Positions 1 through 64,000 of a stretch of 64,000 nucleotides of DNA are shown here, piece after piece. The notes under the pieces were generated by a model. The model was not told the origin of the DNA. It made no database searches and saw nothing but the letters and a program-made list of their open reading frames with translations. Location of the stretch: positions 310,001-374,000 of the forward strand of contig NZ_FMTP01000001.1 of NCBI RefSeq assembly GCF_900100155.1. The letters are read 5' to 3'. The stretch is from Ancylobacter rudongensis. Lineage in GTDB: Bacteria > Pseudomonadota > Alphaproteobacteria > Rhizobiales > Xanthobacteraceae. How positions within the stretch are numbered: the first letter of the stretch is position 1; every line of letters begins with the position of its first letter. Made by a program: the position numbers and the translations under genes.

Positions 1-1
1 G

Positions 2-268
2 AGCTATCAGGAGGGTCAACCGGAGCGGCTCCTCGGCCGGCCGGTGGTGGAAGCGGTCGACATGCCTGATGTGGCGGCGAACGCCTATCCCGTCCTGTTC
101 GGCGACTTCGCGACGGCTTACCGGATCGTCGACCGCCTGGCGCTCTCGATCCTCGTCAATCCGTACCTCCGCGCCACCGAAGGCATCACCCGCATTCACG
201 CCACCCGCCGCACCGGCGCCGGCGTCGTGCAGGCCCGCGCGCTCCGCAAGCTCAAGATGGCGGCCTGA
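2..268 (+). CDS. Phage major capsid protein, HK97 family (C-terminal part)
   Basis: The frame is open from the window edge, so only the last 88 residues are seen. They contain a segment reading YQEGQPERLLGRPVV, then VLFGDFATAYRIVDR, and a basic C-terminus rich in Arg and Lys. This matches the axial domain and C-terminus of HK97 gp5-type capsid proteins, which build the icosahedral head. The upstream residues, the scaffold domain and any fused or separate protease are outside the window. An internal ATG at position 44 is not the start, because family-like sequence continues in frame before it. A small gene follows after about 40 bases with its own ribosome binding site, suggesting one late morphogenesis operon. 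Confidence 0.85.
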   Translation, partial: SYQEGQPERLLGRPVVEAVDMPDVAANAYPVLFGDFATAYRIVDRLALSILVNPYLRATEGITRIHATRRTGAGVVQARALRKLKMAA

Positions 269-309
269 CGGTCGCCATTCCCCTTCACGCGCTCACCGGA
301 GGGCTTTCC

Positions 310-741
310 ATGCGCGACATCATCAGCAACATCGCCGTCGTCGAGGCCGTCCCGCCGGCCGCCTATGGAGCGGACAACACTCCATCGGCGATCGACATCA
401 AGGGCTTCGACGCCGCCATGCTGGCGATCCACGTCGGTATCGGCGGCATCAGCTTCAACGGCACGAACAAGATCGAGTTCAAGCTGACGCACTCGGATGA
501 CGATGCGACCTATACCGCCGTCACGATCGACGACGTGCAGGGGCTCGCCAGCGTCGGCGCCGGCGGCATCGTCAAGGCACTGGTCGCCGCCCACGCCGCG
601 CCCTCGATCACCCGCGTCGGCTATGTCGGAAACAAGCGGTTCCTGAAGCTGCTGGCGGACTTCTCCGGCACGCACGGCACCGCCACGCCGCTCTCGGCCA
701 CCGTCATCAAGGGCCACGCGCGCGAGCGTCCCGTGGCCTGA
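310..741 (+). CDS. Phage head-associated protein of unknown function
   Basis: The product has 143 residues, without signal peptide or membrane segment, rich in Gly, Ala, Ile and Val, with several short beta-prone stretches. A clear ribosome binding site (GGAGGG) lies just before the ATG. It sits between the capsid gene and the head-tail connector gene, where many HK97-type modules carry a small head decoration or completion protein. I infer a virion or head-completion role from position only; no motif proves it. The stop codon is followed by a 207-base structured gap, which sets this gene apart from the connector downstream. Confidence 0.6.
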   Translation: MRDIISNIAVVEAVPPAAYGADNTPSAIDIKGFDAAMLAIHVGIGGISFNGTNKIEFKLTHSDDDATYTAVTIDDVQGLASVGAGGIVKALVAAHAAPSITRVGYVGNKRFLKLLADFSGTHGTATPLSATVIKGHARERPVA

Positions 742-775
742 CCCGTTCGGGCGCCTCCCTCTGAGGGCATGTAGC

Positions 776-887
776 GGCCTGCCCAACAACGGAAACCCCG
801 CCTCTCCGGCGCCCCCCTGCCAAACGGGGTTGATGGGAGGCAAGGCGGGGAAGGTCGCGAGCACCAGCCTGCACCCCATAGCAGGCC
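776..887. repeat. Nested inverted repeats between head genes
   Basis: The outer arms GGCCTGC (776-782) and GCAGGCC (881-887) are exact complements. Inside them CCCCGCCT (796-803) and AGGCGGGG (843-850) are also exact complements. Together they could fold into one long branched hairpin in the gap between the small head gene and the connector gene. The function is unknown: an RNA control structure, a processing site or a DNA site of the element are all possible. Confidence 0.5.
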
Positions 888-898
888 AAGGGCTCACC

Positions 899-930
899 GG
901 CGGGCGCAGCGTGAGGCTGCGCCCGCCTTT
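899..930 (+). terminator. Hairpin upstream of connector gene, terminator-like
   Basis: A perfect 12-bp stem (GGCGGGCGCAGC at 899-910 and its complement at 916-927) with a 5-base loop is followed by three T. It ends about 20 bases before the connector ATG. It could be a weak intrinsic terminator or an RNA element that tunes expression between head genes. The short T run makes termination uncertain. Confidence 0.5.
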
Positions 931-948
931 CATTCGCGAGGAAATGCC

Positions 949-1554
949 ATGCTGACCGTCACCGCGCCTGCGACGACCCGCGATCTCGCCACCCTTGCAG
1001 CGGTGAAAGCCGAGCTCGAGATGGCGCTCGACAGCCAGCATGACGGCTATCTCAATGGCCTCATCACCCAGATGAGCCGCGCGATCGAGAGCTGGTGCGG
1101 GCGCAGCCTAGTGCGCGAGGGCGTCCGCGAGACGATCCACCTGACGGCGCCCGCCGAGGCGCTGGTCCTGACGCGCTTCCCCGTCTCGGAAATCGTCTCC
1201 GTCACCACGGAGGCGAACACCCTGGCGCCCTCGCTTTATGAGGCCGATGCCGGCCCCGGCACGCTCTACCGCCTCACCACCTCCGGCGCCCGGTCCATCT
1301 GGTCGCCGGGCCGCGTCTTGGTGGACTACACCGCCGGCTTCCTCCCGGCGGGTGAGGCGCGCGATCTTCCGCCCGATATCGAGCGCGCGGCCATTCTCGC
1401 GGTGCGGAATGCCTTCCTGACGCGCGGCCGCGACCAGACGGTGCGCAGCGACGACGTCGAGGGCATCGGCTCCTTCTCCTATGGCATGACCTCGGCGCTT
1501 CCCGCTGATGTCACCGAGCTCCTGGCGCCGTATCGGCTGCCGGGCTTCGCGTGA
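949..1554 (+). CDS. Phage head-tail connector protein (gp6/phiE125 gp8-like)
   Basis: The 201-residue product matches the pattern of head-tail connector (adaptor) proteins. It has an N-terminal helical part with spaced hydrophobics (residues about 12-45), a SWCGR-like segment, a beta-rich middle containing a VLVDYTAGF stretch, and a C-terminal helix with RAAILAVRNAFLTRGRD followed by a typical PAD...LAPYRLPGF ending. Such proteins attach below the portal and complete the neck. It lies downstream of the capsid gene and just before an HNH nuclease gene, the usual order in head modules and in capsid-forming satellites. The ATG is preceded by GAGGAAATGCC, a plausible ribosome binding site. Confidence 0.8.
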   Translation: MLTVTAPATTRDLATLAAVKAELEMALDSQHDGYLNGLITQMSRAIESWCGRSLVREGVRETIHLTAPAEALVLTRFPVSEIVSVTTEANTLAPSLYEADAGPGTLYRLTTSGARSIWSPGRVLVDYTAGFLPAGEARDLPPDIERAAILAVRNAFLTRGRDQTVRSDDVEGIGSFSYGMTSALPADVTELLAPYRLPGFA

Positions 1555-1561
1555 GGGCGCC

Positions 1562-1942
1562 ATGCCGATCCGGGCACCACGCATCTGCGGCTGCGGCCAT
1601 CGCATCGCCTCGGGCGAGCACTGCCCCTGCCAACGCAAGCGCAAGGCTGAACAGGACCAGCGTCGACCGCCGGCGCGGGAGCGCGGCTATGACAGCAAGT
1701 GGGACCGCGAGCGCGCGGCCTTCCTGAAGCTGCATCCGCGTTGCGCCCGGCCGGGCTGCGGCGCGCCGGCCTGCGTCGTCGACCACATCATCCCGCACAA
1801 GGGCGATCAGCGCCTGTTCTGGTCGCGCTCCAACTGGCAGCCGCTCTGCACCTCCTGCCATAGCCGGTGGAAGCAGGCACAGGAGAAGCGCGCCCAGAAT
1901 CGGGGTGAGCAACGGACGGCGCCCCCGTCATGGGAGAGGTGA
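1562..1942 (+). CDS. HNH endonuclease linked to terminase
   Basis: The product has 126 residues. A basic N-terminus contains a cysteine-rich segment (CGCGHRIASGEHCPC). The HNH core follows: HPRCARPGCG, then VVDHIIPHKGD with the DH pair, NWQPLC, and TSCHSRW, so the Cys zinc pairs and catalytic His are present. HNH proteins next to terminase genes cooperate in cleaving DNA at cos sites during packaging, so I infer a packaging role. The gene starts eight bases after the connector stop and its end overlaps the region where the small terminase begins. I start it at the ATG of MPIRAPRICG, because the upstream in-frame start would lie inside the connector gene. Confidence 0.85.
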   Translation: MPIRAPRICGCGHRIASGEHCPCQRKRKAEQDQRRPPARERGYDSKWDRERAAFLKLHPRCARPGCGAPACVVDHIIPHKGDQRLFWSRSNWQPLCTSCHSRWKQAQEKRAQNRGEQRTAPPSWER

Positions 1943-1947
1943 TCGCC

Positions 1948-2361
1948 ATGCGTGGCGCCAAGCCCCAACATATCGTTCCGGCTTCCTCGCCGGTGCGCGG
2001 CCCGCTGGATCCGCCGGACTGGCTGTCCGAGGATGCCCGCGCGGAGTGGGAGCGCGTGGCGCCGATCCTGATCGAGGAACGCCGAACCCTCACCATGACC
2101 GACGTCGCCACCCTGGCGAATTATTGCGTCGCGGTCGGCCGGGCGGCGGAAGCTGAGCGGGTGATCTCCAGCGAGGGCATGATCTACCACAGCAAGACCG
2201 GGCCGAAGAAACACCCGGCCGTGGCGATCTCCTCCGATGCCCAGACGCAGGCGCGCCTGCTCGCCGGCGAGCTCGGTCTTACCCCTGTCAGCCGATCTCG
2301 GCCGGCCGCCCGTGGCGCGGCAGATGACGGACAGGATGACCTCTTTGGAATGGGTGATTGA
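1948..2361 (+). CDS. Phage terminase small subunit, P27 family
   Basis: The product has 137 residues. It shows the P27-type layout: a short basic N-terminus, then PPDWLSEDARAEWERVAPIL, a helical YCVAVGRAAEAERVI stretch, a YHSKTGPKKHPAV segment, and a second helix ending in LGLTPVSRSR. TerS recognises the packaging site and recruits the large subunit. The chosen ATG has GGAGAGG eight bases upstream; an in-frame ATG 18 bases earlier is possible but overlaps the HNH gene and has a poorer site. The large subunit starts three bases after the stop, so both are probably translated together. If the element is a satellite, this subunit would decide which DNA is packaged. Confidence 0.85.
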   Translation: MRGAKPQHIVPASSPVRGPLDPPDWLSEDARAEWERVAPILIEERRTLTMTDVATLANYCVAVGRAAEAERVISSEGMIYHSKTGPKKHPAVAISSDAQTQARLLAGELGLTPVSRSRPAARGAADDGQDDLFGMGD

Positions 2362-2363
2362 CC

Positions 2364-3965
2364 ATGGCACGCTCGACCTATCCCGAATGGATCTTCGACG
2401 GCAGCGAGATTGCCGACCCCATGGGGCGAGGCGAGCGCGCGGTGCGCTGGCTCCGGATGCTGAAGCACCCCAAGAGCAGCTTGCCCGGCCGGCCGTTCCA
2501 GCTCGATCCCTGGCAGGAACGGATCGTGCGCCGCATCTATGGCCCTCGCCATGAAGACGGCACGCGCATCGTCAAGACCGTGGTGCTGCTGCTCCCGAGA
2601 GGAAACCGGAAAACCGCGCTCGCCGCCGCTCTCGCCCTGCTGCACACGATCGGGCCGGAGCGGGTACCGGGCGGCGAGGTGATCTCGGCGGCTGCTGACC
2701 GCAAGCAGGCGAGGCTCGCCTTTGCGGAGGCGCTCGGTATCGTCCGCACCGTGCCGGCGGCGGCTTCAAACACCCGCGTCGTCGACTATCGCAACCGCCT
2801 GACCTTCCCGCGTGACGGATCGTTCTATGAGGCGATCTCGGCAGATGCCGGCACCCAGCACGGGCGCACGCCGGCCTTTGTGCTCGCCGACGAGCTGCAC
2901 GCCTGGCCCAAGCGCGAGCTATGGGACGTGCTGCGCTCCGGCTTGGTGAAGCAGAAGGGTTCTCTTCTCGTCGTCGCCACCACGGCCGGCCGGGGGCAGG
3001 AAAACGTTGCGTGGGACATTGTGGATGATGCCCGCCGCGTCGCGCGGGGCGAGGTCGACGATCCCTCGATCCTGCCGATCCTGTTCGAGGCGGACCGCGA
3101 TTGCGATTGGACGGACGAAGCCGTGTGGCACCGTGTGAACCCCGGCCTCGCCTATGGCTATCCCGACCTTGAAGGCCTTCGCCAACTCGCCCGCGAGGGA
3201 CAGCGCCGGATCGGCGACCGCGAGGCCTTCCGCCAGCTCAACCTCAATATCTGGCTCGATCACTCCGCCGATCCGTTCGTCGACATGGACGTCTATGACG
3301 AGGGCGCGGGTTCGGTCTTCCTCGAGGCCCTCGAGCTGGCGCCTTGCTGGCTTGGCGTCGATCTCTCCAGCAATCACGACCTCACGGCTGTCATCGCCGC
3401 GTGGCGCGACGAGGCCGGCGGCTACATCGTCCACCCGTGGTTCTTCTGTCCCGAGGAGAACCTGCGCGCCCGTGCCGAACGTGACGGCGTGCCTTACCCA
3501 ACCTGGGCGGAGCAGGGCTTCATCATCCCGACACCCGGCAACGTGGTCGACTTCCGCACTGTCGAAGACACGATCCGCGATCTTTGCTCGCGCTACGCCG
3601 TGCAGGAGATCGCCTTCGATCCGCACCTCGCCCGCAACACCCTCAACAACCTGCTCGAGGATGGCCTGCCGGCCGTCGAGATGCGGCAGGGCTGGGTGAC
3701 GATGGCCCCGGCGGTGAAGGAGCTGGAGCGCGCCATTGTCGGGCGCCAGCTCACCCATGGCGGGCACCCCGTCCTGCGCTGGTGCTTCGACAACATCGCC
3801 GTCCACACCGACAGCGCCGGCAACCGCATGTTCCACAAGGGCAAGAGCCGGGACCGGATCGACGGCGCCGTCGCCTGCGCCATGGCAGTCGCCCGCGCGA
3901 GCGCCGAGGGCGGGGCGAGCATCTACGAGAGCGACGAGTGGTCGCCGGAGATGATGGTTCTTTGA
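2364..3965 (+). CDS. Phage terminase large subunit
   Basis: The 533-residue product has both terminase domains. The ATPase part has a Walker-A-like PRGNRKT (about 78-84), Walker B FVLADE (172-177) and coupling motif VVATTAG (203-209). The nuclease part has acidic positions in GVDLSSNHD (331-339), AFDP and DRIDGAVA, as expected for an RNase-H-like fold. Length is normal for HK97/P27-linked large subunits, so it looks intact. It drives DNA into procapsids through the portal. A TTG two codons earlier is a possible but less likely start. It is the last morphogenesis gene on this side; kinase and helicase cargo follows rather than portal or tail genes. Confidence 0.92.
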   Translation: MARSTYPEWIFDGSEIADPMGRGERAVRWLRMLKHPKSSLPGRPFQLDPWQERIVRRIYGPRHEDGTRIVKTVVLLLPRGNRKTALAAALALLHTIGPERVPGGEVISAAADRKQARLAFAEALGIVRTVPAAASNTRVVDYRNRLTFPRDGSFYEAISADAGTQHGRTPAFVLADELHAWPKRELWDVLRSGLVKQKGSLLVVATTAGRGQENVAWDIVDDARRVARGEVDDPSILPILFEADRDCDWTDEAVWHRVNPGLAYGYPDLEGLRQLAREGQRRIGDREAFRQLNLNIWLDHSADPFVDMDVYDEGAGSVFLEALELAPCWLGVDLSSNHDLTAVIAAWRDEAGGYIVHPWFFCPEENLRARAERDGVPYPTWAEQGFIIPTPGNVVDFRTVEDTIRDLCSRYAVQEIAFDPHLARNTLNNLLEDGLPAVEMRQGWVTMAPAVKELERAIVGRQLTHGGHPVLRWCFDNIAVHTDSAGNRMFHKGKSRDRIDGAVACAMAVARASAEGGASIYESDEWSPEMMVL

Positions 3966-4003
3966 TACCGGCACACGAACGTAGTCTCGCCCGTATCACT
4001 GTA

Positions 4004-4033
4004 TTGACTTATTCCGGCCGATCCCGTCGTAAT
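4004..4033 (+). promoter_or_regulatory. Possible promoter of the kinase-helicase cassette
   Basis: TTGACT (4004-4009) and CGTAAT (4028-4033) stand 18 bases apart in the 185-base gap between the terminase and kinase genes. The first hexamer is close to the sigma-70 consensus, the second only in its last four bases. It would give the cargo its own transcription, separate from late genes. Support is by motif only. Confidence 0.3.
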
Positions 4034-4150
4034 CGCCCTGCCTTTGATTTCTACAGTAGAGCGCAGATTACCTGCCTCGGCATAAAAATGACACTCGCAG
4101 TGAGCGCGCCGTGGCAGCAAGTTTGAATTCGAGCATCCAGCGGAACCGGC

Positions 4151-5485
4151 ATGAGTGACGTAGCGGGGGACAACGCAAAGGAACAAGCAGGTCGCCTTTG
4201 CGAAGAAAAAGGTTGGTCTCTCGGTGAATTGCTTGGTCAAGGCGGCAGCGCTGCGGTTTTCAAGGTAGATATGGCGGAGGGTGAAGCCGCTCTCAAAGTG
4301 TTTTTCCCCCGTTTCATTCAAGGCGGGCAGGGTGTGGTCACGCGTAAGCGCCTAGAAATTGTGAAGGAGCGGCTGACCCACCACTCTTGTCCTACTCTCG
4401 TCAAAATTTATGCCGTTGACGAGTTTGAGGGCGCTCCATTTATGTTGATGGAACAAGTAGCCGGATCCATGTTAACCGATGTTCTTCGTTTGGTGCCAGC
4501 GCCATCTGTCGCGGAGATAGTCCGACAGGTCGCTGAGGCTGCAAAATATCTAGAAGATATTGGCTTAACTCACCGTGATATAAAATCAGACAATATTATC
4601 ATAGATAAGCAATTTACGAAGGCTACTCTAGTTGACGTCGGTGTAGCGAGGATAATCGATGACCCTGTCGGATCAGGCACTGATGACGACGGTAAGTTGC
4701 CGTTCGTAGCTACAGCTAGATATAGCTCGCCGGAGTACATGTTTCGACTTATACCGGCTGGTCCAGAGCTATGGAGAGCATTAAATTTCTATCAGCTTGG
4801 AGGACTCATCCACGACCTGATTTCTGGAGAGCCGCTTTTCGAAGATGTTGTCCGTCAGGCCACAAACAACCGTTATCTTATAGCATATGCGGTGGCGACT
4901 AGTATGCCTCATGTCGGTGCGCGGGTGGGTGTTCCAGACTACATTGTTAATTTGGCGCAGCGGTGTCTCCAAAAAGATCCGACGCAGCGGTTGGCCAGTG
5001 TTAGTTGGGAAGATTTCTTAGGTCGGGACCGCCAGCGAGAAAACGAGGCATTTCTAGGCATCTGCGGAGATAAGAGTTACAGTGTCGCTGTTCGAAAATT
5101 AGACGTGGCGGAGCTCGGTCGCGCGATTGAGTCGAGTATAGACAATAAATTGATCGGAAAGATGCTGAGTTGTAGGCATTCATGTACCGTGATGCACAGC
5201 TCGCATGCACATATAAAGATATGGTGGAGTCCGCCAGCAGCACCTTGCGGCAGTGAAATCGAGGTCTTAATTGATTTGAGCGAAGTTGATGGAGGTATTC
5301 GGATCGAGGTAAGTTCTAAAATTGAACGTTTAGAAAAATGTTTGTCCGTTCCGGCCGTAATCATCGCGTCTGACTCACCTGATATTGCAATTGGCGCTGC
5401 TAATCAGTCTTACGATCTATTCTTGGAATCATCCGCGAAAATAATTCGTCCTACGGGCAACAGCACAACGGGAGATGGAAATTGA
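4151..5485 (+). CDS. Ser/Thr protein kinase, first gene of cargo cassette
   Basis: The 444-residue cytoplasmic protein has a complete eukaryotic-type kinase domain: glycine loop LGQGGSAAVFKV (28-39), lysine 49 in AALKV, catalytic HRDIKSDN (141-148), magnesium-binding Asp 162 in DVG (in place of DFG), and SPE (193-195). About 150 C-terminal residues form an extra, beta-prone domain I do not recognise. There is no membrane segment and no PASTA repeat, unlike housekeeping PknB kinases. The gene is AT-rich: 4561-4620 has 18 G/C of 60, against 33 of 60 in the terminase at 3241-3300, which points to recent transfer. It shares four bases (TTGA) with the helicase gene. Kinases carried by mobile elements often act in phage defence (Stk2 for example), but the target here is unknown. 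Confidence 0.88.
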   Translation: MSDVAGDNAKEQAGRLCEEKGWSLGELLGQGGSAAVFKVDMAEGEAALKVFFPRFIQGGQGVVTRKRLEIVKERLTHHSCPTLVKIYAVDEFEGAPFMLMEQVAGSMLTDVLRLVPAPSVAEIVRQVAEAAKYLEDIGLTHRDIKSDNIIIDKQFTKATLVDVGVARIIDDPVGSGTDDDGKLPFVATARYSSPEYMFRLIPAGPELWRALNFYQLGGLIHDLISGEPLFEDVVRQATNNRYLIAYAVATSMPHVGARVGVPDYIVNLAQRCLQKDPTQRLASVSWEDFLGRDRQRENEAFLGICGDKSYSVAVRKLDVAELGRAIESSIDNKLIGKMLSCRHSCTVMHSSHAHIKIWWSPPAAPCGSEIEVLIDLSEVDGGIRIEVSSKIERLEKCLSVPAVIIASDSPDIAIGAANQSYDLFLESSAKIIRPTGNSTTGDGN

Positions 5486-6618
5486 GTCTCCTATGGCGTC
5501 GTAGGCGTGATCTTCATCAAGACCAAATTAATGCGATTGAAGGCCTGCCCTCATCCGGAAAATATTTACTCCTGGGCCCTCCAGGCTCAGGAAAGACGAG
5601 CATACTCCTTCATCGTGGGCAGTTTCTCCGGCTGCCGCCCCACCAGCTCGCCAACGTAATTTTGGTGACTTTCTCGCGAACTCTGCGTGAATTCATCTCA
5701 TTAAGTGGCGATGATCGCTTCCCATCAGAACTAATACATACACAAAGATCGCTCGTTGACATGCTTTTCCAATCGTATGGCGAGCATCCACCGACCGTTG
5801 ATGGAGATCTCTTGGAGCAAAATCGCGCGCGAGCTGAAGCCGCAAACGAATTGCTTGCATTGAGAGGTCGAAAAATAATGTACGACGCAGTGCTGATCGA
5901 CGAAATTCAAGATTTATGCGAAGCGGAGCTGAAGCTACTAACCTCCATCTCAGACCGGGTTATGCTCGTTGGAGATATTCGACAGCAGGTTTACCGCTCA
6001 TCTGATGTCATGGCTGCAGCAGCTGGACTTTGCGATAGAACAATTGAACTAAGGCATCATTTTAGGATCAGCCAGGATATTTGTTTAGTGGCTGATCGGA
6101 TAATTAGAAATAGTGATTTCTCATTGGCTGAATATGCGCACTATGTTGGACCGACGCCGACGAGACCTAGTGTAATTGGACCCCTGTCTCCAGAGGCGCA
6201 AGTTTCCGCTGTGGCCGAAGCGTTAGATTTGCAGCTCGACACCTACAATGATCCGTCCGATCTGCTGGGTGTGGTCGTTGGACGGACAGAAGAATGTGAC
6301 GACATTCTTGAGAGATTTCGGGCTATACCGAAGCTCCGAAACCGCTGTGGCGTATTCCATTCCGGCGTCGTCAATCGCCAGTTCGGCCAAGATTGCAGAA
6401 TCTGCATAACTACAGTTCAGTCCTGTAAGGGACTGGAATTTCGAGCGCTTCACTGGCCGTTCGCGGACGCGACCCCATATCTCACACGCCAGAAAGCGTA
6501 TACGGTCGTGACGCGCGCGAAGAGTTCACTGACACTCTATAGGCACGGCGCTTTGCCAGCAATTTTATCTGGGGCCATTCCACCAACCCCTCAGAGGCTC
6601 TTCGAGGACGATGACTGA
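5482..6618 (+). CDS. Short superfamily 1 (UvrD-like) helicase/ATPase of cargo cassette
   Basis: The 378-residue protein has the SF1 motifs in order: Walker A GPPGSGKT (32-39), motif Ia VTFSRTLREF, Walker B AVLIDEIQDL (136-145), motif III MLVGDIRQQVYR (161-172), motif IV-like LRHHFRIS, motif V TVQSCKGLEF (311-320) and motif VI YTVVTRAKS (340-348). It is about half the length of UvrD or Rep, so the 1B/2B insertions are minimal, closer in size to Gabija GajB. The start is a TTG overlapping the kinase stop, with GGGAG seven bases before it; no in-frame ATG precedes the Walker A. The rare start and overlap suggest coupled, reduced synthesis relative to the kinase. Its stop overlaps the next gene by eight bases. 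Confidence 0.85.
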   Translation: MSLLWRRRRDLHQDQINAIEGLPSSGKYLLLGPPGSGKTSILLHRGQFLRLPPHQLANVILVTFSRTLREFISLSGDDRFPSELIHTQRSLVDMLFQSYGEHPPTVDGDLLEQNRARAEAANELLALRGRKIMYDAVLIDEIQDLCEAELKLLTSISDRVMLVGDIRQQVYRSSDVMAAAAGLCDRTIELRHHFRISQDICLVADRIIRNSDFSLAEYAHYVGPTPTRPSVIGPLSPEAQVSAVAEALDLQLDTYNDPSDLLGVVVGRTEECDDILERFRAIPKLRNRCGVFHSGVVNRQFGQDCRICITTVQSCKGLEFRALHWPFADATPYLTRQKAYTVVTRAKSSLTLYRHGALPAILSGAIPPTPQRLFEDDD

Positions 6619-8002
6619 ACTGAATTTCGCGCTGGTTGAACGAGACACTTTAGCGGACGCGCTCCGTGGAGACCGGTCGGCCGTAGGTAGCGCGTGGCAT
6701 TCGCTCCAGATGCTGCCGCGGCTTGGTAATCGGCAGATGGTAGTAATCTGGTTGGACCAGTCCATTCAGCCGAGTGCGATCGTTATAGAAGACAGCGCCA
6801 GAGAGGAGCTCTTCTCTTGGCTTGCGACTTTTCACGGCGACCTGACGCCCATATCCAGCTGGTGTCAGGTTCTGTCGCCCGATGAGATTGTACGCCCGTC
6901 ACCCGAAGGAGGGCTCGTTCCCAACCTTTTTGGCTTTGAGGCCGCCTGGGCCAGCGCAACGTTGGCTGAAGCTATGAGCCTGTCTGGTCGCTCATACGAC
7001 AGCCTATCTTTGAATGTTCTGCTAGCGACCGAAACGTTCGCAATAGGCCGCGCCGCGGGTCTCTACGGCGCTAGGTCGGTTTCTATCGTGGGTGAAAGGC
7101 TAGACCGAGTACGTCGCCAACTGCGGCCAACTTCTGAAGGCCGAGATCCTGCGGGTGGCCTTGTCCGCGAGGTGCTTCTGGGATTAATGCCCGATGCACC
7201 TAGAGTGACCTCTGCCAACGCGCGGATGCTGCGCGATATCTGCGGGCGGTTTTTGGGAGATCGGCTTCCAGAGGAAGGCAGGTTCCTGACGTCCGATGAT
7301 CTGGGTGAGTTGCTCTCTATGGTGCCGGTGCTCCACCCGCTTACCGACCTAGAGGCGATGTCCGCTGAGGAAAGGGTTCGGTTTTTGCGGTACCTTCGAA
7401 GCCGCATTCCGCCGCTGACGACACCCGAGTGGCCATTGTTCGCATTTGGCGCGGGATACGTCATTAGTAGGATCGGAAGTGCCGAGCGTGATCTCCGTCT
7501 GGCCGACGCCTTTGATGCTGGTAGGTCGTCCGTTCTGTCTTGGGCAATGGTCGCGGGTAGTCTCGGGGCTAGGACCTTCTGGACAGATGCTTTCGGCGGG
7601 CTCGGTCGATTCGTTGCTCGTGAGCTCATTCGCCCCCATTATCTCTTAGACCCGCCCACATGTGACATTAGCTATGACGAGGTGCGACTTTTCGATGAGA
7701 AAAGTTCGCGCATGAGGCTTCGTTCGGCGAACCGCAACGCTCTCGCGGTGTCTATGCTGCCCGGCGTCACAATGCATTTCGGAGTGGGAGATCTTGACCG
7801 GTCAATGTCCCGCTCGCCCGATATAGCTCAGGACGCGCACCAGGGTTTGTCGGGTGTACCCTATGTGCCTGACGAGCAACTTGAAGCCCTAGCGGCGCGG
7901 CTCGCACCTCATCTGAGACACCTCTTTGAGGTCAACCAGAAGACTACGTCAAAAAACCGAAAGGCTGGCAGCTCACTTCGATTGCCGTTTCAAGACAAGT
8001 GA
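6611..8002 (+). CDS. Third cargo protein of unknown function
   Basis: The product has 463 residues and I do not recognise a family. The first ~60 residues look alpha/beta (a VVIWLDQS strand), the middle is mostly helical, and residues about 280-340 hold an aromatic, hydrophobic stretch (LFAFGAGYVISRIG, then VLSWAMVAGSLGARTFW). The C-terminus is basic and probably disordered (NQKTTSKNRKAGS). No signal peptide or clear nuclease, TIR or protease motif is visible. Its ATG lies eight bases inside the helicase gene, so it is made from the same message and probably works with kinase and helicase. Composition is closer to the host than in the kinase gene, suggesting the trio was assembled from parts or has partly ameliorated. 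Best guess is an effector or sensor subunit. Confidence 0.7.
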   Translation: MTELNFALVERDTLADALRGDRSAVGSAWHSLQMLPRLGNRQMVVIWLDQSIQPSAIVIEDSAREELFSWLATFHGDLTPISSWCQVLSPDEIVRPSPEGGLVPNLFGFEAAWASATLAEAMSLSGRSYDSLSLNVLLATETFAIGRAAGLYGARSVSIVGERLDRVRRQLRPTSEGRDPAGGLVREVLLGLMPDAPRVTSANARMLRDICGRFLGDRLPEEGRFLTSDDLGELLSMVPVLHPLTDLEAMSAEERVRFLRYLRSRIPPLTTPEWPLFAFGAGYVISRIGSAERDLRLADAFDAGRSSVLSWAMVAGSLGARTFWTDAFGGLGRFVARELIRPHYLLDPPTCDISYDEVRLFDEKSSRMRLRSANRNALAVSMLPGVTMHFGVGDLDRSMSRSPDIAQDAHQGLSGVPYVPDEQLEALAARLAPHLRHLFEVNQKTTSKNRKAGSSLRLPFQDK

Positions 8003-8158
8003 CGGAGTGATCTTGAAAGGCAATATACTCCGATACCGAGCGGCAGGTCCATAGCATCTGCTAAGAGTGAATTAAGAGGCGTGAATTGGGCGAGCTTCTC
8101 GCAACAACCTGCATGTGTACTTAGATTGCAATGACGGCGCATGCTTGGCCTAGTGCAT

Positions 8159-9058
8159 TCATGTGAATTCGGAGCGAATCGATATGCGTAGTCCGGACGT
8201 CAACTTATCTTGATCGTCTTGCCGGAATTCTTCAGCCATATCACTTACCGCATCGACGGCTTTTACGAGACCCATGTTGCCCAACGCCCAGATGGCCAAG
8301 CCTCGTCGATTCCCATCTTCTTTGGCTGCGCGGCGTACGAGTTGAATAGCGTCGCCCGGTTCGATGTCCCGCCCGAGTAGGGCACAAAGGTAGAGGTAGC
8401 TCGCCGGATGCGTGGATCTCAGGTGGTCCCATTCGGCGGCTTCCAATCGGCCAAGTCTTGTCGCCGCACGGCTGACGATCCAGCCTTGGTCGGTCCCACG
8501 CACTAATTCAGGCATGATCTCGGCCAGCAGCTCCGTTCCCGCCTTGTAGGCAAGCGCCTTCGCCGCGCGCCAATCCCTGTTTTCTCGCCAGTATGACAAG
8601 ATGGCGCGAGCGTCGAACATCATCTCGTCATCCGACATAGCTTTGAGCCACCGCGCCGCCGCGGATGCGGTGCCTATGTCGATCCAGCGGTCGAGCGCCG
8701 CACGCCGATCATCGGGGAGGAATGTGGCATAGAGAGCCGAGAGCAGCGTATCCAAGCTCGTTCGCGATAACCGATCTAGCGGTTTAAGCGCTAGCAGCCG
8801 AGACGCAAGAAATGCCAGTTGGTCCGGCGCGGCAGTGGTTCGCGCTAGGCGTACAAGACGGTTACGCAGCGCGCCGCGAAGTACGGCTGGCCCGGCTAGA
8901 AACGTGGCTGAGGCTTCAACAAGATCATTGAAACGCAGGCAAGCAACGTAAGCATGGAGAACGGCCCTGGAGACGTCCTCTGGGCCTTCCTGCCGATTGG
9001 ACGCGGCCAAAAGTCGAGCATTCATCTCATCCGTCGAGTACCCGACAGCAGCGGCCAT
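8159..9058 (-). CDS. Helical protein of unknown function, paired with HTH regulator
   Basis: The 299-residue product is almost entirely predicted helix with repeated Leu/Ala/Arg spacing, for example LVRLARTTAAPDQLAFLASRLL-type segments. This suggests an alpha-alpha (HEAT- or TPR-like) repeat scaffold, which usually binds proteins or nucleic acids. No catalytic motif, signal peptide or membrane helix is seen. Its ATG follows the stop of the HTH regulator with no spacer, so the two are cotranscribed and presumably matched in function. It points leftward, towards the third cargo gene. I cannot assign a function; an accessory defence component or a satellite control protein are both possible. Confidence 0.6.
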   Translation of the reverse strand: MAAAVGYSTDEMNARLLAASNRQEGPEDVSRAVLHAYVACLRFNDLVEASATFLAGPAVLRGALRNRLVRLARTTAAPDQLAFLASRLLALKPLDRLSRTSLDTLLSALYATFLPDDRRAALDRWIDIGTASAAARWLKAMSDDEMMFDARAILSYWRENRDWRAAKALAYKAGTELLAEIMPELVRGTDQGWIVSRAATRLGRLEAAEWDHLRSTHPASYLYLCALLGRDIEPGDAIQLVRRAAKEDGNRRGLAIWALGNMGLVKAVDAVSDMAEEFRQDDQDKLTSGLRISIRSEFT

Positions 9059-9361
9059 TCAGCCCTCATCCTTCATTCGGGACGTTGAGTTCGGCGACCA
9101 CGGTTCCGTCGTCGAAGGACGCGTCTTTCTCAACCGCACCCCGGGCCCTTCGCCATTCTCGGCTACGAAGATGACGCCGGCCTCCTCCAAAACGCGCCTC
9201 ACCGCAGCTGCGTTCGGTGCGGTCATTGAGGTCGTTCCGTCTTCGGCCTCGGCCCGACGAACGGTGGCTACGCCAACACCCGAGGCCTTCGCCACATCTT
9301 CGGCGCGCCAGCGAATAAGTGCCCTAGCGGCACGTATCTGTGCACCCGTGATCGCGGACAT
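9059..9361 (-). CDS. XRE-type HTH transcriptional regulator
   Basis: The 100-residue product begins with a helix-turn-helix (ITGAQIRAARALIRWRAEDV, then AKASGVGVATVRRAE), the compact XRE variant common in alphaproteobacterial mobile elements. After residue 70 a short tail (VIFVAENGEGPGVRLRK) follows. It is transcribed leftward and directly abuts the helical protein gene. The gap to the divergent rightward gene holds a 31-base palindrome, so the protein probably represses its own promoter and the rightward operon. In element biology it could be the switch that keeps the integrase-side genes silent, but that is inference. Confidence 0.85.
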   Translation of the reverse strand: MSAITGAQIRAARALIRWRAEDVAKASGVGVATVRRAEAEDGTTSMTAPNAAAVRRVLEEAGVIFVAENGEGPGVRLRKTRPSTTEPWSPNSTSRMKDEG

Positions 9362-9390
9362 ATCGTTTGATATCCTATTGATCGATCCTT

Positions 9391-9421
9391 GATCTAGTGA
9401 TAGTTCTCATATCACAAGATC
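9391..9421. promoter_or_regulatory. Palindromic operator between divergent genes
   Basis: Arms GATCTAGTGATA (9391-9402) and TATCACAAGATC (9410-9421) are complementary at 11 of 12 positions, around a 7-base centre. The site sits in the 86-base gap between the leftward XRE gene and the rightward operon. It is the natural operator for the XRE protein and could control both directions. Confidence 0.65.
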
Positions 9422-9447
9422 ACTGAGCAACCAACAGGAGCACGCGC

Positions 9448-9717
9448 ATGGGCACCCATGTTCGCGAACGAGAGAGCCTTGTCCCTGAATATGTGTGGAT
9501 CGAGCGCCGGCGGCTTCGCCAACGCGCCGAGCGCACGATCGAGGAGCTTATTGAACTGCTCGACGAACTCGACGGGGAATCGGACCTAGAGGACAACGGC
9601 GACGACGGTCCGATCGACGATGACGAGGGCGAGGAGGATCCGGCCGAAATCGGGATCGGCGATCTTGACGGCTTGCTCGAGCAATACCCCGGCGGCTGGA
9701 ATGGGGGCGCGATATGA
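9448..9717 (+). CDS. Small strongly acidic protein
   Basis: The product has 89 residues. An N-terminal third rich in Arg (IERRRLRQRAER) forms a likely helix, followed by a highly acidic stretch: I count 28 Asp/Glu in the whole protein, nearly all after residue 30. AGGAG lies before the ATG, and the stop shares four bases (ATGA) with the next gene. No family is recognised. Strong acidity in an early gene of a mobile element recalls DNA-mimic anti-restriction or anti-defence proteins, but acidic tails are also common in unrelated phage proteins. It is the first gene rightward of the palindromic operator. Confidence 0.6.
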   Translation: MGTHVRERESLVPEYVWIERRRLRQRAERTIEELIELLDELDGESDLEDNGDDGPIDDDEGEEDPAEIGIGDLDGLLEQYPGGWNGGAI

Positions 9718-10136
9718 TCGAACGTCGCTCGATTCTCCTCGCTGCCGCCAAGGCGCTGGTGTTTGGCCCGGCCGCTGCTGCGACGGTGCCCGTGGCTATT
9801 GAGGCAACCAGCGCTCTCGGCAGCTCAAAACACACCCCGCCGGACGCTGTCGACGCTTTAGTGTCCGCGTTCATGCGCTGCGCGGAAACCAACGGCGTTA
9901 CGATTCGGCTGGATTATGGGCGGGCGAGGTTGGGGCGAGTCGGCGTCGGTTTGATCGAGCCGGACGATGATCCTCGTGGCACCAAGTTCGAGCGCGTATG
10001 CGCTGCCTGGTCGATGTTGCGATCTGTTCCGGGAGGGCGTGAGGGCTTAATCGCGGCGTGCGAAGCCAAAATTAGCGGTGACCCAATTCGTCAGAAGGGT
10101 GCCGTGCTTGAGGGGCATAGTCTGTGGATGGTGTAA
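9714..10136 (+). CDS. Hypothetical protein with Tat-like N-terminus
   Basis: The 140-residue product begins with an ERRS pair of arginines, then a run of small and hydrophobic residues (ILLAAAKALVFGPAAAATVPVA), which looks like a twin-arginine or Sec signal or a membrane anchor. The rest (residues 50-140) is soluble with VTIRLDYGRARLGRVGVG in the middle. It overlaps the acidic gene by four bases, so both are probably translated together. I do not recognise a family. Export from the cell would be unusual for an early element gene, so the N-terminus may instead be a plain hydrophobic helix. Confidence 0.55.
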   Translation: MIERRSILLAAAKALVFGPAAAATVPVAIEATSALGSSKHTPPDAVDALVSAFMRCAETNGVTIRLDYGRARLGRVGVGLIEPDDDPRGTKFERVCAAWSMLRSVPGGREGLIAACEAKISGDPIRQKGAVLEGHSLWMV

Positions 10137-10214
10137 AATCGCTCTATGTGCGTTTTTTGCACAATGTTGCCCGGTGGCGGTTTCTGTGATTTAGTCGCAA
10201 TCACGGAGGACGAC

Positions 10215-10928
10215 ATGGCAAAGCTGCCGGCCTTGGTTGACGCTCTCGCAAAACACGATCCGCGCGGTCTCTCAACCGTGAAGAACTATGCCCGCATCGT
10301 CCGCGAAGCTGGGCTACTTCCCACGACTAAACGCGGGAACGGGGCTTCCGATATGGGCGAGGGTGAGGTTGCCAAGCTGCTCCTCGGCTTGGCGGAAGTC
10401 GCGAATGTACGCAAGGCGCCGCGCGCTATCGAAGTGCTGTCTGGCGCTCTTGTCGTTGCCCCGATGTCCGGCGCTGTCGATCCTGCCAATCATCTGGAGG
10501 GCTTCGACCTGGCTGATCGAATGGAGAGTCTCGGCGAATTTCTACAGTGCCTGGTCGGGGGCGTCAGGGATCACGGAATTGTCCTTCCATCCAAGGATGG
10601 TAGCCGCAATCATGTCCTATCCGGCATGCGGCTGAAGGCGCCTGACGATTGGGGTGGGGACGCTTACATCACTTTCAATCGGACCTTAGCCGGGGAGTTC
10701 ACCCTGCATTTTCACGGACCGACGCCAGAAGCCTACGAGTTCTTTCGAACCAGGCCCGCTGCCGACCTTGGAGAGCGCTGCCGGGAGCGTGCCGATGGGG
10801 CGCCGGTGCCGGGCATTTCGTTTGAAGTCGAGATCGGCGTCAGCGCAATCGCAAGCCTCGCGGGCTGTCTGGCCACCAAACGGCGCATTGCTCCTCGGCG
10901 CCCCAAGCTGCTCGAGGAAAAGCAATGA
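10215..10928 (+). CDS. Element protein of unknown function
   Basis: The 237-residue product starts at an ATG five bases after GGAGG; an in-frame ATG 69 bases upstream has no such site and would add a cysteine-rich leader. The N-terminal 50 residues are helical (LPALVDALAKHDPRGLSTV), and a beta-rich part follows around residues 130-215, with YITFNRTLAGEFTLHFHGP and ISFEVEIG. There are no membrane helices. The end overlaps the next small HTH gene by four bases. Its place next to excision and integration genes suggests a role in element control or replication, but no motif supports a specific function. Confidence 0.55.
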   Translation: MAKLPALVDALAKHDPRGLSTVKNYARIVREAGLLPTTKRGNGASDMGEGEVAKLLLGLAEVANVRKAPRAIEVLSGALVVAPMSGAVDPANHLEGFDLADRMESLGEFLQCLVGGVRDHGIVLPSKDGSRNHVLSGMRLKAPDDWGGDAYITFNRTLAGEFTLHFHGPTPEAYEFFRTRPAADLGERCRERADGAPVPGISFEVEIGVSAIASLAGCLATKRRIAPRRPKLLEEKQ

Positions 10929-11128
10929 CCGCCGGCATTCAAAGCGAGTGGATTCGGGGCAGCAAGGCCATTGCGCACGAACTCGGCGTGTCGCTGGCGA
11001 CATTCTTTCGCATGAGGAAGTCAAGGAAAGACCTGCCGCTGCGCAAAGGGTGCGCCGGCGGCAAGACTTCCCCGCTGGAAATCACCCGCGAGGATCTCGA
11101 AGCTTTTGTGCGCGGATGGAAAGGGTAG
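10925..11128 (+). CDS. Small HTH protein, AlpA/excisionase-like
   Basis: The product has 67 residues. The core SKAIAHELGVSLATFFRMRK is a helix-turn-helix, and the remainder (LPLRKG, then ITREDLEAFVRGW) matches the wing region of AlpA- or Xis-like regulators. Such proteins activate satellite promoters or steer the integrase towards excision. It overlaps the previous gene by four bases (ATGA) and is followed after five bases by another HTH gene and then the integrase, forming one operon. Which of the two HTH proteins is the true excisionase cannot be decided here. Confidence 0.7.
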   Translation: MTAGIQSEWIRGSKAIAHELGVSLATFFRMRKSRKDLPLRKGCAGGKTSPLEITREDLEAFVRGWKG

Positions 11129-11133
11129 GGGGC

Positions 11134-11376
11134 ATGACAACGCGCTCACTCAGGGAACAGACCTTGCCCCGCTTCGCGCTTCGGCGCGAGGAAGCGGCGG
11201 CGAGCCTGAGTGTGTCGGCTTCCACCTTCGACAAGTGGGTGGGCGACGGGCGCATGCCGAAGGGCCGCAAGGTCGACGGCCTGATGCTGTGGGATACCGA
11301 GCAGGTTCGCGAGCACTGGCTTGCGCTGCGGGACGGGGTGATGACGCACAATCCGCTCGACGAAATGGTGCTGTGA
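11134..11376 (+). CDS. MerR/excisionase-like HTH protein
   Basis: The 80-residue product has ALRREEAAASLSVSASTFDK (helix-turn-helix), then WVGDGRMPKGRKVDG and LWDTEQVREHWLALRDG, the pattern of helix-turn-helix domain excisionases that bind the attachment arms. GGGTAGGGGG precedes the ATG; an in-frame ATG 18 bases upstream is weaker. Its TGA overlaps the integrase ATG (TGATG), so integrase translation depends on it. This pairing just upstream of a tyrosine integrase is typical for Xis. It is intact in length for the family. Confidence 0.75.
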   Translation: MTTRSLREQTLPRFALRREEAAASLSVSASTFDKWVGDGRMPKGRKVDGLMLWDTEQVREHWLALRDGVMTHNPLDEMVL

Positions 11377-12581
11377 TGGCGCCGGTGAAGCTCCGCTACT
11401 TGGTGCAGGACATCGACAAGCGGAGCAATGTGCGCTGGTACGTACGCGTGCCCGGCCGCAAGAAGGTGCGGCTTCGGGCGAAGCTGAACGAAGACGGCAC
11501 CCTGTCGGATGCATTCATGGCGGCTTACTCCCGTGCCGTTCGCGGCGTCGAGGAGGAGCAGGGCCGCCCCAAGCTGCAGCGGGTGGCCGAGGGCAGCTTT
11601 CGGCACGCCCTTACCCGGTATTATGCCTCGCCGCTGTTCAAGGGGCATGAGGCGGCGACGCAGCGCGACAAGCGCAGCGTGCTCGACCGCTATGCCGTGA
11701 AAGCCGGCCCGCTGCCGCTGGCTGCATTCCGGCGCGAGGACATTGAAAAGAGCCGAGACAAGCGCAGCGAACGCCCGGGCGCGGCGGACAAGCTGGTGAA
11801 GTATCTTAAGGCCTTCTTCGCCTGGTGCGAGCGCGAAAGGTTGATTGCGGCGAACCCGGCGACGGGTGTGAAGAAGATAAACACATCGTCCGAGGGCTTC
11901 CATGCCTGGACGCCTGACGAGGTGCGCCAGTTCGAAAAGGCGCATCCGATCGGCTCTCAGGCCCGCCTGGCACTGGCGCTGCTCCTGCACACGGGCGGCC
12001 GGCGCGGCGATATCTACGCGCTCGGCCCGCAGCACATCGTCGGCGGCTATTTCTCGTTCGTGCAGGAGAAGAACCGCCGTCGCCGCGCGGTGCGGATCGA
12101 TATCCCGGTGCGGGCGGAGCTTCAAGCGGTCATCGCGGCAACGCCGACAGGCGACCGGTCCTTCATCGTCTCGGCGCACGGCCGGCCCTACACCAAGGAG
12201 AGCTTCGGCAACCGCTTTCGCGACTGGTGCAATGAGGCCGGCCTGCCGCATTGCTCGGCACACGGCGTGCGGAAAGCGGCAGCGACGATTCTCGCCGAGA
12301 GCGGCGCGACGGCTTCCGAGCTGTGCGCCGTGTTCGGCTGGTCGAAGCTCGAAACCGCCGAAATCTATGTGCGGAAGGCACAACGCAAGCTGATGGCGAG
12401 CAACGCTTTCGCCCGGCTGGACGCGCAGACGGCCCGAAAGAGTGTCCCACTTTCGGCTGCCAAAATCATTGATGGGACAAAGCGGACGAAAAGCAATGAA
12501 AAATCAAAGCCAGTCGGCGGATTTGGTGGGCCCGGTAGGACTCGAACCTACAACCAGACCGTTATGAGCGGTCGGCTCTAA
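11376..12581 (+). CDS. int: Tyrosine recombinase/integrase of the island
   Basis: The 401-residue product has the catalytic set of tyrosine recombinases: Arg 209 in HTGGRRGD, Lys 232, His 296 and Arg 299 in HGVRK, Trp 322 in place of the second His, and nucleophile Tyr 331 in AEIYVRK. A SAM-like core-binding domain covers about residues 70-165. It catalyses insertion and excision at the neighbouring tRNA. The ATG overlaps the upstream excisionase-like gene. The last 19 or so codons (GGPGRTRTYNQ and beyond) are read from the complement of the tRNA gene, and the stop codon lies inside it. The integrase end is therefore part of the attachment region and would change on excision. Confidence 0.9.
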   Translation: MAPVKLRYLVQDIDKRSNVRWYVRVPGRKKVRLRAKLNEDGTLSDAFMAAYSRAVRGVEEEQGRPKLQRVAEGSFRHALTRYYASPLFKGHEAATQRDKRSVLDRYAVKAGPLPLAAFRREDIEKSRDKRSERPGAADKLVKYLKAFFAWCERERLIAANPATGVKKINTSSEGFHAWTPDEVRQFEKAHPIGSQARLALALLLHTGGRRGDIYALGPQHIVGGYFSFVQEKNRRRRAVRIDIPVRAELQAVIAATPTGDRSFIVSAHGRPYTKESFGNRFRDWCNEAGLPHCSAHGVRKAAATILAESGATASELCAVFGWSKLETAEIYVRKAQRKLMASNAFARLDAQTARKSVPLSAAKIIDGTKRTKSNEKSKPVGGFGGPGRTRTYNQTVMSGRL

Positions 12582-12599
12582 CCATTGAGCTACAGGCCC
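12524..12599 (-). tRNA. tRNA with CAU anticodon, probably tRNA-Ile2
   Basis: The minus strand reads a full cloverleaf of 76 bases with encoded CCA. The 7-bp acceptor is GGGCCTG/CGGGCCC with one T-G pair, the D stem is GCTC/GAGC, the anticodon stem is GACCG/CGGTC around loop CTCATAA, and the T stem is GTAGG/CCTAC with TTCGAGT loop. Anticodon CAT fits elongator Met or the lysidine-modified Ile2; the overall body looks to me like alphaproteobacterial Ile2. The 3' half is shared with the integrase reading frame on the other strand, marking it as the integration target. Confidence 0.93.
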
Positions 12600-12989
12600 G
12601 GCCGGTGGCGCTGTGCGGCGCGGCGGGCGGGGGAAACTAGCAAAGGGATGCGCTCGCGCCAACCGTATCGCGGCGGCCGTCCACCTTGGCGTGCGGGGAG
12701 GACCGATCCGGCGAGCCGGCCGGGTGCCCGGGTCGGGCGACCTCGGGGCGATGGCAGCCGCGCAGTGCCCTGCGCGGTTGCCCCGCGCAGGGCACTGCGC
12801 GGCTGCCGCGACGCGGCCAATGTGGGACGGTCCTGTATGATTGTCGTCGCGCGGCGGGGCCCGGTCGCCGTTGCCGCCGCAATCCCGCCGCCTTCGCGCG
12901 GTGCTCTGGCGTGCCGCACCGTCAGTGCGTCCGCAGGGACATGCCGGCCGACCGACGCCTGTCCCCGCCGTTTCAGGGAAGTGAAAGAC
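12600..12989. other. Intergenic region after the tRNA
   Basis: This is 390 bases of host-like high-GC sequence between the tRNA 5' side and the SIMPL gene. It should contain the tRNA promoter (leftward) and the promoter of the SIMPL gene. Its clear feature is one long perfect hairpin, listed separately. I see no open frame that looks coding and no second attachment-like copy of the tRNA end. Confidence 0.6.
12753..12807. repeat. Perfect 25-bp inverted repeat
   Basis: Arms 12753-12777 (beginning GGCAGCCGCGCAG) and 12783-12807 are exact reverse complements around the 5-base loop TTGCC. There is no T run on either side, so it is not a classical terminator. It may be a dispersed intergenic palindrome or a recombination or protein-binding site. 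Confidence 0.8.
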
Positions 12990-13724
12990 ATGAAGCTCAT
13001 CCGCGCCACCGCCTGCGCCGCTTTTCTCGGTGCCGCCGGGCTGTTTGCCAGCCTGTCGCCGCTCGCCGCGCAGGATCTCGCCCCCACCGCCCGGCGGGCG
13101 ACGCTTTCCGTCTCCGGTGAAGGCCTGGCCAGCGCGGTGCCCGACATGGCGACGCTGACCTCCGGCGTGGTGAGCGAGGGCAAGACGGCGCGCGAGGCGC
13201 TCGACGCCAATTCCGCCGCGGTGGCGACGATGATCGCGGCGATCAAGGCGGCCGGGGTGGAGGGGCGCGATGTCTCCACCTCAGGCTTCTCGGTGCAGCC
13301 GCAATATGCGCCGCAGAAGAAGGAGGGCGACCCGCTGCGCATCGCCTCCTATCAGGTGACGAATGCCGTCACCGTGCGGCTGCGCGATCTCGGTAAGCTG
13401 GGCGATCTGCTCGATCAGCTCGTCACCAATGGCGCCAACCAGATCAGCGGCATCGCCTTCGACATCGCCGATCCCGCCAAGCTGGAAGACGCTGCCCGGG
13501 CCGAGGCGGTGAAGGAAGCGCGCCACCAGGCCGAGGTGATCGCCCAGGCCGCCGGGGTGCGGCTGGTGCGGGTGGTGTCGATCGCCAGCGACGGCGGCCC
13601 GCAGCCGATGCCGCGCCTGATGATGGCGGCCCGCGCCGAGAAGATGGATTCGGTGCCGGTGGAAGCCGGCGAGACGCAGGTCCGCGCCGGTGTCACCGTG
13701 GTCTACGAGATCGAGCCGCTCTGA
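12990..13724 (+). CDS. SIMPL (DUF541) domain periplasmic protein
   Basis: The 244-residue product has a Sec signal peptide (about residues 1-25, ending ASLSPLAAQ), followed by one SIMPL domain: LSVSGEGLASAVPDMATL, then VSTSGFSVQPQY, YQVTNAVTVRLRD and a C-terminal VTVVYEI strand. SIMPL proteins such as YggE are periplasmic or outer-membrane-linked and are tied to oxidative stress, though their biochemical role is unsettled. The start is the ATG before the signal peptide; the longer open frame upstream is non-coding. The gene stands alone and converges on the lipid kinase gene. Confidence 0.85.
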   Translation: MKLIRATACAAFLGAAGLFASLSPLAAQDLAPTARRATLSVSGEGLASAVPDMATLTSGVVSEGKTAREALDANSAAVATMIAAIKAAGVEGRDVSTSGFSVQPQYAPQKKEGDPLRIASYQVTNAVTVRLRDLGKLGDLLDQLVTNGANQISGIAFDIADPAKLEDAARAEAVKEARHQAEVIAQAAGVRLVRVVSIASDGGPQPMPRLMMAARAEKMDSVPVEAGETQVRAGVTVVYEIEPL

Positions 13725-13763
13725 GGCGGAAGGCGGGCTCGCGGGCGCCGGGCGGGCCGGGGC

Positions 13764-14729
13764 TCAGGGCCGGGCCGTCTCGGGCGTGGCGCCGGCGGTC
13801 TCGGCCGTTGCCTCCGTCCGGGTCGCCGGCCCGCCGTCGGCGGTGGGCGGGATCAGCAGCTTGAGCCCGCGCGGCACGATTTCATAGGTGAGCGGCATGT
13901 CCTCGCGGCCGAGCTCGCCATCGGTCGAAACCCAGGCGCGGGCGCGGTTGGCCCGGCGCAGCACGATGTCCCGGCCGGTCAGGCTGATGATGCCGGGATT
14001 GTCGCGCCAATTGTCCGTCACCATGTCGGCCCCGGCCCTCAGCAAAGCCAGCCCGCCGCGATCCTCGGCGACGGTGAGTTCGAGCACGCCCTCGTCGAGC
14101 CGGCTGCGGCGCCAGCCCGGGCCGGTGAAGCGGTTGACCGACAGCAGGGCGGCGAAGGCCTGGAAATGGTGCGGCGTGCCGTCCACCGTCACGTCGAGGT
14201 CGAAGCGGCCGCTGCGGCGCAGCGCATAGACGGCGGCGATCGCCACGGCGAGAAAGCGCCAGAGCTTCCAGCGCCGCGCGGTTTCGCGGGCGCGCGCCAT
14301 CTGGCTGAAGAAGCCCATGCCGGAAATGGTGTGGAAGCGCCGCCCGTTCAGCGTCGCCACGTCGATCTCCGCCACTTTCGCCGCGCTGAGGGCGAGCAGC
14401 GCCGCGTCGAGCTCGCGCGGCATGCCGATATCGGTGGCCAGCAGATTGAGCGTGCCGAGCGGCAGGATGCCGAGCGTCTTGTCCGAGCCCTCGAGGCTCT
14501 GCACCGCCAGGCTCACGCTGCCGTCGCCGCCGCCGACGATGACGGTGTCATGCTCGCCGGTGCCGGAGGCGCGGATGGCCTGCACCAGCGCCTTGCCGCG
14601 CAGCAGGCGCACCTCGACGGTTCGCCCGCCGCCGTCCAGCCTGTCGGCGATGTGCCGGCGCACCTCCTCGGCGTCACGGTCCAGCAGCGTGCCGGCATTA
14701 GCGTTCAGGAGGACAAGGAGCTGGGCCAT
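13764..14729 (-). CDS. Diacylglycerol kinase family (YegS/DagK-type) lipid kinase
   Basis: The 321-residue product shows the lipid kinase core: LVLLNANAGT at the N-terminus, the GGGDGS nucleotide loop (near residue 66), and LGTLNLLATDIGMP. A beta-rich C-terminal domain with the expected ELTVAE and STDGE segments follows. It phosphorylates a lipid such as diacylglycerol, sphingosine or phosphatidylglycerol at the membrane surface; the substrate cannot be told. I chose the ATG of MAQLLVLLN, because the upstream alternative is a TTG that adds a non-conserved leader. The C-terminal 25 residues (PPTADGGPATRTEATAET) are low-complexity and probably disordered. Confidence 0.85.
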   Translation of the reverse strand: MAQLLVLLNANAGTLLDRDAEEVRRHIADRLDGGGRTVEVRLLRGKALVQAIRASGTGEHDTVIVGGGDGSVSLAVQSLEGSDKTLGILPLGTLNLLATDIGMPRELDAALLALSAAKVAEIDVATLNGRRFHTISGMGFFSQMARARETARRWKLWRFLAVAIAAVYALRRSGRFDLDVTVDGTPHHFQAFAALLSVNRFTGPGWRRSRLDEGVLELTVAEDRGGLALLRAGADMVTDNWRDNPGIISLTGRDIVLRRANRARAWVSTDGELGREDMPLTYEIVPRGLKLLIPPTADGGPATRTEATAETAGATPETARP

Positions 14730-14902
14730 GGGGGAACCGGATTGGGAAAGGCAGAAGATACTCCCCTGCAATCGCGGCGGTGCAAAGACGTTCCGTTAAC
14801 GGAAGCACGAAGTTTGCGCATCTGCGCAGGTCAGTCCCGCCTCGCGCGCCGAAAGGCCGCCCCGCTTGGCGCCGGGACGGCCTCGCGCATGGTTATGTCG
14901 GC

Positions 14903-16093
14903 TCAGCCGCCGACGAGATCGCGGCAGAGAGCGACGATGCCGGCATCATAGGCGCGCGGCTCGGACAGAACGCCGGTGCAGCGGGTTTTCTTGGCCGCCA
15001 TGTCGGAACTGCCGGCGCCCGACCCCGCGCCCGTGCCGCCGGCCGAGGGATCCCCGGGACCACCAGGACCACCAGGACCACCAGGACCACCAGGACCCCC
15101 AGGACCACCGGGTCCGCCGGGATTTCCGCCGCCACCGCCGCCAATGCCGATGCCGATGCCGACGGCCGCAGCGTTCTCGCCGCCGACATCGACATCGGCC
15201 GCGGCGCGCACGCCACGCGGACCGCCCAGCGTGGTGCGGCTCTCCACATCCACCGCCTGAGCCCCGCCGATGGTGCCGCTGGTGTTGCTGTTCAGGCCGC
15301 GCGGGCCAAGCGCGCTTACCCGCGCATCGACGCCGACCGGGCGGGTGCGGGAGGAGCCGACCGCGACATCGGCATGGACGCCGCGCCGGCCGAGAACGCT
15401 GGCGTCTACATCGGCGATGTTGCCGCTGTTGCTGCGGCCAAAGCCGAGGGGACGCTGGCCAGGCTTCAGCAGTTCGATCTGCAGGCCGACGACATTGGCG
15501 GCCACCGGCGCCCGCCCGGTCGCGGAGGTGGTCGCGTCGCCACGGGTGGGCCGGCCGGCGACCTCGCCGACGCCGCCGAGCCCGCCACCGACGGCCGAGC
15601 CGAGCCCGTCCGTGGCGCGGGAAACGCCGCTCCCCACCCCCGACACCGCCCCGCCGACGCCGCTCACCGTGCCGCCAACCGCGCCACCTAATCCGCTTCC
15701 GCCGGCACTGGCGCTGGCGGCGTCGCCCGCCCGGCTGACGCCCGCCCCGACACCGGACAAGGCGCCGCCGGCGGCGCGTCCCGCGCCGGAAACGGCGCCG
15801 CCGACCGAGCGGCCAAGCCCGGAGGCGGCCCGGCCGACCGAGCCGCCGAGGCCGCCGCTTTTCCCACTGCTCCGGCTCGCGCTTGCACCGCTGGAGCCGC
15901 TGCTCTTGCCGCTGCTCTTGCCGCTTCCGGACGAGGACCCGCCATCGCCGCCCCGGTTGCCACCGCCAAGACCGCCCAGCCGGGCGTCGGCGGGGGCCGT
16001 CGCCATCACCAGGCAGGCGGCGAGAAAGCCGGTGCTGATGAGGGCCAGTCCATGTCTCGTGGCGTCGCTTCTTGCCGTATCGTTTCGCCTCAT
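14903..16093 (-). CDS. Secreted glycine-rich protein with collagen-like tract
   Basis: The 396-residue product has a signal peptide (LALISTGFLAACLVMATAPA, cut after ADA), then a Gly/Ser-rich region with imperfect repeats such as VSGVGGAVSGVGSGVSRA. A mixed middle contains VDVESRTTLGGPRGVRAAAD-type units. A collagen-like run of about seven Gly-Gly-Pro units follows, and a short C-terminal domain with two Cys (TRCTGVLSEP and VALCRDLVG) that could form a disulfide. It is probably exported to the periplasm or surface; function is unknown. GGGAGAG lies just before the chosen ATG. Low complexity makes distant homology hard to judge, but signal peptide, start site and conserved-looking ends argue for a real gene. 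Confidence 0.7.
   Translation of the reverse strand: MRRNDTARSDATRHGLALISTGFLAACLVMATAPADARLGGLGGGNRGGDGGSSSGSGKSSGKSSGSSGASASRSSGKSGGLGGSVGRAASGLGRSVGGAVSGAGRAAGGALSGVGAGVSRAGDAASASAGGSGLGGAVGGTVSGVGGAVSGVGSGVSRATDGLGSAVGGGLGGVGEVAGRPTRGDATTSATGRAPVAANVVGLQIELLKPGQRPLGFGRSNSGNIADVDASVLGRRGVHADVAVGSSRTRPVGVDARVSALGPRGLNSNTSGTIGGAQAVDVESRTTLGGPRGVRAAADVDVGGENAAAVGIGIGIGGGGGGNPGGPGGPGGPGGPGGPGGPGGPGDPSAGGTGAGSGAGSSDMAAKKTRCTGVLSEPRAYDAGIVALCRDLVGG
15057..15119. repeat. Nine-base tandem repeat coding the collagen-like tract
   Basis: Four exact copies of GGACCACCA (15057-15092) are followed by three diverged copies (15093-15119). Each unit is three codons, so gain or loss of units by slippage keeps the frame and changes only the length of the Gly/Pro tract. 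Confidence 0.9.
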
Positions 16094-16285
16094 GACGCTC
16101 TCCCTGTTGAGGACAGTGGCGTCATGGCTTTCCGCCCGGCGCCGACAGAACAAGGCGCGACTTCCGGCGATGGTTGCAGGCGGAGCCGTGGTCTAAGCTT
16201 GTAATGTATGAAGAATAATTGGAATGACCGTCGTAGCGGTAGCGAAATGCCTTTGCGCGGTTGCGGGGTAAGTTTGGCCGCGCGC

Positions 16286-17317
16286 CTATAACTTAACTGT
16301 GATCTGCCCGCGACGTGACGCTGGGCGACCTAAAAGCCGCCTGAGGCGGGAGATCACGGCGTGCGCTCCCTTCCGCGCGGGCGAGAAGCCGGTGGGGAAG
16401 GGGGCGCTCGCGACGCCACCATAAGCCGCCGGTCTCGCCTCCGCCTCGCGGGCGCGCCGGAAGGCGTGGGCCGCGCCCTCCGGGTCCGGCGTGCCGCCGA
16501 GCCCTTCCGCCCGCGCGCCGCCGAGCGCGCGCAGATCGGCGGGCGCCCCGCTCTGCGCGGCGCGCTCCAACGCCCGTAGAGCGAGGCGGCGCAGGGCCGG
16601 ATCGAGGGCTTCCCGCAGGGCGGCCGCGACATGGCGGCAGAAGGCGGGCACGCCGCTCTCGATGCAGCGGGCGAACCAGGGTTCGGCAAGGTCGAGCCGG
16701 CCGCTGCGCTCCAGAAGGAGGCGGGCATAGTCGAACTGGCCGCGATAATCCCCGCCCTCGGCGCCCCGGCGATACCAGCGCAGCGCCGCTGCCGGTCGGG
16801 CCGGGCGTTCCCAGCCGAGTTCGAGCGAGCGGCCGATCATGGTGGCCGATTTCGCGGCGGCGTCCGTTTCGCCGCCACGGGCGGCGCGGACATACCAGTG
16901 CAGCGCCTGCATCCGGTCGGCGGCGAGGCCCCTTCCGTCGAGCAGCAGCGTGGCGAGATTGAACTGCGCCCAGCCATGGCCGCGCTCGGCGGCCTGCCGG
17001 TACAGCGCGGCGGCGCGGGCGGGGTCGACGGGCACGCCCCAGCCGAGCTCATGGCAGCGCCCGACCATGTTGATCCCGTCAGCGCTGCCGGCGGCGGCGG
17101 CGAGCTGGAACCAGCGCAGCCCGGCTGCCGGGTCCCGCGCAACGCCGTGGCCGTCCACCAGCATCTGCCCCCAGGCGATCTGGGCGTTGACGATCCCGGC
17201 CAGCGCCGCCGCTTCCACCCAGCGGGCGGCGGCGGCGGGGTTCTCACTGATGCGCGCGCGCAACAGTTCGGGGCCGATTTGTGTCAACTCTGTGAAGGAA
17301 ATCCAGCCGTGCCCCAT
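16286..17317 (-). CDS. Sel1-repeat protein linked to iron-uptake locus
   Basis: The 343-residue product contains at least five Sel1-like (SLR) repeats between residues 30 and 220. They are recognisable by alternating AARWVEAAALAGIVNAQ, GLRWFQLAAAAGSADG, AAALYRQAAERGHGWAQ and LHWYVRAARGGETDA units with intervening G.GV..D segments. SLR proteins are scaffolds. No signal peptide is seen, so it is probably cytoplasmic. It is divergent from the TonB receptor across a 255-base gap with an AT-rich palindrome. In Pseudomonas an SLR protein gene neighbours the piuA-piuC siderophore locus, so co-regulation by iron is a fair inference. The last 40 residues are basic and poorly conserved-looking. Confidence 0.8.
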   Translation of the reverse strand: MGHGWISFTELTQIGPELLRARISENPAAAARWVEAAALAGIVNAQIAWGQMLVDGHGVARDPAAGLRWFQLAAAAGSADGINMVGRCHELGWGVPVDPARAAALYRQAAERGHGWAQFNLATLLLDGRGLAADRMQALHWYVRAARGGETDAAAKSATMIGRSLELGWERPARPAAALRWYRRGAEGGDYRGQFDYARLLLERSGRLDLAEPWFARCIESGVPAFCRHVAAALREALDPALRRLALRALERAAQSGAPADLRALGGARAEGLGGTPDPEGAAHAFRRAREAEARPAAYGGVASAPFPTGFSPARKGAHAVISRLRRLLGRPASRRGQITVKL

Positions 17318-17435
17318 CCCGCCCTGCCGCTTTGCGCGCCGCCGCGGTGTCGCGTCCGGGCGCCGTCAGCGCTTAATATCCTTATGGCGCCTAATCTCAA
17401 GGCCAATCATCGGCAGGTTTCGGCTATCTCTTTCA

Positions 17436-17454
17436 GTTTTTAATAATTAAAAAC
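17436..17454. promoter_or_regulatory. Perfect AT-rich palindrome, candidate iron-regulator (Irr/Fur) box
   Basis: The 19 bases GTTTTTAATAATTAAAAAC are a perfect palindrome in an otherwise GC-rich genome. Its TTT..AA...TT..AAA skeleton resembles the Irr-type iron control element of rhizobia. A TATACT hexamer follows at 17471-17476, so the palindrome would cover the -35 region of the receptor promoter. A further inverted repeat, CTATGTT (17481-17487) with AACATAG (17501-17507), lies downstream. Confidence 0.6.
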
Positions 17455-17572
17455 AATAGTTTTGAATCACTATACTCTCTCTATGTTGGAATACGTAAAA
17501 AACATAGCGTTTGAAGACGTTAAGATTCGTGGATATTAGGCAAAACGAAGACACATTAGGGGCTGCCATTTA

Positions 17573-19909
17573 ATGAAGACGTTGAGATCGCTGCGCGATA
17601 CTTCTCACAATACCGCCTGGACGGCTGGCCTTGCGGTGACGCTGTCGACGCTGCCGCTGTTCTCCGCGCAGGCGCAGCAAGCCGCCGCCCCCGCCCCGGA
17701 GGAGGAGCTGCCGACCGTCACCGTCGAGGGCGAGAACTCGCCGGACAACACGCTTGAGGGCACGACCGGCATTTCGCGCCTGCCCGGCCGGATCCAGGAC
17801 ATTCCCCAGGTCGTGCAGGTGATCAACCAGCAGACCATGCAGCAGCAGGGTGTCACCACGCTGGAGCAGGCGCTGCGCAACGTGCCCGGCGTCACCGTCG
17901 GCATCGGCGAGGGCGGCGGTGGCATGAATGGCGACCAGTTCCGCATCCGCGGCTTCCAGTCCAAGGGCGATGTCTACATTAACGGCCTGCGCGACTTCGG
18001 CGTCTATGTCCGCGACAGCTTCGCCTATGAGAGCGTCGAGGTGCTCAAGGGCCCGTCTTCCGAGAGCTTCGGTGCCGGCACCACGGGCGGCGTCATCAAC
18101 TCGACGCTGAAGCAGGCCCACATCGGCGACAAGTATGATTTCGAGGGCCAGTTCGGCACCGGGCCGCTCTATCGCGGCGTGTTCGACATCAACAAGCAGC
18201 TCAGCGACACGTCCGCCTTCCGCATCGTCGGCATGGTGAACGAGCAGGACGTGGCCGACCGCGACCATGTCGAATCCAACCGCTACGGGCTGATGGCCGA
18301 TCTCGGCTTCGGCCTGGGCACCGACCAGACCCTGCACCTCAACTATCTCTACCAGAACGGCTCGCGCACCCCCGATTACGGCGTGCCGATCGTGACGCCG
18401 GGCTACAGCGACGTCGCCCGCTTCGGAAGTATCGGCAAGCCGGTGACGGAATGGGGCGTGCCGCGCACCAATTTCTACGGCAAGGTGACGGACCACGACG
18501 ACACCGAAGCCAACATGTTCACCGCCAACTACAAGCGCGAGGTGAATGACTGGCTGACCATCACCAATGATTCCCGCGTCGGCTACTACACCCGCGACTT
18601 CGCCACCTCGGTGCCGGGCTGCAGCGCGACCACGTCAGGCATGAGCGGCGAGGCGGGCTATGAGGCCAGCTGCACCGGCCAGTTCTTCGACGGCGGCAAT
18701 CCGGCGATCAGCTTCGGTGGCGGCAATCCCGGCTTCGACCAGACCAGCTGGTCGGGCCAGAACGTCACCACCGCCATCGCCACGTTCAACACCGGCTTCC
18801 TGCGCCACGAAGTGGTGGCCGGCCTCGACATGTACTTCGTCAATGACGAGCGCACGCTGATCTCGGTGAACGGGTCGAAGGGCACCTCGACGATCTGGAA
18901 TCCGGTCTACGCCAACACGACCGGCTATTTCCTCTACCCGAACCCGCTCGGCAACAATGGCCAGCGTGAATCGACGGTGACCGATTTCGGCGCGTTCGTC
19001 AGCGACCGCATCTGGCTCACCGACCAGCTCTCGATCCTGGGCGGCATCCGCTACGACAGCTATTCGGCCGATTACAGCGTCTGGTGCGTCGATCCCAACG
19101 GCACCAGCACGACCTGCAAGAACAGCAAAGGCGAATGGGTGAACGCCCAGAGCACCACCCAGTTCTCCAGCCCCAAGGCCAGCATCATCTGGGAGCCGAG
19201 CGCCAACCAGACCTACTACGCCTCCTGGGCACGCTCCTACTCGCCGCAGGGCATGTTCCCGACCAACGACATCACCGTGGTCAACCCGACGCAGAACAAC
19301 CTTCAGCCGGAAGAGAACGAGACCTACGAGATCGGCTTCAAGGTCTCGACCCCCGACGGGCGCCTCGGCTTCACCGGCTCGCTGTTCCGGGTCGACAAGA
19401 GCAACGCCTACTATGTCGATCCCATCACCCTGGACACGGTGGAGACCGGCGAGAACCAGCGAGTGCAGGGCGTCGAGCTGAGCGTCACCGGCAATATCAC
19501 CCGCGCCTGGGTGATCCAGGCCGGCTATGCCTATTATAACAGCGAGATCCAGACCTCGACCACTGCCGACTATGTCGGCAACGAGGTGCCGTTCGTCTCG
19601 GAGAACAACTTCACCCTGTGGACCACCTATGAGCTGACCAAGGATGTGCTGACCCAGATCCCGGGCAAGCTTCTGGTCGGCGGCGGCATCACCTATGCCA
19701 GCGAGTACTACACCAACAGCGCCAACACCGCGATCATCCCGCAGACCTTCTCGCTCGATGCGCTGGTGTCCTATGAATACGAGAATTACCGGATCGCGCT
19801 GAACGCCTACAACCTGACCGACGAGCTGAACTACGCCGCCGGCTGGGGCAACCGCGCCGTGCCGTCGGCCGGGCGGACCTTCACCCTGACCGTCGGGGCG
19901 ACCTTCTGA
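17573..19909 (+). CDS. TonB-dependent siderophore receptor
   Basis: The 778-residue product has a long signal peptide (to about residue 36, SAQAQ). An N-terminal TonB-box-like stretch LPTVTVEGE follows, then a plug domain (GRIQDIPQVVQVINQQTMQQ, then LEQALRNVPGVTVG, DQFRIRGF, VEVLKGPSS.SFG..TTGGVIN). A 22-strand-type barrel ends in the canonical terminal Phe (VGATF). It imports ferric siderophore across the outer membrane using TonB energy. The FhuE/Fiu/PiuA subgroup is suggested by the neighbouring hydroxylase. Expression is probably iron-repressed through the upstream palindrome. A strong terminator follows, so the hydroxylase downstream may be made at a lower level. Confidence 0.93.
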   Translation: MKTLRSLRDTSHNTAWTAGLAVTLSTLPLFSAQAQQAAAPAPEEELPTVTVEGENSPDNTLEGTTGISRLPGRIQDIPQVVQVINQQTMQQQGVTTLEQALRNVPGVTVGIGEGGGGMNGDQFRIRGFQSKGDVYINGLRDFGVYVRDSFAYESVEVLKGPSSESFGAGTTGGVINSTLKQAHIGDKYDFEGQFGTGPLYRGVFDINKQLSDTSAFRIVGMVNEQDVADRDHVESNRYGLMADLGFGLGTDQTLHLNYLYQNGSRTPDYGVPIVTPGYSDVARFGSIGKPVTEWGVPRTNFYGKVTDHDDTEANMFTANYKREVNDWLTITNDSRVGYYTRDFATSVPGCSATTSGMSGEAGYEASCTGQFFDGGNPAISFGGGNPGFDQTSWSGQNVTTAIATFNTGFLRHEVVAGLDMYFVNDERTLISVNGSKGTSTIWNPVYANTTGYFLYPNPLGNNGQRESTVTDFGAFVSDRIWLTDQLSILGGIRYDSYSADYSVWCVDPNGTSTTCKNSKGEWVNAQSTTQFSSPKASIIWEPSANQTYYASWARSYSPQGMFPTNDITVVNPTQNNLQPEENETYEIGFKVSTPDGRLGFTGSLFRVDKSNAYYVDPITLDTVETGENQRVQGVELSVTGNITRAWVIQAGYAYYNSEIQTSTTADYVGNEVPFVSENNFTLWTTYELTKDVLTQIPGKLLVGGGITYASEYYTNSANTAIIPQTFSLDALVSYEYENYRIALNAYNLTDELNYAAGWGNRAVPSAGRTFTLTVGATF

Positions 19910-19941
19910 CCCCGCGCTCCTGACCTGACCGTCTCACCTCG

Positions 19942-19974
19942 GGGGGAAGCCGCGCGCCGGCTTCCCCCTCTTTT
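19942..19974 (+). terminator. Intrinsic terminator after the siderophore receptor
   Basis: The 11-bp stem GGGGGAAGCCG (19942-19952) with its exact complement (19958-19968) and a CGCGC loop is followed by TCTTTT. It lies 33 bases after the receptor stop and just ahead of the hydroxylase ATG, so it may reduce rather than fully stop read-through. Confidence 0.85.
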
Positions 19975-19992
19975 CGTTGAACGGACCAATCG

Positions 19993-20676
19993 ATGCTGAT
20001 CCAGATCCCCGACATCCTCACCCCGGACGAAGTCGCCCATTGCCGGCGCGTGCTGGAGGCCTCGCCATGGGTCGACGGGCGCGTCACCGCCGGCCAGCAG
20101 GCGGCGCTGGGCAAGCTCAACCTGCAGATCCCGGTGGAGTCGAAAGAGGCGCAGGAACTGGGCGACATCGTGCTCAGGGCGCTGGGGCGCAACCCGATGT
20201 TCAATTCCGCTGTCATGCCGCTGCGCGTGCTGCCGCCCATGTTCAACCGCTACGATGTGGGCATGAAGTTCGGCGCCCATGTCGATGGCTCGATCCGCGC
20301 CATTCCCGGCACCGGCATGCGGATGCGGGCGGATGTCTCCACCACGATCTTCCTCACCGAGCCGGACGAATATGATGGCGGCGAGCTGGTCATCGAGGAC
20401 ACCTATGGCACCCATGAGGTGAAGCTGCCGGCGGGCCATGCGGTGGTCTATCCCGCCTCCAGCCTGCACAGCGTCAACGAGATCACCCGCGGCCGCCGCT
20501 GGGGCTCGTTCTTCTGGTCGCAGTCGATGATCAAGGACCAGGAGCGGCGCACCATGCTCTATGACCTCGACCGCGCCATCATGGGCACGCGGACCCGGCT
20601 GCCGGACGACGACCCCTCGGTGCTGTCGCTGGCCAATGTCTATCACAATTTGCTGCGCCACTGGGCCGAACTCTAG
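19993..20676 (+). CDS. PKHD-type Fe(II)/2-oxoglutarate hydroxylase (PiuC/YbiX family)
   Basis: The 227-residue product has the double-stranded beta-helix metal triad: His 96 and Asp 98 in FGAHVDGS and His 159 in [15 protein letters not shown], with a following Arg likely to bind 2-oxoglutarate. The N-terminus [15 protein letters not shown] is typical for the family. Family members are found next to siderophore receptor genes and are thought to modify or help release siderophore-bound iron, though the substrate is not settled. It follows the receptor by about 80 bases with a terminator between. Full length, no signal peptide, so cytoplasmic. Confidence 0.92.
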
Positions 20677-20770
20677 GCGCGCGGCGACACCCCCGGCGCC
20701 AGTCGATTGACAGGAACCGGCCGGCGTGAGAACCGCGCCCGGCGGCATGGCGCCGCGCGAGGCGGATGCG

Positions 20771-21037
20771 ATGGTCGGTTCCTCCCTTTCCACCGAACTG
20801 ATCGGCGGCGTCGCGGCGCTGCTCACCACGCTGTGCTGGCTGCCGCAGGCGCTGAAGATCCTGCGCACGCGCGAGACCCGCGACCTCTCGCTCCTCGCCT
20901 ATCTGGCCTTCGCGGCCGGTGTCGCGCTCTGGCTGGTTTATGGCGTGCTGATCGGCTCGATTCCGGTCATCATGGCCAATGCCGTGACCCTCGTCCTGCT
21001 GGCCGGCATCCTGTCGCTCAAGCTACGCTATGGCTGA
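20771..21037 (+). CDS. SemiSWEET family small sugar transporter
   Basis: The 88-residue product has three transmembrane helices with the PQ motif (LCWLPQALKILRTRETRDLS) in the first triple-helix-bundle position. That matches bacterial SemiSWEETs, which dimerise and move sugars by facilitated diffusion. The ATG chosen (MVGSSLSTE) gives the usual length; GTG and ATG codons upstream add a basic leader not seen in the family. The actual substrate is unknown. It is followed by a DUF486 membrane protein gene after about 40 bases; a shared transcript is possible. Confidence 0.85.
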   Translation: MVGSSLSTELIGGVAALLTTLCWLPQALKILRTRETRDLSLLAYLAFAAGVALWLVYGVLIGSIPVIMANAVTLVLLAGILSLKLRYG

Positions 21038-21079
21038 GCGGGGGAGGGGCGTTCTTCACCTCAATCGACGGAACCGCGC

Positions 21080-21436
21080 ATGTTCGGCTTCATCCCCCCG
21101 GCGTTGACGCCGATCCTGCTTCTCGTTGCCTCCAACATCTTCATGACCTTCGCCTGGTACGGGCACCTCAAACACAAATCGAGCCCGCTCCTTCTCGCCA
21201 TTGTGGTGAGCTGGGGCATCGCCTTCTTCGAGTACTGCCTCGCCGTGCCGGCCAACCGCTATGGCTCCGCCACCTATTCGACGGTGGAGCTGAAGACCAT
21301 ACAGGAGGTCATCACCCTGGTGGTGTTCGCCGGCTTCTCGGTGCTCTGGCTGAAGGAGCCGTTCCACTGGAACCACCTGATCGGCTTCGCCTTCATCGCG
21401 CTCGGCGCGTTCTTCATCTTCCAGAAGTGGTCATGA
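21080..21436 (+). CDS. DUF486 (DMT-like) membrane protein
   Basis: The 118-residue product has four hydrophobic helices. Family-typical words are LLLVASNIFMTFAWYGHLK, WGIAFFEYCLAVPANRYG, ITLVVFAGFSVLWLKE and GFAFIALGAFFIFQKW. DUF486 proteins resemble half-size drug/metabolite transporters. Function is unknown. It sits between the SemiSWEET gene and the convergent sugar dehydrogenase gene with only three bases between the two stop codons. Confidence 0.9.
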   Translation: MFGFIPPALTPILLLVASNIFMTFAWYGHLKHKSSPLLLAIVVSWGIAFFEYCLAVPANRYGSATYSTVELKTIQEVITLVVFAGFSVLWLKEPFHWNHLIGFAFIALGAFFIFQKWS

Positions 21437-21439
21437 CCC

Positions 21440-22642
21440 TTAATCGGCCGGCGCGAGGCGCAGCAGGCGGCCATTCGAGGGGTCGTCGGTCAGCAGCCAC
21501 AGCGCGCCGTCCGGGCCCTGGCGCACATCGCGGATGCGCTCACCGAGATCGGCGAGGAGGATTTCCTCCTCGGCGACGACCGTGCGCGCGGGGTCCAGCT
21601 TCAGGCGCACCAGCCGGGTGCCGGCGAGGCCGCCGGTGAACAGGTCGCCCTTCCATTGCGGCATCAGCGTGCCGGTGTAGAACGCCAGGCCCGACGGTGC
21701 GAAGGAGGGGTCCCAGTACTTCACCGGCTGTTCCATACCGGCCTTTTCCGTGCCTTCGCCGATCTTGGCGCCGGAATAGTCGCGGCCATAGGTGATGACC
21801 GGCCAGCCATAATTCTTGCCCGCTTCCGGCCGGTTCAGCTCGTCGCCGCCGCGCGCGCCATGCTCGATGGTCCACAAACGCCCGGTGGCCGGATCGAGCG
21901 TCGCGCCCTGCACATTGCGGTGGCCAATGCTCCAGATTTCCGGCCGGGCGCCGTTGCGGTCGCGGAAGGGATTATCGGCCGGCACGCTGCCATCGGGAGC
22001 GATGCGGATCACCTTGCCGATATGATTGGTGAGGTTCTGCGCCTGGTCGCGCAGCGAGGCGCGGTCGCCCAGCGTGACGAACAATGTGCCGTCGCGGGCG
22101 AAGACGAGCCGCGAGCCGAAATGATTGCCGCCGCTGGCTGCCGGCGACTGGCGGAAGATCACCTCGACATTGTCCAGCCGGGCATCGCCGTTCTGCTCCA
22201 CCAGCCGGCCCCGCGCCACCGAGGTGCCGGCGGCGCCTTCGCGCGGCTCGGCATAGGTAAGAAAGATGAGCCGGCTATCGGCAAAGTCAGGCGCCAGCGC
22301 CACATCGAGCAGCCCGCCCTGTCCGCGCGCCAGCACGGGGGGAACGCCGGCCACCGGCGCCGAAACGGTGCCGCTCCGGCTGACGATCCGCAACTGGCCG
22401 GGCCGCTCGGTCACGAGCATCCGGCCATCGGGCAGGAAGGCGAGGCCCCAGGGGCTGCGCAGTCCTGTGGCGACGGTCTCGACGCTCAGCGGGCCGATGG
22501 AGGAGGGCGTCTCGACCGGCTCGCCGGGCGCCGACTGCGCGGCGGCGGGGGCGGCCGGGAGACCTGCCGCGAGCAGGAGGGCCATCAGCCAGGCCGCAGG
22601 GCGGGCGAGCGGACGGGGCGGGGCGGGCAGATGGCGGCTCAC
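21440..22642 (-). CDS. PQQ-dependent aldose sugar dehydrogenase-like, periplasmic
   Basis: The 400-residue product starts at GTG. It has a signal peptide ([18 protein letters not shown]) and a six-bladed beta-propeller of the soluble glucose dehydrogenase/YliI type: [78 protein letters not shown] and a C-terminal [17 protein letters not shown]. It oxidises aldose sugars with PQQ in the periplasm. PQQ synthesis genes are not in this window. Some relatives lack activity, so enzymatic function is inferred from conserved motifs only. Confidence 0.88.
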
Positions 22643-22780
22643 GGCGGCGCTCCGAGATTCGGTTGCGAGCCGTATGGTTAGACGACCCGGTCCGGCACGC
22701 CAACCGCCGCCGCTTGCACGATGCCGTTAGGGAAGAGGGCGCTGCGGAAAAGCGCTGCGGCGCCGGCAGATTCGCGGCGC

Positions 22781-23140
22781 TCAGTCGCGGCGCTGGCGGC
22801 TGCCGCGCGGCTCGCTGGCGCTCAGCGCGCCTGACGTCTGCAGGGTGCTGCGCAGCATGAAGGTAGTGAGTCCGCACAGGCCGACAAAGGCCGCCAGCAG
22901 AACGGCGCCGATGGCGAGGCGTTCTTCAGAGGCCGCACCGTGGACAACCTCAAAGGCCGAGGCCCGCTGCAGGCCGAACAGGCACAGCACGGCGACGATG
23001 GCGACGGTCAGCGACAGCACGACGCCCGCTTCCATCGCGGCGCGGCGCAGCCGCCGGCCGGCGGTGTGGCGGGTTGCAAGAACATCGCCAGCGCGGGGCG
23101 CGGCGACAAATGTCCGGTTCGGCATGGTCTTGTCCGGCAT
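22781..23140 (-). CDS. Small membrane protein of unknown function
   Basis: The 119-residue product has two hydrophobic segments (VVLSLTVAIVAVLCLFGLQ and LAIGAVLLAAFVGLCGLTTF) joined by a short charged loop, with basic ends. The N-terminus is thus probably cytoplasmic. AAGGGG lies upstream of the ATG chosen; the reading frame is open further upstream but lacks hydrophobic or conserved character. No family is recognised. It stands alone between the sugar dehydrogenase and GST genes. Confidence 0.6.
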   Translation of the reverse strand: MPDKTMPNRTFVAAPRAGDVLATRHTAGRRLRRAAMEAGVVLSLTVAIVAVLCLFGLQRASAFEVVHGAASEERLAIGAVLLAAFVGLCGLTTFMLRSTLQTSGALSASEPRGSRQRRD

Positions 23141-23313
23141 GGCGAAACCCCTTCGGTCCGTCCGGGATGGTGCCCCTTTGGATGACGGTAACTTGGGAGG
23201 GGAAGGCGGCTCCGCGTGGACGCCACTTTGCGCAACCCGGTGCCATTTCGAGGCCATTTCGCGGCAACGGGTTAAGGCGCGTTAACCAAGGTTAAGGCGC
23301 GGCAGCCCTGGGC

Positions 23314-23955
23314 TCAGGCGCTGTCGGCTCGAGGCGCGGCGTCCTCGGGGCGCCAGTCCATGCCGACATGGCCGGGCTGCGCCGCCACCCGCTCCAGCCA
23401 GGCCCGCACGGCCGGGAAGGTGGCGAGATCGAAATCACCCTCCTGCGCCACATGGGTGTGGGCGTAGAGGGCGAGGTCGGCGATGCTCAGCGTGCCGTCG
23501 ACCACGAAGGGCCGGCGCGCCAGATGCCGCTCCATCACGCCGAGCGCGGCATAGCCTTCCTCCATCCAGCGATCGATGTCGTGGGTGCGCAGATCGCGCC
23601 CGCCGCGCACCAGCTTGAGCCAGAAACGCGCCAGGCCGATGGAGGAATCGACGCTGTGCTGCTCGAAGAACATCCAGCGCAGCGTCTCCGCCCGGCCCAG
23701 CGGATCGTTGGGCAGCAGGGGGGTGCCGTCGGCGAGATAGAACAGGATGGCGTTGGATTCGGGCAGATAGCGCCCGCCCGGCAGTTCCAGCAGCGGCACC
23801 CGGCCTTCCGGGTTCTTCATCAGGAAATCCGGGGTGCGGTTCTCCCCGCGCAGCAGGTCGACATCGAGAAGCTGGAAGGGAAGGCCGAGCCGGGCGAGCA
23901 GCAGCCGCACCTTGTAGGAGTTGCCGGAGCTTTGCATGGCATAGATCTTGAGCAT
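23314..23955 (-). CDS. Glutathione S-transferase family protein
   Basis: The 213-residue product has a thioredoxin-like N-terminal domain (LKIYAMQSSGNSYKVRLLLA, then NPEGRVPLLEL and the cis-Pro turn; LPESNAILFYLADG with the Glu-Ser glutathione-binding pair). The all-helical C-terminal domain includes FVVDGTLSIADLALYAHTH, the N-capping box. It conjugates or otherwise uses glutathione; the substrate is unknown. The catalytic residue is probably a Ser in SSGNSYK. It is divergent from the aminotransferase gene. Length is normal. Confidence 0.92.
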   Translation of the reverse strand: MLKIYAMQSSGNSYKVRLLLARLGLPFQLLDVDLLRGENRTPDFLMKNPEGRVPLLELPGGRYLPESNAILFYLADGTPLLPNDPLGRAETLRWMFFEQHSVDSSIGLARFWLKLVRGGRDLRTHDIDRWMEEGYAALGVMERHLARRPFVVDGTLSIADLALYAHTHVAQEGDFDLATFPAVRAWLERVAAQPGHVGMDWRPEDAAPRADSA

Positions 23956-24063
23956 GCAACAAACTCCGGCAGAACGGTCTGGATCGCGGCCGCGTCAGGA
24001 AAACGCGGCCTCGTGCCGCCCGCAGGTAGGGAATCGCTTGCCGGGGCGCAAGGGCTCGACTAG

Positions 24064-25302
<1,239 letters not shown>

Positions 25303-25410
25303 GGTAGAATGATATTGACCGGCCGGGAGACGCGCCCCGGCCGGCAAGCGCCACAAGGCGGGGGCGCCGGTTCCCGTGAGCCGGCCGCGCGTCGTCATCA
25401 GGAGATTTGA

Positions 25411-25902
25411 ATGTTCCGTTCCGTTCTGTCGCGCGGGCTGCTCGCCTCCGCGCTTGTCGCCGGCGCCGCCACGCTCGCCGTGGCACCCGCCTCGGCCCAG
25501 ACCAAGCGGGTTGAAGTCGGCTCGCTCGCCTGCGCCGGCTCCAAGTCGGTGAGCTTCATCATCGGCTCCAAGCGCACGCTCGACTGCACCTTCACCACCG
25601 CCCGCGGCAAGAAGTTCGCCTATGAGGGCTCGATCCGTCGCTGGGGTCTCGATCTCGGCGTCACCGGCCGCAACGTCCTGCTGTGGACCGTGCTGGCCCC
25701 CTCCAAGGGCGTGCGCTCGAGCGATCTCGACGGCACCTATGTCGGCGTGTCCGGCAGCGTCGCGCTTGGCGTCGGCGTGGCTGGCAACGTGCTGGTCGGC
25801 GGTTCCAACAAGACCATCGCCCTGCAGCCGCTCAGCGTCGAAGGCCAGACGGGCGTGAATGTCGCCCTCGGCGTCGGCGATCTGCGCCTCGTCTCCAAGT
25901 GA
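25411..25902 (+). CDS. DUF992 exported protein
   Basis: The 163-residue product has a signal peptide (LLASALVAGAATLAVAPASA, cut before QTKR). The DUF992 body follows: VEVGSLACAG, FIIGSKRTLDCTF with two Cys likely to pair, YEGSIRRWGLDLG, and a glycine-rich C-terminus (GTYVGVSGSVALGVGVAG, then VNVALGVGDLRL). DUF992 proteins are found in Hyphomicrobiales; function is not known. GGAG lies before the ATG and a strong terminator follows, so it is its own transcription unit. Confidence 0.9.
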   Translation: MFRSVLSRGLLASALVAGAATLAVAPASAQTKRVEVGSLACAGSKSVSFIIGSKRTLDCTFTTARGKKFAYEGSIRRWGLDLGVTGRNVLLWTVLAPSKGVRSSDLDGTYVGVSGSVALGVGVAGNVLVGGSNKTIALQPLSVEGQTGVNVALGVGDLRLVSK

Positions 25903-25950
25903 GCTGACGGGCGTGAGCTGACGGCGTCCGCGCGCCCATGCGTGTAGCGA

Positions 25951-25980
25951 AAGCCCGGCGGCACCCCGCCGGGCTTTTTT
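25951..25980 (+). terminator. Strong intrinsic terminator
   Basis: AGCCCGGCGG (25952-25961) and its exact complement (25966-25975) enclose the loop CACC and run into six T. It closes the DUF992 unit and protects the msrP promoter from read-through. Confidence 0.95.
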
Positions 25981-26065
25981 GCTTTTGCACGAGAAGTTGA
26001 AACGGCGGGTGAAATAAACGGCCCCGTCCGGGCGTACTCTCCTTGCCATCCATGAGGAGCCTGCC

Positions 26066-27064
26066 ATGCCGATACGCCGTCGCCGGTCCTGGGAACTGCC
26101 CGAGAGCGCGGTCACACCCGAAGCCACCTATCTCTCCCGCCGCAATCTGCTCGGCGCCGGTGTGGGCCTGCTGGGCGTCGCCGGCTTGTCCGCCGCGCTC
26201 TCCCCCTTCGCCGATGCCGCACCCGCGGTGGGCGACCCGGCCAATGACCCGACCAAGGATCTCTATCCCGCGAAGAAGAACCCCGCCTTCACGGCGGGCG
26301 ACCGGCCGATCACGCCGGAGGAGATTTCCGGCAACTACAATAATTTCTACGAGTTCGGCTCCGAGCGCTCCGCCTACCAGATCGCCGATGTGGCGGCGCG
26401 CATGCCGCGCCGTCCGTGGACGGTGAAGATCGACGGGCTGGTCGAGCAGCCGCGCGAGGTCGGCATCGACGACCTCATCCGCGCCATGTCGCTGGAAGAG
26501 CGCATCTACCGTCACCGCTGCGTCGAGGCGTGGTCGATGACGGTGCCGTGGACCGGCTTCCCGGTGAAGGACCTTGTCGCCTATGCCAAGCCGCTCTCGG
26601 GCGCCAAATATGTACGCTTCGAGACCTTCATGAATCCGGAGGTTGCCCTCGGCCAGCGGCGCTTCATCTACCCCTGGCCCTATATCGATGGGCTCAGCAT
26701 GGCCGAGGCGAACAACGACCTCGCCTTCCTCGTGACCGGCATCTACGGCAAGCCGGCGCCCAACCAGTTCGGCGCGCCGCTGCGCCTGGCCGTGCCGTGG
26801 AAGTACGGCTTCAAGTCGGTGAAGTCGATCGTCCGCATTTCCTTCGTGGCGGAGCGGCCGGTGGGGCTGTGGGAGCAGGTGCAGGGCCGGGAATACGGCT
26901 TCTGGGCCAATGTGAACCCTGAGGTGCCGCATGCCCGCTGGAGCCAGGCGACCGAGCGCGACATCGGCACCGGCGAGCGGCGACCGACGCTGATCTATAA
27001 CGGCTATGGCGAGGAGGTGGCCGGTCTCTACAAGGGCCTCGCGGGCGAGAAGCTGTTCATGTAA
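26066..27064 (+). CDS. msrP: MsrP: periplasmic methionine sulfoxide reductase, molybdopterin subunit
   Basis: The 332-residue product has a Tat signal (SRRNLLGAGVGLLGVAGL, residues 24-41). The sulfite-oxidase-like fold has Cys 152 in YRHRCVEAW, the ligand of the molybdenum cofactor; ISGNYNNFYEFG, PWTGFPVKDL and IRISFVAERPVGLWEQ are typical family stretches. It repairs oxidised Met in periplasmic proteins. The usual membrane partner MsrQ is not next to it: DUF992 lies upstream and a DUF2380-like gene downstream. MsrQ is either elsewhere or another donor is used. Length and motifs are complete. Confidence 0.95.
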   Translation: MPIRRRRSWELPESAVTPEATYLSRRNLLGAGVGLLGVAGLSAALSPFADAAPAVGDPANDPTKDLYPAKKNPAFTAGDRPITPEEISGNYNNFYEFGSERSAYQIADVAARMPRRPWTVKIDGLVEQPREVGIDDLIRAMSLEERIYRHRCVEAWSMTVPWTGFPVKDLVAYAKPLSGAKYVRFETFMNPEVALGQRRFIYPWPYIDGLSMAEANNDLAFLVTGIYGKPAPNQFGAPLRLAVPWKYGFKSVKSIVRISFVAERPVGLWEQVQGREYGFWANVNPEVPHARWSQATERDIGTGERRPTLIYNGYGEEVAGLYKGLAGEKLFM

Positions 27065-27096
27065 GGCGTGCGGCGCGCCGTCCACGGCACGGAAAA

Positions 27097-27132
27097 AAGG
27101 CCGGGTCCCAAAAGGGCCCGGCCTTAAGTTTT
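27097..27132 (+). terminator. Terminator after msrP, followed by a second hairpin
   Basis: AAGGCCGGG-T-CCC (27097-27109) pairs with GGGCCCGGCCTT (27114-27125), leaving one bulged T and an AAAA loop, followed by AAGTTTT. A second exact inverted repeat, TTCGCTGCC (27131-27139) with GGCAGCGAA (27142-27150), follows directly. The pair probably ends msrP transcription. Confidence 0.8.
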
Positions 27133-27407
27133 CGCTGCCGAGGCAGCGAACCTTCCAGAGGGGAACAGCCGAAACGCGAGGCGCCTCGGTGTCTGATGTC
27201 CATATGCTCACATCGCGGGCACTCTGCAATAATGTATGCCTGCATAGCAGGCATGCGTAATTGCATCGGGCGTTTCGCATGCTTGTCATGCCTGCGAATT
27301 GGGCGCTTAGATTACCTCCGCGTCGTCGCGCGTGCATGGTGAAGTCGAGGGAAACGCGCGTCATCGCTGCGATGCTGCGCCAGCGCAGCCCCAATGGAGG
27401 ACACGTC
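27133..27407. other. Intergenic region with palindrome before the DUF2380-like gene
   Basis: Together with the terminator, the gap from 27065 to 27407 is 343 bases. It contains a perfect 19-base palindrome at 27236-27254 (ATGCCTGC-ATA-GCAGGCAT) and further GCATGC and ATGCCTGC copies at 27251-27295, a cluster that looks like a protein-binding region upstream of the next gene. No open frame here looks coding. Confidence 0.5.
27236..27254. promoter_or_regulatory. 19-base perfect palindrome, possible operator
   Basis: ATGCCTGC and GCAGGCAT surround ATA. A partial second copy (ATGCCTGC at 27288-27295) lies about 50 bases downstream. No regulator can be named. Confidence 0.4.
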
Positions 27408-27926
27408 ATGCCCGCCCTTAGCGCCGCCACCCGCCGCCGTGTCCCTGTTCTGCTCGCGGTCCTGATCGCGCTGGCGCCCGCCGGAGCGGCGCGTGCGGCC
27501 GAGCCGGCCCGGGTCGCCGTGGCCGATATCGGCTTCACCGATTCGTCCGGCGAGGCGCGCGACCAGCGCAGCCAGCATGAGGCGCGGCGGCTGGCGCTCT
27601 CCAGCGAGGTGCGGACGGATATTGGCCGCGAGGGGGCGTTGCAGAGCCTTGCTCTGTCCTGCGACGGCGCCTGCCGGCTGGATGCGGAAGGGGTCGAGGC
27701 GCTGCGCCAGCGGGCGCAGGCGGAAGACGCGGGCTTCCTGCTGGTGGGCAGCGTGCACAAGATGAGCACGCTGGTGCTGTCGATGCGGGTGGCGGTGCTC
27801 GATGCCGCGACCGGCAAGCTGGTGTTCGAGCGGCTCCTCAGCTTTCGCGGCGACAATGACGAGGGCTGGCGCCATGCCGGCGCCTATGTCGCCCGCGAGG
27901 TGGCCGAGCAGCTGCCGCCTCGCTGA
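27408..27926 (+). CDS. Exported DUF2380/DUF3280-like protein
   Basis: The 172-residue product has a signal peptide (VPVLLAVLIALAPAGAARAA). The body fits a small alphaproteobacterial family: RVAVADIGFTDSSGEARDQ, then ALSCDGACRLDAEG with two Cys, FLLVGSVHKMSTLVLSMRVA and LVFERLLSFRGDNDEGWRHA, ending in a helix VAREVAEQL. Function is unknown. GGAGG stands seven bases before the chosen ATG; upstream in-frame ATGs lack such a site and would bury the signal peptide. It converges on the LysR gene with eight bases between. Confidence 0.8.
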   Translation: MPALSAATRRRVPVLLAVLIALAPAGAARAAEPARVAVADIGFTDSSGEARDQRSQHEARRLALSSEVRTDIGREGALQSLALSCDGACRLDAEGVEALRQRAQAEDAGFLLVGSVHKMSTLVLSMRVAVLDAATGKLVFERLLSFRGDNDEGWRHAGAYVAREVAEQLPPR

Positions 27927-27933
27927 GCCCCGC

Positions 27934-28863
27934 TCAGAAGCTCCAGCGCTGGGCCTTGGCGACGAGGAAGTCGCGGAACACCTGGATGCGCGCCACGGAG
28001 CGCATTTCCTGCGGGTAGACGAAATAGGCTTCCAGCGTCGGCGTGGTGCGCTCGGGGAAAAGCTGCACCAGCGTGGCGGAATCCTCCAGCAGATAGTCGG
28101 GCACGATGCCGATGCCGACGCCGCGCTCCACCGCGCGCTTGAGGCCGAGCACATTGTTGACCGACAGCGAGGGCACCCGGCCTTCCTGGTCGTCCTCCAG
28201 CCCGGCGCGCTCCAGCCAGTTCAGCCCCTGGAAATAGGAGGGGATCGGCCCGCCGAGCAGAATGATGCGGTGCTTGTCCTTGTCGAGCTCGTCGAGCGAG
28301 CGCGGATGGCCGTTGCGCTTGAGATATTCGGCCGAGGCGAAGGCGTGGAAATGCACCGTGAACAGCTTGCGCTGGATCAGGTCCGGCTGCACCGGCTGGC
28401 GCAGGCGGATGGCGACATCCGCCTCGCGCATGGCGAGGTCGAGCTCGTCATCGGTGAGGATGAGGGTGATGCGGATGTCGGGATAGAGTTCGAGGAACTC
28501 GCCGATCCGCGCGGTCAGCCAATGCGTGCCGAGGCCCATGGTGGTGGTGACGCGCAACTCGCCATTCGGCTTCTCGCGCGAATCCGTCAGCTTGGCCCGC
28601 GCCGCTTCCAGCTTCATGAACACTTCATGCGCGGTGCGGTAGAGTAGGTCGCCCTGCTCGGTCAGGATCAGCCCGCGCGCATGGCGGTGGAACAGCGGGA
28701 TGTTGAGTTCCTGCTCCAGCGCCGACACCTGCCGGCTGACCGCCGATTGCGACAGTCCGAGCGCCTCGCCCGCATGGGTGAAGGATCCCGCCTCCGCCGC
28801 GACGTGGAACACTTTCAGCTTGTCCCAGTCCATGTCGCGGGCGCGATTGGCCTTGTTATCCAT
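27934..28863 (-). CDS. LysR-family transcriptional regulator next to trxB
   Basis: The 309-residue product has an N-terminal winged HTH (MDWDKLKVFHVAAEAG, then LSQSAVSRQVSALEQELNIP) and a two-lobed effector domain with VTTTMGLGTHWL and VERGVGIGIVPDYLL. It would bind DNA as a tetramer with an unknown coinducer. Two starts compete: the one used here, 18 bases past the trxB stop, and an ATG 21 bases upstream that overlaps that stop by four bases. A third ATG at MDWDKL is also possible. Being downstream of trxB in the same direction, it may be cotranscribed and answer to redox signals, which is inference. Confidence 0.9.
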   Translation of the reverse strand: MDNKANRARDMDWDKLKVFHVAAEAGSFTHAGEALGLSQSAVSRQVSALEQELNIPLFHRHARGLILTEQGDLLYRTAHEVFMKLEAARAKLTDSREKPNGELRVTTTMGLGTHWLTARIGEFLELYPDIRITLILTDDELDLAMREADVAIRLRQPVQPDLIQRKLFTVHFHAFASAEYLKRNGHPRSLDELDKDKHRIILLGGPIPSYFQGLNWLERAGLEDDQEGRVPSLSVNNVLGLKRAVERGVGIGIVPDYLLEDSATLVQLFPERTTPTLEAYFVYPQEMRSVARIQVFRDFLVAKAQRWSF

Positions 28864-28880
28864 TCGGCGAGGGCCCTCGT

Positions 28881-29861
28881 TCATTCGGCGGCTTGCGCGA
28901 GCGGCTCGCGCACCGCGAGAAAGCGCTCGACTTCGAGCGCCGCCATGCAACCCATGCCGGCGGCCGTGACCGCCTGGCGGAAAATATCGTCGGCGACATC
29001 ACCGGCGGCGAACACGCCTTCCACCGAGGTCTGGGTGGAATGCGGCGCCGTCCAGACATAGCCGCTGGGCTTGAGCTTGAGCTGGCCCTGGACCAGATCG
29101 GTCGCCGGGGCGTGGCCGATGGCGATGAACACGCCATCCGCCGGGCGCTCGGAAAGCGCGCCGGTGACGACGTCCTTCAGCACCACGCCCGTCACCTTGG
29201 GCGGCTCATGCTGGCCCTTCACCTCGTCGAGCGCGGCGTTCCACACCACCTCCACCTTGGGATGGGCGAACAGGCGCTCCTGTAGGATTTTCTCGGCGCG
29301 GAAGCTGTCGCGCCGGTGCACGACCGTGACCTTGGAGGCGAAATTGGTGAGGAACAGCGCCTCCTCGACCGCGGTGTTGCCGCCGCCGATCACCATGACC
29401 TCCTTGCCGCGGTAGAAGAAGCCGTCGCAGGTGGCGCAGGCGGAAACGCCGTGGCCGCGATAGGCCTGCTCGGAGTCGAGGTCGAGCCAGCGCGCCTGGG
29501 CGCCGGTGGCGAGGATGATGGTCTCGGCGAGCCACACCGTGCCGGAATCGGTCTCGGCGCGGAACGGACGGGAGGAAAGGTCGAGCCGCGTCACCATGTC
29601 GTTGACGATGCGGGTGCCCATCTTTTCCGCCTGCGCCTGCATCTGCTCCATCAGCCACGGGCCCTGGATCGGATCGGCGAAGCCGGGATAGTTCTCGACA
29701 TCGGTGGTGATGGTCAGCTGCCCGCCGGGCTGGATGCCTTGGATCAGCACCGGCTCCAGCATGGCCCGCGCGGCATAGACGGCGGCGGTATAGCCGGCCG
29801 GGCCCGAGCCGATGATGAGGACCTTGACGTGGTTGGCCGGGCTGGCGGAGGGGGCCGACAT
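28881..29861 (-). CDS. trxB: Thioredoxin-disulfide reductase
   Basis: The 326-residue product has an FAD-binding GSGPAGYTAAVYAARA, redox-active ACATCDGFFY (Cys 142 and Cys 145), an NADPH motif VIGGGNTAVEEALFLTN, and the FAD-closing VFAAGDVADDIFRQAVTAAG. It reduces thioredoxin with NADPH in the cytoplasm. Length is standard. The LysR gene follows in the same direction, and an Lrp-type regulator is divergent across about 295 bases. That gap includes an inverted TTGCGCG/CGCGCAA pair at 30057-30077 that could serve Lrp-type control. Confidence 0.97.
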   Translation of the reverse strand: MSAPSASPANHVKVLIIGSGPAGYTAAVYAARAMLEPVLIQGIQPGGQLTITTDVENYPGFADPIQGPWLMEQMQAQAEKMGTRIVNDMVTRLDLSSRPFRAETDSGTVWLAETIILATGAQARWLDLDSEQAYRGHGVSACATCDGFFYRGKEVMVIGGGNTAVEEALFLTNFASKVTVVHRRDSFRAEKILQERLFAHPKVEVVWNAALDEVKGQHEPPKVTGVVLKDVVTGALSERPADGVFIAIGHAPATDLVQGQLKLKPSGYVWTAPHSTQTSVEGVFAAGDVADDIFRQAVTAAGMGCMAALEVERFLAVREPLAQAAE

Positions 29862-30156
29862 GGCAGGCTCACTGTGTTGTGGCGAACGATTCGCTGGACG
29901 GGTCGATCAGGTGGACGATCAGGCTTGGAGACTCTCCCGGGGCCGGCGCCTGCGCGCGCTGCAAAGGCCGCCCCTGCAGCCATGCGAAAATGTAGGGGCT
30001 GACCTGGGCAACCGCAAGGCAGGGGCCTTCTATCCATTAGTTTTCCAGAAGGAAGATTGCGCGAGGCTCGCGCGCAAGATAATTGCTCTCGCGGCCGCCG
30101 CACTCCTCGCGCCGCCGCAGGCGCGCCGCCCCGGCCGCCGGAAACGGAGACCCCGC

Positions 30157-30633
30157 TTGGTTCGCCGCATCGACGCGATCGACTGGAACATTCTGCGCGA
30201 GCTGCAGGGCGATGGCCGCATCACCAATGTGGAGCTGTCGCAGCGTGTCGGTATTTCCGCCCCGCCCTGCCTGCGCCGCGTGCGCGCGCTGGAAGAGGAA
30301 GGGATCATCAAGGGCTACCGGGCGCTTCTCGACGAGAAGAAGCTCGGCTTCGACCTAATGGCCTTCGCCATGGTGCACCTGATCAGCCAGGCCGAGGGCG
30401 ACCTTTCCGCCTTCGCCGCGCAGGTGGAGCGCTGGCCGCTGGTGCGCGCCTGCTGGATGCTCTCGGGCGAGACCGACTTCATCCTGCTCTGCGTCGCCCC
30501 GGACCTGCGGACCTTCCAGAACTTCGTGCTGGAACTGACCGGCGCGCCCAATGTGCGCAATGTGAAGACCGCGCTGACCCTCCAGCAGTCCAAGGATGCG
30601 GCGGTGGTGCCGATGGAAGGGGAAACCCGGTGA
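30157..30633 (+). CDS. Lrp/AsnC-family regulator
   Basis: The 158-residue product has IDWNILRELQGDGRITNVEL, then SQRVGISAPPCLRRVRALEEEG (AsnC-type HTH) and a RAM ligand-binding domain (GFDLMAFAMVHL, CWMLSGETDFILLCVAPDL). It senses amino acids and forms octamers. The start is a TTG six bases after GGAGA; this gives the family-typical MVRRIDAIDWNI beginning, and no ATG is available nearby. Its stop overlaps the GT8 gene (GTGA), so the regulator and the surface-glycan cluster are on one message. It is divergent from trxB. Confidence 0.9.
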   Translation: MVRRIDAIDWNILRELQGDGRITNVELSQRVGISAPPCLRRVRALEEEGIIKGYRALLDEKKLGFDLMAFAMVHLISQAEGDLSAFAAQVERWPLVRACWMLSGETDFILLCVAPDLRTFQNFVLELTGAPNVRNVKTALTLQQSKDAAVVPMEGETR

Positions 30634-31526
30634 TCGTCGCCACCGCGACCGACACCGCCTATGTCGAGCTGACCGGGGTGATGCTCGCCTCGCTCGCCGA
30701 CAAGGCCGGCGGCAGCTTCGACCAGGTCTGCGTGTTCTGCGACCGGGTCTCGGAAGAGGACAAGGCGCGGCTCGCCGCCGCCTATGGCCTCGGCAATATC
30801 GACTTTGTCGACATGAGCGACGACATGGTCCGCCACTTCGCCGCGCGGCCGGTCAACCACCACCTCTCGCGCACGGCCTATGCCCGCATCCTCATGCCGC
30901 TGAGCCTGTCGCAGGCAACGGGGCGGCTGCTCTACATCGATTGCGACACGCTGGTGAATGCCTCGCTGGCCCCGCTGGCCACCCTGCCGATGCAGGGCTT
31001 CGCGCTGGCGGCGGTGGACGACATCGCCCATCAGGTGCCCGAGCGCCATGCCAAGCGCAACCGCGACATCGGCCTGCCGGATGCCATGCGCTATTTCAAC
31101 AGCGGCGTGCTGCTGATCGACCTGGAGACCTGGCGCGCGCAGCGGCTGACCGAGCGGACGCTCGATTTCATCGCCTCGCGGCCGAGCCTGCCGATGATGG
31201 ACCAGGACGCGCTCAACGGCGCCCTGCAAGGCGAGTGGCTGCCGCTCGACGAGAGCTGGAACCTGCACCGCCGGCTGGAGAAGGGCGTCTACACCGACGA
31301 TCCCGCGATCTGGCAGCAGGCCCGCATCATCCACTTCATCGGCCAGGTGAAGCCCAACTACACCGACTGCAACCACCCCGCGCGCGACCTTTTCCTTGCC
31401 TATCGCGCGCGCACGCCCTTCGCCAATGTGCCGCTGAAGACGCGGCTCGGCCGCAAGGTGGAGAAGCGGGCGCGCAAGCTGCGGCGGTTCTTCGGCAAGC
31501 TCAAGCGACGCCTTTTCGGAGCCTAG
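30630..31526 (+). CDS. Glycosyltransferase family 8
   Basis: The 298-residue product has a GT-A fold: IVATATDTAYVELTGVMLAS at the N-terminus, LLYIDCDTLVNASLAPL with the DxD metal motif, YFNSGVLLIDLETWR, and MDQDALNGALQGEWLPL. The C-terminus is very basic (RKVEKRARKLRRFFGKLKRR), typical of peripheral membrane glycan enzymes. GT8 enzymes move glucose or galactose to lipopolysaccharide cores or similar acceptors. It starts with GTG overlapping the Lrp stop, with AAGGGG upstream. A methyltransferase gene follows after two bases. Confidence 0.88.
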   Translation: MIVATATDTAYVELTGVMLASLADKAGGSFDQVCVFCDRVSEEDKARLAAAYGLGNIDFVDMSDDMVRHFAARPVNHHLSRTAYARILMPLSLSQATGRLLYIDCDTLVNASLAPLATLPMQGFALAAVDDIAHQVPERHAKRNRDIGLPDAMRYFNSGVLLIDLETWRAQRLTERTLDFIASRPSLPMMDQDALNGALQGEWLPLDESWNLHRRLEKGVYTDDPAIWQQARIIHFIGQVKPNYTDCNHPARDLFLAYRARTPFANVPLKTRLGRKVEKRARKLRRFFGKLKRRLFGA

Positions 31527-31528
31527 GA

Positions 31529-32167
31529 ATGGCACACAGCCTTGTCGACGAATATGCGAAGCTGCATGCGCGGCACCGCTACGGCGCCACGGCGCGCCAC
31601 GCGCTGGCCGACATGCTGCCGCACATCCTGGCGCTGAAGCCGGCCTCGCTGATCGATTTCGGCTGCGGCCAGAGCAATCTCGCCTTCCTCATCGCCGCCA
31701 AGGCCGGGATCCCCGAGATCCACCGCTACGATCCGGCCATCCCCGCCATTTCCACCCTGCCGAACAAGCGGGTGGAACTGGCGGTGAATGTCGACGTGAT
31801 GGAGCACATTCCGGACGAGGAGATCGACGCGGTGCTGGCCTCCATCGCCGCCGCAGCCGCGCAGGCGCTGTTCGTCATCGACATCGGCCCGGCGAAGATG
31901 CTGCTCTCCGACGGGCGCAACGCCCATGTCTCGCAGCATGGCGCGGACTGGTGGCTGGCGCGGCTGAAGCCGCATTTCCCCACCATCCGCGAAATGCCGA
32001 TCCACCGCCGCGCCCGCGTCGCCTTCAAGACCTGGGATGGCGAGGTGAGGGGGCTCACCGGTCTTGCGGTGCGGGCGCGCGAGCGCATCATCTACCGCAC
32101 CCAGAAGCTGACCCGCTCGGCGCATCGCAAGCTGTTCGGGGCGACGCCGCGCGGAGCCGCCCGGTGA
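31529..32167 (+). CDS. SAM-dependent methyltransferase in glycan cluster
   Basis: The 212-residue product has a class I methyltransferase start: LIDFGCGQSNLAFLIAAKAG for SAM binding, IHRYDPAIP (acidic loop), and LAVNVDVMEHIPDEEIDAVL, which is motif III-like. The C-terminal end is basic (RTQKLTRSAHRKLFG), like its GT8 neighbour. The substrate is probably a sugar or lipid intermediate of surface glycan synthesis. The start is two bases after the GT8 stop, and its own stop overlaps the next gene (GTGA). Confidence 0.8.
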   Translation: MAHSLVDEYAKLHARHRYGATARHALADMLPHILALKPASLIDFGCGQSNLAFLIAAKAGIPEIHRYDPAIPAISTLPNKRVELAVNVDVMEHIPDEEIDAVLASIAAAAAQALFVIDIGPAKMLLSDGRNAHVSQHGADWWLARLKPHFPTIREMPIHRRARVAFKTWDGEVRGLTGLAVRARERIIYRTQKLTRSAHRKLFGATPRGAAR

Positions 32168-33210
32168 AACTGCTGGTCCTGCGCGACAAGAAGCCGGGCC
32201 ATTTCAACCAGGCGGAGGGCGTCGCGCTGGCGGTAGGCCGTCTCGCCGCCACCGAGGTGGCGCGGCTCGATATCCGCCCGACCTGGTTCGCCCATGACGA
32301 TGTGCGCAAGATTGTCATGCGCCGCTATGGCCGCGACGCGCGCTATTGGCTGAAGGCGATGTACGCCATCGCGGCGGAGAGCCTCGACACGCCTGATGTC
32401 ATCATCGGCTCGGGGCGGCCGACCATCGCGGCGGGCATCCTGCTCAGCCGGTTCTTCGGCGGCGTGCCCTTTCTCTATTCCGGCGGCATCGGCGGCTATG
32501 ACACGCGCGAGGTGAGCCTGATGATCGTCGCCTCGCCGCGCGCGGCCGGCAATCCGCGCTCGGCCTGGGCACCGATCCCCTCCATCGTCGATCCCGCTGA
32601 CTACCCGGCGCCGCGCCGCCTCTCGACGCCTGCCGATCTGCGCGGGGCCGAGATCGCGCTGCTGGTCGGCGGCACCGCCTATCGCAAGGAATGGCCGGCG
32701 AACGAATGGGACGCGCTGGTCGCGCTCATTCGCGCGGTGGCGAAGGAGCATGGCGTGCGCTGGCGGGTGACGACCTCGCGCCGCACGCCGGACGCGGTCG
32801 GAGCGCGCCTCGCGCAGCTGGCGGGCGAGGGGGTGCTGGCCGAGTTCATCGACTACCGCAATGCCGGGCCGGGCTCGGTGCGGGCGCTGTTCGGCGCCGA
32901 TGCGGTGGTGGTGACGGAAGATTCGATGAGCATGCTGGTCGAGGGGCTGACGGCCAAGCGTCCCGTCATCGGCCTGCGCTCGGCCAAGGTGCATGATGGC
33001 TATGCCAGCGAGGCGATCTCCGCCTGGGCGGCGAAGAGCTGGGCCGCGCCCTCCTTCGCGCCGAGCCTCGCCATCCTGCCGCTGGGCACGGTGACGGCGG
33101 CGCAGTTTTCGCGCACGCTGGTCACGCTGGAGCCGCCGACGCTGGATGTGCGCGGCGAGATCGCCCGCCTCGTCGCCCCGGTGCTGGGGCTTGAAGCGCC
33201 AGCGATCTAG
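32164..33210 (+). CDS. ELM1-like (DUF1022) glycosyltransferase-fold protein
   Basis: The 348-residue product belongs to the family named after plant mitochondrial fission protein ELM1. It begins LLVLRDKKPGHFNQAEGVALA, has a central VIIGSGRPTIAAGILLSR, FLYSGGIGGYDTREVSL and LLVGGTAYRKEWPANEWD, and a later DAVVVTEDSMSMLVEGL, which together give a GT-B-like fold. Bacterial members sit in lipopolysaccharide loci; the enzymatic step is not established. It starts with GTG, overlaps the methyltransferase stop, and converges on the GT4 gene with four shared bases. Confidence 0.88.
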   Translation: MKLLVLRDKKPGHFNQAEGVALAVGRLAATEVARLDIRPTWFAHDDVRKIVMRRYGRDARYWLKAMYAIAAESLDTPDVIIGSGRPTIAAGILLSRFFGGVPFLYSGGIGGYDTREVSLMIVASPRAAGNPRSAWAPIPSIVDPADYPAPRRLSTPADLRGAEIALLVGGTAYRKEWPANEWDALVALIRAVAKEHGVRWRVTTSRRTPDAVGARLAQLAGEGVLAEFIDYRNAGPGSVRALFGADAVVVTEDSMSMLVEGLTAKRPVIGLRSAKVHDGYASEAISAWAAKSWAAPSFAPSLAILPLGTVTAAQFSRTLVTLEPPTLDVRGEIARLVAPVLGLEAPAI

Positions 33211-34283
33211 GCCGCCGCCCAGACCTGCTCGTACACCGCGTTGATCTTCTCGGCCTCGGTCGCGATCGAATGGCTGTCGACGGCATGGCGCCGCGCCGCG
33301 TCGGCCATGCTTGCGCGGGCGGCCTCGTCCCGCTGCACGAAGGCCGTCACCGCCGCCGCCATCGCCGCGACGTCGCCGGGCGGGATGATGGCGCCGGTGG
33401 TCCCCTCCACCACCAGTTCCTCGAAGGCGCCGACCTTCGTCGCCACCACCGGCACGGCGCAGGCCATCGCTTCCAGCGGGGTGACGCCGAAGCCTTCCCA
33501 GCGCTGGGGAGCGACATAGAGGTCGAGCGCGCGGTACCACAGCGCGATGTCGGAGGTCGCGACCTCGCCGGGGAAGAGGATGCGGTCGGCAAGGCCGGCC
33601 TTCTCCACCTTGGCGCGCTGGTCGGCGAAGAAGGCGGTGTGCGCGCCGGTGGCCCGCCCCAGCACCACGGCGCCCCAGCCAGGATGGTCGGGAAGCACGC
33701 GGATCAGCGCATCCACGAACACGTCGGTGCCCTTCTGGGCGCGGATGCGGCCGAAGCAGCCGATCATATGCAGGTCGTCCGGCAGGCCCACCGCGCGCCG
33801 CGCCGCCGCCTTGTCGGGCGCCGGGGCGAAGCTGTCCATGTCGATGCCGTGATGGATGACGGTGGAGGGGCGCTGCAGATAGCCCGCGGTCTTCTCCGAC
33901 GTCGCGATCACCGCGTCCATGCGGGAGATGAGGAAGCGGCTCCAGCGGGTGTGCCAGCGCTGCGAGGCAGAAGTGAAGACGAGGCTGAGCTTCATCCGCA
34001 GCACATCGCGCAGCACCACGCCGGCGAGCATCTCGACATTGCGGCGGGCATGCCAGATGCGGGTGGGGCGGCGGGCCGGCCGGCGCCAGAAATGTCGAAG
34101 CTGCGCCACGCTGATGCGCGGCACGCTGTCCGCCAGGCCGGGCCCGAAGGCGGCGATACCGAGGGTGCGCGCCTGAAAGGGCAGGACGCGCTCCAGCGTC
34201 GAGGTGACACCGGAGAGGCGGCGCTTGAAATTCGGCGCCACGACTTCGAGCCGTGCCGGATCGATCGCCGCCTTCTCCGTCAT
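33207..34283 (-). CDS. Glycosyltransferase family 4, LPS-core type
   Basis: The 358-residue product is a GT-B enzyme: VTSTLERVLPFQ near the N-terminus, IATSEKTAGYLQRPSTVIHHG, GCFGRIRAQKGTDVFVDALI, and the sugar-nucleotide site DLYVAPQRWEGFGVTPLEAM with the E-x7-E spacing. It resembles rhizobial LpsB/LpcC mannosyl- or glucosyltransferases of the lipopolysaccharide core, though the sugar cannot be read from sequence. It lies opposite the GT8-ELM1 group, sharing the last four bases, and immediately downstream of greA in the same direction. Confidence 0.85.
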   Translation of the reverse strand: MTEKAAIDPARLEVVAPNFKRRLSGVTSTLERVLPFQARTLGIAAFGPGLADSVPRISVAQLRHFWRRPARRPTRIWHARRNVEMLAGVVLRDVLRMKLSLVFTSASQRWHTRWSRFLISRMDAVIATSEKTAGYLQRPSTVIHHGIDMDSFAPAPDKAAARRAVGLPDDLHMIGCFGRIRAQKGTDVFVDALIRVLPDHPGWGAVVLGRATGAHTAFFADQRAKVEKAGLADRILFPGEVATSDIALWYRALDLYVAPQRWEGFGVTPLEAMACAVPVVATKVGAFEELVVEGTTGAIIPPGDVAAMAAAVTAFVQRDEAARASMADAARRHAVDSHSIATEAEKINAVYEQVWAAA

Positions 34284-34302
34284 GTCGGGTCTGCGTCCGT
34301 CG

Positions 34303-34776
34303 TCAGGCGAAGCGGACGGCGGCGATCTCGTAGGAGCGGGCGCCCTTGGGCGTCACCACTTCCACCGACGTGCCGAGCTTCTTGCCGATCAGCGCGCGCG
34401 CCATGGGCGAGGAGATCGAGATCCGCCCCGCCTTGGCGTCGGCTTCCATGTCGCCGACGATCTGCCAGACGCGCTCTTCCTCAGTGTCCTCGTCGATCAG
34501 CTTGACCGTGGCGCCGAACATCACGGTGTCGCCGGTCAGCTTGGCGACGTCGATGATCTCGGCGCGGGACAATTTGTCCTCAAGCTCGGCGATGCGGCCC
34601 TCGTTCAGCGCCTGCTGTTCCTTGGCGGCGTGGTACTCGGCATTCTCCGACAGGTCGCCATGGGCGCGCGCTTCCGAGATCGCCTCGATGATGCGCGGAC
34701 GCTCGACCTGCTGGCGGCGCTTGAGTTCTTCTTCCAGCGCGGCGTGGCCGCCGGCGGTCATCGGAATCTTTTCCAT
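34303..34776 (-). CDS. greA: Transcription elongation factor GreA
   Basis: The 157-residue product has the N-terminal coiled coil ([20 protein letters not shown], then [22 protein letters not shown] with the DxxENxEY tip residues) and the C-terminal FKBP-like domain ([23 protein letters not shown]). It rescues backtracked RNA polymerase by transcript cleavage. Complete and standard length. A long hairpin lies between it and carB. Confidence 0.97.
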
Positions 34777-34807
34777 TGGTCTGTTCTTGACCTCCCAAAA
34801 GCAAACG

Positions 34808-34867
34808 AAGCCCCCGCGGGCGGTCGATCAGGCCCATGAGCCACGATCGAACCACCCGCGCGGGCTT
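34808..34867 (-). terminator. Long hairpin after carB, terminator-like
   Basis: AAGCCCCCGCGGG (34808-34820) pairs with CCCGCGCGGGCTT (34855-34867) apart from one mismatch, with a further CGATC/GATCG pair inside. It lies about 50 bases after the carB stop and before the greA ATG. The minus-strand tail (CGTTTGCTTTTGG) has only scattered T, so termination is likely but not certain. Confidence 0.5.
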
Positions 34868-34917
34868 AGACGTTGTCCGGCACCTAACGCCGCGAGGCGC
34901 CGTCAGGTTCGGCCGGT

Positions 34918-38238
<3,321 letters not shown>

Positions 38239-38275
38239 CGGATCCCGTGCGGCTCGCGCATTGGTCCGGGCGCAC

Positions 38276-38305
38276 AAAAAAGGACGCGCTGTGCGACGCG
38301 TCCTT
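38276..38305 (-). terminator. Terminator or attenuator before carB
   Basis: On the minus strand AAGGACGCG (38305-38297) and CGCGTCCTT (38288-38280) form a hairpin with an 8-base loop followed by TTTTTT. It lies 160 bases after the repair gene stop but only about 38 bases before the carB ATG, so it could end the repair operon or attenuate carB. Confidence 0.75.
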
Positions 38306-38466
38306 GGGCGGACCCGGATTGAACTTTCTGGGCGAGGTCACGCCCCGCAATTGGGGGCTTCCCTTAACGCAGATTCCCTCGGCAGGGAAGGGCAGGCGCA
38401 CCGCTAAGCCCTGCACAAGACGCGGGGCGCACATGAATTCCACAGGCGCGGCCGTCCCGTCTTCCG

Positions 38467-39951
38467 CTACCGCACCGCTCGGGCCGCCTGCGCCAGCGCT
38501 TTCGCTGCCGCCAGATCGGCCACCAGCGCGGCATAGGCCTCGCGCCGGGCGGTTTCGTCCGGCAGGCGCAGCAGGTAGGACGGGTGGAAGGTGACATAGC
38601 CGTCATGGGCCCCCAGCCGGCGGGGGCCGCGCGTGCGCGAGACCGCAAGCGCCTCGCCGGTGAGGGCCAGCGCCGCCGTGCCGCCGAGCGCGACGACGAG
38701 GCGGGGCCGGACGAAAGAGAGTTCCGTCTCCAGCCACCAGCGATAGTGCTTCACCTCGCCGCCGGTCGGCTTCTGGTGCAGCCGGCGCTTGCCGCGCTGG
38801 ACGAATTTGAAGTGCTTCACCGCATTGGTGAGGTAGACCGCCTCGCGCGCCAACCCGGCCTCGGCCATCGCGGTCATCAGGAGCTGGCCGGCCGGCCCGA
38901 CAAAGGGGCGGCCCTCGACATCCTCCTGGTCGCCCGGCTGCTCGCCCACCAGCGCAAGATCGGGCTCAAGCGGGCCCTCGCCGAGCACGGCACGGGTGCC
39001 GCCGGAAACGAAGGCGGGCGTGGCGGAGATCAGGGTGTTGAGCGCGGCCAGGCTGGCGGGGGCCTGATGCGCCATCGCCGCCACGGCGCGGGCCGGGTCG
39101 CGCTTGCGCGGCGCACGTGCCTCGCGGGCCAGCATGTCGGCGACCCGCGCCGGGGCGCTCTCCAGCAGCACCGGAATCAGCCGCGCCTCCGGCAGGTTCG
39201 GCCAGTATTTCCTGGGCATCTCGGTGCGCATCATCGTCGGATTGGCGCGGGCCGGGTTGAAGGCGCTGGCGTAATAGGTGAGCCAGCCCGCCTCGAATCC
39301 GTCGCCCTCCGGCAAGCGCGGGCGGCTGGCCGGCGGGCCGAAGGCGAGGTGTTCCCCGTTCCGCCCCACCGTGCCGACCGGGGTCAGGATCGCCCAGTCC
39401 ATGGCCGGGAAGCGGGTGCGGAAGAACGGCGCCACCGCCTCCAGGATGAAGTGCTCGGGCTCGAACCAGGCGACGAAACGCTCGCGGCCGCTCGCCGCGC
39501 CCAGCGCCTTGAAGCGCACGAAGGCATGCATCTTGTGAATGTCGCGGCGCACCGCCTTCGCCATCAGGCCGAGCCGGTGCACCAGCGGGTCCGCCGGGTT
39601 GTCGGCCAATTGCCGCTCGCCCCGGAGAACCCGCCAGATCAGCGTGTAGAGAAGATCGAACCGCGCGGGATCGCGGTGGCAGAGCACGAGATCGACCAGC
39701 CCGGCGACCGCGCGCGGCAGGGACAGGGCAGGGGCCTGTGACGCCGCGGCGGGCGCGGCAGGGGTGTCGAACAGGCCGGCCGCCTCCAGTGCGCCTCCCG
39801 GCGCCCGCATGCGCCAGACGACGCGCTCGGGCGGGTCCTGCGCCGCCACGCTTTCGCGCACCGCGCGGCGAAAGCCGGCGTGGTCCGCGCCAAAGGCCAG
39901 CGCCACCAGGCGAGGCGCGCCCGCAGCCAGCTGCGCCGCCGGCGCGCTCAC
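38467..39951 (-). CDS. UdgX-family uracil-DNA glycosylase with N-terminal DUF4130 domain
   Basis: The 494-residue product joins two parts. Residues 1-280 are DUF4130-like (LLYTLIWRVLRGERQL, KAVRRDIHKMHAFVRFK, FVAWFEPEHFIL). Residues 300-480 are a family-4-type uracil glycosylase with GEQPGD (336-341), RPFVGPAGQLL, the UdgX signature KRRLH (388-392), and the C-terminal FHPSYLLR. In UdgX the His of this loop binds covalently to the abasic product; here it is His 392, with Leu in place of the more common Ile. It overlaps the radical SAM gene upstream by four bases, forming a two-gene repair operon. Confidence 0.9.
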   Translation of the reverse strand: MSAPAAQLAAGAPRLVALAFGADHAGFRRAVRESVAAQDPPERVVWRMRAPGGALEAAGLFDTPAAPAAASQAPALSLPRAVAGLVDLVLCHRDPARFDLLYTLIWRVLRGERQLADNPADPLVHRLGLMAKAVRRDIHKMHAFVRFKALGAASGRERFVAWFEPEHFILEAVAPFFRTRFPAMDWAILTPVGTVGRNGEHLAFGPPASRPRLPEGDGFEAGWLTYYASAFNPARANPTMMRTEMPRKYWPNLPEARLIPVLLESAPARVADMLAREARAPRKRDPARAVAAMAHQAPASLAALNTLISATPAFVSGGTRAVLGEGPLEPDLALVGEQPGDQEDVEGRPFVGPAGQLLMTAMAEAGLAREAVYLTNAVKHFKFVQRGKRRLHQKPTGGEVKHYRWWLETELSFVRPRLVVALGGTAALALTGEALAVSRTRGPRRLGAHDGYVTFHPSYLLRLPDETARREAYAALVADLAAAKALAQAARAVR

Positions 39952-41162
39952 GCGAACAGCTCCAGCTGGCGGGCCGGCGGGGTGAGCCGCACGCGCAAAT
40001 CGGCCCGGTCGGTCAGCTTGAGCGGGTGATGGTCGGCGGTGATGAGGAAGGCGCGGGCCCGCTTCACCCCGGTGCTGAGCCGGGCGATGTCGTCCAGCGT
40101 CAGCCGTGTTTGCCGCCGCGCCCGCAGCAGCCGATCGACCGCCCGCACACCAAGCCCCGGCACGCGCAGCAGCAGCTCGCGGTCGGCGACGTTCACATCC
40201 ACCGGAAACTGCTCGCGGTGCTTGAGGGCCCAGGCAAGCTTGGGGTCGATGTCGAGGTCGAGCATGCCGCCCTCGCCGCCGGCGGTGATGTCCGACACCG
40301 AGAAGCCGTAGAAGCGCAGCAGCCAGTCGGCCTGGTAGAGCCGGTTTTCGCGGCGCAGCGGCGCGGGCTTGACGGGCAGCACCCGGCTTGCCTCCGGGAT
40401 CGGGCTGAAGGCGGAGTAATAGACGCGCTTCAGCCCGTAGCCGCCATAGAGCGTGGCGCTGGCATCGAGCACCGCCGCGTCGGTCGTGCTGTCGGCGCCG
40501 ACAATCATCTGCGTGCTCTGGCCGGCGGGGGCGAAGCGGCGCTTTTCCTCCCGCGCCTCGGCGATTCGCTCCTTAAGCTGGCCCATCGTCGCCTTGATGC
40601 CGGGGGCGTCCTTCTCGGGCGCGAGCTGCTGCAGGCTGATGTCGGAGGCGAGTTCGACATTGACCGAGAGCCGGTCTGCCCACAGCCCTGCCTGCTCGAC
40701 CAGCCACGGGCTGGCCTCGGGAATGGCCTTAAGGTGGATATAGCCGGCGAAGCCGTGATCCTGCCGCAGCGCGCGGGCCACGCGCATCATTTGCTCCATC
40801 GTGTAGTCGGGCGAGCGGATGATGCCGGAGGAGAGGAACAGGCCCTCAATGTAGTTGCGCTTGTAGAAGCCGAGGGTGATCGCCACCACCTCGTCCACCG
40901 AGAGCCGCGCCCGTTGCACGTTCGAGGAGCGCCGGTTGATGCAGTAGGCGCAGTCGAACAGGCAGTAATTGGTCAGCAGTATTTTGAGCAGCGACACGCA
41001 GCGCCCGTCCGGCGTGTAGGAATGGCAGATGCCCATGCCTGTGGTCGAGCCGATGCCGTCCTTCTTCGCCGCGCGCCCGCCGGCGCCGGAAGAGGCGCAA
41101 GACGCATCATATTTGGCGGCGTCGGCCAGGATGCCGAGCTTGGTCTTCAGTGCATCATCCAC
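39948..41162 (-). CDS. Putative DNA modification/repair radical SAM protein
   Basis: The 404-residue product starts at GTG with GGAGGG upstream. It has a radical SAM cluster motif NYCLFDCAYC (Cys 67, 71, 74), then RLSVNVELASD, a VGADSTTDAAVL segment, and a C-terminal helix-hairpin-helix (LRVPGLGVRAVDRLLRARRQ) for DNA binding. It resembles the family annotated as putative DNA modification/repair protein, related to spore-lyase-like enzymes. Its constant partner is a UdgX-DUF4130 protein, as here with an ATGA overlap. It probably repairs or converts a modified base; the substrate is unknown. Confidence 0.9.
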   Translation of the reverse strand: MDDALKTKLGILADAAKYDASCASSGAGGRAAKKDGIGSTTGMGICHSYTPDGRCVSLLKILLTNYCLFDCAYCINRRSSNVQRARLSVDEVVAITLGFYKRNYIEGLFLSSGIIRSPDYTMEQMMRVARALRQDHGFAGYIHLKAIPEASPWLVEQAGLWADRLSVNVELASDISLQQLAPEKDAPGIKATMGQLKERIAEAREEKRRFAPAGQSTQMIVGADSTTDAAVLDASATLYGGYGLKRVYYSAFSPIPEASRVLPVKPAPLRRENRLYQADWLLRFYGFSVSDITAGGEGGMLDLDIDPKLAWALKHREQFPVDVNVADRELLLRVPGLGVRAVDRLLRARRQTRLTLDDIARLSTGVKRARAFLITADHHPLKLTDRADLRVRLTPPARQLELFA

Positions 41163-41223
41163 GTCGGAAACCCTCCGACGTTCACGTTATGTTCCTTTAT
41201 TGGCGGGATCAACCCGGCGGCGG

Positions 41224-41252
41224 TACCGCCTCGGGAATTTCCCGAGGCGGTA
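41224..41252 (-). terminator. 13-bp hairpin after carA
   Basis: TACCGCCTCGGGA (41224-41236) and its exact complement (41240-41252) enclose three bases. The hairpin begins eight bases after the carA stop on the minus strand. It lacks a T run, so it may stabilise the mRNA end or work with Rho. Confidence 0.6.
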
Positions 41253-41259
41253 TGAAGGC

Positions 41260-42462
41260 TCAGGCCGCCTTGTTCTTCGCGATCAACTCGACGAAGCGGT
41301 CGAACAGATAGTGGCTGTCCTGCGGGCCGGGGCTGGCCTCGGGGTGGTACTGCACCGAGAACACCGGCTTGTCGGTCAGGGCGATGCCGGCATTGGAGCC
41401 GTCGAACAGCGAGACATGGGTCTCGGTGGCGGTGGCCGGCAGGCTATCGCGGTCGACCGCGAAGCCGTGATTCATCGAGGTAATCTCGACCTTGCCTGTC
41501 GTGTTGTCCTTCACCGGATGGTTCGCGCCATGGTGGCCCTGGTGCATCTTCACCGTGCGCCCGCCGACCGCGAGGCCGATCATCTGGTGGCCGAGGCAGA
41601 TGCCGAAGGTCGGCACGCCGCGGGCGATGATCTCGCGAATCACCGGCACGGCATATTCGCCCGTCGCCGCCGGGTCGCCGGGGCCGTTGGAGAGGAACAC
41701 GCCGTCCGGCTGCAGCGCCATGATCTCTTCCGCCGAGGTGGTGGCGGGCACCACCGTCACCTGGCAGCCGGCGCGGGCCAGCAGGCGCAGAATGTTGCGC
41801 TTGATGCCGTAGTCGACGGCGACGACATGGTGGGCGGGGGCGGTCTGCCGGCCATAGCCGTCCGGCCAGCTCCAGGTGGTCTCGTCCCAGGTGAAGCGCT
41901 GGGCAGAGGTGACCATCGGCACCAGGTCCATGCCCTCAAGCCCGGGCCACGCGGCCGCTTCCGCCTTCAGCGCCGGCAGGTCGAACTGGCCGTTGGCGGC
42001 ATGGGCGATCACCGCGTTCGGCATGCCGCCGTCGCGGATGAGGGCGGTCAGGGCGCGGGTGTCGATGCCGGAGATGGCGATGATGCCGCGCGCCTTCAGC
42101 CAGGCATCGAAATGCCGGGTGGCGCGGTAGTTCGAGGGGTCGGTGATGGCGGAATGCAGCACCACGCCGCGCACGCCGGAGGCGCCGGCCATCGAGATGG
42201 TCTCGACGTCTTCCTCATTGGTGCCGACATTGCCGATATGGGGGAAGGTGAAGGTGATGATCTGCCCGGCATAGGACGGATCGGTCAGCACTTCCTGATA
42301 GCCGGTCATGGCGGTGTTGAAGCACACTTCGCCGACCGCATGGCCGGTGGCGCCGAGGCCGAAGCCTTCAAGCACGGTGCCGTCGGCAAGAACGAGGATG
42401 GCGGTCGGGAGCGGCTCGGCCCACACGTCGTCGCCGGAGTGCTGTTCAGCGCTACCGTTCAT
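41260..42462 (-). CDS. carA: Carbamoyl-phosphate synthase small chain
   Basis: The 400-residue product has the CarA N-terminal domain (LVLADGTVLEGFGLGATG, GEVCFNTAMTGYQEVLTDPS) and a class I glutamine amidotransferase domain with nucleophile Cys in FGICLGHQMIGLAVGG and the HxE dyad near FSVQYHPEASPGPQDS. It supplies ammonia from glutamine to CarB. It is divergent from the YqeY-like gene over 243 bases. Complete in length. Confidence 0.97.
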   Translation of the reverse strand: MNGSAEQHSGDDVWAEPLPTAILVLADGTVLEGFGLGATGHAVGEVCFNTAMTGYQEVLTDPSYAGQIITFTFPHIGNVGTNEEDVETISMAGASGVRGVVLHSAITDPSNYRATRHFDAWLKARGIIAISGIDTRALTALIRDGGMPNAVIAHAANGQFDLPALKAEAAAWPGLEGMDLVPMVTSAQRFTWDETTWSWPDGYGRQTAPAHHVVAVDYGIKRNILRLLARAGCQVTVVPATTSAEEIMALQPDGVFLSNGPGDPAATGEYAVPVIREIIARGVPTFGICLGHQMIGLAVGGRTVKMHQGHHGANHPVKDNTTGKVEITSMNHGFAVDRDSLPATATETHVSLFDGSNAGIALTDKPVFSVQYHPEASPGPQDSHYLFDRFVELIAKNKAA

Positions 42463-42705
42463 TGATCTTGTTCCCTGTCATCTCGTGCCCTAATTAGTCC
42501 GTTGCCGCGCCGGATGCCAGCCTTGCCGCTGCGTATCTGGGCTTCGATTTGCGGATGGCTGCGCCAAAACTGGCGCCGGCCGGCCCGGGCGAGCGCGGCG
42601 ACCCCCGGAAGCGCGGGGCGATATCCATTGGAGCGCGAGTGGCGTGCGTCCCGGCTTTTCGGGGATTTTGCGCGCCCTCTCGCGTATTGCAGGAAGGCTT
42701 GAGCC

Positions 42706-43161
42706 GTGTTGCGCGACGAGATCAATCAATCGCTGAAAGACGCCATGAAGGCGCAGGACAAGCTGCGCCTCGGCACGCTGCGGCTCGTCAATGCCGCGAT
42801 CAAGGATCGCGACATCGAGGCGCGCGGCCATGGCAAGGACCCGCTCTCCGACGACGACCTGCTCGGGCTGCTGACCAAGATGATCAAGCAGCGCGAGGAA
42901 TCGGCCAAGGTCTATGAGGAAGCCGGCCGCGCCGATCTCGCCACCCAGGAGCGGGAGGAAATCGTCGTCATCCAGTCCTTCCTGCCCGCCCAGATGAGCG
43001 AAGCCGAGGCGCAGGCCGCCATCGCCGCCGTCATCGCCGAGATCAATGCCCATGGCCTCAAGGATATGGGGCGCACCATGGCGGCGCTGAAGGAGCGGCA
43101 CACCGGGGTGATGGATTTCGGCAAGGCCAGCGGCACGGTCAAGGCCCTGCTCACCGCCTGA
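42706..43161 (+). CDS. GatB/YqeY domain protein
   Basis: The 151-residue product is YqeY-like: LRDEINQSLKDAMKAQDKLR, LRLVNAAIKDRDIEARG, LTKMIKQREESAKVYEEAGR, IVVIQSFLPAQMSEAEAQAA, and MAALKERHTGVMDFGKAS. The domain matches the tail domain of GatB and may bind tRNA; cellular role is unclear. It starts at GTG with AGGAAGG eight bases upstream. In many alphaproteobacteria this gene lies between carA and dnaG; here the azlCD and ArsR genes are inserted in between. Confidence 0.93.
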   Translation: MLRDEINQSLKDAMKAQDKLRLGTLRLVNAAIKDRDIEARGHGKDPLSDDDLLGLLTKMIKQREESAKVYEEAGRADLATQEREEIVVIQSFLPAQMSEAEAQAAIAAVIAEINAHGLKDMGRTMAALKERHTGVMDFGKASGTVKALLTA

Positions 43162-43207
43162 GCGGCGACGCCGGCCGAACACCCCCCCTTAAGCGCGTAA
43201 CCCCGCC

Positions 43208-43933
43208 ATGTCGCCAGCTTCCGAACCGCACCCGCCCGGTGCCACGCTCACCTGGGCGGGCTGCTGGCGCGGGGCGCGGGCAATTCTCCCCGTCCTGCCG
43301 CCCGTCTTTATGTTCGGCATCGCCTTCGGCATCGCCGCGCGCGGCGTCGGGCTGGAAGGCTGGATCGCGGTGCTGATGAGCATGGCCGTCTTCGCTGGCG
43401 CGGCGCAGTTCGCCGTGCTGGACCTGTGGACGAGCCCGGTGCCGTGGCTGCCGCTGCTGGTGGCGACCTTCGCCATCAATGCACGGCATATCCTGCTGGG
43501 CGCCTCGCTGCGGGCGCTGTGCCGGGGGCTGGCGCCGTGGAAGGTCTATGGCGCGATGGCGCTGCTCAGCGATCTCAACTGGGCCGCCCTGATCGCCGCC
43601 GAGCGCAAGGGCGAGCGCGACCTCGGCTATCTCGTCGGTGGCGGCGCCCTGATGTGGACGACTTGGGTGTCGGCGACCATCATCGGCGCGGTGGCCGGCG
43701 GGCTCACCCTGGACGATGTGAAGACCTATGCGCTCGACCTCGTGCTCGTCACCTTCTTCGCCGTCACGCTGGTGGGGCTGCGGCGCGGGCGCGTCGACGA
43801 CCTGCCCTGGCTGGTGGCTGGCGCTGCCGCGATGGGCGCGGTGTGGTTCCTGCCGCCGAACTGGCACGTCATGGTCGGCGGGCTCGCGGGCGGCCTCGCC
43901 GGCCTCATCCGCGACGAGCTGAAGCGCCCATGA
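43208..43933 (+). CDS. azlC: AzlC-type branched-chain amino acid exporter, large subunit
   Basis: The 241-residue product has about seven transmembrane helices. It shows AzlC family words: PVFMFGIAFGIAARGVGLEG, FAGAAQFAVLDLW, VATFAINARHILLGASLRAL, and ALLSDLNWAALIAAE. With AzlD it exports branched-chain or analogue amino acids. The stop overlaps the azlD start (ATGA), so the two subunits are translated together. It lies 46 bases after the YqeY gene. Confidence 0.92.
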   Translation: MSPASEPHPPGATLTWAGCWRGARAILPVLPPVFMFGIAFGIAARGVGLEGWIAVLMSMAVFAGAAQFAVLDLWTSPVPWLPLLVATFAINARHILLGASLRALCRGLAPWKVYGAMALLSDLNWAALIAAERKGERDLGYLVGGGALMWTTWVSATIIGAVAGGLTLDDVKTYALDLVLVTFFAVTLVGLRRGRVDDLPWLVAGAAAMGAVWFLPPNWHVMVGGLAGGLAGLIRDELKRP

Positions 43934-44238
43934 GTACGACACAGGCCCTGCTCGTCGTTCTCGCCATGGCCCTCGTCACCTATGCGACGCGGGCGGGCGG
44001 CATTTTTCTGGTCGGCTTCGTGCCGATGTCGGCCCGCACCGAGAATTTCCTGCGCTATCTCGCCGGGGCGGTGCTGGTGGCGCTTGTCGTGCCGGCGACG
44101 GTGCGCGGCGGGCCGGAGGGCTATGTCGCGGTCGGCGTCGCCATCCTCGCCCGGCTGGTGCTGCGCAAGGCGCTGCCGGCCATCGCGCTCGGCATCCTCG
44201 CCGCCGCGCTGTGGCGCGCCTATATGGGAGCAAGCTGA
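43930..44238 (+). CDS. azlD: AzlD-type exporter small subunit
   Basis: The 102-residue product has three to four hydrophobic helices (LLVVLAMALVTYATRAGGIF, LRYLAGAVLVALVVPATVR, VGVAILARLVLRKALPAIAL), which is the AzlD pattern. It joins AzlC in the inner membrane. The ATG overlaps the azlC stop by four bases. A terminator hairpin follows shortly after the stop. Confidence 0.9.
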   Translation: MSTTQALLVVLAMALVTYATRAGGIFLVGFVPMSARTENFLRYLAGAVLVALVVPATVRGGPEGYVAVGVAILARLVLRKALPAIALGILAAALWRAYMGAS

Positions 44239-44260
44239 GGCTGGGGCGCCTGAGCGGCGT

Positions 44261-44286
44261 CGGCCGGGAGTGGCCCCGGCCGTTTC
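44261..44286 (+). terminator. Terminator after azlD
   Basis: CGGCCGGG (44261-44268) and CCCGGCCG (44275-44282) form an exact stem with a 6-base loop, followed by TTT. It lies between convergent azlD and the SRPBCC gene and may act both ways. Confidence 0.7.
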
Positions 44287-44298
44287 CTGGCGCCCGCC

Positions 44299-44847
44299 TT
44301 ATTCCGGCAGACGTTGTTCGTATTCGTCACGGTAGCGGGCGACGAGCGGCCAGAAGGCCGGGCGCTCGACCTGTTCCAGCTCGGCCTCCAGCAGGGCGAG
44401 ATGGGAGTGCCAGCCGCCAGCGACGCCGAGCAGGGTGCTGCGGGTGGCAAGGCGTCGGTGGGTGACGGTCAGCAGCACCCGCTCGCCGCGCGGGGCGAGC
44501 TCGAACGTGACATCCGATTCGGACGGCGACCCGGCTTCCCAGCTGAAACGCAGCAGGCGGTTGCGCTCGCAGGCGATCATCACGCCCTTGTTGTGAATCT
44601 CGCCGGAATGGCAGGCGAAGCGCTCGGGCGGCGGCTCGTCGCCGCCCAGTTCGCCATTGCGGAAGATGAGATCGACCGTGCCACCGGGCGCCAGATGCAT
44701 CGGTCCGTCGGCGAGCCACAGCCGGCGCTTCTCCGGCTCGGTGAGATAAGCCCAGACCCGCTCGATCGGGCCGGGAAGAAGGCGCTCGAAGCGCAGCGTG
44801 TCGGCAGCTTGACGGGTGGCATAGCCATTCGCGGCGTGCGTGTTCAT
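44299..44847 (-). CDS. SRPBCC (AHSA1-like) domain protein
   Basis: The 182-residue product has the START-like fold signature of the AHSA1 group: LRFERLLPGPIERVWAYLTE, KRRLWLADGPMHLAPGG, VMIACERNRLLRFSWE, and VLLTVTHRRLATR. Such proteins bind hydrophobic ligands; the physiological ligand is unknown. Its ATG overlaps the stop of the ArsR gene (ATGA), the standard ArsR-SRPBCC pairing, so the regulator controls it on one message. Confidence 0.9.
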   Translation of the reverse strand: MNTHAANGYATRQAADTLRFERLLPGPIERVWAYLTEPEKRRLWLADGPMHLAPGGTVDLIFRNGELGGDEPPPERFACHSGEIHNKGVMIACERNRLLRFSWEAGSPSESDVTFELAPRGERVLLTVTHRRLATRSTLLGVAGGWHSHLALLEAELEQVERPAFWPLVARYRDEYEQRLPE

Positions 44848-45224
44848 GCGTCGTCTCCTTTGGGTTCGGATGGAGTCACAATGTCGGGTTCGGGCTGGCG
44901 CAGCAGGGCGTCGAGAGCATCGAGCCGCTCAGTCCAGAAGCGTTCGTAGAAGCTCAGCCATTCATGCGCCTCGGCAAGGCGCCCGGGCTGGAGTCGGCAC
45001 AGATGCTGCCGGCCCCTGATGTCGCGCGCTACCAGCCCGGCGGCTTCCAGCGCCTTGATGTGCTTGGAGGCGCCGGCCAGCGACATGGCGAAGGGCTCGG
45101 CGAGTTCGCTCACCGTGCGTTCCCCGCAGGCAAGGCTTTGCAGCATGGCCCGCCGGGTCGGATCGGCGAGGGCGTGGAAGACGTGATCGAGCCGGCTGTC
45201 GGCGATGTGCAGATGTTCAACCAT
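44844..45224 (-). CDS. ArsR-family winged-helix regulator
   Basis: The 126-residue product has LADPTRRAMLQSLACGERTV, then LAEPFAMSLAGASKHIKALEAAG (winged HTH) and a C-terminal dimer helix ending in EWLSFYERFWTERLD. No metal-binding Cys set is seen, so it belongs to the non-metal ArsR/SRPBCC type. The ATG chosen lies inside a TCAACC-N4-GGTTTA site; a TTG 36 bases upstream would extend it but adds non-conserved residues. The regulator probably blocks its own start region. It is divergent from dnaG. Confidence 0.9.
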   Translation of the reverse strand: MVEHLHIADSRLDHVFHALADPTRRAMLQSLACGERTVSELAEPFAMSLAGASKHIKALEAAGLVARDIRGRQHLCRLQPGRLAEAHEWLSFYERFWTERLDALDALLRQPEPDIVTPSEPKGDDA

Positions 45225-45272
45225 AAGGTTTAATATCTGCGCGTCGAGCCTGATTGTCAACCGAATGGTTTA
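45217..45272. promoter_or_regulatory. Two identical operator sites, spaced 40 bases
   Basis: TCAACC-N4-GGTTTA occurs at 45217-45232 and again at 45257-45272, start to start exactly 40 bases, about four helical turns. The first site contains the ArsR start codon. Their symmetry and position fit cooperative ArsR binding. Confidence 0.75.
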
Positions 45273-45412
45273 GTGTTGTCGGACTTTTCCGCGGTGAATT
45301 GTGGGGATTGCGGGATCAGCGCCGCGCCGCCACCTCACAAGCAAGACGCTCGCGAACGGCCTGCCTCTTGCCTGCTAGAAGGTGCGTTTCGACCGAAGGA
45401 CCGATTCCTCCC

Positions 45413-47353
45413 ATGCGCTTTCCGCCCTCGTTCCTCGACGAGATACGCGCCCGCCTCCCGGTGTCGGAGGTGGTGAGCAAGCGCGTGCCGTTGAAGAAGC
45501 AGGGCCGGGAATGGCGCGGCCTGTCGCCGTTCAACCCGGAGAAGACCCCGTCCTTCTATGTCAACGACCAGAAGGGCTTCTATCACTGCTTCTCCTCCGG
45601 CAAGCATGGCGACCAGTTCGACTTCCTGATGGAAGTCGAGGGCCTGCCTTTTCCGGAGGCGGTGGAGCGGCTGGCCTCCATGGCCGGCCTCGCCATGCCG
45701 GTGCAGTCGCGCGAGGAAGAAAAGCGCGAGAGCCGGCGCAAGACGCTGCACGAGGTGATGGAACTCGCCGCGCAGTATTTCGAGGCGACGCTGCAGGGCC
45801 GCGCCGGCGCCAAGGGGCGCGGCTATCTCGCCGATCGCGGCCTCGGCCCCTCGGTGCAGGCCCGCTTCCGCCTCGGCTACGCCCCGCCGGACCGATTCGC
45901 GCTGAAGGAAGCGCTGGGCGGGCGCGGCGTGCCGATCGAGGACATGGTCGAGGCCGGGCTGCTGATTTCAGCCGAGGACATCGCCATTCCCTATGACCGC
46001 TTCCGCGACCGGGTGATCTTCCCGATCACCGATCTGCGCGGGCGGGTCGTCGCCTTTGGCGGGCGGGCGCTGGAAAAGGACGTGCCGGCGAAGTATCTCA
46101 ACTCGCCGGAGACGCCGCTCTTCCACAAGGGCGCGCTGCTCTACAACGCCTTCAACGCCCGCACGGCGGCCCATAATGGCGCCGCCGTCATCGCGGCGGA
46201 GGGCTATGTCGACGTCATCGCCCTGGTCGAGGCCGGCTTTGCCGGGGCGGTCGCCCCGCTCGGCACGGCGCTGACCGAGGAGCAACTGGCGCTTCTGTGG
46301 AAGATGGCGCCCGAGCCGGTGCTGCTGTTCGACGGCGACAAGGCCGGCCGTCGCGCCGCCTGGCGGGCGATGGATCTCGCGCTGCCGCACCTCAAGCCCG
46401 GGGTGAGCCTGTCCTTCGGCCTGCTCCCCGAAGGGCAGGACCCGGACGATTTGGTGCGGGCCGGCGGCCGCGAGGCGGTGGACGCGGTGCTGGCGCAGGC
46501 CCGCCCGCTGGCGGATGTGCTGTGGGCCCGCGAAATCGAGACCGCGAGCGTCGACACGCCCGAGCGCCGGGCGGCGCTGGAGGCGCGGATCGGCGAGATC
46601 GTCAAGGTGATCGGCGACGAGACGGTGCGCAAGCACTACCGCGCCGAGCTGATGGACCGCTTCCGCCGCCTGTTCGCCCCCGCCTCCGGGCAGGGGGAGG
46701 GCTGGCGCCGCTCGGCCAATGACTATTCCGGCTATTCCGGGCGTGCCGGCGCAAAGGGCGGGCGGCGGCCCGGCACCGGGCGCCCGCTGGCGGGGCGCGG
46801 GGCGAGCGAGACCATGCGCCGCTCGTCGCTGGTGCGCGGCGCGGCGGCCGACATGCCGCGCAACGAGGCGCTGCTGCTGTTCGCCCTGATCAACCATCCC
46901 TGGTTGATCGACCAGTGCGCCGAGGAATTGTCTGACCTGCATTTGCAGCACCGCGAACTGGCCGATCTGCGCCGGGTACTGCTCGACGCCCATATGGAGG
47001 GCGAGACCGAGGCGCCGGAGACGCTGGCGGCGCGGCTGGAGGGGCAGGGGCTGGCGCCGCTGGTCGACCGGCTCAGCCGCCTGGCGGTGGCGCGGCACGA
47101 CTGGCCGGCCTTCTCGGATGCCGGCCGGGTCGATGTCGAGCTGTGGTGGAACCAGCGTCTGGTCTTGCACCGGCGTGGGCACGCCCTATCTAAGGACCTG
47201 AAAGAAGCCGAGAAACGGCTGGCCGAAGAACCCACCGAGATGAACTGGGCGCGGTTTCTCGACGTACAAAGGCAGCTCGCGGCACTTGACGGAACCGAAG
47301 CTTTGGTAGAGGGGTTCGGCGCTGCGTCGGGTCGCCCGGCGCGGTCGATGTAA
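45413..47353 (+). CDS. dnaG: DNA primase DnaG
   Basis: The 646-residue product has the primase order. The N-terminal domain is RFPPSFLDEIRARLPVSEVV with the zinc-ribbon area at 36-68. The RNA polymerase core includes AIPYDRFRDRVIFPI, and the TOPRIM acidic residues lie in AAEGYVDVIAL and LFDGDKAGR. A C-terminal helicase-binding domain follows. Three of four usual zinc ligands are changed: positions 38, 41 and 62 are Ser, Asn and Ser, and only Cys 59 remains. The rest is intact and the gene lies upstream of rpoD, so it is surely the working primase. I start at MRFPPS; the upstream open frame is non-coding. Confidence 0.96.
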   Translation: MRFPPSFLDEIRARLPVSEVVSKRVPLKKQGREWRGLSPFNPEKTPSFYVNDQKGFYHCFSSGKHGDQFDFLMEVEGLPFPEAVERLASMAGLAMPVQSREEEKRESRRKTLHEVMELAAQYFEATLQGRAGAKGRGYLADRGLGPSVQARFRLGYAPPDRFALKEALGGRGVPIEDMVEAGLLISAEDIAIPYDRFRDRVIFPITDLRGRVVAFGGRALEKDVPAKYLNSPETPLFHKGALLYNAFNARTAAHNGAAVIAAEGYVDVIALVEAGFAGAVAPLGTALTEEQLALLWKMAPEPVLLFDGDKAGRRAAWRAMDLALPHLKPGVSLSFGLLPEGQDPDDLVRAGGREAVDAVLAQARPLADVLWAREIETASVDTPERRAALEARIGEIVKVIGDETVRKHYRAELMDRFRRLFAPASGQGEGWRRSANDYSGYSGRAGAKGGRRPGTGRPLAGRGASETMRRSSLVRGAAADMPRNEALLLFALINHPWLIDQCAEELSDLHLQHRELADLRRVLLDAHMEGETEAPETLAARLEGQGLAPLVDRLSRLAVARHDWPAFSDAGRVDVELWWNQRLVLHRRGHALSKDLKEAEKRLAEEPTEMNWARFLDVQRQLAALDGTEALVEGFGAASGRPARSM

Positions 47354-47528
47354 GGTCCCATCGGGCTGCACGCCCGCGCGTCTTCAGCCGCGTGGTGCGC
47401 GTGGCCCTGTTTGCGTCTCGCGCCGGGCACTGTGCGGGACGCCGGGTTGAACGATCGAAGGGTGGTTCCGCAAGGGCCGCCATCGCACGCCGGGACGCAG
47501 GTCGCTGGCGCTTGAGGAGCACACACGC

Positions 47529-49532
47529 ATGGCGAAGCAGGCAGCGGAAGCGACGGAAGCCCCCGAGAAGGAAGGCGACACCCCGGACAGCCCGTTGCTG
47601 GACCTTTCGGACGCTGGCGTCCGGAAGATGATCAAGCTCGCCAAGAAGCGCGGTTACGTGACTTATGACGAGCTGAACGAGGTTCTCCCTTCCGAACAGA
47701 ACACCTCGGACCAGATCGAGGACATCTACGCGATGCTCAACGAGATGGGCATCAATGTCGTCGAGGCCGAGGAGGCCGAGGCCGAGGCGGAGGGCGAGGA
47801 AGCCGCGCCCGAGGCGGCCGAGGAAGAGGAAGAGACCAGCGGCGAGCTGGCCGAGACCGGCTCGCGCACGGTCATCCGTTCCGAGACCAAGTCCGAGCCG
47901 GGCGAGCGCACCGACGACCCCGTCCGCATGTATCTGCGCGAGATGGGCTCGGTCGAACTGCTGTCGCGCGAGGGCGAAATCGCCATCGCCAAGCGGATCG
48001 AAGCCGGCCGCGAGGCGATGATCGCCGGCCTGTGCGAGAGCCCGCTGACCTTCCAGGCCATCATCATCTGGCGCGATGAGCTGGTGGAGGGCAAGGTGCT
48101 CCTCCGCGACATCATCGACCTTGAGGCCACCTATGCCGGCCCCGAGGCGAAGAATGGCCCGATCGTCGAGGGCGGCGGCACGCTCGCCCCCGAGGCCGAG
48201 GAAGAGCGCGAGCCGACCATTGGCGAGACCATTGCCGGCGACGATGACGACGACATGGAAAATTCCCTGTCGCTGGCGGCGATGGAAGCCGAGATCAAGC
48301 CGAAGGTGCTGGAAACCTTCGACCGCATCGCCGACGCCTACAAGAAGCTGCGCCGCCTGCAGGACCAGAACGTCGAGTCCAAGCTGAAGAACGAGAGCCT
48401 CTCGCCCTCGCAAGACCGCAAATACAAGAGCCTGAAGGACGCGCTGATCGTCGACGTGAAGTCGCTGTCGCTGAACCAGGCGCGCATCGACAACCTCGTC
48501 GAGCAGCTCTACGACATCAACAAGCGCCTCGTCTCGCTCGAAGGCCGGCTGATGCGCCTGGCCGAAAGCTTCGGCGTCTCGCGCGAGGACTTCCTGCGCC
48601 AGTACCAGGGCTCCGAGCTCGACCCGAAATGGGTTGCCCGGGTGAAGAACCTGACCTCGCGCGGCTGGAAGGGCTTTGTCGGGCAGGAGCTTGACGGCAT
48701 CAAGGACCTGCGCTCGGAAATCCACGCTTTGGCCACCGAGACAGGGCTGGAGATCCAGGAATTCCGCAAGATCGTCCAGATGGTGCAGAAGGGCGAGAAG
48801 GAAGCCCGCCAAGCCAAGAAGGAAATGGTGGAGGCCAATCTGCGCCTCGTCATCTCCATCGCCAAGAAGTACACCAATCGCGGCCTGCAGTTCCTCGACC
48901 TCATTCAGGAAGGCAATATCGGCCTGATGAAGGCGGTCGACAAGTTCGAGTACCGCCGCGGCTACAAGTTCTCGACCTATGCCACCTGGTGGATCCGGCA
49001 GGCGATCACCCGTTCGATCGCCGACCAGGCCCGCACCATCCGCATTCCGGTGCACATGATCGAGACGATCAACAAGATCGTCCGCACCTCGCGCCAGATG
49101 CTGCACGAGATCGGCCGCGAGCCGACCCCGGAAGAGCTGGCGGAAAAGCTGGGCATGCCGCTGGAGAAGGTGCGCAAGGTCCTTAAGATCGCCAAGGAGC
49201 CGATCTCGCTGGAGACGCCGATCGGCGACGAGGAAGACAGCCATCTCGGCGACTTCATCGAGGACAAGAACGCCATCCTGCCGATCGACGCGGCGATCCA
49301 GAGCAATCTGCGCGAGACGACCACCCGCGTGCTGGCCTCGCTCACCCCGCGCGAGGAGCGCGTGCTGCGCATGCGCTTCGGCATTGGCATGAACACCGAC
49401 CACACGCTGGAAGAGGTCGGCCAGCAGTTCTCGGTGACGCGCGAGCGTATCCGCCAGATCGAAGCCAAGGCGCTGCGCAAGCTCAAGCACCCCTCGCGCT
49501 CGCGCAAGCTGCGCAGCTTCCTCGACAATTGA
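47529..49532 (+). CDS. rpoD: RNA polymerase primary sigma factor RpoD
   Basis: The 667-residue product has region 1.1 (residues 20-80), an acidic linker rich in Glu/Ala, region 1.2 ([20 protein letters not shown]), a non-conserved spacer, region 2 ([20 protein letters not shown], then [20 protein letters not shown]), region 3, and region 4 ([20 protein letters not shown] and the [20 protein letters not shown]). It directs housekeeping transcription. The order dnaG-rpoD is the conserved macromolecular-synthesis block. A terminator follows. Confidence 0.98.
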
Positions 49533-49562
49533 GGCTAGCGGTCGGGGCTCTCCCCGCTGCGG

Positions 49563-49588
49563 AACGGCGCGCCTCGGCGCGCCGTTTT
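49563..49588 (+). terminator. Intrinsic terminator after rpoD
   Basis: AACGGCGCGCC (49563-49573) and its exact complement (49576-49586) form a stem with T continuing to TTTTC. It ends the dnaG-rpoD unit. Confidence 0.9.
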
Positions 49589-49697
49589 CATTTGGAGTCG
49601 AGCTGCAGCGACGCACCATCTAAGATGGTATGATTCTAATTGATACAACTATGGCATGTGTTACGCTTCCGGCGTTTTCTCACGCGGGGGCGCGCAA

Positions 49698-51572
49698 ATG
49701 TCACATCATGGTTGGGTCGAGGTCACGCGGCCGGACACTCTGGCGCCGGAGGGACTCAAGTCTCCCTTTGGCCGCCTGTTTCCGGCCGAGGATCATCAGT
49801 ACGACAGTCTCGCGGTTTCGCTGCTGGCTGGTCCCGGTGGCCCGTTGTCGGAGCGAGCGATGCCGGCAAGTCGGCAGCTCGTCCCGGGCGAGCAGGGCGC
49901 CTGCACCGACGACTTCGACAAACTGATCGAGGCCGTCGGTCATGCCGTGGAGGCGGTGTCCGAGGAGTGCCGCGCGCAGCTCCTGCCCGTCCGTATCGAG
50001 GTGCGGGAGGCCGTCACCGCCAAACCGTCCAATCCGGCCGGCTTCACCTTCCTCGGGCAGTTCATCGACCACGACCTGACGGAATTCCGGGTCATTGGCG
50101 AGGGCTATAAGATCATCCCGCAGAACCCGACCATCGGTCAGAGACAGCTCGTTCTCGAAGATGTCCGGCATCCCGAGCGCGACCTTCCCACCACCACCAA
50201 TGGAAGGTCCGGGAAGCTCGATCTCGATTCCGTCTACGGTCTGCTCGGCACGCCGCAGCTCAACCTGTTCAGCGATGAAGGCCTCTTCCTGCACAACGTC
50301 CAGACGGATGCGGCAGGCAATGCCCTCCCGCCCGATCTGCAACGCGGCGACGCACATCGCAACAAGCGCTTGATCGCCGATCCGCGCAATGACGAGAACA
50401 AGCTGATCACCCAGGTGCATCTGCTCTTCGAGCGCCTGCACAACAAGATCCATGGCGATACGATCGCCGCGTTTCGGCAAAATCAGAACCAGGCGCGCCC
50501 GCAAGTGGAGCGGGACCAGGAGGTGCGGGAGAGCTTCGGTCCGACTTCCAGCAACTTCGAGGCGACGAAGAAGCGTGTGCAGTCGATATACCGGCGCATC
50601 GTCGCGTTCGATTATCTGCCCCGCATCGTCCAGCGCAGCCATCTCGACGAGGTGCTCGCGCAATTCGCCGATTCAAGGAAAAAGACCTTTTTCGAGGAGA
50701 TGAACGCGCGCAATGACGATCTGCTCAAAAGGCGCAACCTGGGCGGGCTGACCGTCGAGGCGGTTGCCATTCCCGTCGAGTTCTCCCATGCCGTGTTCCG
50801 GCTCGGCCACAGCCAGCTCAGGAACCAGTATCTGCTTCATGCCGGCTTCGGTTCGCGGCTTTTCAACACCGCCACCGACTCGCACGATCTGCGGGGCGAC
50901 AAGCCGCTCTATGTGCCGGCCACCGCGACGGCCCCGGAACTCGTGTTCCATGTCGACTGGACCCTGTTCTTCAAGGCTGGCGCCAATGACCCCCAGCATG
51001 GCGAACCGATCGACGGCCGCCTGCCGGAGGCGATCTTCCGCCTGCCGCCGCCGGCCATCGGCGAGCCGCCGCAGTCGCTCGCCGAGCGGAACATCCGCCG
51101 CGGCGTGGATTTCGGCCTGCCCTCCGGCCAGTCGGTCGCCAGCCAGCTCGCCGCGCGCTACAAAGGCGTCGCGCCCACGAGCGCCGAGGCGCTCTTTCCG
51201 ACGGCCCTGTATGGGCGGTTCGTAGAGGTGCTCGAGCGCGAGCCGCGCCTGCGCTGGGACACGCCGCTGTGGTACTACATGCTGATGGAGGCGGCCGCCT
51301 ATACCGATACGCCCCAACTCGGTCCGGTGGGTGGCTACGTCGTCGCCGAGACGATACTGGGCGCCCTTCTGGAGGGCGAGACAGCCGAAACCGACCTATC
51401 GCTACGCCCCGGCGCCATCGCCGCTGAGGCCCGCAGGCTCAGGGCGGATTGGCACGCGCTCAATGTCGATTGGGACGAGACGGCGTCCGACAAGCGGCGC
51501 TGGGACCAGCCGCTGGCAACGCCGGACGCGATCATCTCGATGGGCCAACTCATCGCGTTCGTCGGGGCCTGA
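49698..51572 (+). CDS. Animal-type haem peroxidase
   Basis: The 624-residue product has the catalytic set of the peroxidase-cyclooxygenase family: distal His 125 in GQFIDHDLTEF, Arg 230 in ADPRNDENKLITQVHLLFER, and proximal His 371 in FRLGHSQLRNQY. No signal peptide is seen at the ATG chosen (MSHHGWVEV), so it may be cytoplasmic or exported by a non-classical route. Bacterial members are scattered and their substrates are unknown. The upstream 100 bases are AT-richer than the surroundings, so the gene may be acquired. It converges on a small membrane protein gene across a perfect-looking hairpin. Confidence 0.9.
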   Translation: MSHHGWVEVTRPDTLAPEGLKSPFGRLFPAEDHQYDSLAVSLLAGPGGPLSERAMPASRQLVPGEQGACTDDFDKLIEAVGHAVEAVSEECRAQLLPVRIEVREAVTAKPSNPAGFTFLGQFIDHDLTEFRVIGEGYKIIPQNPTIGQRQLVLEDVRHPERDLPTTTNGRSGKLDLDSVYGLLGTPQLNLFSDEGLFLHNVQTDAAGNALPPDLQRGDAHRNKRLIADPRNDENKLITQVHLLFERLHNKIHGDTIAAFRQNQNQARPQVERDQEVRESFGPTSSNFEATKKRVQSIYRRIVAFDYLPRIVQRSHLDEVLAQFADSRKKTFFEEMNARNDDLLKRRNLGGLTVEAVAIPVEFSHAVFRLGHSQLRNQYLLHAGFGSRLFNTATDSHDLRGDKPLYVPATATAPELVFHVDWTLFFKAGANDPQHGEPIDGRLPEAIFRLPPPAIGEPPQSLAERNIRRGVDFGLPSGQSVASQLAARYKGVAPTSAEALFPTALYGRFVEVLEREPRLRWDTPLWYYMLMEAAAYTDTPQLGPVGGYVVAETILGALLEGETAETDLSLRPGAIAAEARRLRADWHALNVDWDETASDKRRWDQPLATPDAIISMGQLIAFVGA

Positions 51573-51634
51573 AGCATTGTCGAGCGGGCAAGGTTCCAGC
51601 TTGCGTCAAGCAATTGCGTAAGACAGGGCCTGAA

Positions 51635-51667
51635 GCACTTCCGCTGAACGGGGTTCACCGGAAGTGC
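51635..51667. terminator. Bidirectional hairpin between convergent genes
   Basis: GCACTTCCG (51635-51643) pairs with CGGAAGTGC (51659-51667). After one C-C mismatch, TGAAC (51645-51649) pairs with GTTCA (51653-51657) around GGG. It lies between convergent genes; no T run is present. Confidence 0.6.
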
Positions 51668-51678
51668 GCAGCCGGCGC

Positions 51679-51810
51679 TCACTCGCCGGGGATCGGGTGG
51701 TTCTTGCGGCGTACCATCTTGGTGGTCGCCTCGACATAGGCCAGCGTGGCGGCGAAGCCGCTGAAGGCGATCACGGTGGCGGCGACGAAGAAGAGGGTCT
51801 CGGTCGGCAT
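51679..51810 (-). CDS. Small single-helix membrane protein (43 aa)
   Basis: The 43-residue product begins MPTETLFFVAATVIAF, has one transmembrane helix to about residue 25, and ends in a basic KMVRRKNHPIPGE tail. GGAGGA stands four bases upstream of the ATG. No family is recognised. Strong ribosome binding site and clean membrane topology support a real gene. It probably sits in the inner membrane with the tail inside. Confidence 0.65.
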   Translation of the reverse strand: MPTETLFFVAATVIAFSGFAATLAYVEATTKMVRRKNHPIPGE

Positions 51811-51916
51811 GGCATCCTCCTGGTGATTTTCCAGGAGGCTAGCGACCGAGGGGGCGAGGTGCCTTGCGGTAAGTCAATGCGCCGCGCGCGGCAGAGAACG
51901 TCGGGGCGTGATCGCG

Positions 51917-52090
51917 CTACGACACCGCCTGGTCGACCAGCATGGCGAAGCCGATCAGCAGCAGGAAGCCAAGGAAGAACAGGCCGAACAGCACCAGTGA
52001 AATCTTGCGGGCCAGGCCCGACACGCGGGTCAGGCCGACGGCGCCGGCGATCATCGAGATCACCAGGAAGATCACGGCGAATTTGAGCAT
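51917..52090 (-). CDS. DUF1328 (UPF0391) small membrane protein
   Basis: The 57-residue product has two hydrophobic helices: MLKFAVIFLVISMIAGAVGL, then RKISLVLFGLFFLGFLLLIG. The opening MLK-A-IFLVI and the RKI-L-LF stretch match the DUF1328/YtjA family of stress-linked small membrane proteins. Function is unknown. It lies 70 bases downstream of the MFS gene in the same direction. Confidence 0.8.
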   Translation of the reverse strand: MLKFAVIFLVISMIAGAVGLTRVSGLARKISLVLFGLFFLGFLLLIGFAMLVDQAVS

Positions 52091-52160
52091 GCGGACATTC
52101 CCGTGATGGGGCAGGTGGCGGGTGCGGTATCAACGCACGGGCGCCGTGTCGGTTCCCAAC

Positions 52161-53543
52161 TCACGCCCCGTCGGAGCGCCCATCCTGTGACGTCGGCACC
52201 TCGTCGTCGGGTGCCGGGCGTTCCGGCGCGGGTGCGGGCGTGGGTACGGGCTTGGCGGCGGCTGGGCGCGCCGGGGTGGGCGAGGCGGCGCGGCGCCAGC
52301 GCCGCAGCCGGCCGAGCGGCGCCTCCGGGCGCTCCTTTTCCGGCCGGGGCACGGTGCCGGTCGCGGCCGAGGCGATCGGCTCGCTCTTGCTGTCGACCTG
52401 CCGTCCCTTCTCCCGCAGCAGGATGCGCCAGAGCACGAACAGCAGCAGCAGCCCATAGGCGCCGGCGGTGAAGAAGAACAGCGCGCCCGGGCCATAGACC
52501 TGCATGCCGAACGCCGCCAGTGCCGGGCCGACCACCGAGCCAAGGCCGTAGAGCAGCAGCAGCCCTGCCGCCGTCTCCACCGCCTCGGAAGGGGCGGTGC
52601 GGTCATAGGCATGGGCGGCGGCCAGCGAATAGGCCGGCAGCGAGAGCGCGCCATAGACCATGCCCAGCAGGCTGAGGCCGAGGAGGCCGAAGGGCAGCGC
52701 GCCCAGCGCCAGTCCCGCCAGCAGCGCGCCCACCAGCAGCGCGGCGAGGATGCGGCGGCGGTCCATGCGGTCGGAGAGATAGCCGATCGGCCATTGGGCC
52801 AGCGCGCCCGCCACCACTACGGCGCTCATGAAGGTCGCAGCGCCGTCGGAGGTCATGCCGCGGCCGATGCCGAAGATCGGCCCCAGCGACCAGAGCGAGC
52901 CATTGGTGAGGCCGATGGCGAAGCAGCCGACCATCGCCACCGGCGCGGCCTTGAACAGGCGCGGCAGGCGGATGCGGGCGGTCTCGATCGGCGCCGGCTG
53001 GGTGCTGGAGCCGATCGCCACCGGCAGCACCGCCAGCGAGAACAGGATGGCGGCGATGGCGAAAAGGTCGAAAGCGCGCACGGGGTAGAGGGTGATCATC
53101 ATCTGGCCGGCGGTGAGCGCGGCATAGTCGACGATGACATAGGCGCTCATGACGAAGCCGCGCGTCTGGTTGGTGGCGCGGTCGTTCAGCCAGCTCTCGA
53201 TCACCAGATAGAGCCCGGCGAAGCAGAAGCCGGTGACGGTGCGCAGCGCAAACCAGGTGAAGGGCTCGATGAACAGAGGATGCGCCATCATCGCCGCCAC
53301 CACGCCCGAGGTGAGGGCGGCGAAGGCGCGGATATGGCCGGTGCGGCGCACCAGATGCGGCACGGCGAGGCAGCCGACGACGAAGCCGAGATAATAGCTC
53401 GACCCCAATATGCCGAGATTGATGGCGCTGAAGCCCTCAAAGGCGCCGCGCAGAGGCAGCAGGGTGTTCTGCAGGCCGCTCCCCGTTACCAGAAAGAACA
53501 CGCCGAGCAGGAGCGCGGCGACAGGGCCGAGAGTCTGGGCCAT
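52161..53543 (-). CDS. MFS transporter, YcaD/UMF-like
   Basis: The 460-residue product has 12 hydrophobic helices. It shows GFVVGCLAVPHLVRRTGHIR (motif A region), FALRTVTGFCFAGLYLVIESWLNDRA and GYLSDRMDRRRIL in the second half. The helix pattern and the GLYLVIESWLND segment resemble the YcaD group of unknown substrate. The last 70 residues (PRPEKERPEAPLGRL, then PTPAPAPERPAP) are proline-rich and cytoplasmic. It is divergent from the aldose epimerase gene. Confidence 0.9.
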   Translation of the reverse strand: MAQTLGPVAALLLGVFFLVTGSGLQNTLLPLRGAFEGFSAINLGILGSSYYLGFVVGCLAVPHLVRRTGHIRAFAALTSGVVAAMMAHPLFIEPFTWFALRTVTGFCFAGLYLVIESWLNDRATNQTRGFVMSAYVIVDYAALTAGQMMITLYPVRAFDLFAIAAILFSLAVLPVAIGSSTQPAPIETARIRLPRLFKAAPVAMVGCFAIGLTNGSLWSLGPIFGIGRGMTSDGAATFMSAVVVAGALAQWPIGYLSDRMDRRRILAALLVGALLAGLALGALPFGLLGLSLLGMVYGALSLPAYSLAAAHAYDRTAPSEAVETAAGLLLLYGLGSVVGPALAAFGMQVYGPGALFFFTAGAYGLLLLFVLWRILLREKGRQVDSKSEPIASAATGTVPRPEKERPEAPLGRLRRWRRAASPTPARPAAAKPVPTPAPAPERPAPDDEVPTSQDGRSDGA

Positions 53544-53641
53544 GATGGGAACCGGATGATGGGGGTGGCGGGTGCGCGGAATCGTTGATCCGCAAGGTCC
53601 CGTTAGACCTGATCTTTGGCGAAGTCGAGACGGGGATTGGT

Positions 53642-54556
53642 ATGGTCGAGGGTTCGGTGCGGTTGAAATCGGAATTTCTGGAGGTCGAAATCTCGCCCCA
53701 GGGTGCGGAGATGGTGGCTTTGCGGGACCGGCACGGGCATGACCTGCTGTGGAACGGCGACCCGGCCTTCTGGACCGGACGGGCGCCGCTGCTCTTCCCC
53801 ATTGTCGGGCGCCTGCCGAACGACCAGCTGCTGCATGAGGGGCAGGTCTATTGCATGGCGCAGCACGGCTTCGCCCGCCGCCGCGCCTTCACGCTGGAGG
53901 AGGCGAGCGAGCAGGTGGTGCGGCTGGCGCTTCACGATGATGAGGAGACGCGCAAGCAATACCCGTTCGCCTTCTCGCTCACCGTTACCTACAGGCTTGC
54001 CGAGGCGACGCTGACCATCGAGGCCGAGGTGGCCAATACTGGCGAGGGGGAACTGCCGGCGAGCTTCGGCTTCCACCCGGCCTTCCGCTGGCCGCTGCCC
54101 TATGGCGGCACGCGCGACGACCACCGGCTGGTGTTCGAGAAGGCGGAAGCGGAAGCCATCCACCGCCCGGTGGGCGGGCTGCTCTCCACCGCCACCGAGC
54201 CGAACCCGGCGGTGGACGCGATCCTCGAGCCGACCGACGCCTTGTTCGAGCGCGACGCGCTGATCTTCCTCGACCTGCGCTCGCACCATGTGCGCTTTGG
54301 CGTGCCGGGCGAACCGGGGCTGGAAGTGGCCTTCCCCGACATGCCGCATCTCGGCCTCTGGTCGAAGCCCGGCGCGCCGTTCCTGTGCATCGAGCCCTGG
54401 GCCGGCTATGCCTCGCCCGAGGACGGGCCGGCCGAATTCATCGACAAGCCGGGCCTGTCGCTGCTGGCGCCGGGGGCCACCAAGCGCTTCGCCATGGCGA
54501 TCCGCTGGCTGCCCGATGTCGGCCGGCTGATCGGCCCGCATGAGGTGGAGGGGTAG
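53642..54556 (+). CDS. Aldose 1-epimerase family protein
   Basis: The 304-residue product is a galactose-mutarotase-like beta-sandwich: ISPQGAEMVALRDRHGHDLL, LLFPIVGRLPNDQLLHEG, MAQHGFARRRAFTLEEAS with the catalytic His, LPASFGFHPAFRWPLP, and the C-terminal Glu in LCIEPWAGYASPEDGPAEF. It interconverts sugar anomers; relatives act on phosphorylated hexoses or other aldoses. The start is MVEGSVRL; an upstream TTG adds an unusual leader. Its last 132 bases occur again 741 bases downstream, bracketing an AT-rich gene. Confidence 0.9.
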   Translation: MVEGSVRLKSEFLEVEISPQGAEMVALRDRHGHDLLWNGDPAFWTGRAPLLFPIVGRLPNDQLLHEGQVYCMAQHGFARRRAFTLEEASEQVVRLALHDDEETRKQYPFAFSLTVTYRLAEATLTIEAEVANTGEGELPASFGFHPAFRWPLPYGGTRDDHRLVFEKAEAEAIHRPVGGLLSTATEPNPAVDAILEPTDALFERDALIFLDLRSHHVRFGVPGEPGLEVAFPDMPHLGLWSKPGAPFLCIEPWAGYASPEDGPAEFIDKPGLSLLAPGATKRFAMAIRWLPDVGRLIGPHEVEG

Positions 54557-54558
54557 CG

Positions 54559-55044
54559 ATGCGCGGCGCGCCGATGCGGGGAGGAGCGGGCCGGAAGACC
54601 GTCTCGATGCTCGACCTGTTGCGGGGGGAGAACCTCCTTGGCATCAGCGTCGATGACAGCCGTGAGAAAGTATTAGCTGAACTTGGAGAGCCGAGTATGC
54701 AAGATATCTATCTCGCATCTGGCGGCATTTTTTATCGATACCATGATGTTGAAATGGCATTTTATGATGATAATGATAAGTTATGTTACGTTGTATTTTA
54801 TGGAAAGGGGCAAAGAGGAAAGTTTCGCCTTCCATGGTTTATTAAGGATAAGGATAGAATTAGGAGGGATATAACCTATGAAAATATGACCCGTCTTCTT
54901 GAGAAAAACAATATCTGGTATGCGCTCAGAGCGAGCGTTGGTGGCTATAAGCACCTTGACGTCAAAAACGGAGAGATGTCATTCTACGATGCGTGCGATA
55001 ATGGAAATTTTATTTTACATGCATTATATTTTAATCGAATATAA
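54559..55044 (+). CDS. AT-rich orphan gene, unknown function
   Basis: The 161-residue product has LGISVDDSREKVLAELGEP, then IYLASGGIFYRYHDVEMAFY and a tail with YKHLDVKNGEMSFYD and FILHALYFNRI. It is small, soluble, aromatic and charged. The look recalls immunity proteins of polymorphic toxins or antitoxins, but no family is recognised. GGAGGGG within the epimerase end supports the first ATG, two bases after the epimerase stop; ATGs at 54574 and 54607 are possible. From about 54660 the sequence is AT-rich: 54721-54780 has 20 G/C of 60, against 45 of 60 at 54421-54480. It is flanked by the duplicated epimerase end, so it came in from outside. Confidence 0.65.
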   Translation: MRGAPMRGGAGRKTVSMLDLLRGENLLGISVDDSREKVLAELGEPSMQDIYLASGGIFYRYHDVEMAFYDDNDKLCYVVFYGKGQRGKFRLPWFIKDKDRIRRDITYENMTRLLEKNNIWYALRASVGGYKHLDVKNGEMSFYDACDNGNFILHALYFNRI

Positions 55045-55165
55045 CATGAGCTGAAATAGTTTAGATTTTTTCTGTCGATTTGGAATGCGTGGCTTTAGTG
55101 GCGTAAGCTACGAGTCGCTTTGGTGGCGGCGTCGTGAGGCACGCGAAACACTCAATTTCCGGATA

Positions 55166-55297
55166 GGCCCTGCCGAGTTCACGGAGAAGCCGGGCCTGTC
55201 GCTGCTGGCGCCGGGCGCCACCAAGCGCTTCGCCATGGCGATCCGCTGGCTGCCGGATGTCGGCCGGCTGATCGGCGCGCATGAGGCGCAGGGATAG
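55166..55297 (+). pseudogene. Duplicated 3' end of the epimerase gene
   Basis: This 132-base fragment reproduces the last 44 codons of the epimerase gene at a constant 741-base offset. Over the last 111 bases 105 are identical, with the same stop codon. The upstream part of the gene is missing, so it is not a functional enzyme. It marks the right side of the AT-rich insertion. Confidence 0.9.
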
Positions 55298-55345
55298 GCG
55301 TGAAGGCGCGACAAGCCTGACGCCTGTCGGCGAACTTCCATCGGT

Positions 55346-55437
55346 GTCATCCCGGAAGGACCGCAGGTCCTCTCCGGGATCGCACGGAAACGGGCGGGCG
55401 ATCCCGGCTCTCCGCCTCCGGCTGTGGCCGGGATGAC
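55346..55437. repeat. Intergenic palindromic element (REP/BIME-like)
   Basis: Outer arms GTCATCCCGG (55346-55355) and CCGGGATGAC (55428-55437) are exact complements. Inside is a small GGACC/GGTCC hairpin and a GCGATCCCGG segment. A related element with TCATCCC-type ends is at 61441-61527, so these belong to one dispersed intergenic family. Confidence 0.7.
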
Positions 55438-55464
55438 GGCGTGCAAGGGAGACAAGACAGGCTC

Positions 55465-56886
55465 TCACTGCGGCCGGGCATTGCCCCAGGTGTCGCCGGC
55501 AGGCCCGAACTGGTCGGTGACATTGGTCAGCTCGTCGATGAAGCGCTGGCACCAGTGGTGGATGGTGTTGGTCTCCACATTGTCCATATTGGTGCGCCAG
55601 CGCTGCTGGCGCTCCTCTAGCGGCATGGTCAGCGCCCGGTCCATCGCCGCCGCCATGCCCTCGATATCGTAGGGGTTGACCAGCAGCGAGCCCTTCAGCT
55701 CGTCGGCCGCGCCGGCAAAGCGGGAGAGCACCAGCACGCCGGGGTCTTCCGGGTCCTGCGCCGCGACATATTCCTTGGCGACGAGGTTCATGCCGTCGCG
55801 CAGCGGCGTCACCACGCCGACCCGCGAGCGCCGGTAGATGGCGGCGAGCGTCGCGCGCTGGAACGGGCGGTTGAGGTAGCGCAGCGGCACCCAGTCGAAT
55901 TCGGCGAACTCGCCATTGATCGCGCCCCCCAGCTCCTCCAGCTCGCGGCGCAGCGCCTGATACTCCGACACTTCGCTGCGGGAGAGCGGGGCGACCTGCA
56001 TCATCGTCACCTTGGAGCGGTGCTCGGGGAAGCTGCGCAGCAATTCGCCGAAGGCGGCGAACTTGCCGGGCAGGCCCTTGGAATAGTCCAGCCGGTCCAC
56101 GCCCACGGCGAGCGTGCGGCCGGCGAGGCTCTCATTGAGGCGCCGCTCCTCGTCCTTGCCGACGGATTTCTTCGCATCGCTGACGAAGGCCTCGGCATCG
56201 ATGCCGATCGGGTAGGCGGCGACGCGGAAGCGCCGGTCCTTGAGGCCGACCGTGCCGCCCGGGGCGATCCAGCCGTGGATCTCGGAGGAGATGTAGGTCA
56301 GCAGCGCCCGCACGTCGTTTTCGGTCTGCAGGCCGACAAGGTCGTAATGCGAGAGGTCGTCCACCAGCGCCGCATGCGAGGGCAGGCTGAGATAGACCTC
56401 GGGGGTCGGCCAGGGAATGTGGTGAAAATAGCCGATCCGCCCCTCGAAGCCGAGCTTGCGCAGCTCCTTCGCCAGCGGCATGAAGTGGTAGTCATGCACC
56501 CAGACGATGTCGTCGGGCTTCAGCAGCGGCAGCAGCGCGCGGGCGAAATGCTCGTTCACCCGGCGGTAGCCTTCCCAGTCGGCGCGGCGGAAGGTCAGCA
56601 GGCCGAGCCGGTAATGGCACAGCGGCCACAGCGTGCCATTGGCGTAGCCGGCATAATGGGCGCGCTGGTCTTCCGGGTCGAGGTTAAGCAGGGCATAGGT
56701 GACGCGGCCGGAACGGAAGACCTTAGGCGCCTCCGGCGGGTTGACCTCGGTCTCGCCGCTCCAGCCGAACCAGAGCCCGCCGCGCTGGCTGAGAGCCTCG
56801 CGCAGGGCAACCGCCAGGCCGCCCGCCTTGGCGGCGCGCTCCTTCGGCGACGCCACCCGGTTCGAGACGATTACGAGCCGCGCCAA
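55465..56886 (-). CDS. otsA: Trehalose-6-phosphate synthase
   Basis: The 473-residue product has ARLVIVSNRVASPKERAAKAG (UDP-glucose site), WVHDYHFMPLAKELR, YFHHIPWPTPEVYLSLP, VGVDRLDYSKGLPGKF, and YRRSRVGVVTPLRDGMNLVAKEY with the nucleotide-binding Asp and Asn. It joins UDP-glucose and glucose-6-phosphate. I start it at the TTG of (L)ARLVIVSNR, with GGGAGGAAG upstream; an ATG 15 bases earlier overlaps that site. The start lies within the end of the GH15 gene. Transcription order is otsB, GH15, otsA. Confidence 0.94.
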   Translation of the reverse strand: MARLVIVSNRVASPKERAAKAGGLAVALREALSQRGGLWFGWSGETEVNPPEAPKVFRSGRVTYALLNLDPEDQRAHYAGYANGTLWPLCHYRLGLLTFRRADWEGYRRVNEHFARALLPLLKPDDIVWVHDYHFMPLAKELRKLGFEGRIGYFHHIPWPTPEVYLSLPSHAALVDDLSHYDLVGLQTENDVRALLTYISSEIHGWIAPGGTVGLKDRRFRVAAYPIGIDAEAFVSDAKKSVGKDEERRLNESLAGRTLAVGVDRLDYSKGLPGKFAAFGELLRSFPEHRSKVTMMQVAPLSRSEVSEYQALRRELEELGGAINGEFAEFDWVPLRYLNRPFQRATLAAIYRRSRVGVVTPLRDGMNLVAKEYVAAQDPEDPGVLVLSRFAGAADELKGSLLVNPYDIEGMAAAMDRALTMPLEERQQRWRTNMDNVETNTIHHWCQRFIDELTNVTDQFGPAGDTWGNARPQ

Positions 56887-58667
56887 AAGGCTTCCTCCCA
56901 TGTCTTCGACAGACGCATGGCCGTGTCGATCAGGCCGACCATGGAATAGGTCTGTGGAATGTTGCCCCACAGCTCCAGGGTCTGGTTGTCGATGTCTTCC
57001 GACAAAAGCCCGGCCGGGTTGCGCCGGGCGAGCAGGCTGGTGAACATCTCGCGCGCTTCGTCGCGGCGGCCGATCAGGTCGAGCGCACCAGCGTACCAGA
57101 ACGAGCAGATGGTGAAAGACGTTTCGGGCAGGCCGAAATCGTCCTCGCCGGCATAGCGCATGAGATAGCCGTTGCGCTTGAGCTCGCGGCCAATGGTCTC
57201 CACCGTGGCGACATAGCGCGGATCGTCCGGCCGAACGAAGCCCAGTTCCGCCAGCAGCAGCAGGCTGGCGTCGAGCTGGCCGTCGTCCTCCGCGTCGACG
57301 AAGGAGCCGCGCGTCTCGTCCCAGGCGAAGGACAGGATGCGGGCGCGGATCTCGTTGGCGTGGTGCGTCCAGTACTCGGCACGCTCGGGCAGATCGAGCA
57401 CCCGGGCGATGCGCGCCAGCCGGTCGCAGGCGGCCCAGCTCATGACAGCCGAGAAGGTGTGCACCCGGCGCTTGCCGCGCAGCTCCCACAGGCCGGCATC
57501 GGGCTCGAAGGCGAATTCCACCGCCCGCGCGCCGACCCCTTCCAGCAGTTCGAACAGCGCCTTGTCGCCGCGCTTGGGCAGGCGTTCGTCGAAGAACATC
57601 TGCGCCGCCGCCAGCACGACATGGCCATAGCCGTCATTCTGCACCTGCTCGCCGGCCTGGTTGCCGACCCGCACCGGCCCCATGCCCTGGAAGCCGGACA
57701 GCGCCGGGGCGAAGCGCTCCCCCAGCGGGGTGCCCGGCACGATCGAATAGACCGGCGCCAGCCGGCCCGAGGGCTCGGAGGCGATCACCGTGGTGAGGTA
57801 GCGGATATAGTCTTCCATGGTGCGGGTGGCGCCGAGCATGTTCAGCGCCCGCACGGTGAAATAGGAATCGCGCAGCCAGCAGTGGCGGTAGTCCCAGTTC
57901 CGGATCGAGTGCGGCGCTTCGGGAATCGAGGTGGTGAGCGCGGCGACGATGCCGCCGGTCTCCTCGAAGGCGCAGAGCTTGAGCGAGATCGCGGCGCGGA
58001 TCACCGCGTCCTGCCATTCATAGGGAATGGAGAGGTAGCGCACCCATTCGTGCCAGTACTCGCGGGTCTTCTCCTCGAAGCCGCGCGTGGTGTCGGCGAT
58101 GCTGGCGGGGAAGGGCTCGTCCGGCCCCAGCACCAGCGTCGCCGGCTTGCTGAGCACGAAGGGGCGCTCCTCCATCACATAGACGATGGGCAGGTCGGTG
58201 GTGGCCCGCAGGGTCACGTCGTCGCCGGAGAAGCGCATGTGGTTGGAGCCGCGCACCGGCGCCGGGCGCTGTTCGCCCCAGTTGAAATGCGGGCGCAGGC
58301 GCAGCGTCACCCGGCACATGCCGGTGATCGGCTCGATGCGGCGCACCAGCATGGCGGGGCGGTAGATACGGTCATAGAGCTTGAAGCGCGGGGCGAAGTC
58401 GATGATCCGCAGCTTGGCGCCCTGGTCGTTCTCCAGGATGGTCTCGATGATGGCGCTGTTGGTCTGGTAGCGGCGCGTCGCCTTGACCTGCCCCTCCAGG
58501 ACCACATCGAAGAAGCCGGCTTCGGGCTCGGTGCCGCCGAGCAGCGAGGAGAATACCGGATCGCCGTCAATGCGGGGCCAGCAGCACCAGGCGATCCGCC
58601 CGTTGCGGTCGATCAGCGCGGCGATGGTGCCGTTGCCGATGGCGGCCAGGTCGAGATTGGTGCTCAC
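56871..58667 (-). CDS. Glycoside hydrolase family 15 (glucoamylase/trehalase-like)
   Basis: The 598-residue product has an N-terminal beta domain (LAAIGNGTIAALIDRNGRIA, CCWPRIDGDPVFSSLLGG), then an (alpha/alpha)6 barrel with the catalytic Glu in SIPEAPHSIRNWDYRHCWLRD-type and C-terminal ETSFTICSFWYAGALDLIGR stretches. GH15 enzymes cleave alpha-glucosides; several bacterial members hydrolyse trehalose. The gene lies between otsB and otsA with overlaps on both sides, so trehalose turnover or editing of trehalose side products is a fair inference. Confidence 0.93.
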   Translation of the reverse strand: MSTNLDLAAIGNGTIAALIDRNGRIAWCCWPRIDGDPVFSSLLGGTEPEAGFFDVVLEGQVKATRRYQTNSAIIETILENDQGAKLRIIDFAPRFKLYDRIYRPAMLVRRIEPITGMCRVTLRLRPHFNWGEQRPAPVRGSNHMRFSGDDVTLRATTDLPIVYVMEERPFVLSKPATLVLGPDEPFPASIADTTRGFEEKTREYWHEWVRYLSIPYEWQDAVIRAAISLKLCAFEETGGIVAALTTSIPEAPHSIRNWDYRHCWLRDSYFTVRALNMLGATRTMEDYIRYLTTVIASEPSGRLAPVYSIVPGTPLGERFAPALSGFQGMGPVRVGNQAGEQVQNDGYGHVVLAAAQMFFDERLPKRGDKALFELLEGVGARAVEFAFEPDAGLWELRGKRRVHTFSAVMSWAACDRLARIARVLDLPERAEYWTHHANEIRARILSFAWDETRGSFVDAEDDGQLDASLLLLAELGFVRPDDPRYVATVETIGRELKRNGYLMRYAGEDDFGLPETSFTICSFWYAGALDLIGRRDEAREMFTSLLARRNPAGLLSEDIDNQTLELWGNIPQTYSMVGLIDTAMRLSKTWEEAFWRGS

Positions 58668-59434
58668 GAATCCACGCGCTCCAGTGCCTTGGGAAGGTCG
58701 GTCAGCCAGCGGCGGACCTCGCTCGGCGAGGCCAGCCTGAAATCGGCCTGATCGGTCGGGCGGGGCCCGACGGCGAGGGCGAGGCCGCCGGCGGCGCGGA
58801 CCGCGCGGAAGCCGTCCTCATCGGTCACGTCGTCGCCCAGAAACACCGGGCGGCGGCCAGTGAACAGCGCCGAGTTCATCAGCTCCGCCACCGCCGTGCC
58901 CTTGTTGCGGCCGGCCTGACGGACCTCGATCACATATTTGCCCTTGAGAAACTCGACCCCGCCGTCAATGCCCATGCCGAGCTGGATCACCCTGTCCATG
59001 ATCGCCTCGCCGAACTGCGGGACGGCGCGGAAATGAACGGCCAGCGACAGCGGCTTGTGTTCGACATAGACCCCGGGCCAGGTCGACAGAACCTCGTCGA
59101 GCGCCTGTTCCAGCGGCTTGCGCCATCGTGGCAGCGGTATCGGCACCGAAGGCGCGTCAGGGGCGAGGCGCACCTCCGCCCCGTGCTGGCCGGAGGCGGC
59201 GAGTCGGGTGGGGGCGAAGCGGCGGTCCATCCAGTCGATCGTCCGGCCCGAGACCAGCGCCACCGCCCCGTCGAGCGCCAGCTGAAGCTGCGCCAGCAGG
59301 TCGGGCAGGTCGGTGGGAATGTCCACGCCCTCGGGATGGTCGGCGTGATCGATCAGGGTGCCGTCAATATCGAGGAAGAGGGCCCAATCAGGGCGGGGGA
59401 GCAGGGAGAGGGGTTCGGTTGGTGCTGTCGCCAT
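58664..59434 (-). CDS. otsB: Trehalose-6-phosphate phosphatase
   Basis: The 256-residue product is a HAD phosphatase: LFLDIDGTLIDHADHPEGVD with nucleophile Asp, ALVSGRTIDWMDRRF, GQHGAEVRL, a later KGTAVAELMN lysine, and FLGDDVTDEDGFRAV. It removes phosphate from trehalose-6-phosphate. The stop overlaps the GH15 start by four bases. First gene of the trehalose operon, divergent from ettA. Confidence 0.94.
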   Translation of the reverse strand: MATAPTEPLSLLPRPDWALFLDIDGTLIDHADHPEGVDIPTDLPDLLAQLQLALDGAVALVSGRTIDWMDRRFAPTRLAASGQHGAEVRLAPDAPSVPIPLPRWRKPLEQALDEVLSTWPGVYVEHKPLSLAVHFRAVPQFGEAIMDRVIQLGMGIDGGVEFLKGKYVIEVRQAGRNKGTAVAELMNSALFTGRRPVFLGDDVTDEDGFRAVRAAGGLALAVGPRPTDQADFRLASPSEVRRWLTDLPKALERVDS

Positions 59435-59748
59435 GCTGTCGGTATACCCGCCCGGTTCCGGCTTCTTGAGGTAAGAAGATAGTGAATTGCAGTCGGCGTG
59501 TGTGCCGGCAGCTGTCAACGCCCCAGATCCGGAGGCGTTCCAATACCTCGCGAGAAAAAGCCGGTCGGAATGCCGCGGGCGGGGCGGACGGCGCCGTTCC
59601 GGCCCGCCGGAACCATAAGACATGCGGGTCTTCGCGCGACGGCCTTGCCGCTCAACGGTGCGCGGTTTACATAGCGCGCAACCCACCCCGTATGACGCCG
59701 CGGCAGCGCGGCCCCTTCTCGGCTCGCCCGCACGCGCAGGATTTGGAC
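59435..59748. other. Divergent promoter region between otsB and ettA
   Basis: These 314 bases separate divergent otsB and ettA genes and must hold both promoters. A weak candidate for ettA is TTGCCG (59645-59650) with TACATA (59668-59673), 17 bases apart. AGGA before the ettA ATG is the ribosome binding site. No open frame here looks coding and no repeat stands out. Confidence 0.45.
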
Positions 59749-61404
<1,656 letters not shown>

Positions 61405-61440
61405 GCGGGATGACGGCTTCGGGGGAGGGGCCTGCCTTCC

Positions 61441-61527
61441 CTCATCCCCGGGCTTGCCCCGGGGACCCAGCCCGACCGCGTGGCGGCGGGCGCACGCATG
61501 GATCCCCGGGTCGAGCCCGGGGATGAG
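61441..61527. repeat. Intergenic palindromic element (REP/BIME-like), second copy
   Basis: CTCATCCCCGGG (61441-61452) and CCCGGGGATGAG (61516-61527) are exact complements, with further C/G-rich palindromic parts between. The TCATCCC ends match those of the element at 55346-55437. Confidence 0.7.
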
Positions 61528-61578
61528 GTGGAGAGGTTCGCCTGCCGTGAGGGTGGGCGGTCAAAGGGGAGGCACGCG

Positions 61579-62346
61579 ATGGCCGAAGACTGGAACCCCG
61601 CCCTCTATCTGAAGTTCGAGGATGAGCGCACCCGGCCGCCGCGCGATCTGCTGGCGCGGGTGCCGCTGGAGCGGCCGCGCCGCATCGTCGACCTCGGCTG
61701 CGGGCCGGGCAATTCGACCGAGCTGCTGGTCGAGCGCTGGCCGCAGGCGGACGTGATCGGCGTCGACAATTCCCCCGCTATGATCGAGCAGGCCCGCGCC
61801 CGCCTGCCGGGCGCGCGCTTCGAACTGGCGGACCTCGCGTCCTGGACACCGCCCGAGGGCACCGATCTCCTGTTCGCCAATGCGGTTTTCCAATGGGTGC
61901 CGGACCATCTCGACGTGCTGGCGCGGCTCGTCGCGGCGCTGCCGGCGGGCGGCGTGCTGGCGGTGCAGATGCCTGATAATGTGAACGAGCCCTCGCATCT
62001 TCTGATGGAAGAGGCCGCCGCCGCCGGCCCCTGGGCGGACCGCGTGGCCGGCGTGGCGCGTGACGTGCTTCCCGGCGTCGGCGCCTATTACGACCGGCTG
62101 GCGCCGCTCGCCCGCCATGTCGACATCTGGCACACGCTCTACAACCACCCGCTGGACGGGGCCGGCGCCATCGCCGAGTGGTTCCGCTCCACAGGCTTGC
62201 GCAGCTATCTCGCGCCGCTTGATGAGGCCGAGCGCGCCGCCTTCCTCACCGACTACACCGCGCGGCTGGAGCAGGCCTATCCGGCGCGGGTCGACGGCAA
62301 GGTTCTGCTGCGCTTTCCCCGGCTGTTCATAGTGGCGGCGCGCTGA
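61579..62346 (+). CDS. tam: Trans-aconitate 2-methyltransferase
   Basis: The 255-residue product has [19 protein letters not shown] at the N-terminus, the Tam hallmark, then the SAM site [48 protein letters not shown] and [15 protein letters not shown]. It methylates trans-aconitate, a toxic by-product of the TCA cycle. GGGGAGG precedes the ATG. The enzyme is cytoplasmic and stands alone between ettA and a convergent patatin gene. Confidence 0.95.
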
Positions 62347-62452
62347 GCCGGCACCGGGCCTGCTGTCGCGCCCGTGGGGCGCCGTCGAAGCCTTTCCGAC
62401 GACCCCAGGTTCACCGAAAAAGCTCCAGCTCGTTGTCTCGTCGCGAGAGGCG

Positions 62453-63532
62453 CTAGCCCCAAAAGGCCTTCATCTCCGCCGCATCGGCCCGCCCGCGTTC
62501 CTCGCCATTGGCGATGCAGGGCGCAATCCACTTTGGGTTCATGATGCTGTCGACATGGGAGACGCCCGGCAGCAGCCCGACCACCTTCAGAACCACGTCG
62601 GTTCCCTGCGTCTTGAGGTCGGCAACCTCCTGCTGGAGCGTGTTGGGCAGGCCGGAGGTCCTCAGCCCGACCTTCGAGGCGTCGGAACTGCCGTCGGTCA
62701 GCGAGATCACCAGCGCCCTCTTTACGCCCGCCACCACGTCGCAATGCGTGCTGGTCTGGCAGATGCCGCCATCCATGCACAGGCGGTCCTGCAGCCAGGT
62801 CGGTCCCATGGAGCCCGGCAGCGAGGAACTCGCGGCACAGGCGTGGTTCACCTCGATTCCCGATGTGTGGGAAACAATGAGGCGCTCACCCGTGTAGCAG
62901 TCAATGGCCGTGGTGTAGAGCTTGGGCGAGGGCCACGTCTCTTGGCCTATCAGCTTCTTCACGGCGGTGTAATAGCTGTCCGGACCGGCGGCATTGCGTG
63001 CTGCCAGCGCCGCACGACCGATCGCCTGGATGGTGGCCGGATCGGCCTTTGAGGCGGCGGTGGCCATGTGCCGGGCGCGAAGCTGGCTGACATTGGGTTC
63101 CATGGTCGGGATCAACTCGGCAAAAAGATCCGGGTATTTTCCGAGAAACGCCATTTCGTCGCCGAACTGGTCCAGATGCCCCGCGGTCAGCACGGCGCCA
63201 AGGAGAGAGCCAGCCGAGGTTCCCACCACGATGTCGGCGGTGGCGAGATCGACCCCTCCCGCACGCAGCGCGCGGATATAGCCGGCCATCCAAGAGACGA
63301 GATAGGCACCACCGCCGCCGAGCACGAGGCCACGTTCCTTGCCGGTGCCAAGGCGTGGCGTATAGGGAATGGGATGGGCGAGTCCGTCATTCCACGCGTC
63401 CGTGTCCGGTTTGGCAGGTGTTGTGGTGTCGGGAGTTCCAATGTCGCCGGAAGATTTGGCCCGAGCACTGGTCATGGGATTGAAAAGAGCGCCAGTGGCG
63501 CTCGCGATCAGAAGATCACGACGCTTGAACAT
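62453..63532 (-). CDS. Patatin-like phospholipase, probably exported
   Basis: The 359-residue product begins MFKRRDLLIASATGALF, a Tat-like twin-arginine start. The patatin core follows: LGGGGAYLVSWMAGYIRALR (oxyanion hole), IVVGTSAGSLLGAVL with the nucleophile Ser, and MDGGICQTSTHCDV with the Asp of the catalytic dyad. It probably hydrolyses lipid esters outside the cytoplasm. A TTG 39 bases upstream is a weaker start. It is divergent from the lytic transglycosylase gene. Confidence 0.88.
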   Translation of the reverse strand: MFKRRDLLIASATGALFNPMTSARAKSSGDIGTPDTTTPAKPDTDAWNDGLAHPIPYTPRLGTGKERGLVLGGGGAYLVSWMAGYIRALRAGGVDLATADIVVGTSAGSLLGAVLTAGHLDQFGDEMAFLGKYPDLFAELIPTMEPNVSQLRARHMATAASKADPATIQAIGRAALAARNAAGPDSYYTAVKKLIGQETWPSPKLYTTAIDCYTGERLIVSHTSGIEVNHACAASSSLPGSMGPTWLQDRLCMDGGICQTSTHCDVVAGVKRALVISLTDGSSDASKVGLRTSGLPNTLQQEVADLKTQGTDVVLKVVGLLPGVSHVDSIMNPKWIAPCIANGEERGRADAAEMKAFWG

Positions 63533-63729
63533 CAATGCAGTAGGCCCCCCACCTCGTTGCGATGCCTTCAACCGCGATGGTCTATTCCAAGTAGAACACT
63601 ACCGTCGCGGGGTATCAACCCGCATGACCCGCTTTTTCCGTGCAATGTCCATCGTCGCCCGTCGGCAGACTCCGGCCCGGCATCCCGCCACGGTTCACAG
63701 CCGGGCGCGATCCGGGTTATCTCAGGAGC

Positions 63730-64000
63730 ATGATGATCCGATCGCTCCGCCTGTCGCTTCTCGCCGCCGCCCTTTCACTTCTCCTCCCCGCCGGCCCGGC
63801 TTTCGCCGATGCCGGCTTTGACCGCTGGCTGGCGGCGCAATGGCCGGCGGCGCAGGCCATGGGCATCTCCCGCGCCACTTTCGAGCGCGAGACGGCCGGG
63901 CTGGAGCCCGACTTCTCGCTGCCGGACCTCGCTCTGTCCGGCAAGCCGAAGGCGCCGGACCGGCAGGCGGAATTCGTGCAGACCCCGGCCGCCTATGTCT
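63730..64000 (+). CDS. Lytic murein transglycosylase, MltB-like (5' part)
   Basis: About 90 residues are visible. A signal peptide (RLSLLAAALSLLLPAGPAFA) is followed by FDRWLAAQWPAAQAMGISRA, TFERETAGLEPDFSLPDLAL and RQAEFVQTPAAYV, the usual N-terminal region of the alphaproteobacterial MltB-type enzymes. The catalytic Glu lies beyond the window edge. AGGAG lies just before two consecutive ATG codons; either may be used. It cleaves peptidoglycan in the periplasm if complete. Confidence 0.85.
   Translation, partial: MMIRSLRLSLLAAALSLLLPAGPAFADAGFDRWLAAQWPAAQAMGISRATFERETAGLEPDFSLPDLALSGKPKAPDRQAEFVQTPAAYV

Follow-up and report, generated by a model that had tools for sequence, protein, structure and literature searches.

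A recurrent kinase-helicase operon with a third gene of unnamed family, a candidate mobile anti-phage defence system on a satellite-like element of Ancylobacter rudongensis

Three genes in one operon, for a Ser/Thr protein kinase (K), an SF1 helicase of minimal size (H) and a protein of unnamed family (U), probably form a mobile anti-phage defence system that is here the cargo of a phage-satellite-like element; we infer this from genomic context and put its probability at roughly 0.6. K-H-U is best read as an unnamed system with an H-U core and an exchangeable input. The first-pass annotation of this DNA had proposed a candidate new phage-defence system, and the proposal is supported by the co-occurrence of the genes, by defence neighbours at 4 of 10 checked loci and by the satellite-like carrier. 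As a recurrent and compact unit, K-H-U is a candidate addition to the known bacterial immune systems.

The window, that is, the whole analysed stretch of 64,000 nucleotides, contains the operon between a terminase gene (2358-3965) and a divergent pair of HTH and HEAT-like genes (9361-8159). The operon comprises the following features:
4151..5485, + strand: K, Ser/Thr protein kinase, 444 aa
5482..6618, + strand: H, minimal SF1 (UvrD-like) helicase, 378 aa, TTG start
6611..8002, + strand: U, protein of an unnamed sequence family, 463 aa
6926..7636, + strand: residues 106-342 of U, a domain with an ADP-ribosylhydrolase (ARH/DraG) fold in predicted models

K and H overlap by 4 bases and H and U by 8. 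The three overlapping genes described earlier lie where they had been placed, and their position between terminase and regulator pair in a satellite-like island is likewise recovered. The GC content is 0.489 for K, 0.507 for H and 0.579 for U, against 0.676 both for the terminase gene and for window positions 13001-64000; K and H are AT-richer than their neighbours, as had been noted.

The Pfam model Pkinase (PF00069) matches residues 24-282 of K at 2.6e-24, with the C-terminal ~160 aa lying outside the match. The HRD Asp143 and a D162-V-G are present, in agreement with the description of K as a complete Ser/Thr kinase with a DVG variant, and Lys49, Asp143, Asp162 and Thr188 are invariant in 11/11 trios. 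The top PADLOC match of K is the PD-T4-6 model (3.3e-30); models of the PD-T4-6/Stk2 type cover the kinase domain only, and MkoA is matched with 43 bits. Against the MADS MAD6 kinase of NCBIfam, K scores 53.6 bits and does not reach the cut-off of 460.

H is matched in Pfam by AAA_19 (3e-10), UvrD-helicase (8.8e-9) and UvrD_C_2 (1.4e-6), and profile comparison places it closest, among solved structures, to HelD, PcrA, UvrD and GajB chains, the last at 4.4e-13. In PADLOC, GajB models give partial matches (best 1.1e-10), and no Mko model is among the best 25 of 36 matches. Walker A Lys38, Asp140, Glu141, Gln143, Asp144 and Arg345 are invariant in 11/11 trios, which upholds the assignment of this 378-aa protein with a TTG start as a minimal UvrD-like helicase with SF1 motifs. 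Nothing was found for H at E<=1e-10 among 50,697 phage records, and patterns based on the window's H or U gave no useful match in viral contigs. Around weaker helicase relatives on viral contigs (nine loci, L057-L065), K and U are both missing at E<=1e-3; linkage to the trio thus seems to be a property of the H clade, not of SF1 helicases in general.

Pfam, PADLOC and PHROGs contain no model that matches U at E<=1, and the one NCBIfam match of U is far under the cut-off (E 0.19, 11.8 bits vs 161). The family is thus unnamed in the four libraries searched, consistent with the earlier description of a protein without recognisable family; membership of U in a phage structural or housekeeping family, the outcome that would have spoken against a defence role, was looked for by sequence and is ruled out at that level by the lack of any significant family match. 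Relatives do exist, namely 20 proteins at E<=0.01 with U itself counted (among 7,997 scored candidates out of 5.8 billion), and a search of U against genome contigs recovered a single locus. P80, E253, R255, W311, R337, D352, E357 and P384 are invariant in 30/30 U sequences.

Models of two U proteins that are 17% identical both give their best structural alignment with ARH/DraG folds, well ahead of other chains, and an all-helical ARH fold is accordingly predicted for residues 106-342, resembling ARH1, ARH3 and DraG (PF03747); the N-terminal part and the C-terminal tail lie outside the matched domain. No sequence similarity to these enzymes was detected in U, and their canonical motifs are absent. 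PF03747 gives no Pfam match to the window's U at E<=1, and hhalign against a profile of five ARH sequences returns a probability of 0.2%, that is, no sequence link. The metal motifs [ST]DD[ST] and GD.D[ST] and the TH motif occur, at any position, in 1/30, 0/30 and 3/30 U sequences, respectively, vs 5/5 ARH controls for each. A canonical ARH is ruled out, since the metal motifs are absent and other residues are invariant. Foldseek ranked ARH3 first for model 1 (E 0.13, not significant) and placed no ARH among the best 50 matches listed for model 2, for which nothing in PDB or among viral models was significant. Among the viral matches listed for model 2, a Pithovirus ADP-ribosylglycohydrolase comes 23rd, with a probability of 0.10.

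Eleven complete K-H-U operons without internal stops were found in alphaproteobacterial genomes, on alpha- and betaproteobacterial plasmids and on viral contigs, with U identity as low as 15%. Spacing ranges from -50 to +15 bases between K and H and from -52 to -4 bases between H and U (longest-ORF starts, except for K of L002). The three proteins diverge together (Mantel r 0.971 for K/H, 0.945 for K/U and 0.948 for H/U; p 0.0001 for all three, the lowest value that 9,999 permutations allow) among 11 trios that are partly kin, the window being close to L002, and L018, L019 and L042 being close to one another; the comparison leaves out L020 (U cut at the contig end), L055 (K and H at a contig end) and L007 (no kinase). 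Loci found through U (n=9: window, L002, L007, L008, L018, L019, L020, L041, L042) have H adjacent in 9/9 and K in 8/9. Those found through H (n=5: L021, L022, L055, L056, L066) have U next in four, and the fifth ends at a contig end. H follows K in all 13 loci where K was read, all of them found through U or H, so that a K of the same type without H would have escaped the search.

The genome searches covered samples of 385, 397, 398 and 195 genomes, and U is patchy, occurring in 3/385, 5/397 and 3/195. At class level, U and H (the latter at E<=1e-20) each occur in 3/385 genomes, and these are the identical three, which rules out the view that H merely travels along with no tie to U. In the sample of 397 genomes, the hit G674 and L002 are one and the same contig. 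H is also present in a third plasmid record, from a second Rhizobium leguminosarum, which falls outside the loci read. The idea that the trio might recur as a unit elsewhere is thus borne out by 11 complete operons and correlated divergence, and the opposite outcome, genes that do not co-occur elsewhere, was tested and is not what was found.

One locus departs from the common arrangement. In L007, H and U are kept, and X and a Y domain fused to H stand in place of K; no kinase was detected there. The X-Y module is unrelated to K, and in L067 it is present without H-U. X, Y and the relatives in L068 and L069 gave no useful match in Pfam, nor did X and Y in PADLOC or X in viral contigs.

The element that carries the operon in the window spans 16.7 kb between att copies, is integrated at tRNA-Met and is satellite-like. 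Its features around the trio are:
2358..3965, + strand: terminase large subunit (Pfam TerL; phrog_9 1.4e-139)
8159-9058, - strand: 299-aa protein of the divergent pair, weak HEAT similarity (Pfam/NCBIfam matches below curated cut-offs)
9059-9361, - strand: small HTH protein of the divergent pair (Pfam/NCBIfam matches below curated cut-offs)
11376..12581, + strand: tyrosine integrase (PF00589 5.9e-17; phrog_1 1.9e-41; start 11376 likely)
12524..12539, no strand: attR, 16 bp identical to the 3' terminus of tRNA-Met (12524-12599, - strand)

Its counterpart attL is located 4.2 kb beyond the left edge of the window (contig C7, 305829-305844), and one further 16-bp repeat, GC-rich, was found outside the tRNA. 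At two same-genus loci (L044, L045), the flanks of the element lie near each other and the element is absent. The carrier encodes portal, protease, capsid, head-tail adaptor, TerS, TerL and integrase; tail families had no match among the carrier proteins scanned, some small ORFs falling outside the scan. Capsid-forming satellites (cfPICIs) are, in outline, small elements with an integrase and their own head and packaging genes, and no tail genes. The carrier fits this gene description and is a putative cfPICI-like satellite.

Other trios are found on plasmids and on the prophage-like contig L066, which rules out a trio private to the window's satellite. Neighbours picked by hand, 1-4 per locus, match known defence systems in PADLOC at 4 of the 10 trio loci checked (window, L002, L021, L022, L018, L019, L056, L066, L041, L008): a Lamassu-like pair beside L002, Hachiman beside L022, RmrT beside L021 and a DRT RT_UG17 with SLATT beside L056. 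The window has no counted neighbour, L042, L020 and L055 were left out, and for L007 the scan covers X and Y only. The trio recurs next to known defence systems as well as on mobile elements. Weak matches to MkoA in L041 (5.3e-12) and mad8 in L021 (8.9e-4) were left uncounted.

Several known systems share single parts with K-H-U. Gabija consists of the OLD/TOPRIM nuclease GajA and the UvrD-like helicase GajB. Here too, a UvrD-like SF1 helicase gene adjoins a partner of another kind, and H matches GajB models; however, U is ARH-like, with no PADLOC or Pfam match at E<=1 and so no GajA-type partner, the trio adds a kinase, and H has 378 aa vs 493-499 aa in GajB chains. Mokosh, in outline, has a kinase-helicase protein, MkoA, with MkoB or MkoC. 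It likewise unites kinase and helicase within one system, and K matches MkoA, whereas the trio's two genes are separate and U matches no Mko model. Stk2 and PD-T4-6 are single-gene abortive systems in which a Ser/Thr kinase serves defence; K differs in having H behind it (13/13 loci, found through U or H). In Hachiman, the sensor helicase HamB restrains the effector nuclease HamA (PMC12278908). This pairing of a helicase with a formerly unassigned partner is the nearest parallel to a possible mode of action of H and U, although U has no HamA match, H best fits UvrD-type models and a kinase is added. Bacterial systems centred on ADP-ribosylglycohydrolases (ARG) have been predicted to act against viral ADP-ribosylation. 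Section 3.8 of PMC9503650 gives as their partners phosphatases, transcription factors, chaperones and variable genes for nucleases and helicases, without mention of a kinase-helicase pair; on this description, they differ from K-H-U in operon partners. Of the papers on kinases, helicases and defence found in one literature library, none dealt with K-H-U in its title or the opening of its abstract.

As a defence system, the operon might work as follows. H, as a minimal SF1 motor powered by ATP, would engage phage nucleic acid or replication intermediates and would restrain or deliver U, by analogy with helicase-partner defence pairs. K, the exchangeable input, would be activated in infection and phosphorylate H and/or U. 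Once released or modified, U would act via E253, R255, R337, D352 and E357 as an effector or as a nucleotide- or ADP-ribose-dependent switch, and phage replication would be stopped, probably at the cell's cost. A bolder version, which we regard as tentative and rather doubtful, is a new immunity class built on a re-purposed ARH fold, in which the metal site was lost and the invariant E/R/R/D/E set gained, U being a guard or effector that reads an ADP-ribose- or nucleotide-linked mark of infection and the helicase core taking interchangeable inputs (kinase or X-Y).

The roles could also be distributed differently. If U were the sensor, its putative ARH-like pocket would bind a signal that contains ADP-ribose, such as host proteins to which a phage enzyme has added ADP-ribose, and free kinase and helicase as effectors. 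The ARH fold in two models, the lost catalytic motifs with another invariant set (the expected look of a binding-only derivative) and the predicted ARG-centred systems (PMC9503650) are consistent with this; we nevertheless consider it unlikely, as section 3.8 of that paper names no kinase-helicase pair with ARG, and L007 retains U without K. That same locus, with no detected kinase, argues against K as the killer, a Stk2-/PD-T4-6-like abortive kinase for which H-U would be trigger or antidote, and the defence models match only its kinase domain; even with PD-T4-6 as best PADLOC match (3.3e-30), and with Stk2 described as phosphorylating multiple cellular targets upon infection (PMC12926258), we find this quite improbable.

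Two further explanations would take the trio out of portable defence altogether. Its place directly behind the terminase of a satellite-like element suggests service to the satellite itself, through helper interference, replication or packaging, which is very improbable given that the trio also occurs on plasmids and in other settings, four times beside known defence genes. An operon that serves DNA repair or stress and has nothing to do with phages, to which the profile proximity of H to HelD, PcrA and UvrD among solved structures might point, is the hardest to credit, in view of the patchy distribution of U (3/385, 5/397 and 3/195 genomes), the AT-rich composition at the window, the mobile carriers and the defence neighbours.

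We thus favour K-H-U as a mobile defence system. If its ARH-like domain is an effector or a sensor, then helicase nucleic-acid surveillance, phosphorylation and ADP-ribose chemistry would be joined in one operon, and L007, where X-Y takes the position of the kinase, provides a genetic means of separating input from output.

The overlapping operon of a Ser/Thr kinase (K), a minimal SF1 helicase (H) and a 463-residue protein (U) is judged to be an undescribed three-gene system; it is most likely anti-phage (probability about 0.8), and its detailed mechanism is uncertain. Its genes in the window are as follows:

4151-5485, + strand: K, complete Ser/Thr kinase (Pkinase, 2.6e-24)
5482-6618, + strand: H, SF1/UvrD-type helicase with a TTG start
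6611-8002, + strand: U, protein without a family in a Pfam search

The three overlapping genes proposed in the first-pass annotation are confirmed at these positions, with overlaps of 4 bases (K/H) and 8 bases (H/U), as are the complete kinase with a DVG variant and the UvrD-like helicase with its TTG start. Both K and H look like active enzymes, because key residues are invariant in 11/11 complete trios, namely Lys49, Asp143 (HRD) and Asp162 (DVG in the window) of K, and the motif residues Lys38, Asp140, Glu141, Gln143, Asp144 and Arg345 of H. K and H are indeed AT-richer than their neighbours (GC 0.489 and 0.507 vs 0.676 for both the terminase and window 13001-64000), and U has a GC of 0.579. 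U also remains without a recognisable family, with nothing at E<=1 in PADLOC and PHROGs and a single NCBIfam match far below cut-off.

Against 5.8 billion proteins (7,997 best candidates scored), U retrieved 20 at E<=0.01, counting U itself; repeating the search from a broader alignment yielded one more. H retrieved 649 proteins at E<=1e-10. Six of the 20 U proteins lie on contigs identical in size to those of H proteins among the best 120 of these 649 (1088756, the window's own contig, 3442, 4595, 6897347, 4347 and 8367). U was found in 3/385 genomes of the class, in exactly which H is also present at E<=1e-20; in 5/397 of the order, one being the contig of L002, a close relative (identity to the window: K 73%, H 82%, U 78%); in 2/398 of a phylum draw, neither of them new; and in 3/195 of one genus. 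Loci were read around U (L002, L007, L008, L018, L019, L020, L041 and L042, of which L018, L019, L041 and L042 are from one genus), on plasmids (L021, Cupriavidus pMTS3; L022, Rhizobium leguminosarum) and on viral contigs (L055, L056 and L066). Whether the trio recurs as a unit can thus be answered: there are 11 complete K-H-U operons (the window, L002, L008, L018, L019, L021, L022, L041, L042, L056 and L066).

U led to nine loci, all with H next to U and eight with K ahead of H; H led to five, four of them with U after H, and the fifth, L055, stops at the contig end. This sampling went through U or H, with free-standing relatives of K outside it. The 11 complete operons have no internal stops in the three frames, and spacings, taken from longest-ORF starts (K of L002 excepted), are -50 to +15 bases for K-H and -52 to -4 for H-U. 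Pairwise distances are correlated (Mantel r 0.971 for K/H, 0.945 for K/U and 0.948 for H/U, all with p 0.0001, the lowest value that 9,999 permutations allow), and the most distant copies are 25% (K), 28% (H) and 15% (U) identical to those of the window. This shows that the genes have been inherited jointly over a long time.

One variant locus, L007, has no detectable kinase within 17 kb. Its order is X (269 aa), a 643-aa H and U, with H directly adjoining U; the first ~272 residues of this H form a domain, Y, without a Pfam match. Relatives of X occur in 5/72,556 plasmid records (E<=1e-5). Scans of the L007, L068 and L069 copies of X against Pfam gave no match. The four loci with X are:

L007, 5130-6755
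L067 (Rhizobium sp. 11515TR), 8007-9913
L068, 5944-7645
L069, 5938-9431

The gene after X in L067 encodes 384 aa, of which residues 2-230 match Y, and neither H nor U is found there at E<=1e-3. In L068 and L069 an overlapping gene comes after X, and Y is not detected at E<=0.1. The gene after X thus begins with Y in 2/4 loci, in one of them fused ahead of H. Since L007 keeps H-U without the kinase and L067 has X-Y without H-U, we infer from the one variant locus, L007, that H-U behaves as a core, with K or X-Y as exchangeable input.

An ADP-ribosylhydrolase (ARH/DraG) fold is predicted for U residues 106-342. Characterised ARH domains have a binuclear metal site and a TH motif, according to PMC9503650. 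In 30 U sequences the metal motifs occur once and not at all (ARH controls, 5/5 for each), and the TH motif is found in 3/30 vs 5/5. The domain's first helix keeps an acidic residue at position 120 (Glu 27/30, Asp 3/30), and P80, E253, R255, W311, R337, D352, E357 and P384 are fully invariant. With ARH motifs missing and other residues invariant, U would be, provided that the fold is correct, a derived ARH-fold protein, either binding-only or with other chemistry.

The first-pass annotation knew of no system with this trio, and Gabija, Mokosh and MADS each differ from it in a tested feature. Gabija has an OLD/TOPRIM nuclease partner, and U matches no PADLOC or Pfam model at E<=1; Mokosh joins kinase and helicase in one protein, whereas K and H are separate genes; and K falls below the NCBIfam cut-off for MAD6, the kinase of MADS. 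No report of the trio was found in the literature searched, which takes in few subscription papers. The nearest functional analogy is Hachiman, in which a sensor helicase holds its partner in check (PMC12278908). The ARG-centred immune systems predicted in section 3.8 of PMC9503650 have the fold class in common with U and a different operon.

The description of a phage-satellite-like island also holds. The last 16 bp of tRNA-Met at its 3' end (12524-12539) recur at window coordinate -4171, and the only other 16-bp repeat found is GC-rich and not within the tRNA. The 16.7 kb between the copies (window -4171 to 12539; 305829-322539 of the window's contig, C7) encode portal, protease, capsid, adaptor, small and large terminase and integrase; none of the scanned proteins hit a tail family. 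In the same-genus loci L044 and L045, tRNA-Met and both flanks lie inside ~4.3 kb and the element is absent; in the remaining 9/11 compared loci the right flank was not matched within the stretch examined. Satellites producing their own capsids are known as cfPICI (PMC11389934), and the tRNA-Met element, judged by its genes, is satellite-like. At window 9448-10928 it has three ORFs (89, 140 and 260 aa) without a Pfam match, the 140-aa ORF also without a PHROG.

PADLOC scans of hand-picked neighbours (at least one each in the window, L002, L008, L018, L019, L021, L022, L041, L056 and L066) gave a known-defence neighbour at 4/10 trio loci, leaving out weak matches in L041 and L021. Directly upstream of the L002 trio is an LmuB-like protein (5e-28), preceded by a nuclease gene (best model HamA1, 8.2e-58; LmuA, 1.8e-10; Pfam Cap4_nuclease, 2.3e-16); we call this pair Lamassu-like. 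L022 has Hachiman HamA and HamB, separated by an IS481 transposase gene; L021 has RmrT (3.2e-39), a component of RosmerTA; and L056 has a DRT system (RT_UG17, 4.1e-134; SLATT, 2.4e-38). The window's own two neighbours gave at most weak regulator matches. Beside the window's trio lies a divergent pair (8159-9361), a 299-aa protein weakly similar to HEAT and a small HTH protein, possibly a regulator or separate cargo. Neither Pfam nor PADLOC gave a match at E<=0.001 for the 602-aa protein upstream of the L019 trio (2692-4500). On the prophage-like contig L066, the trio (3497-9907) has a phage virion morphogenesis gene on one side and an endolysin-like gene on the other, perhaps a cargo hotspot.
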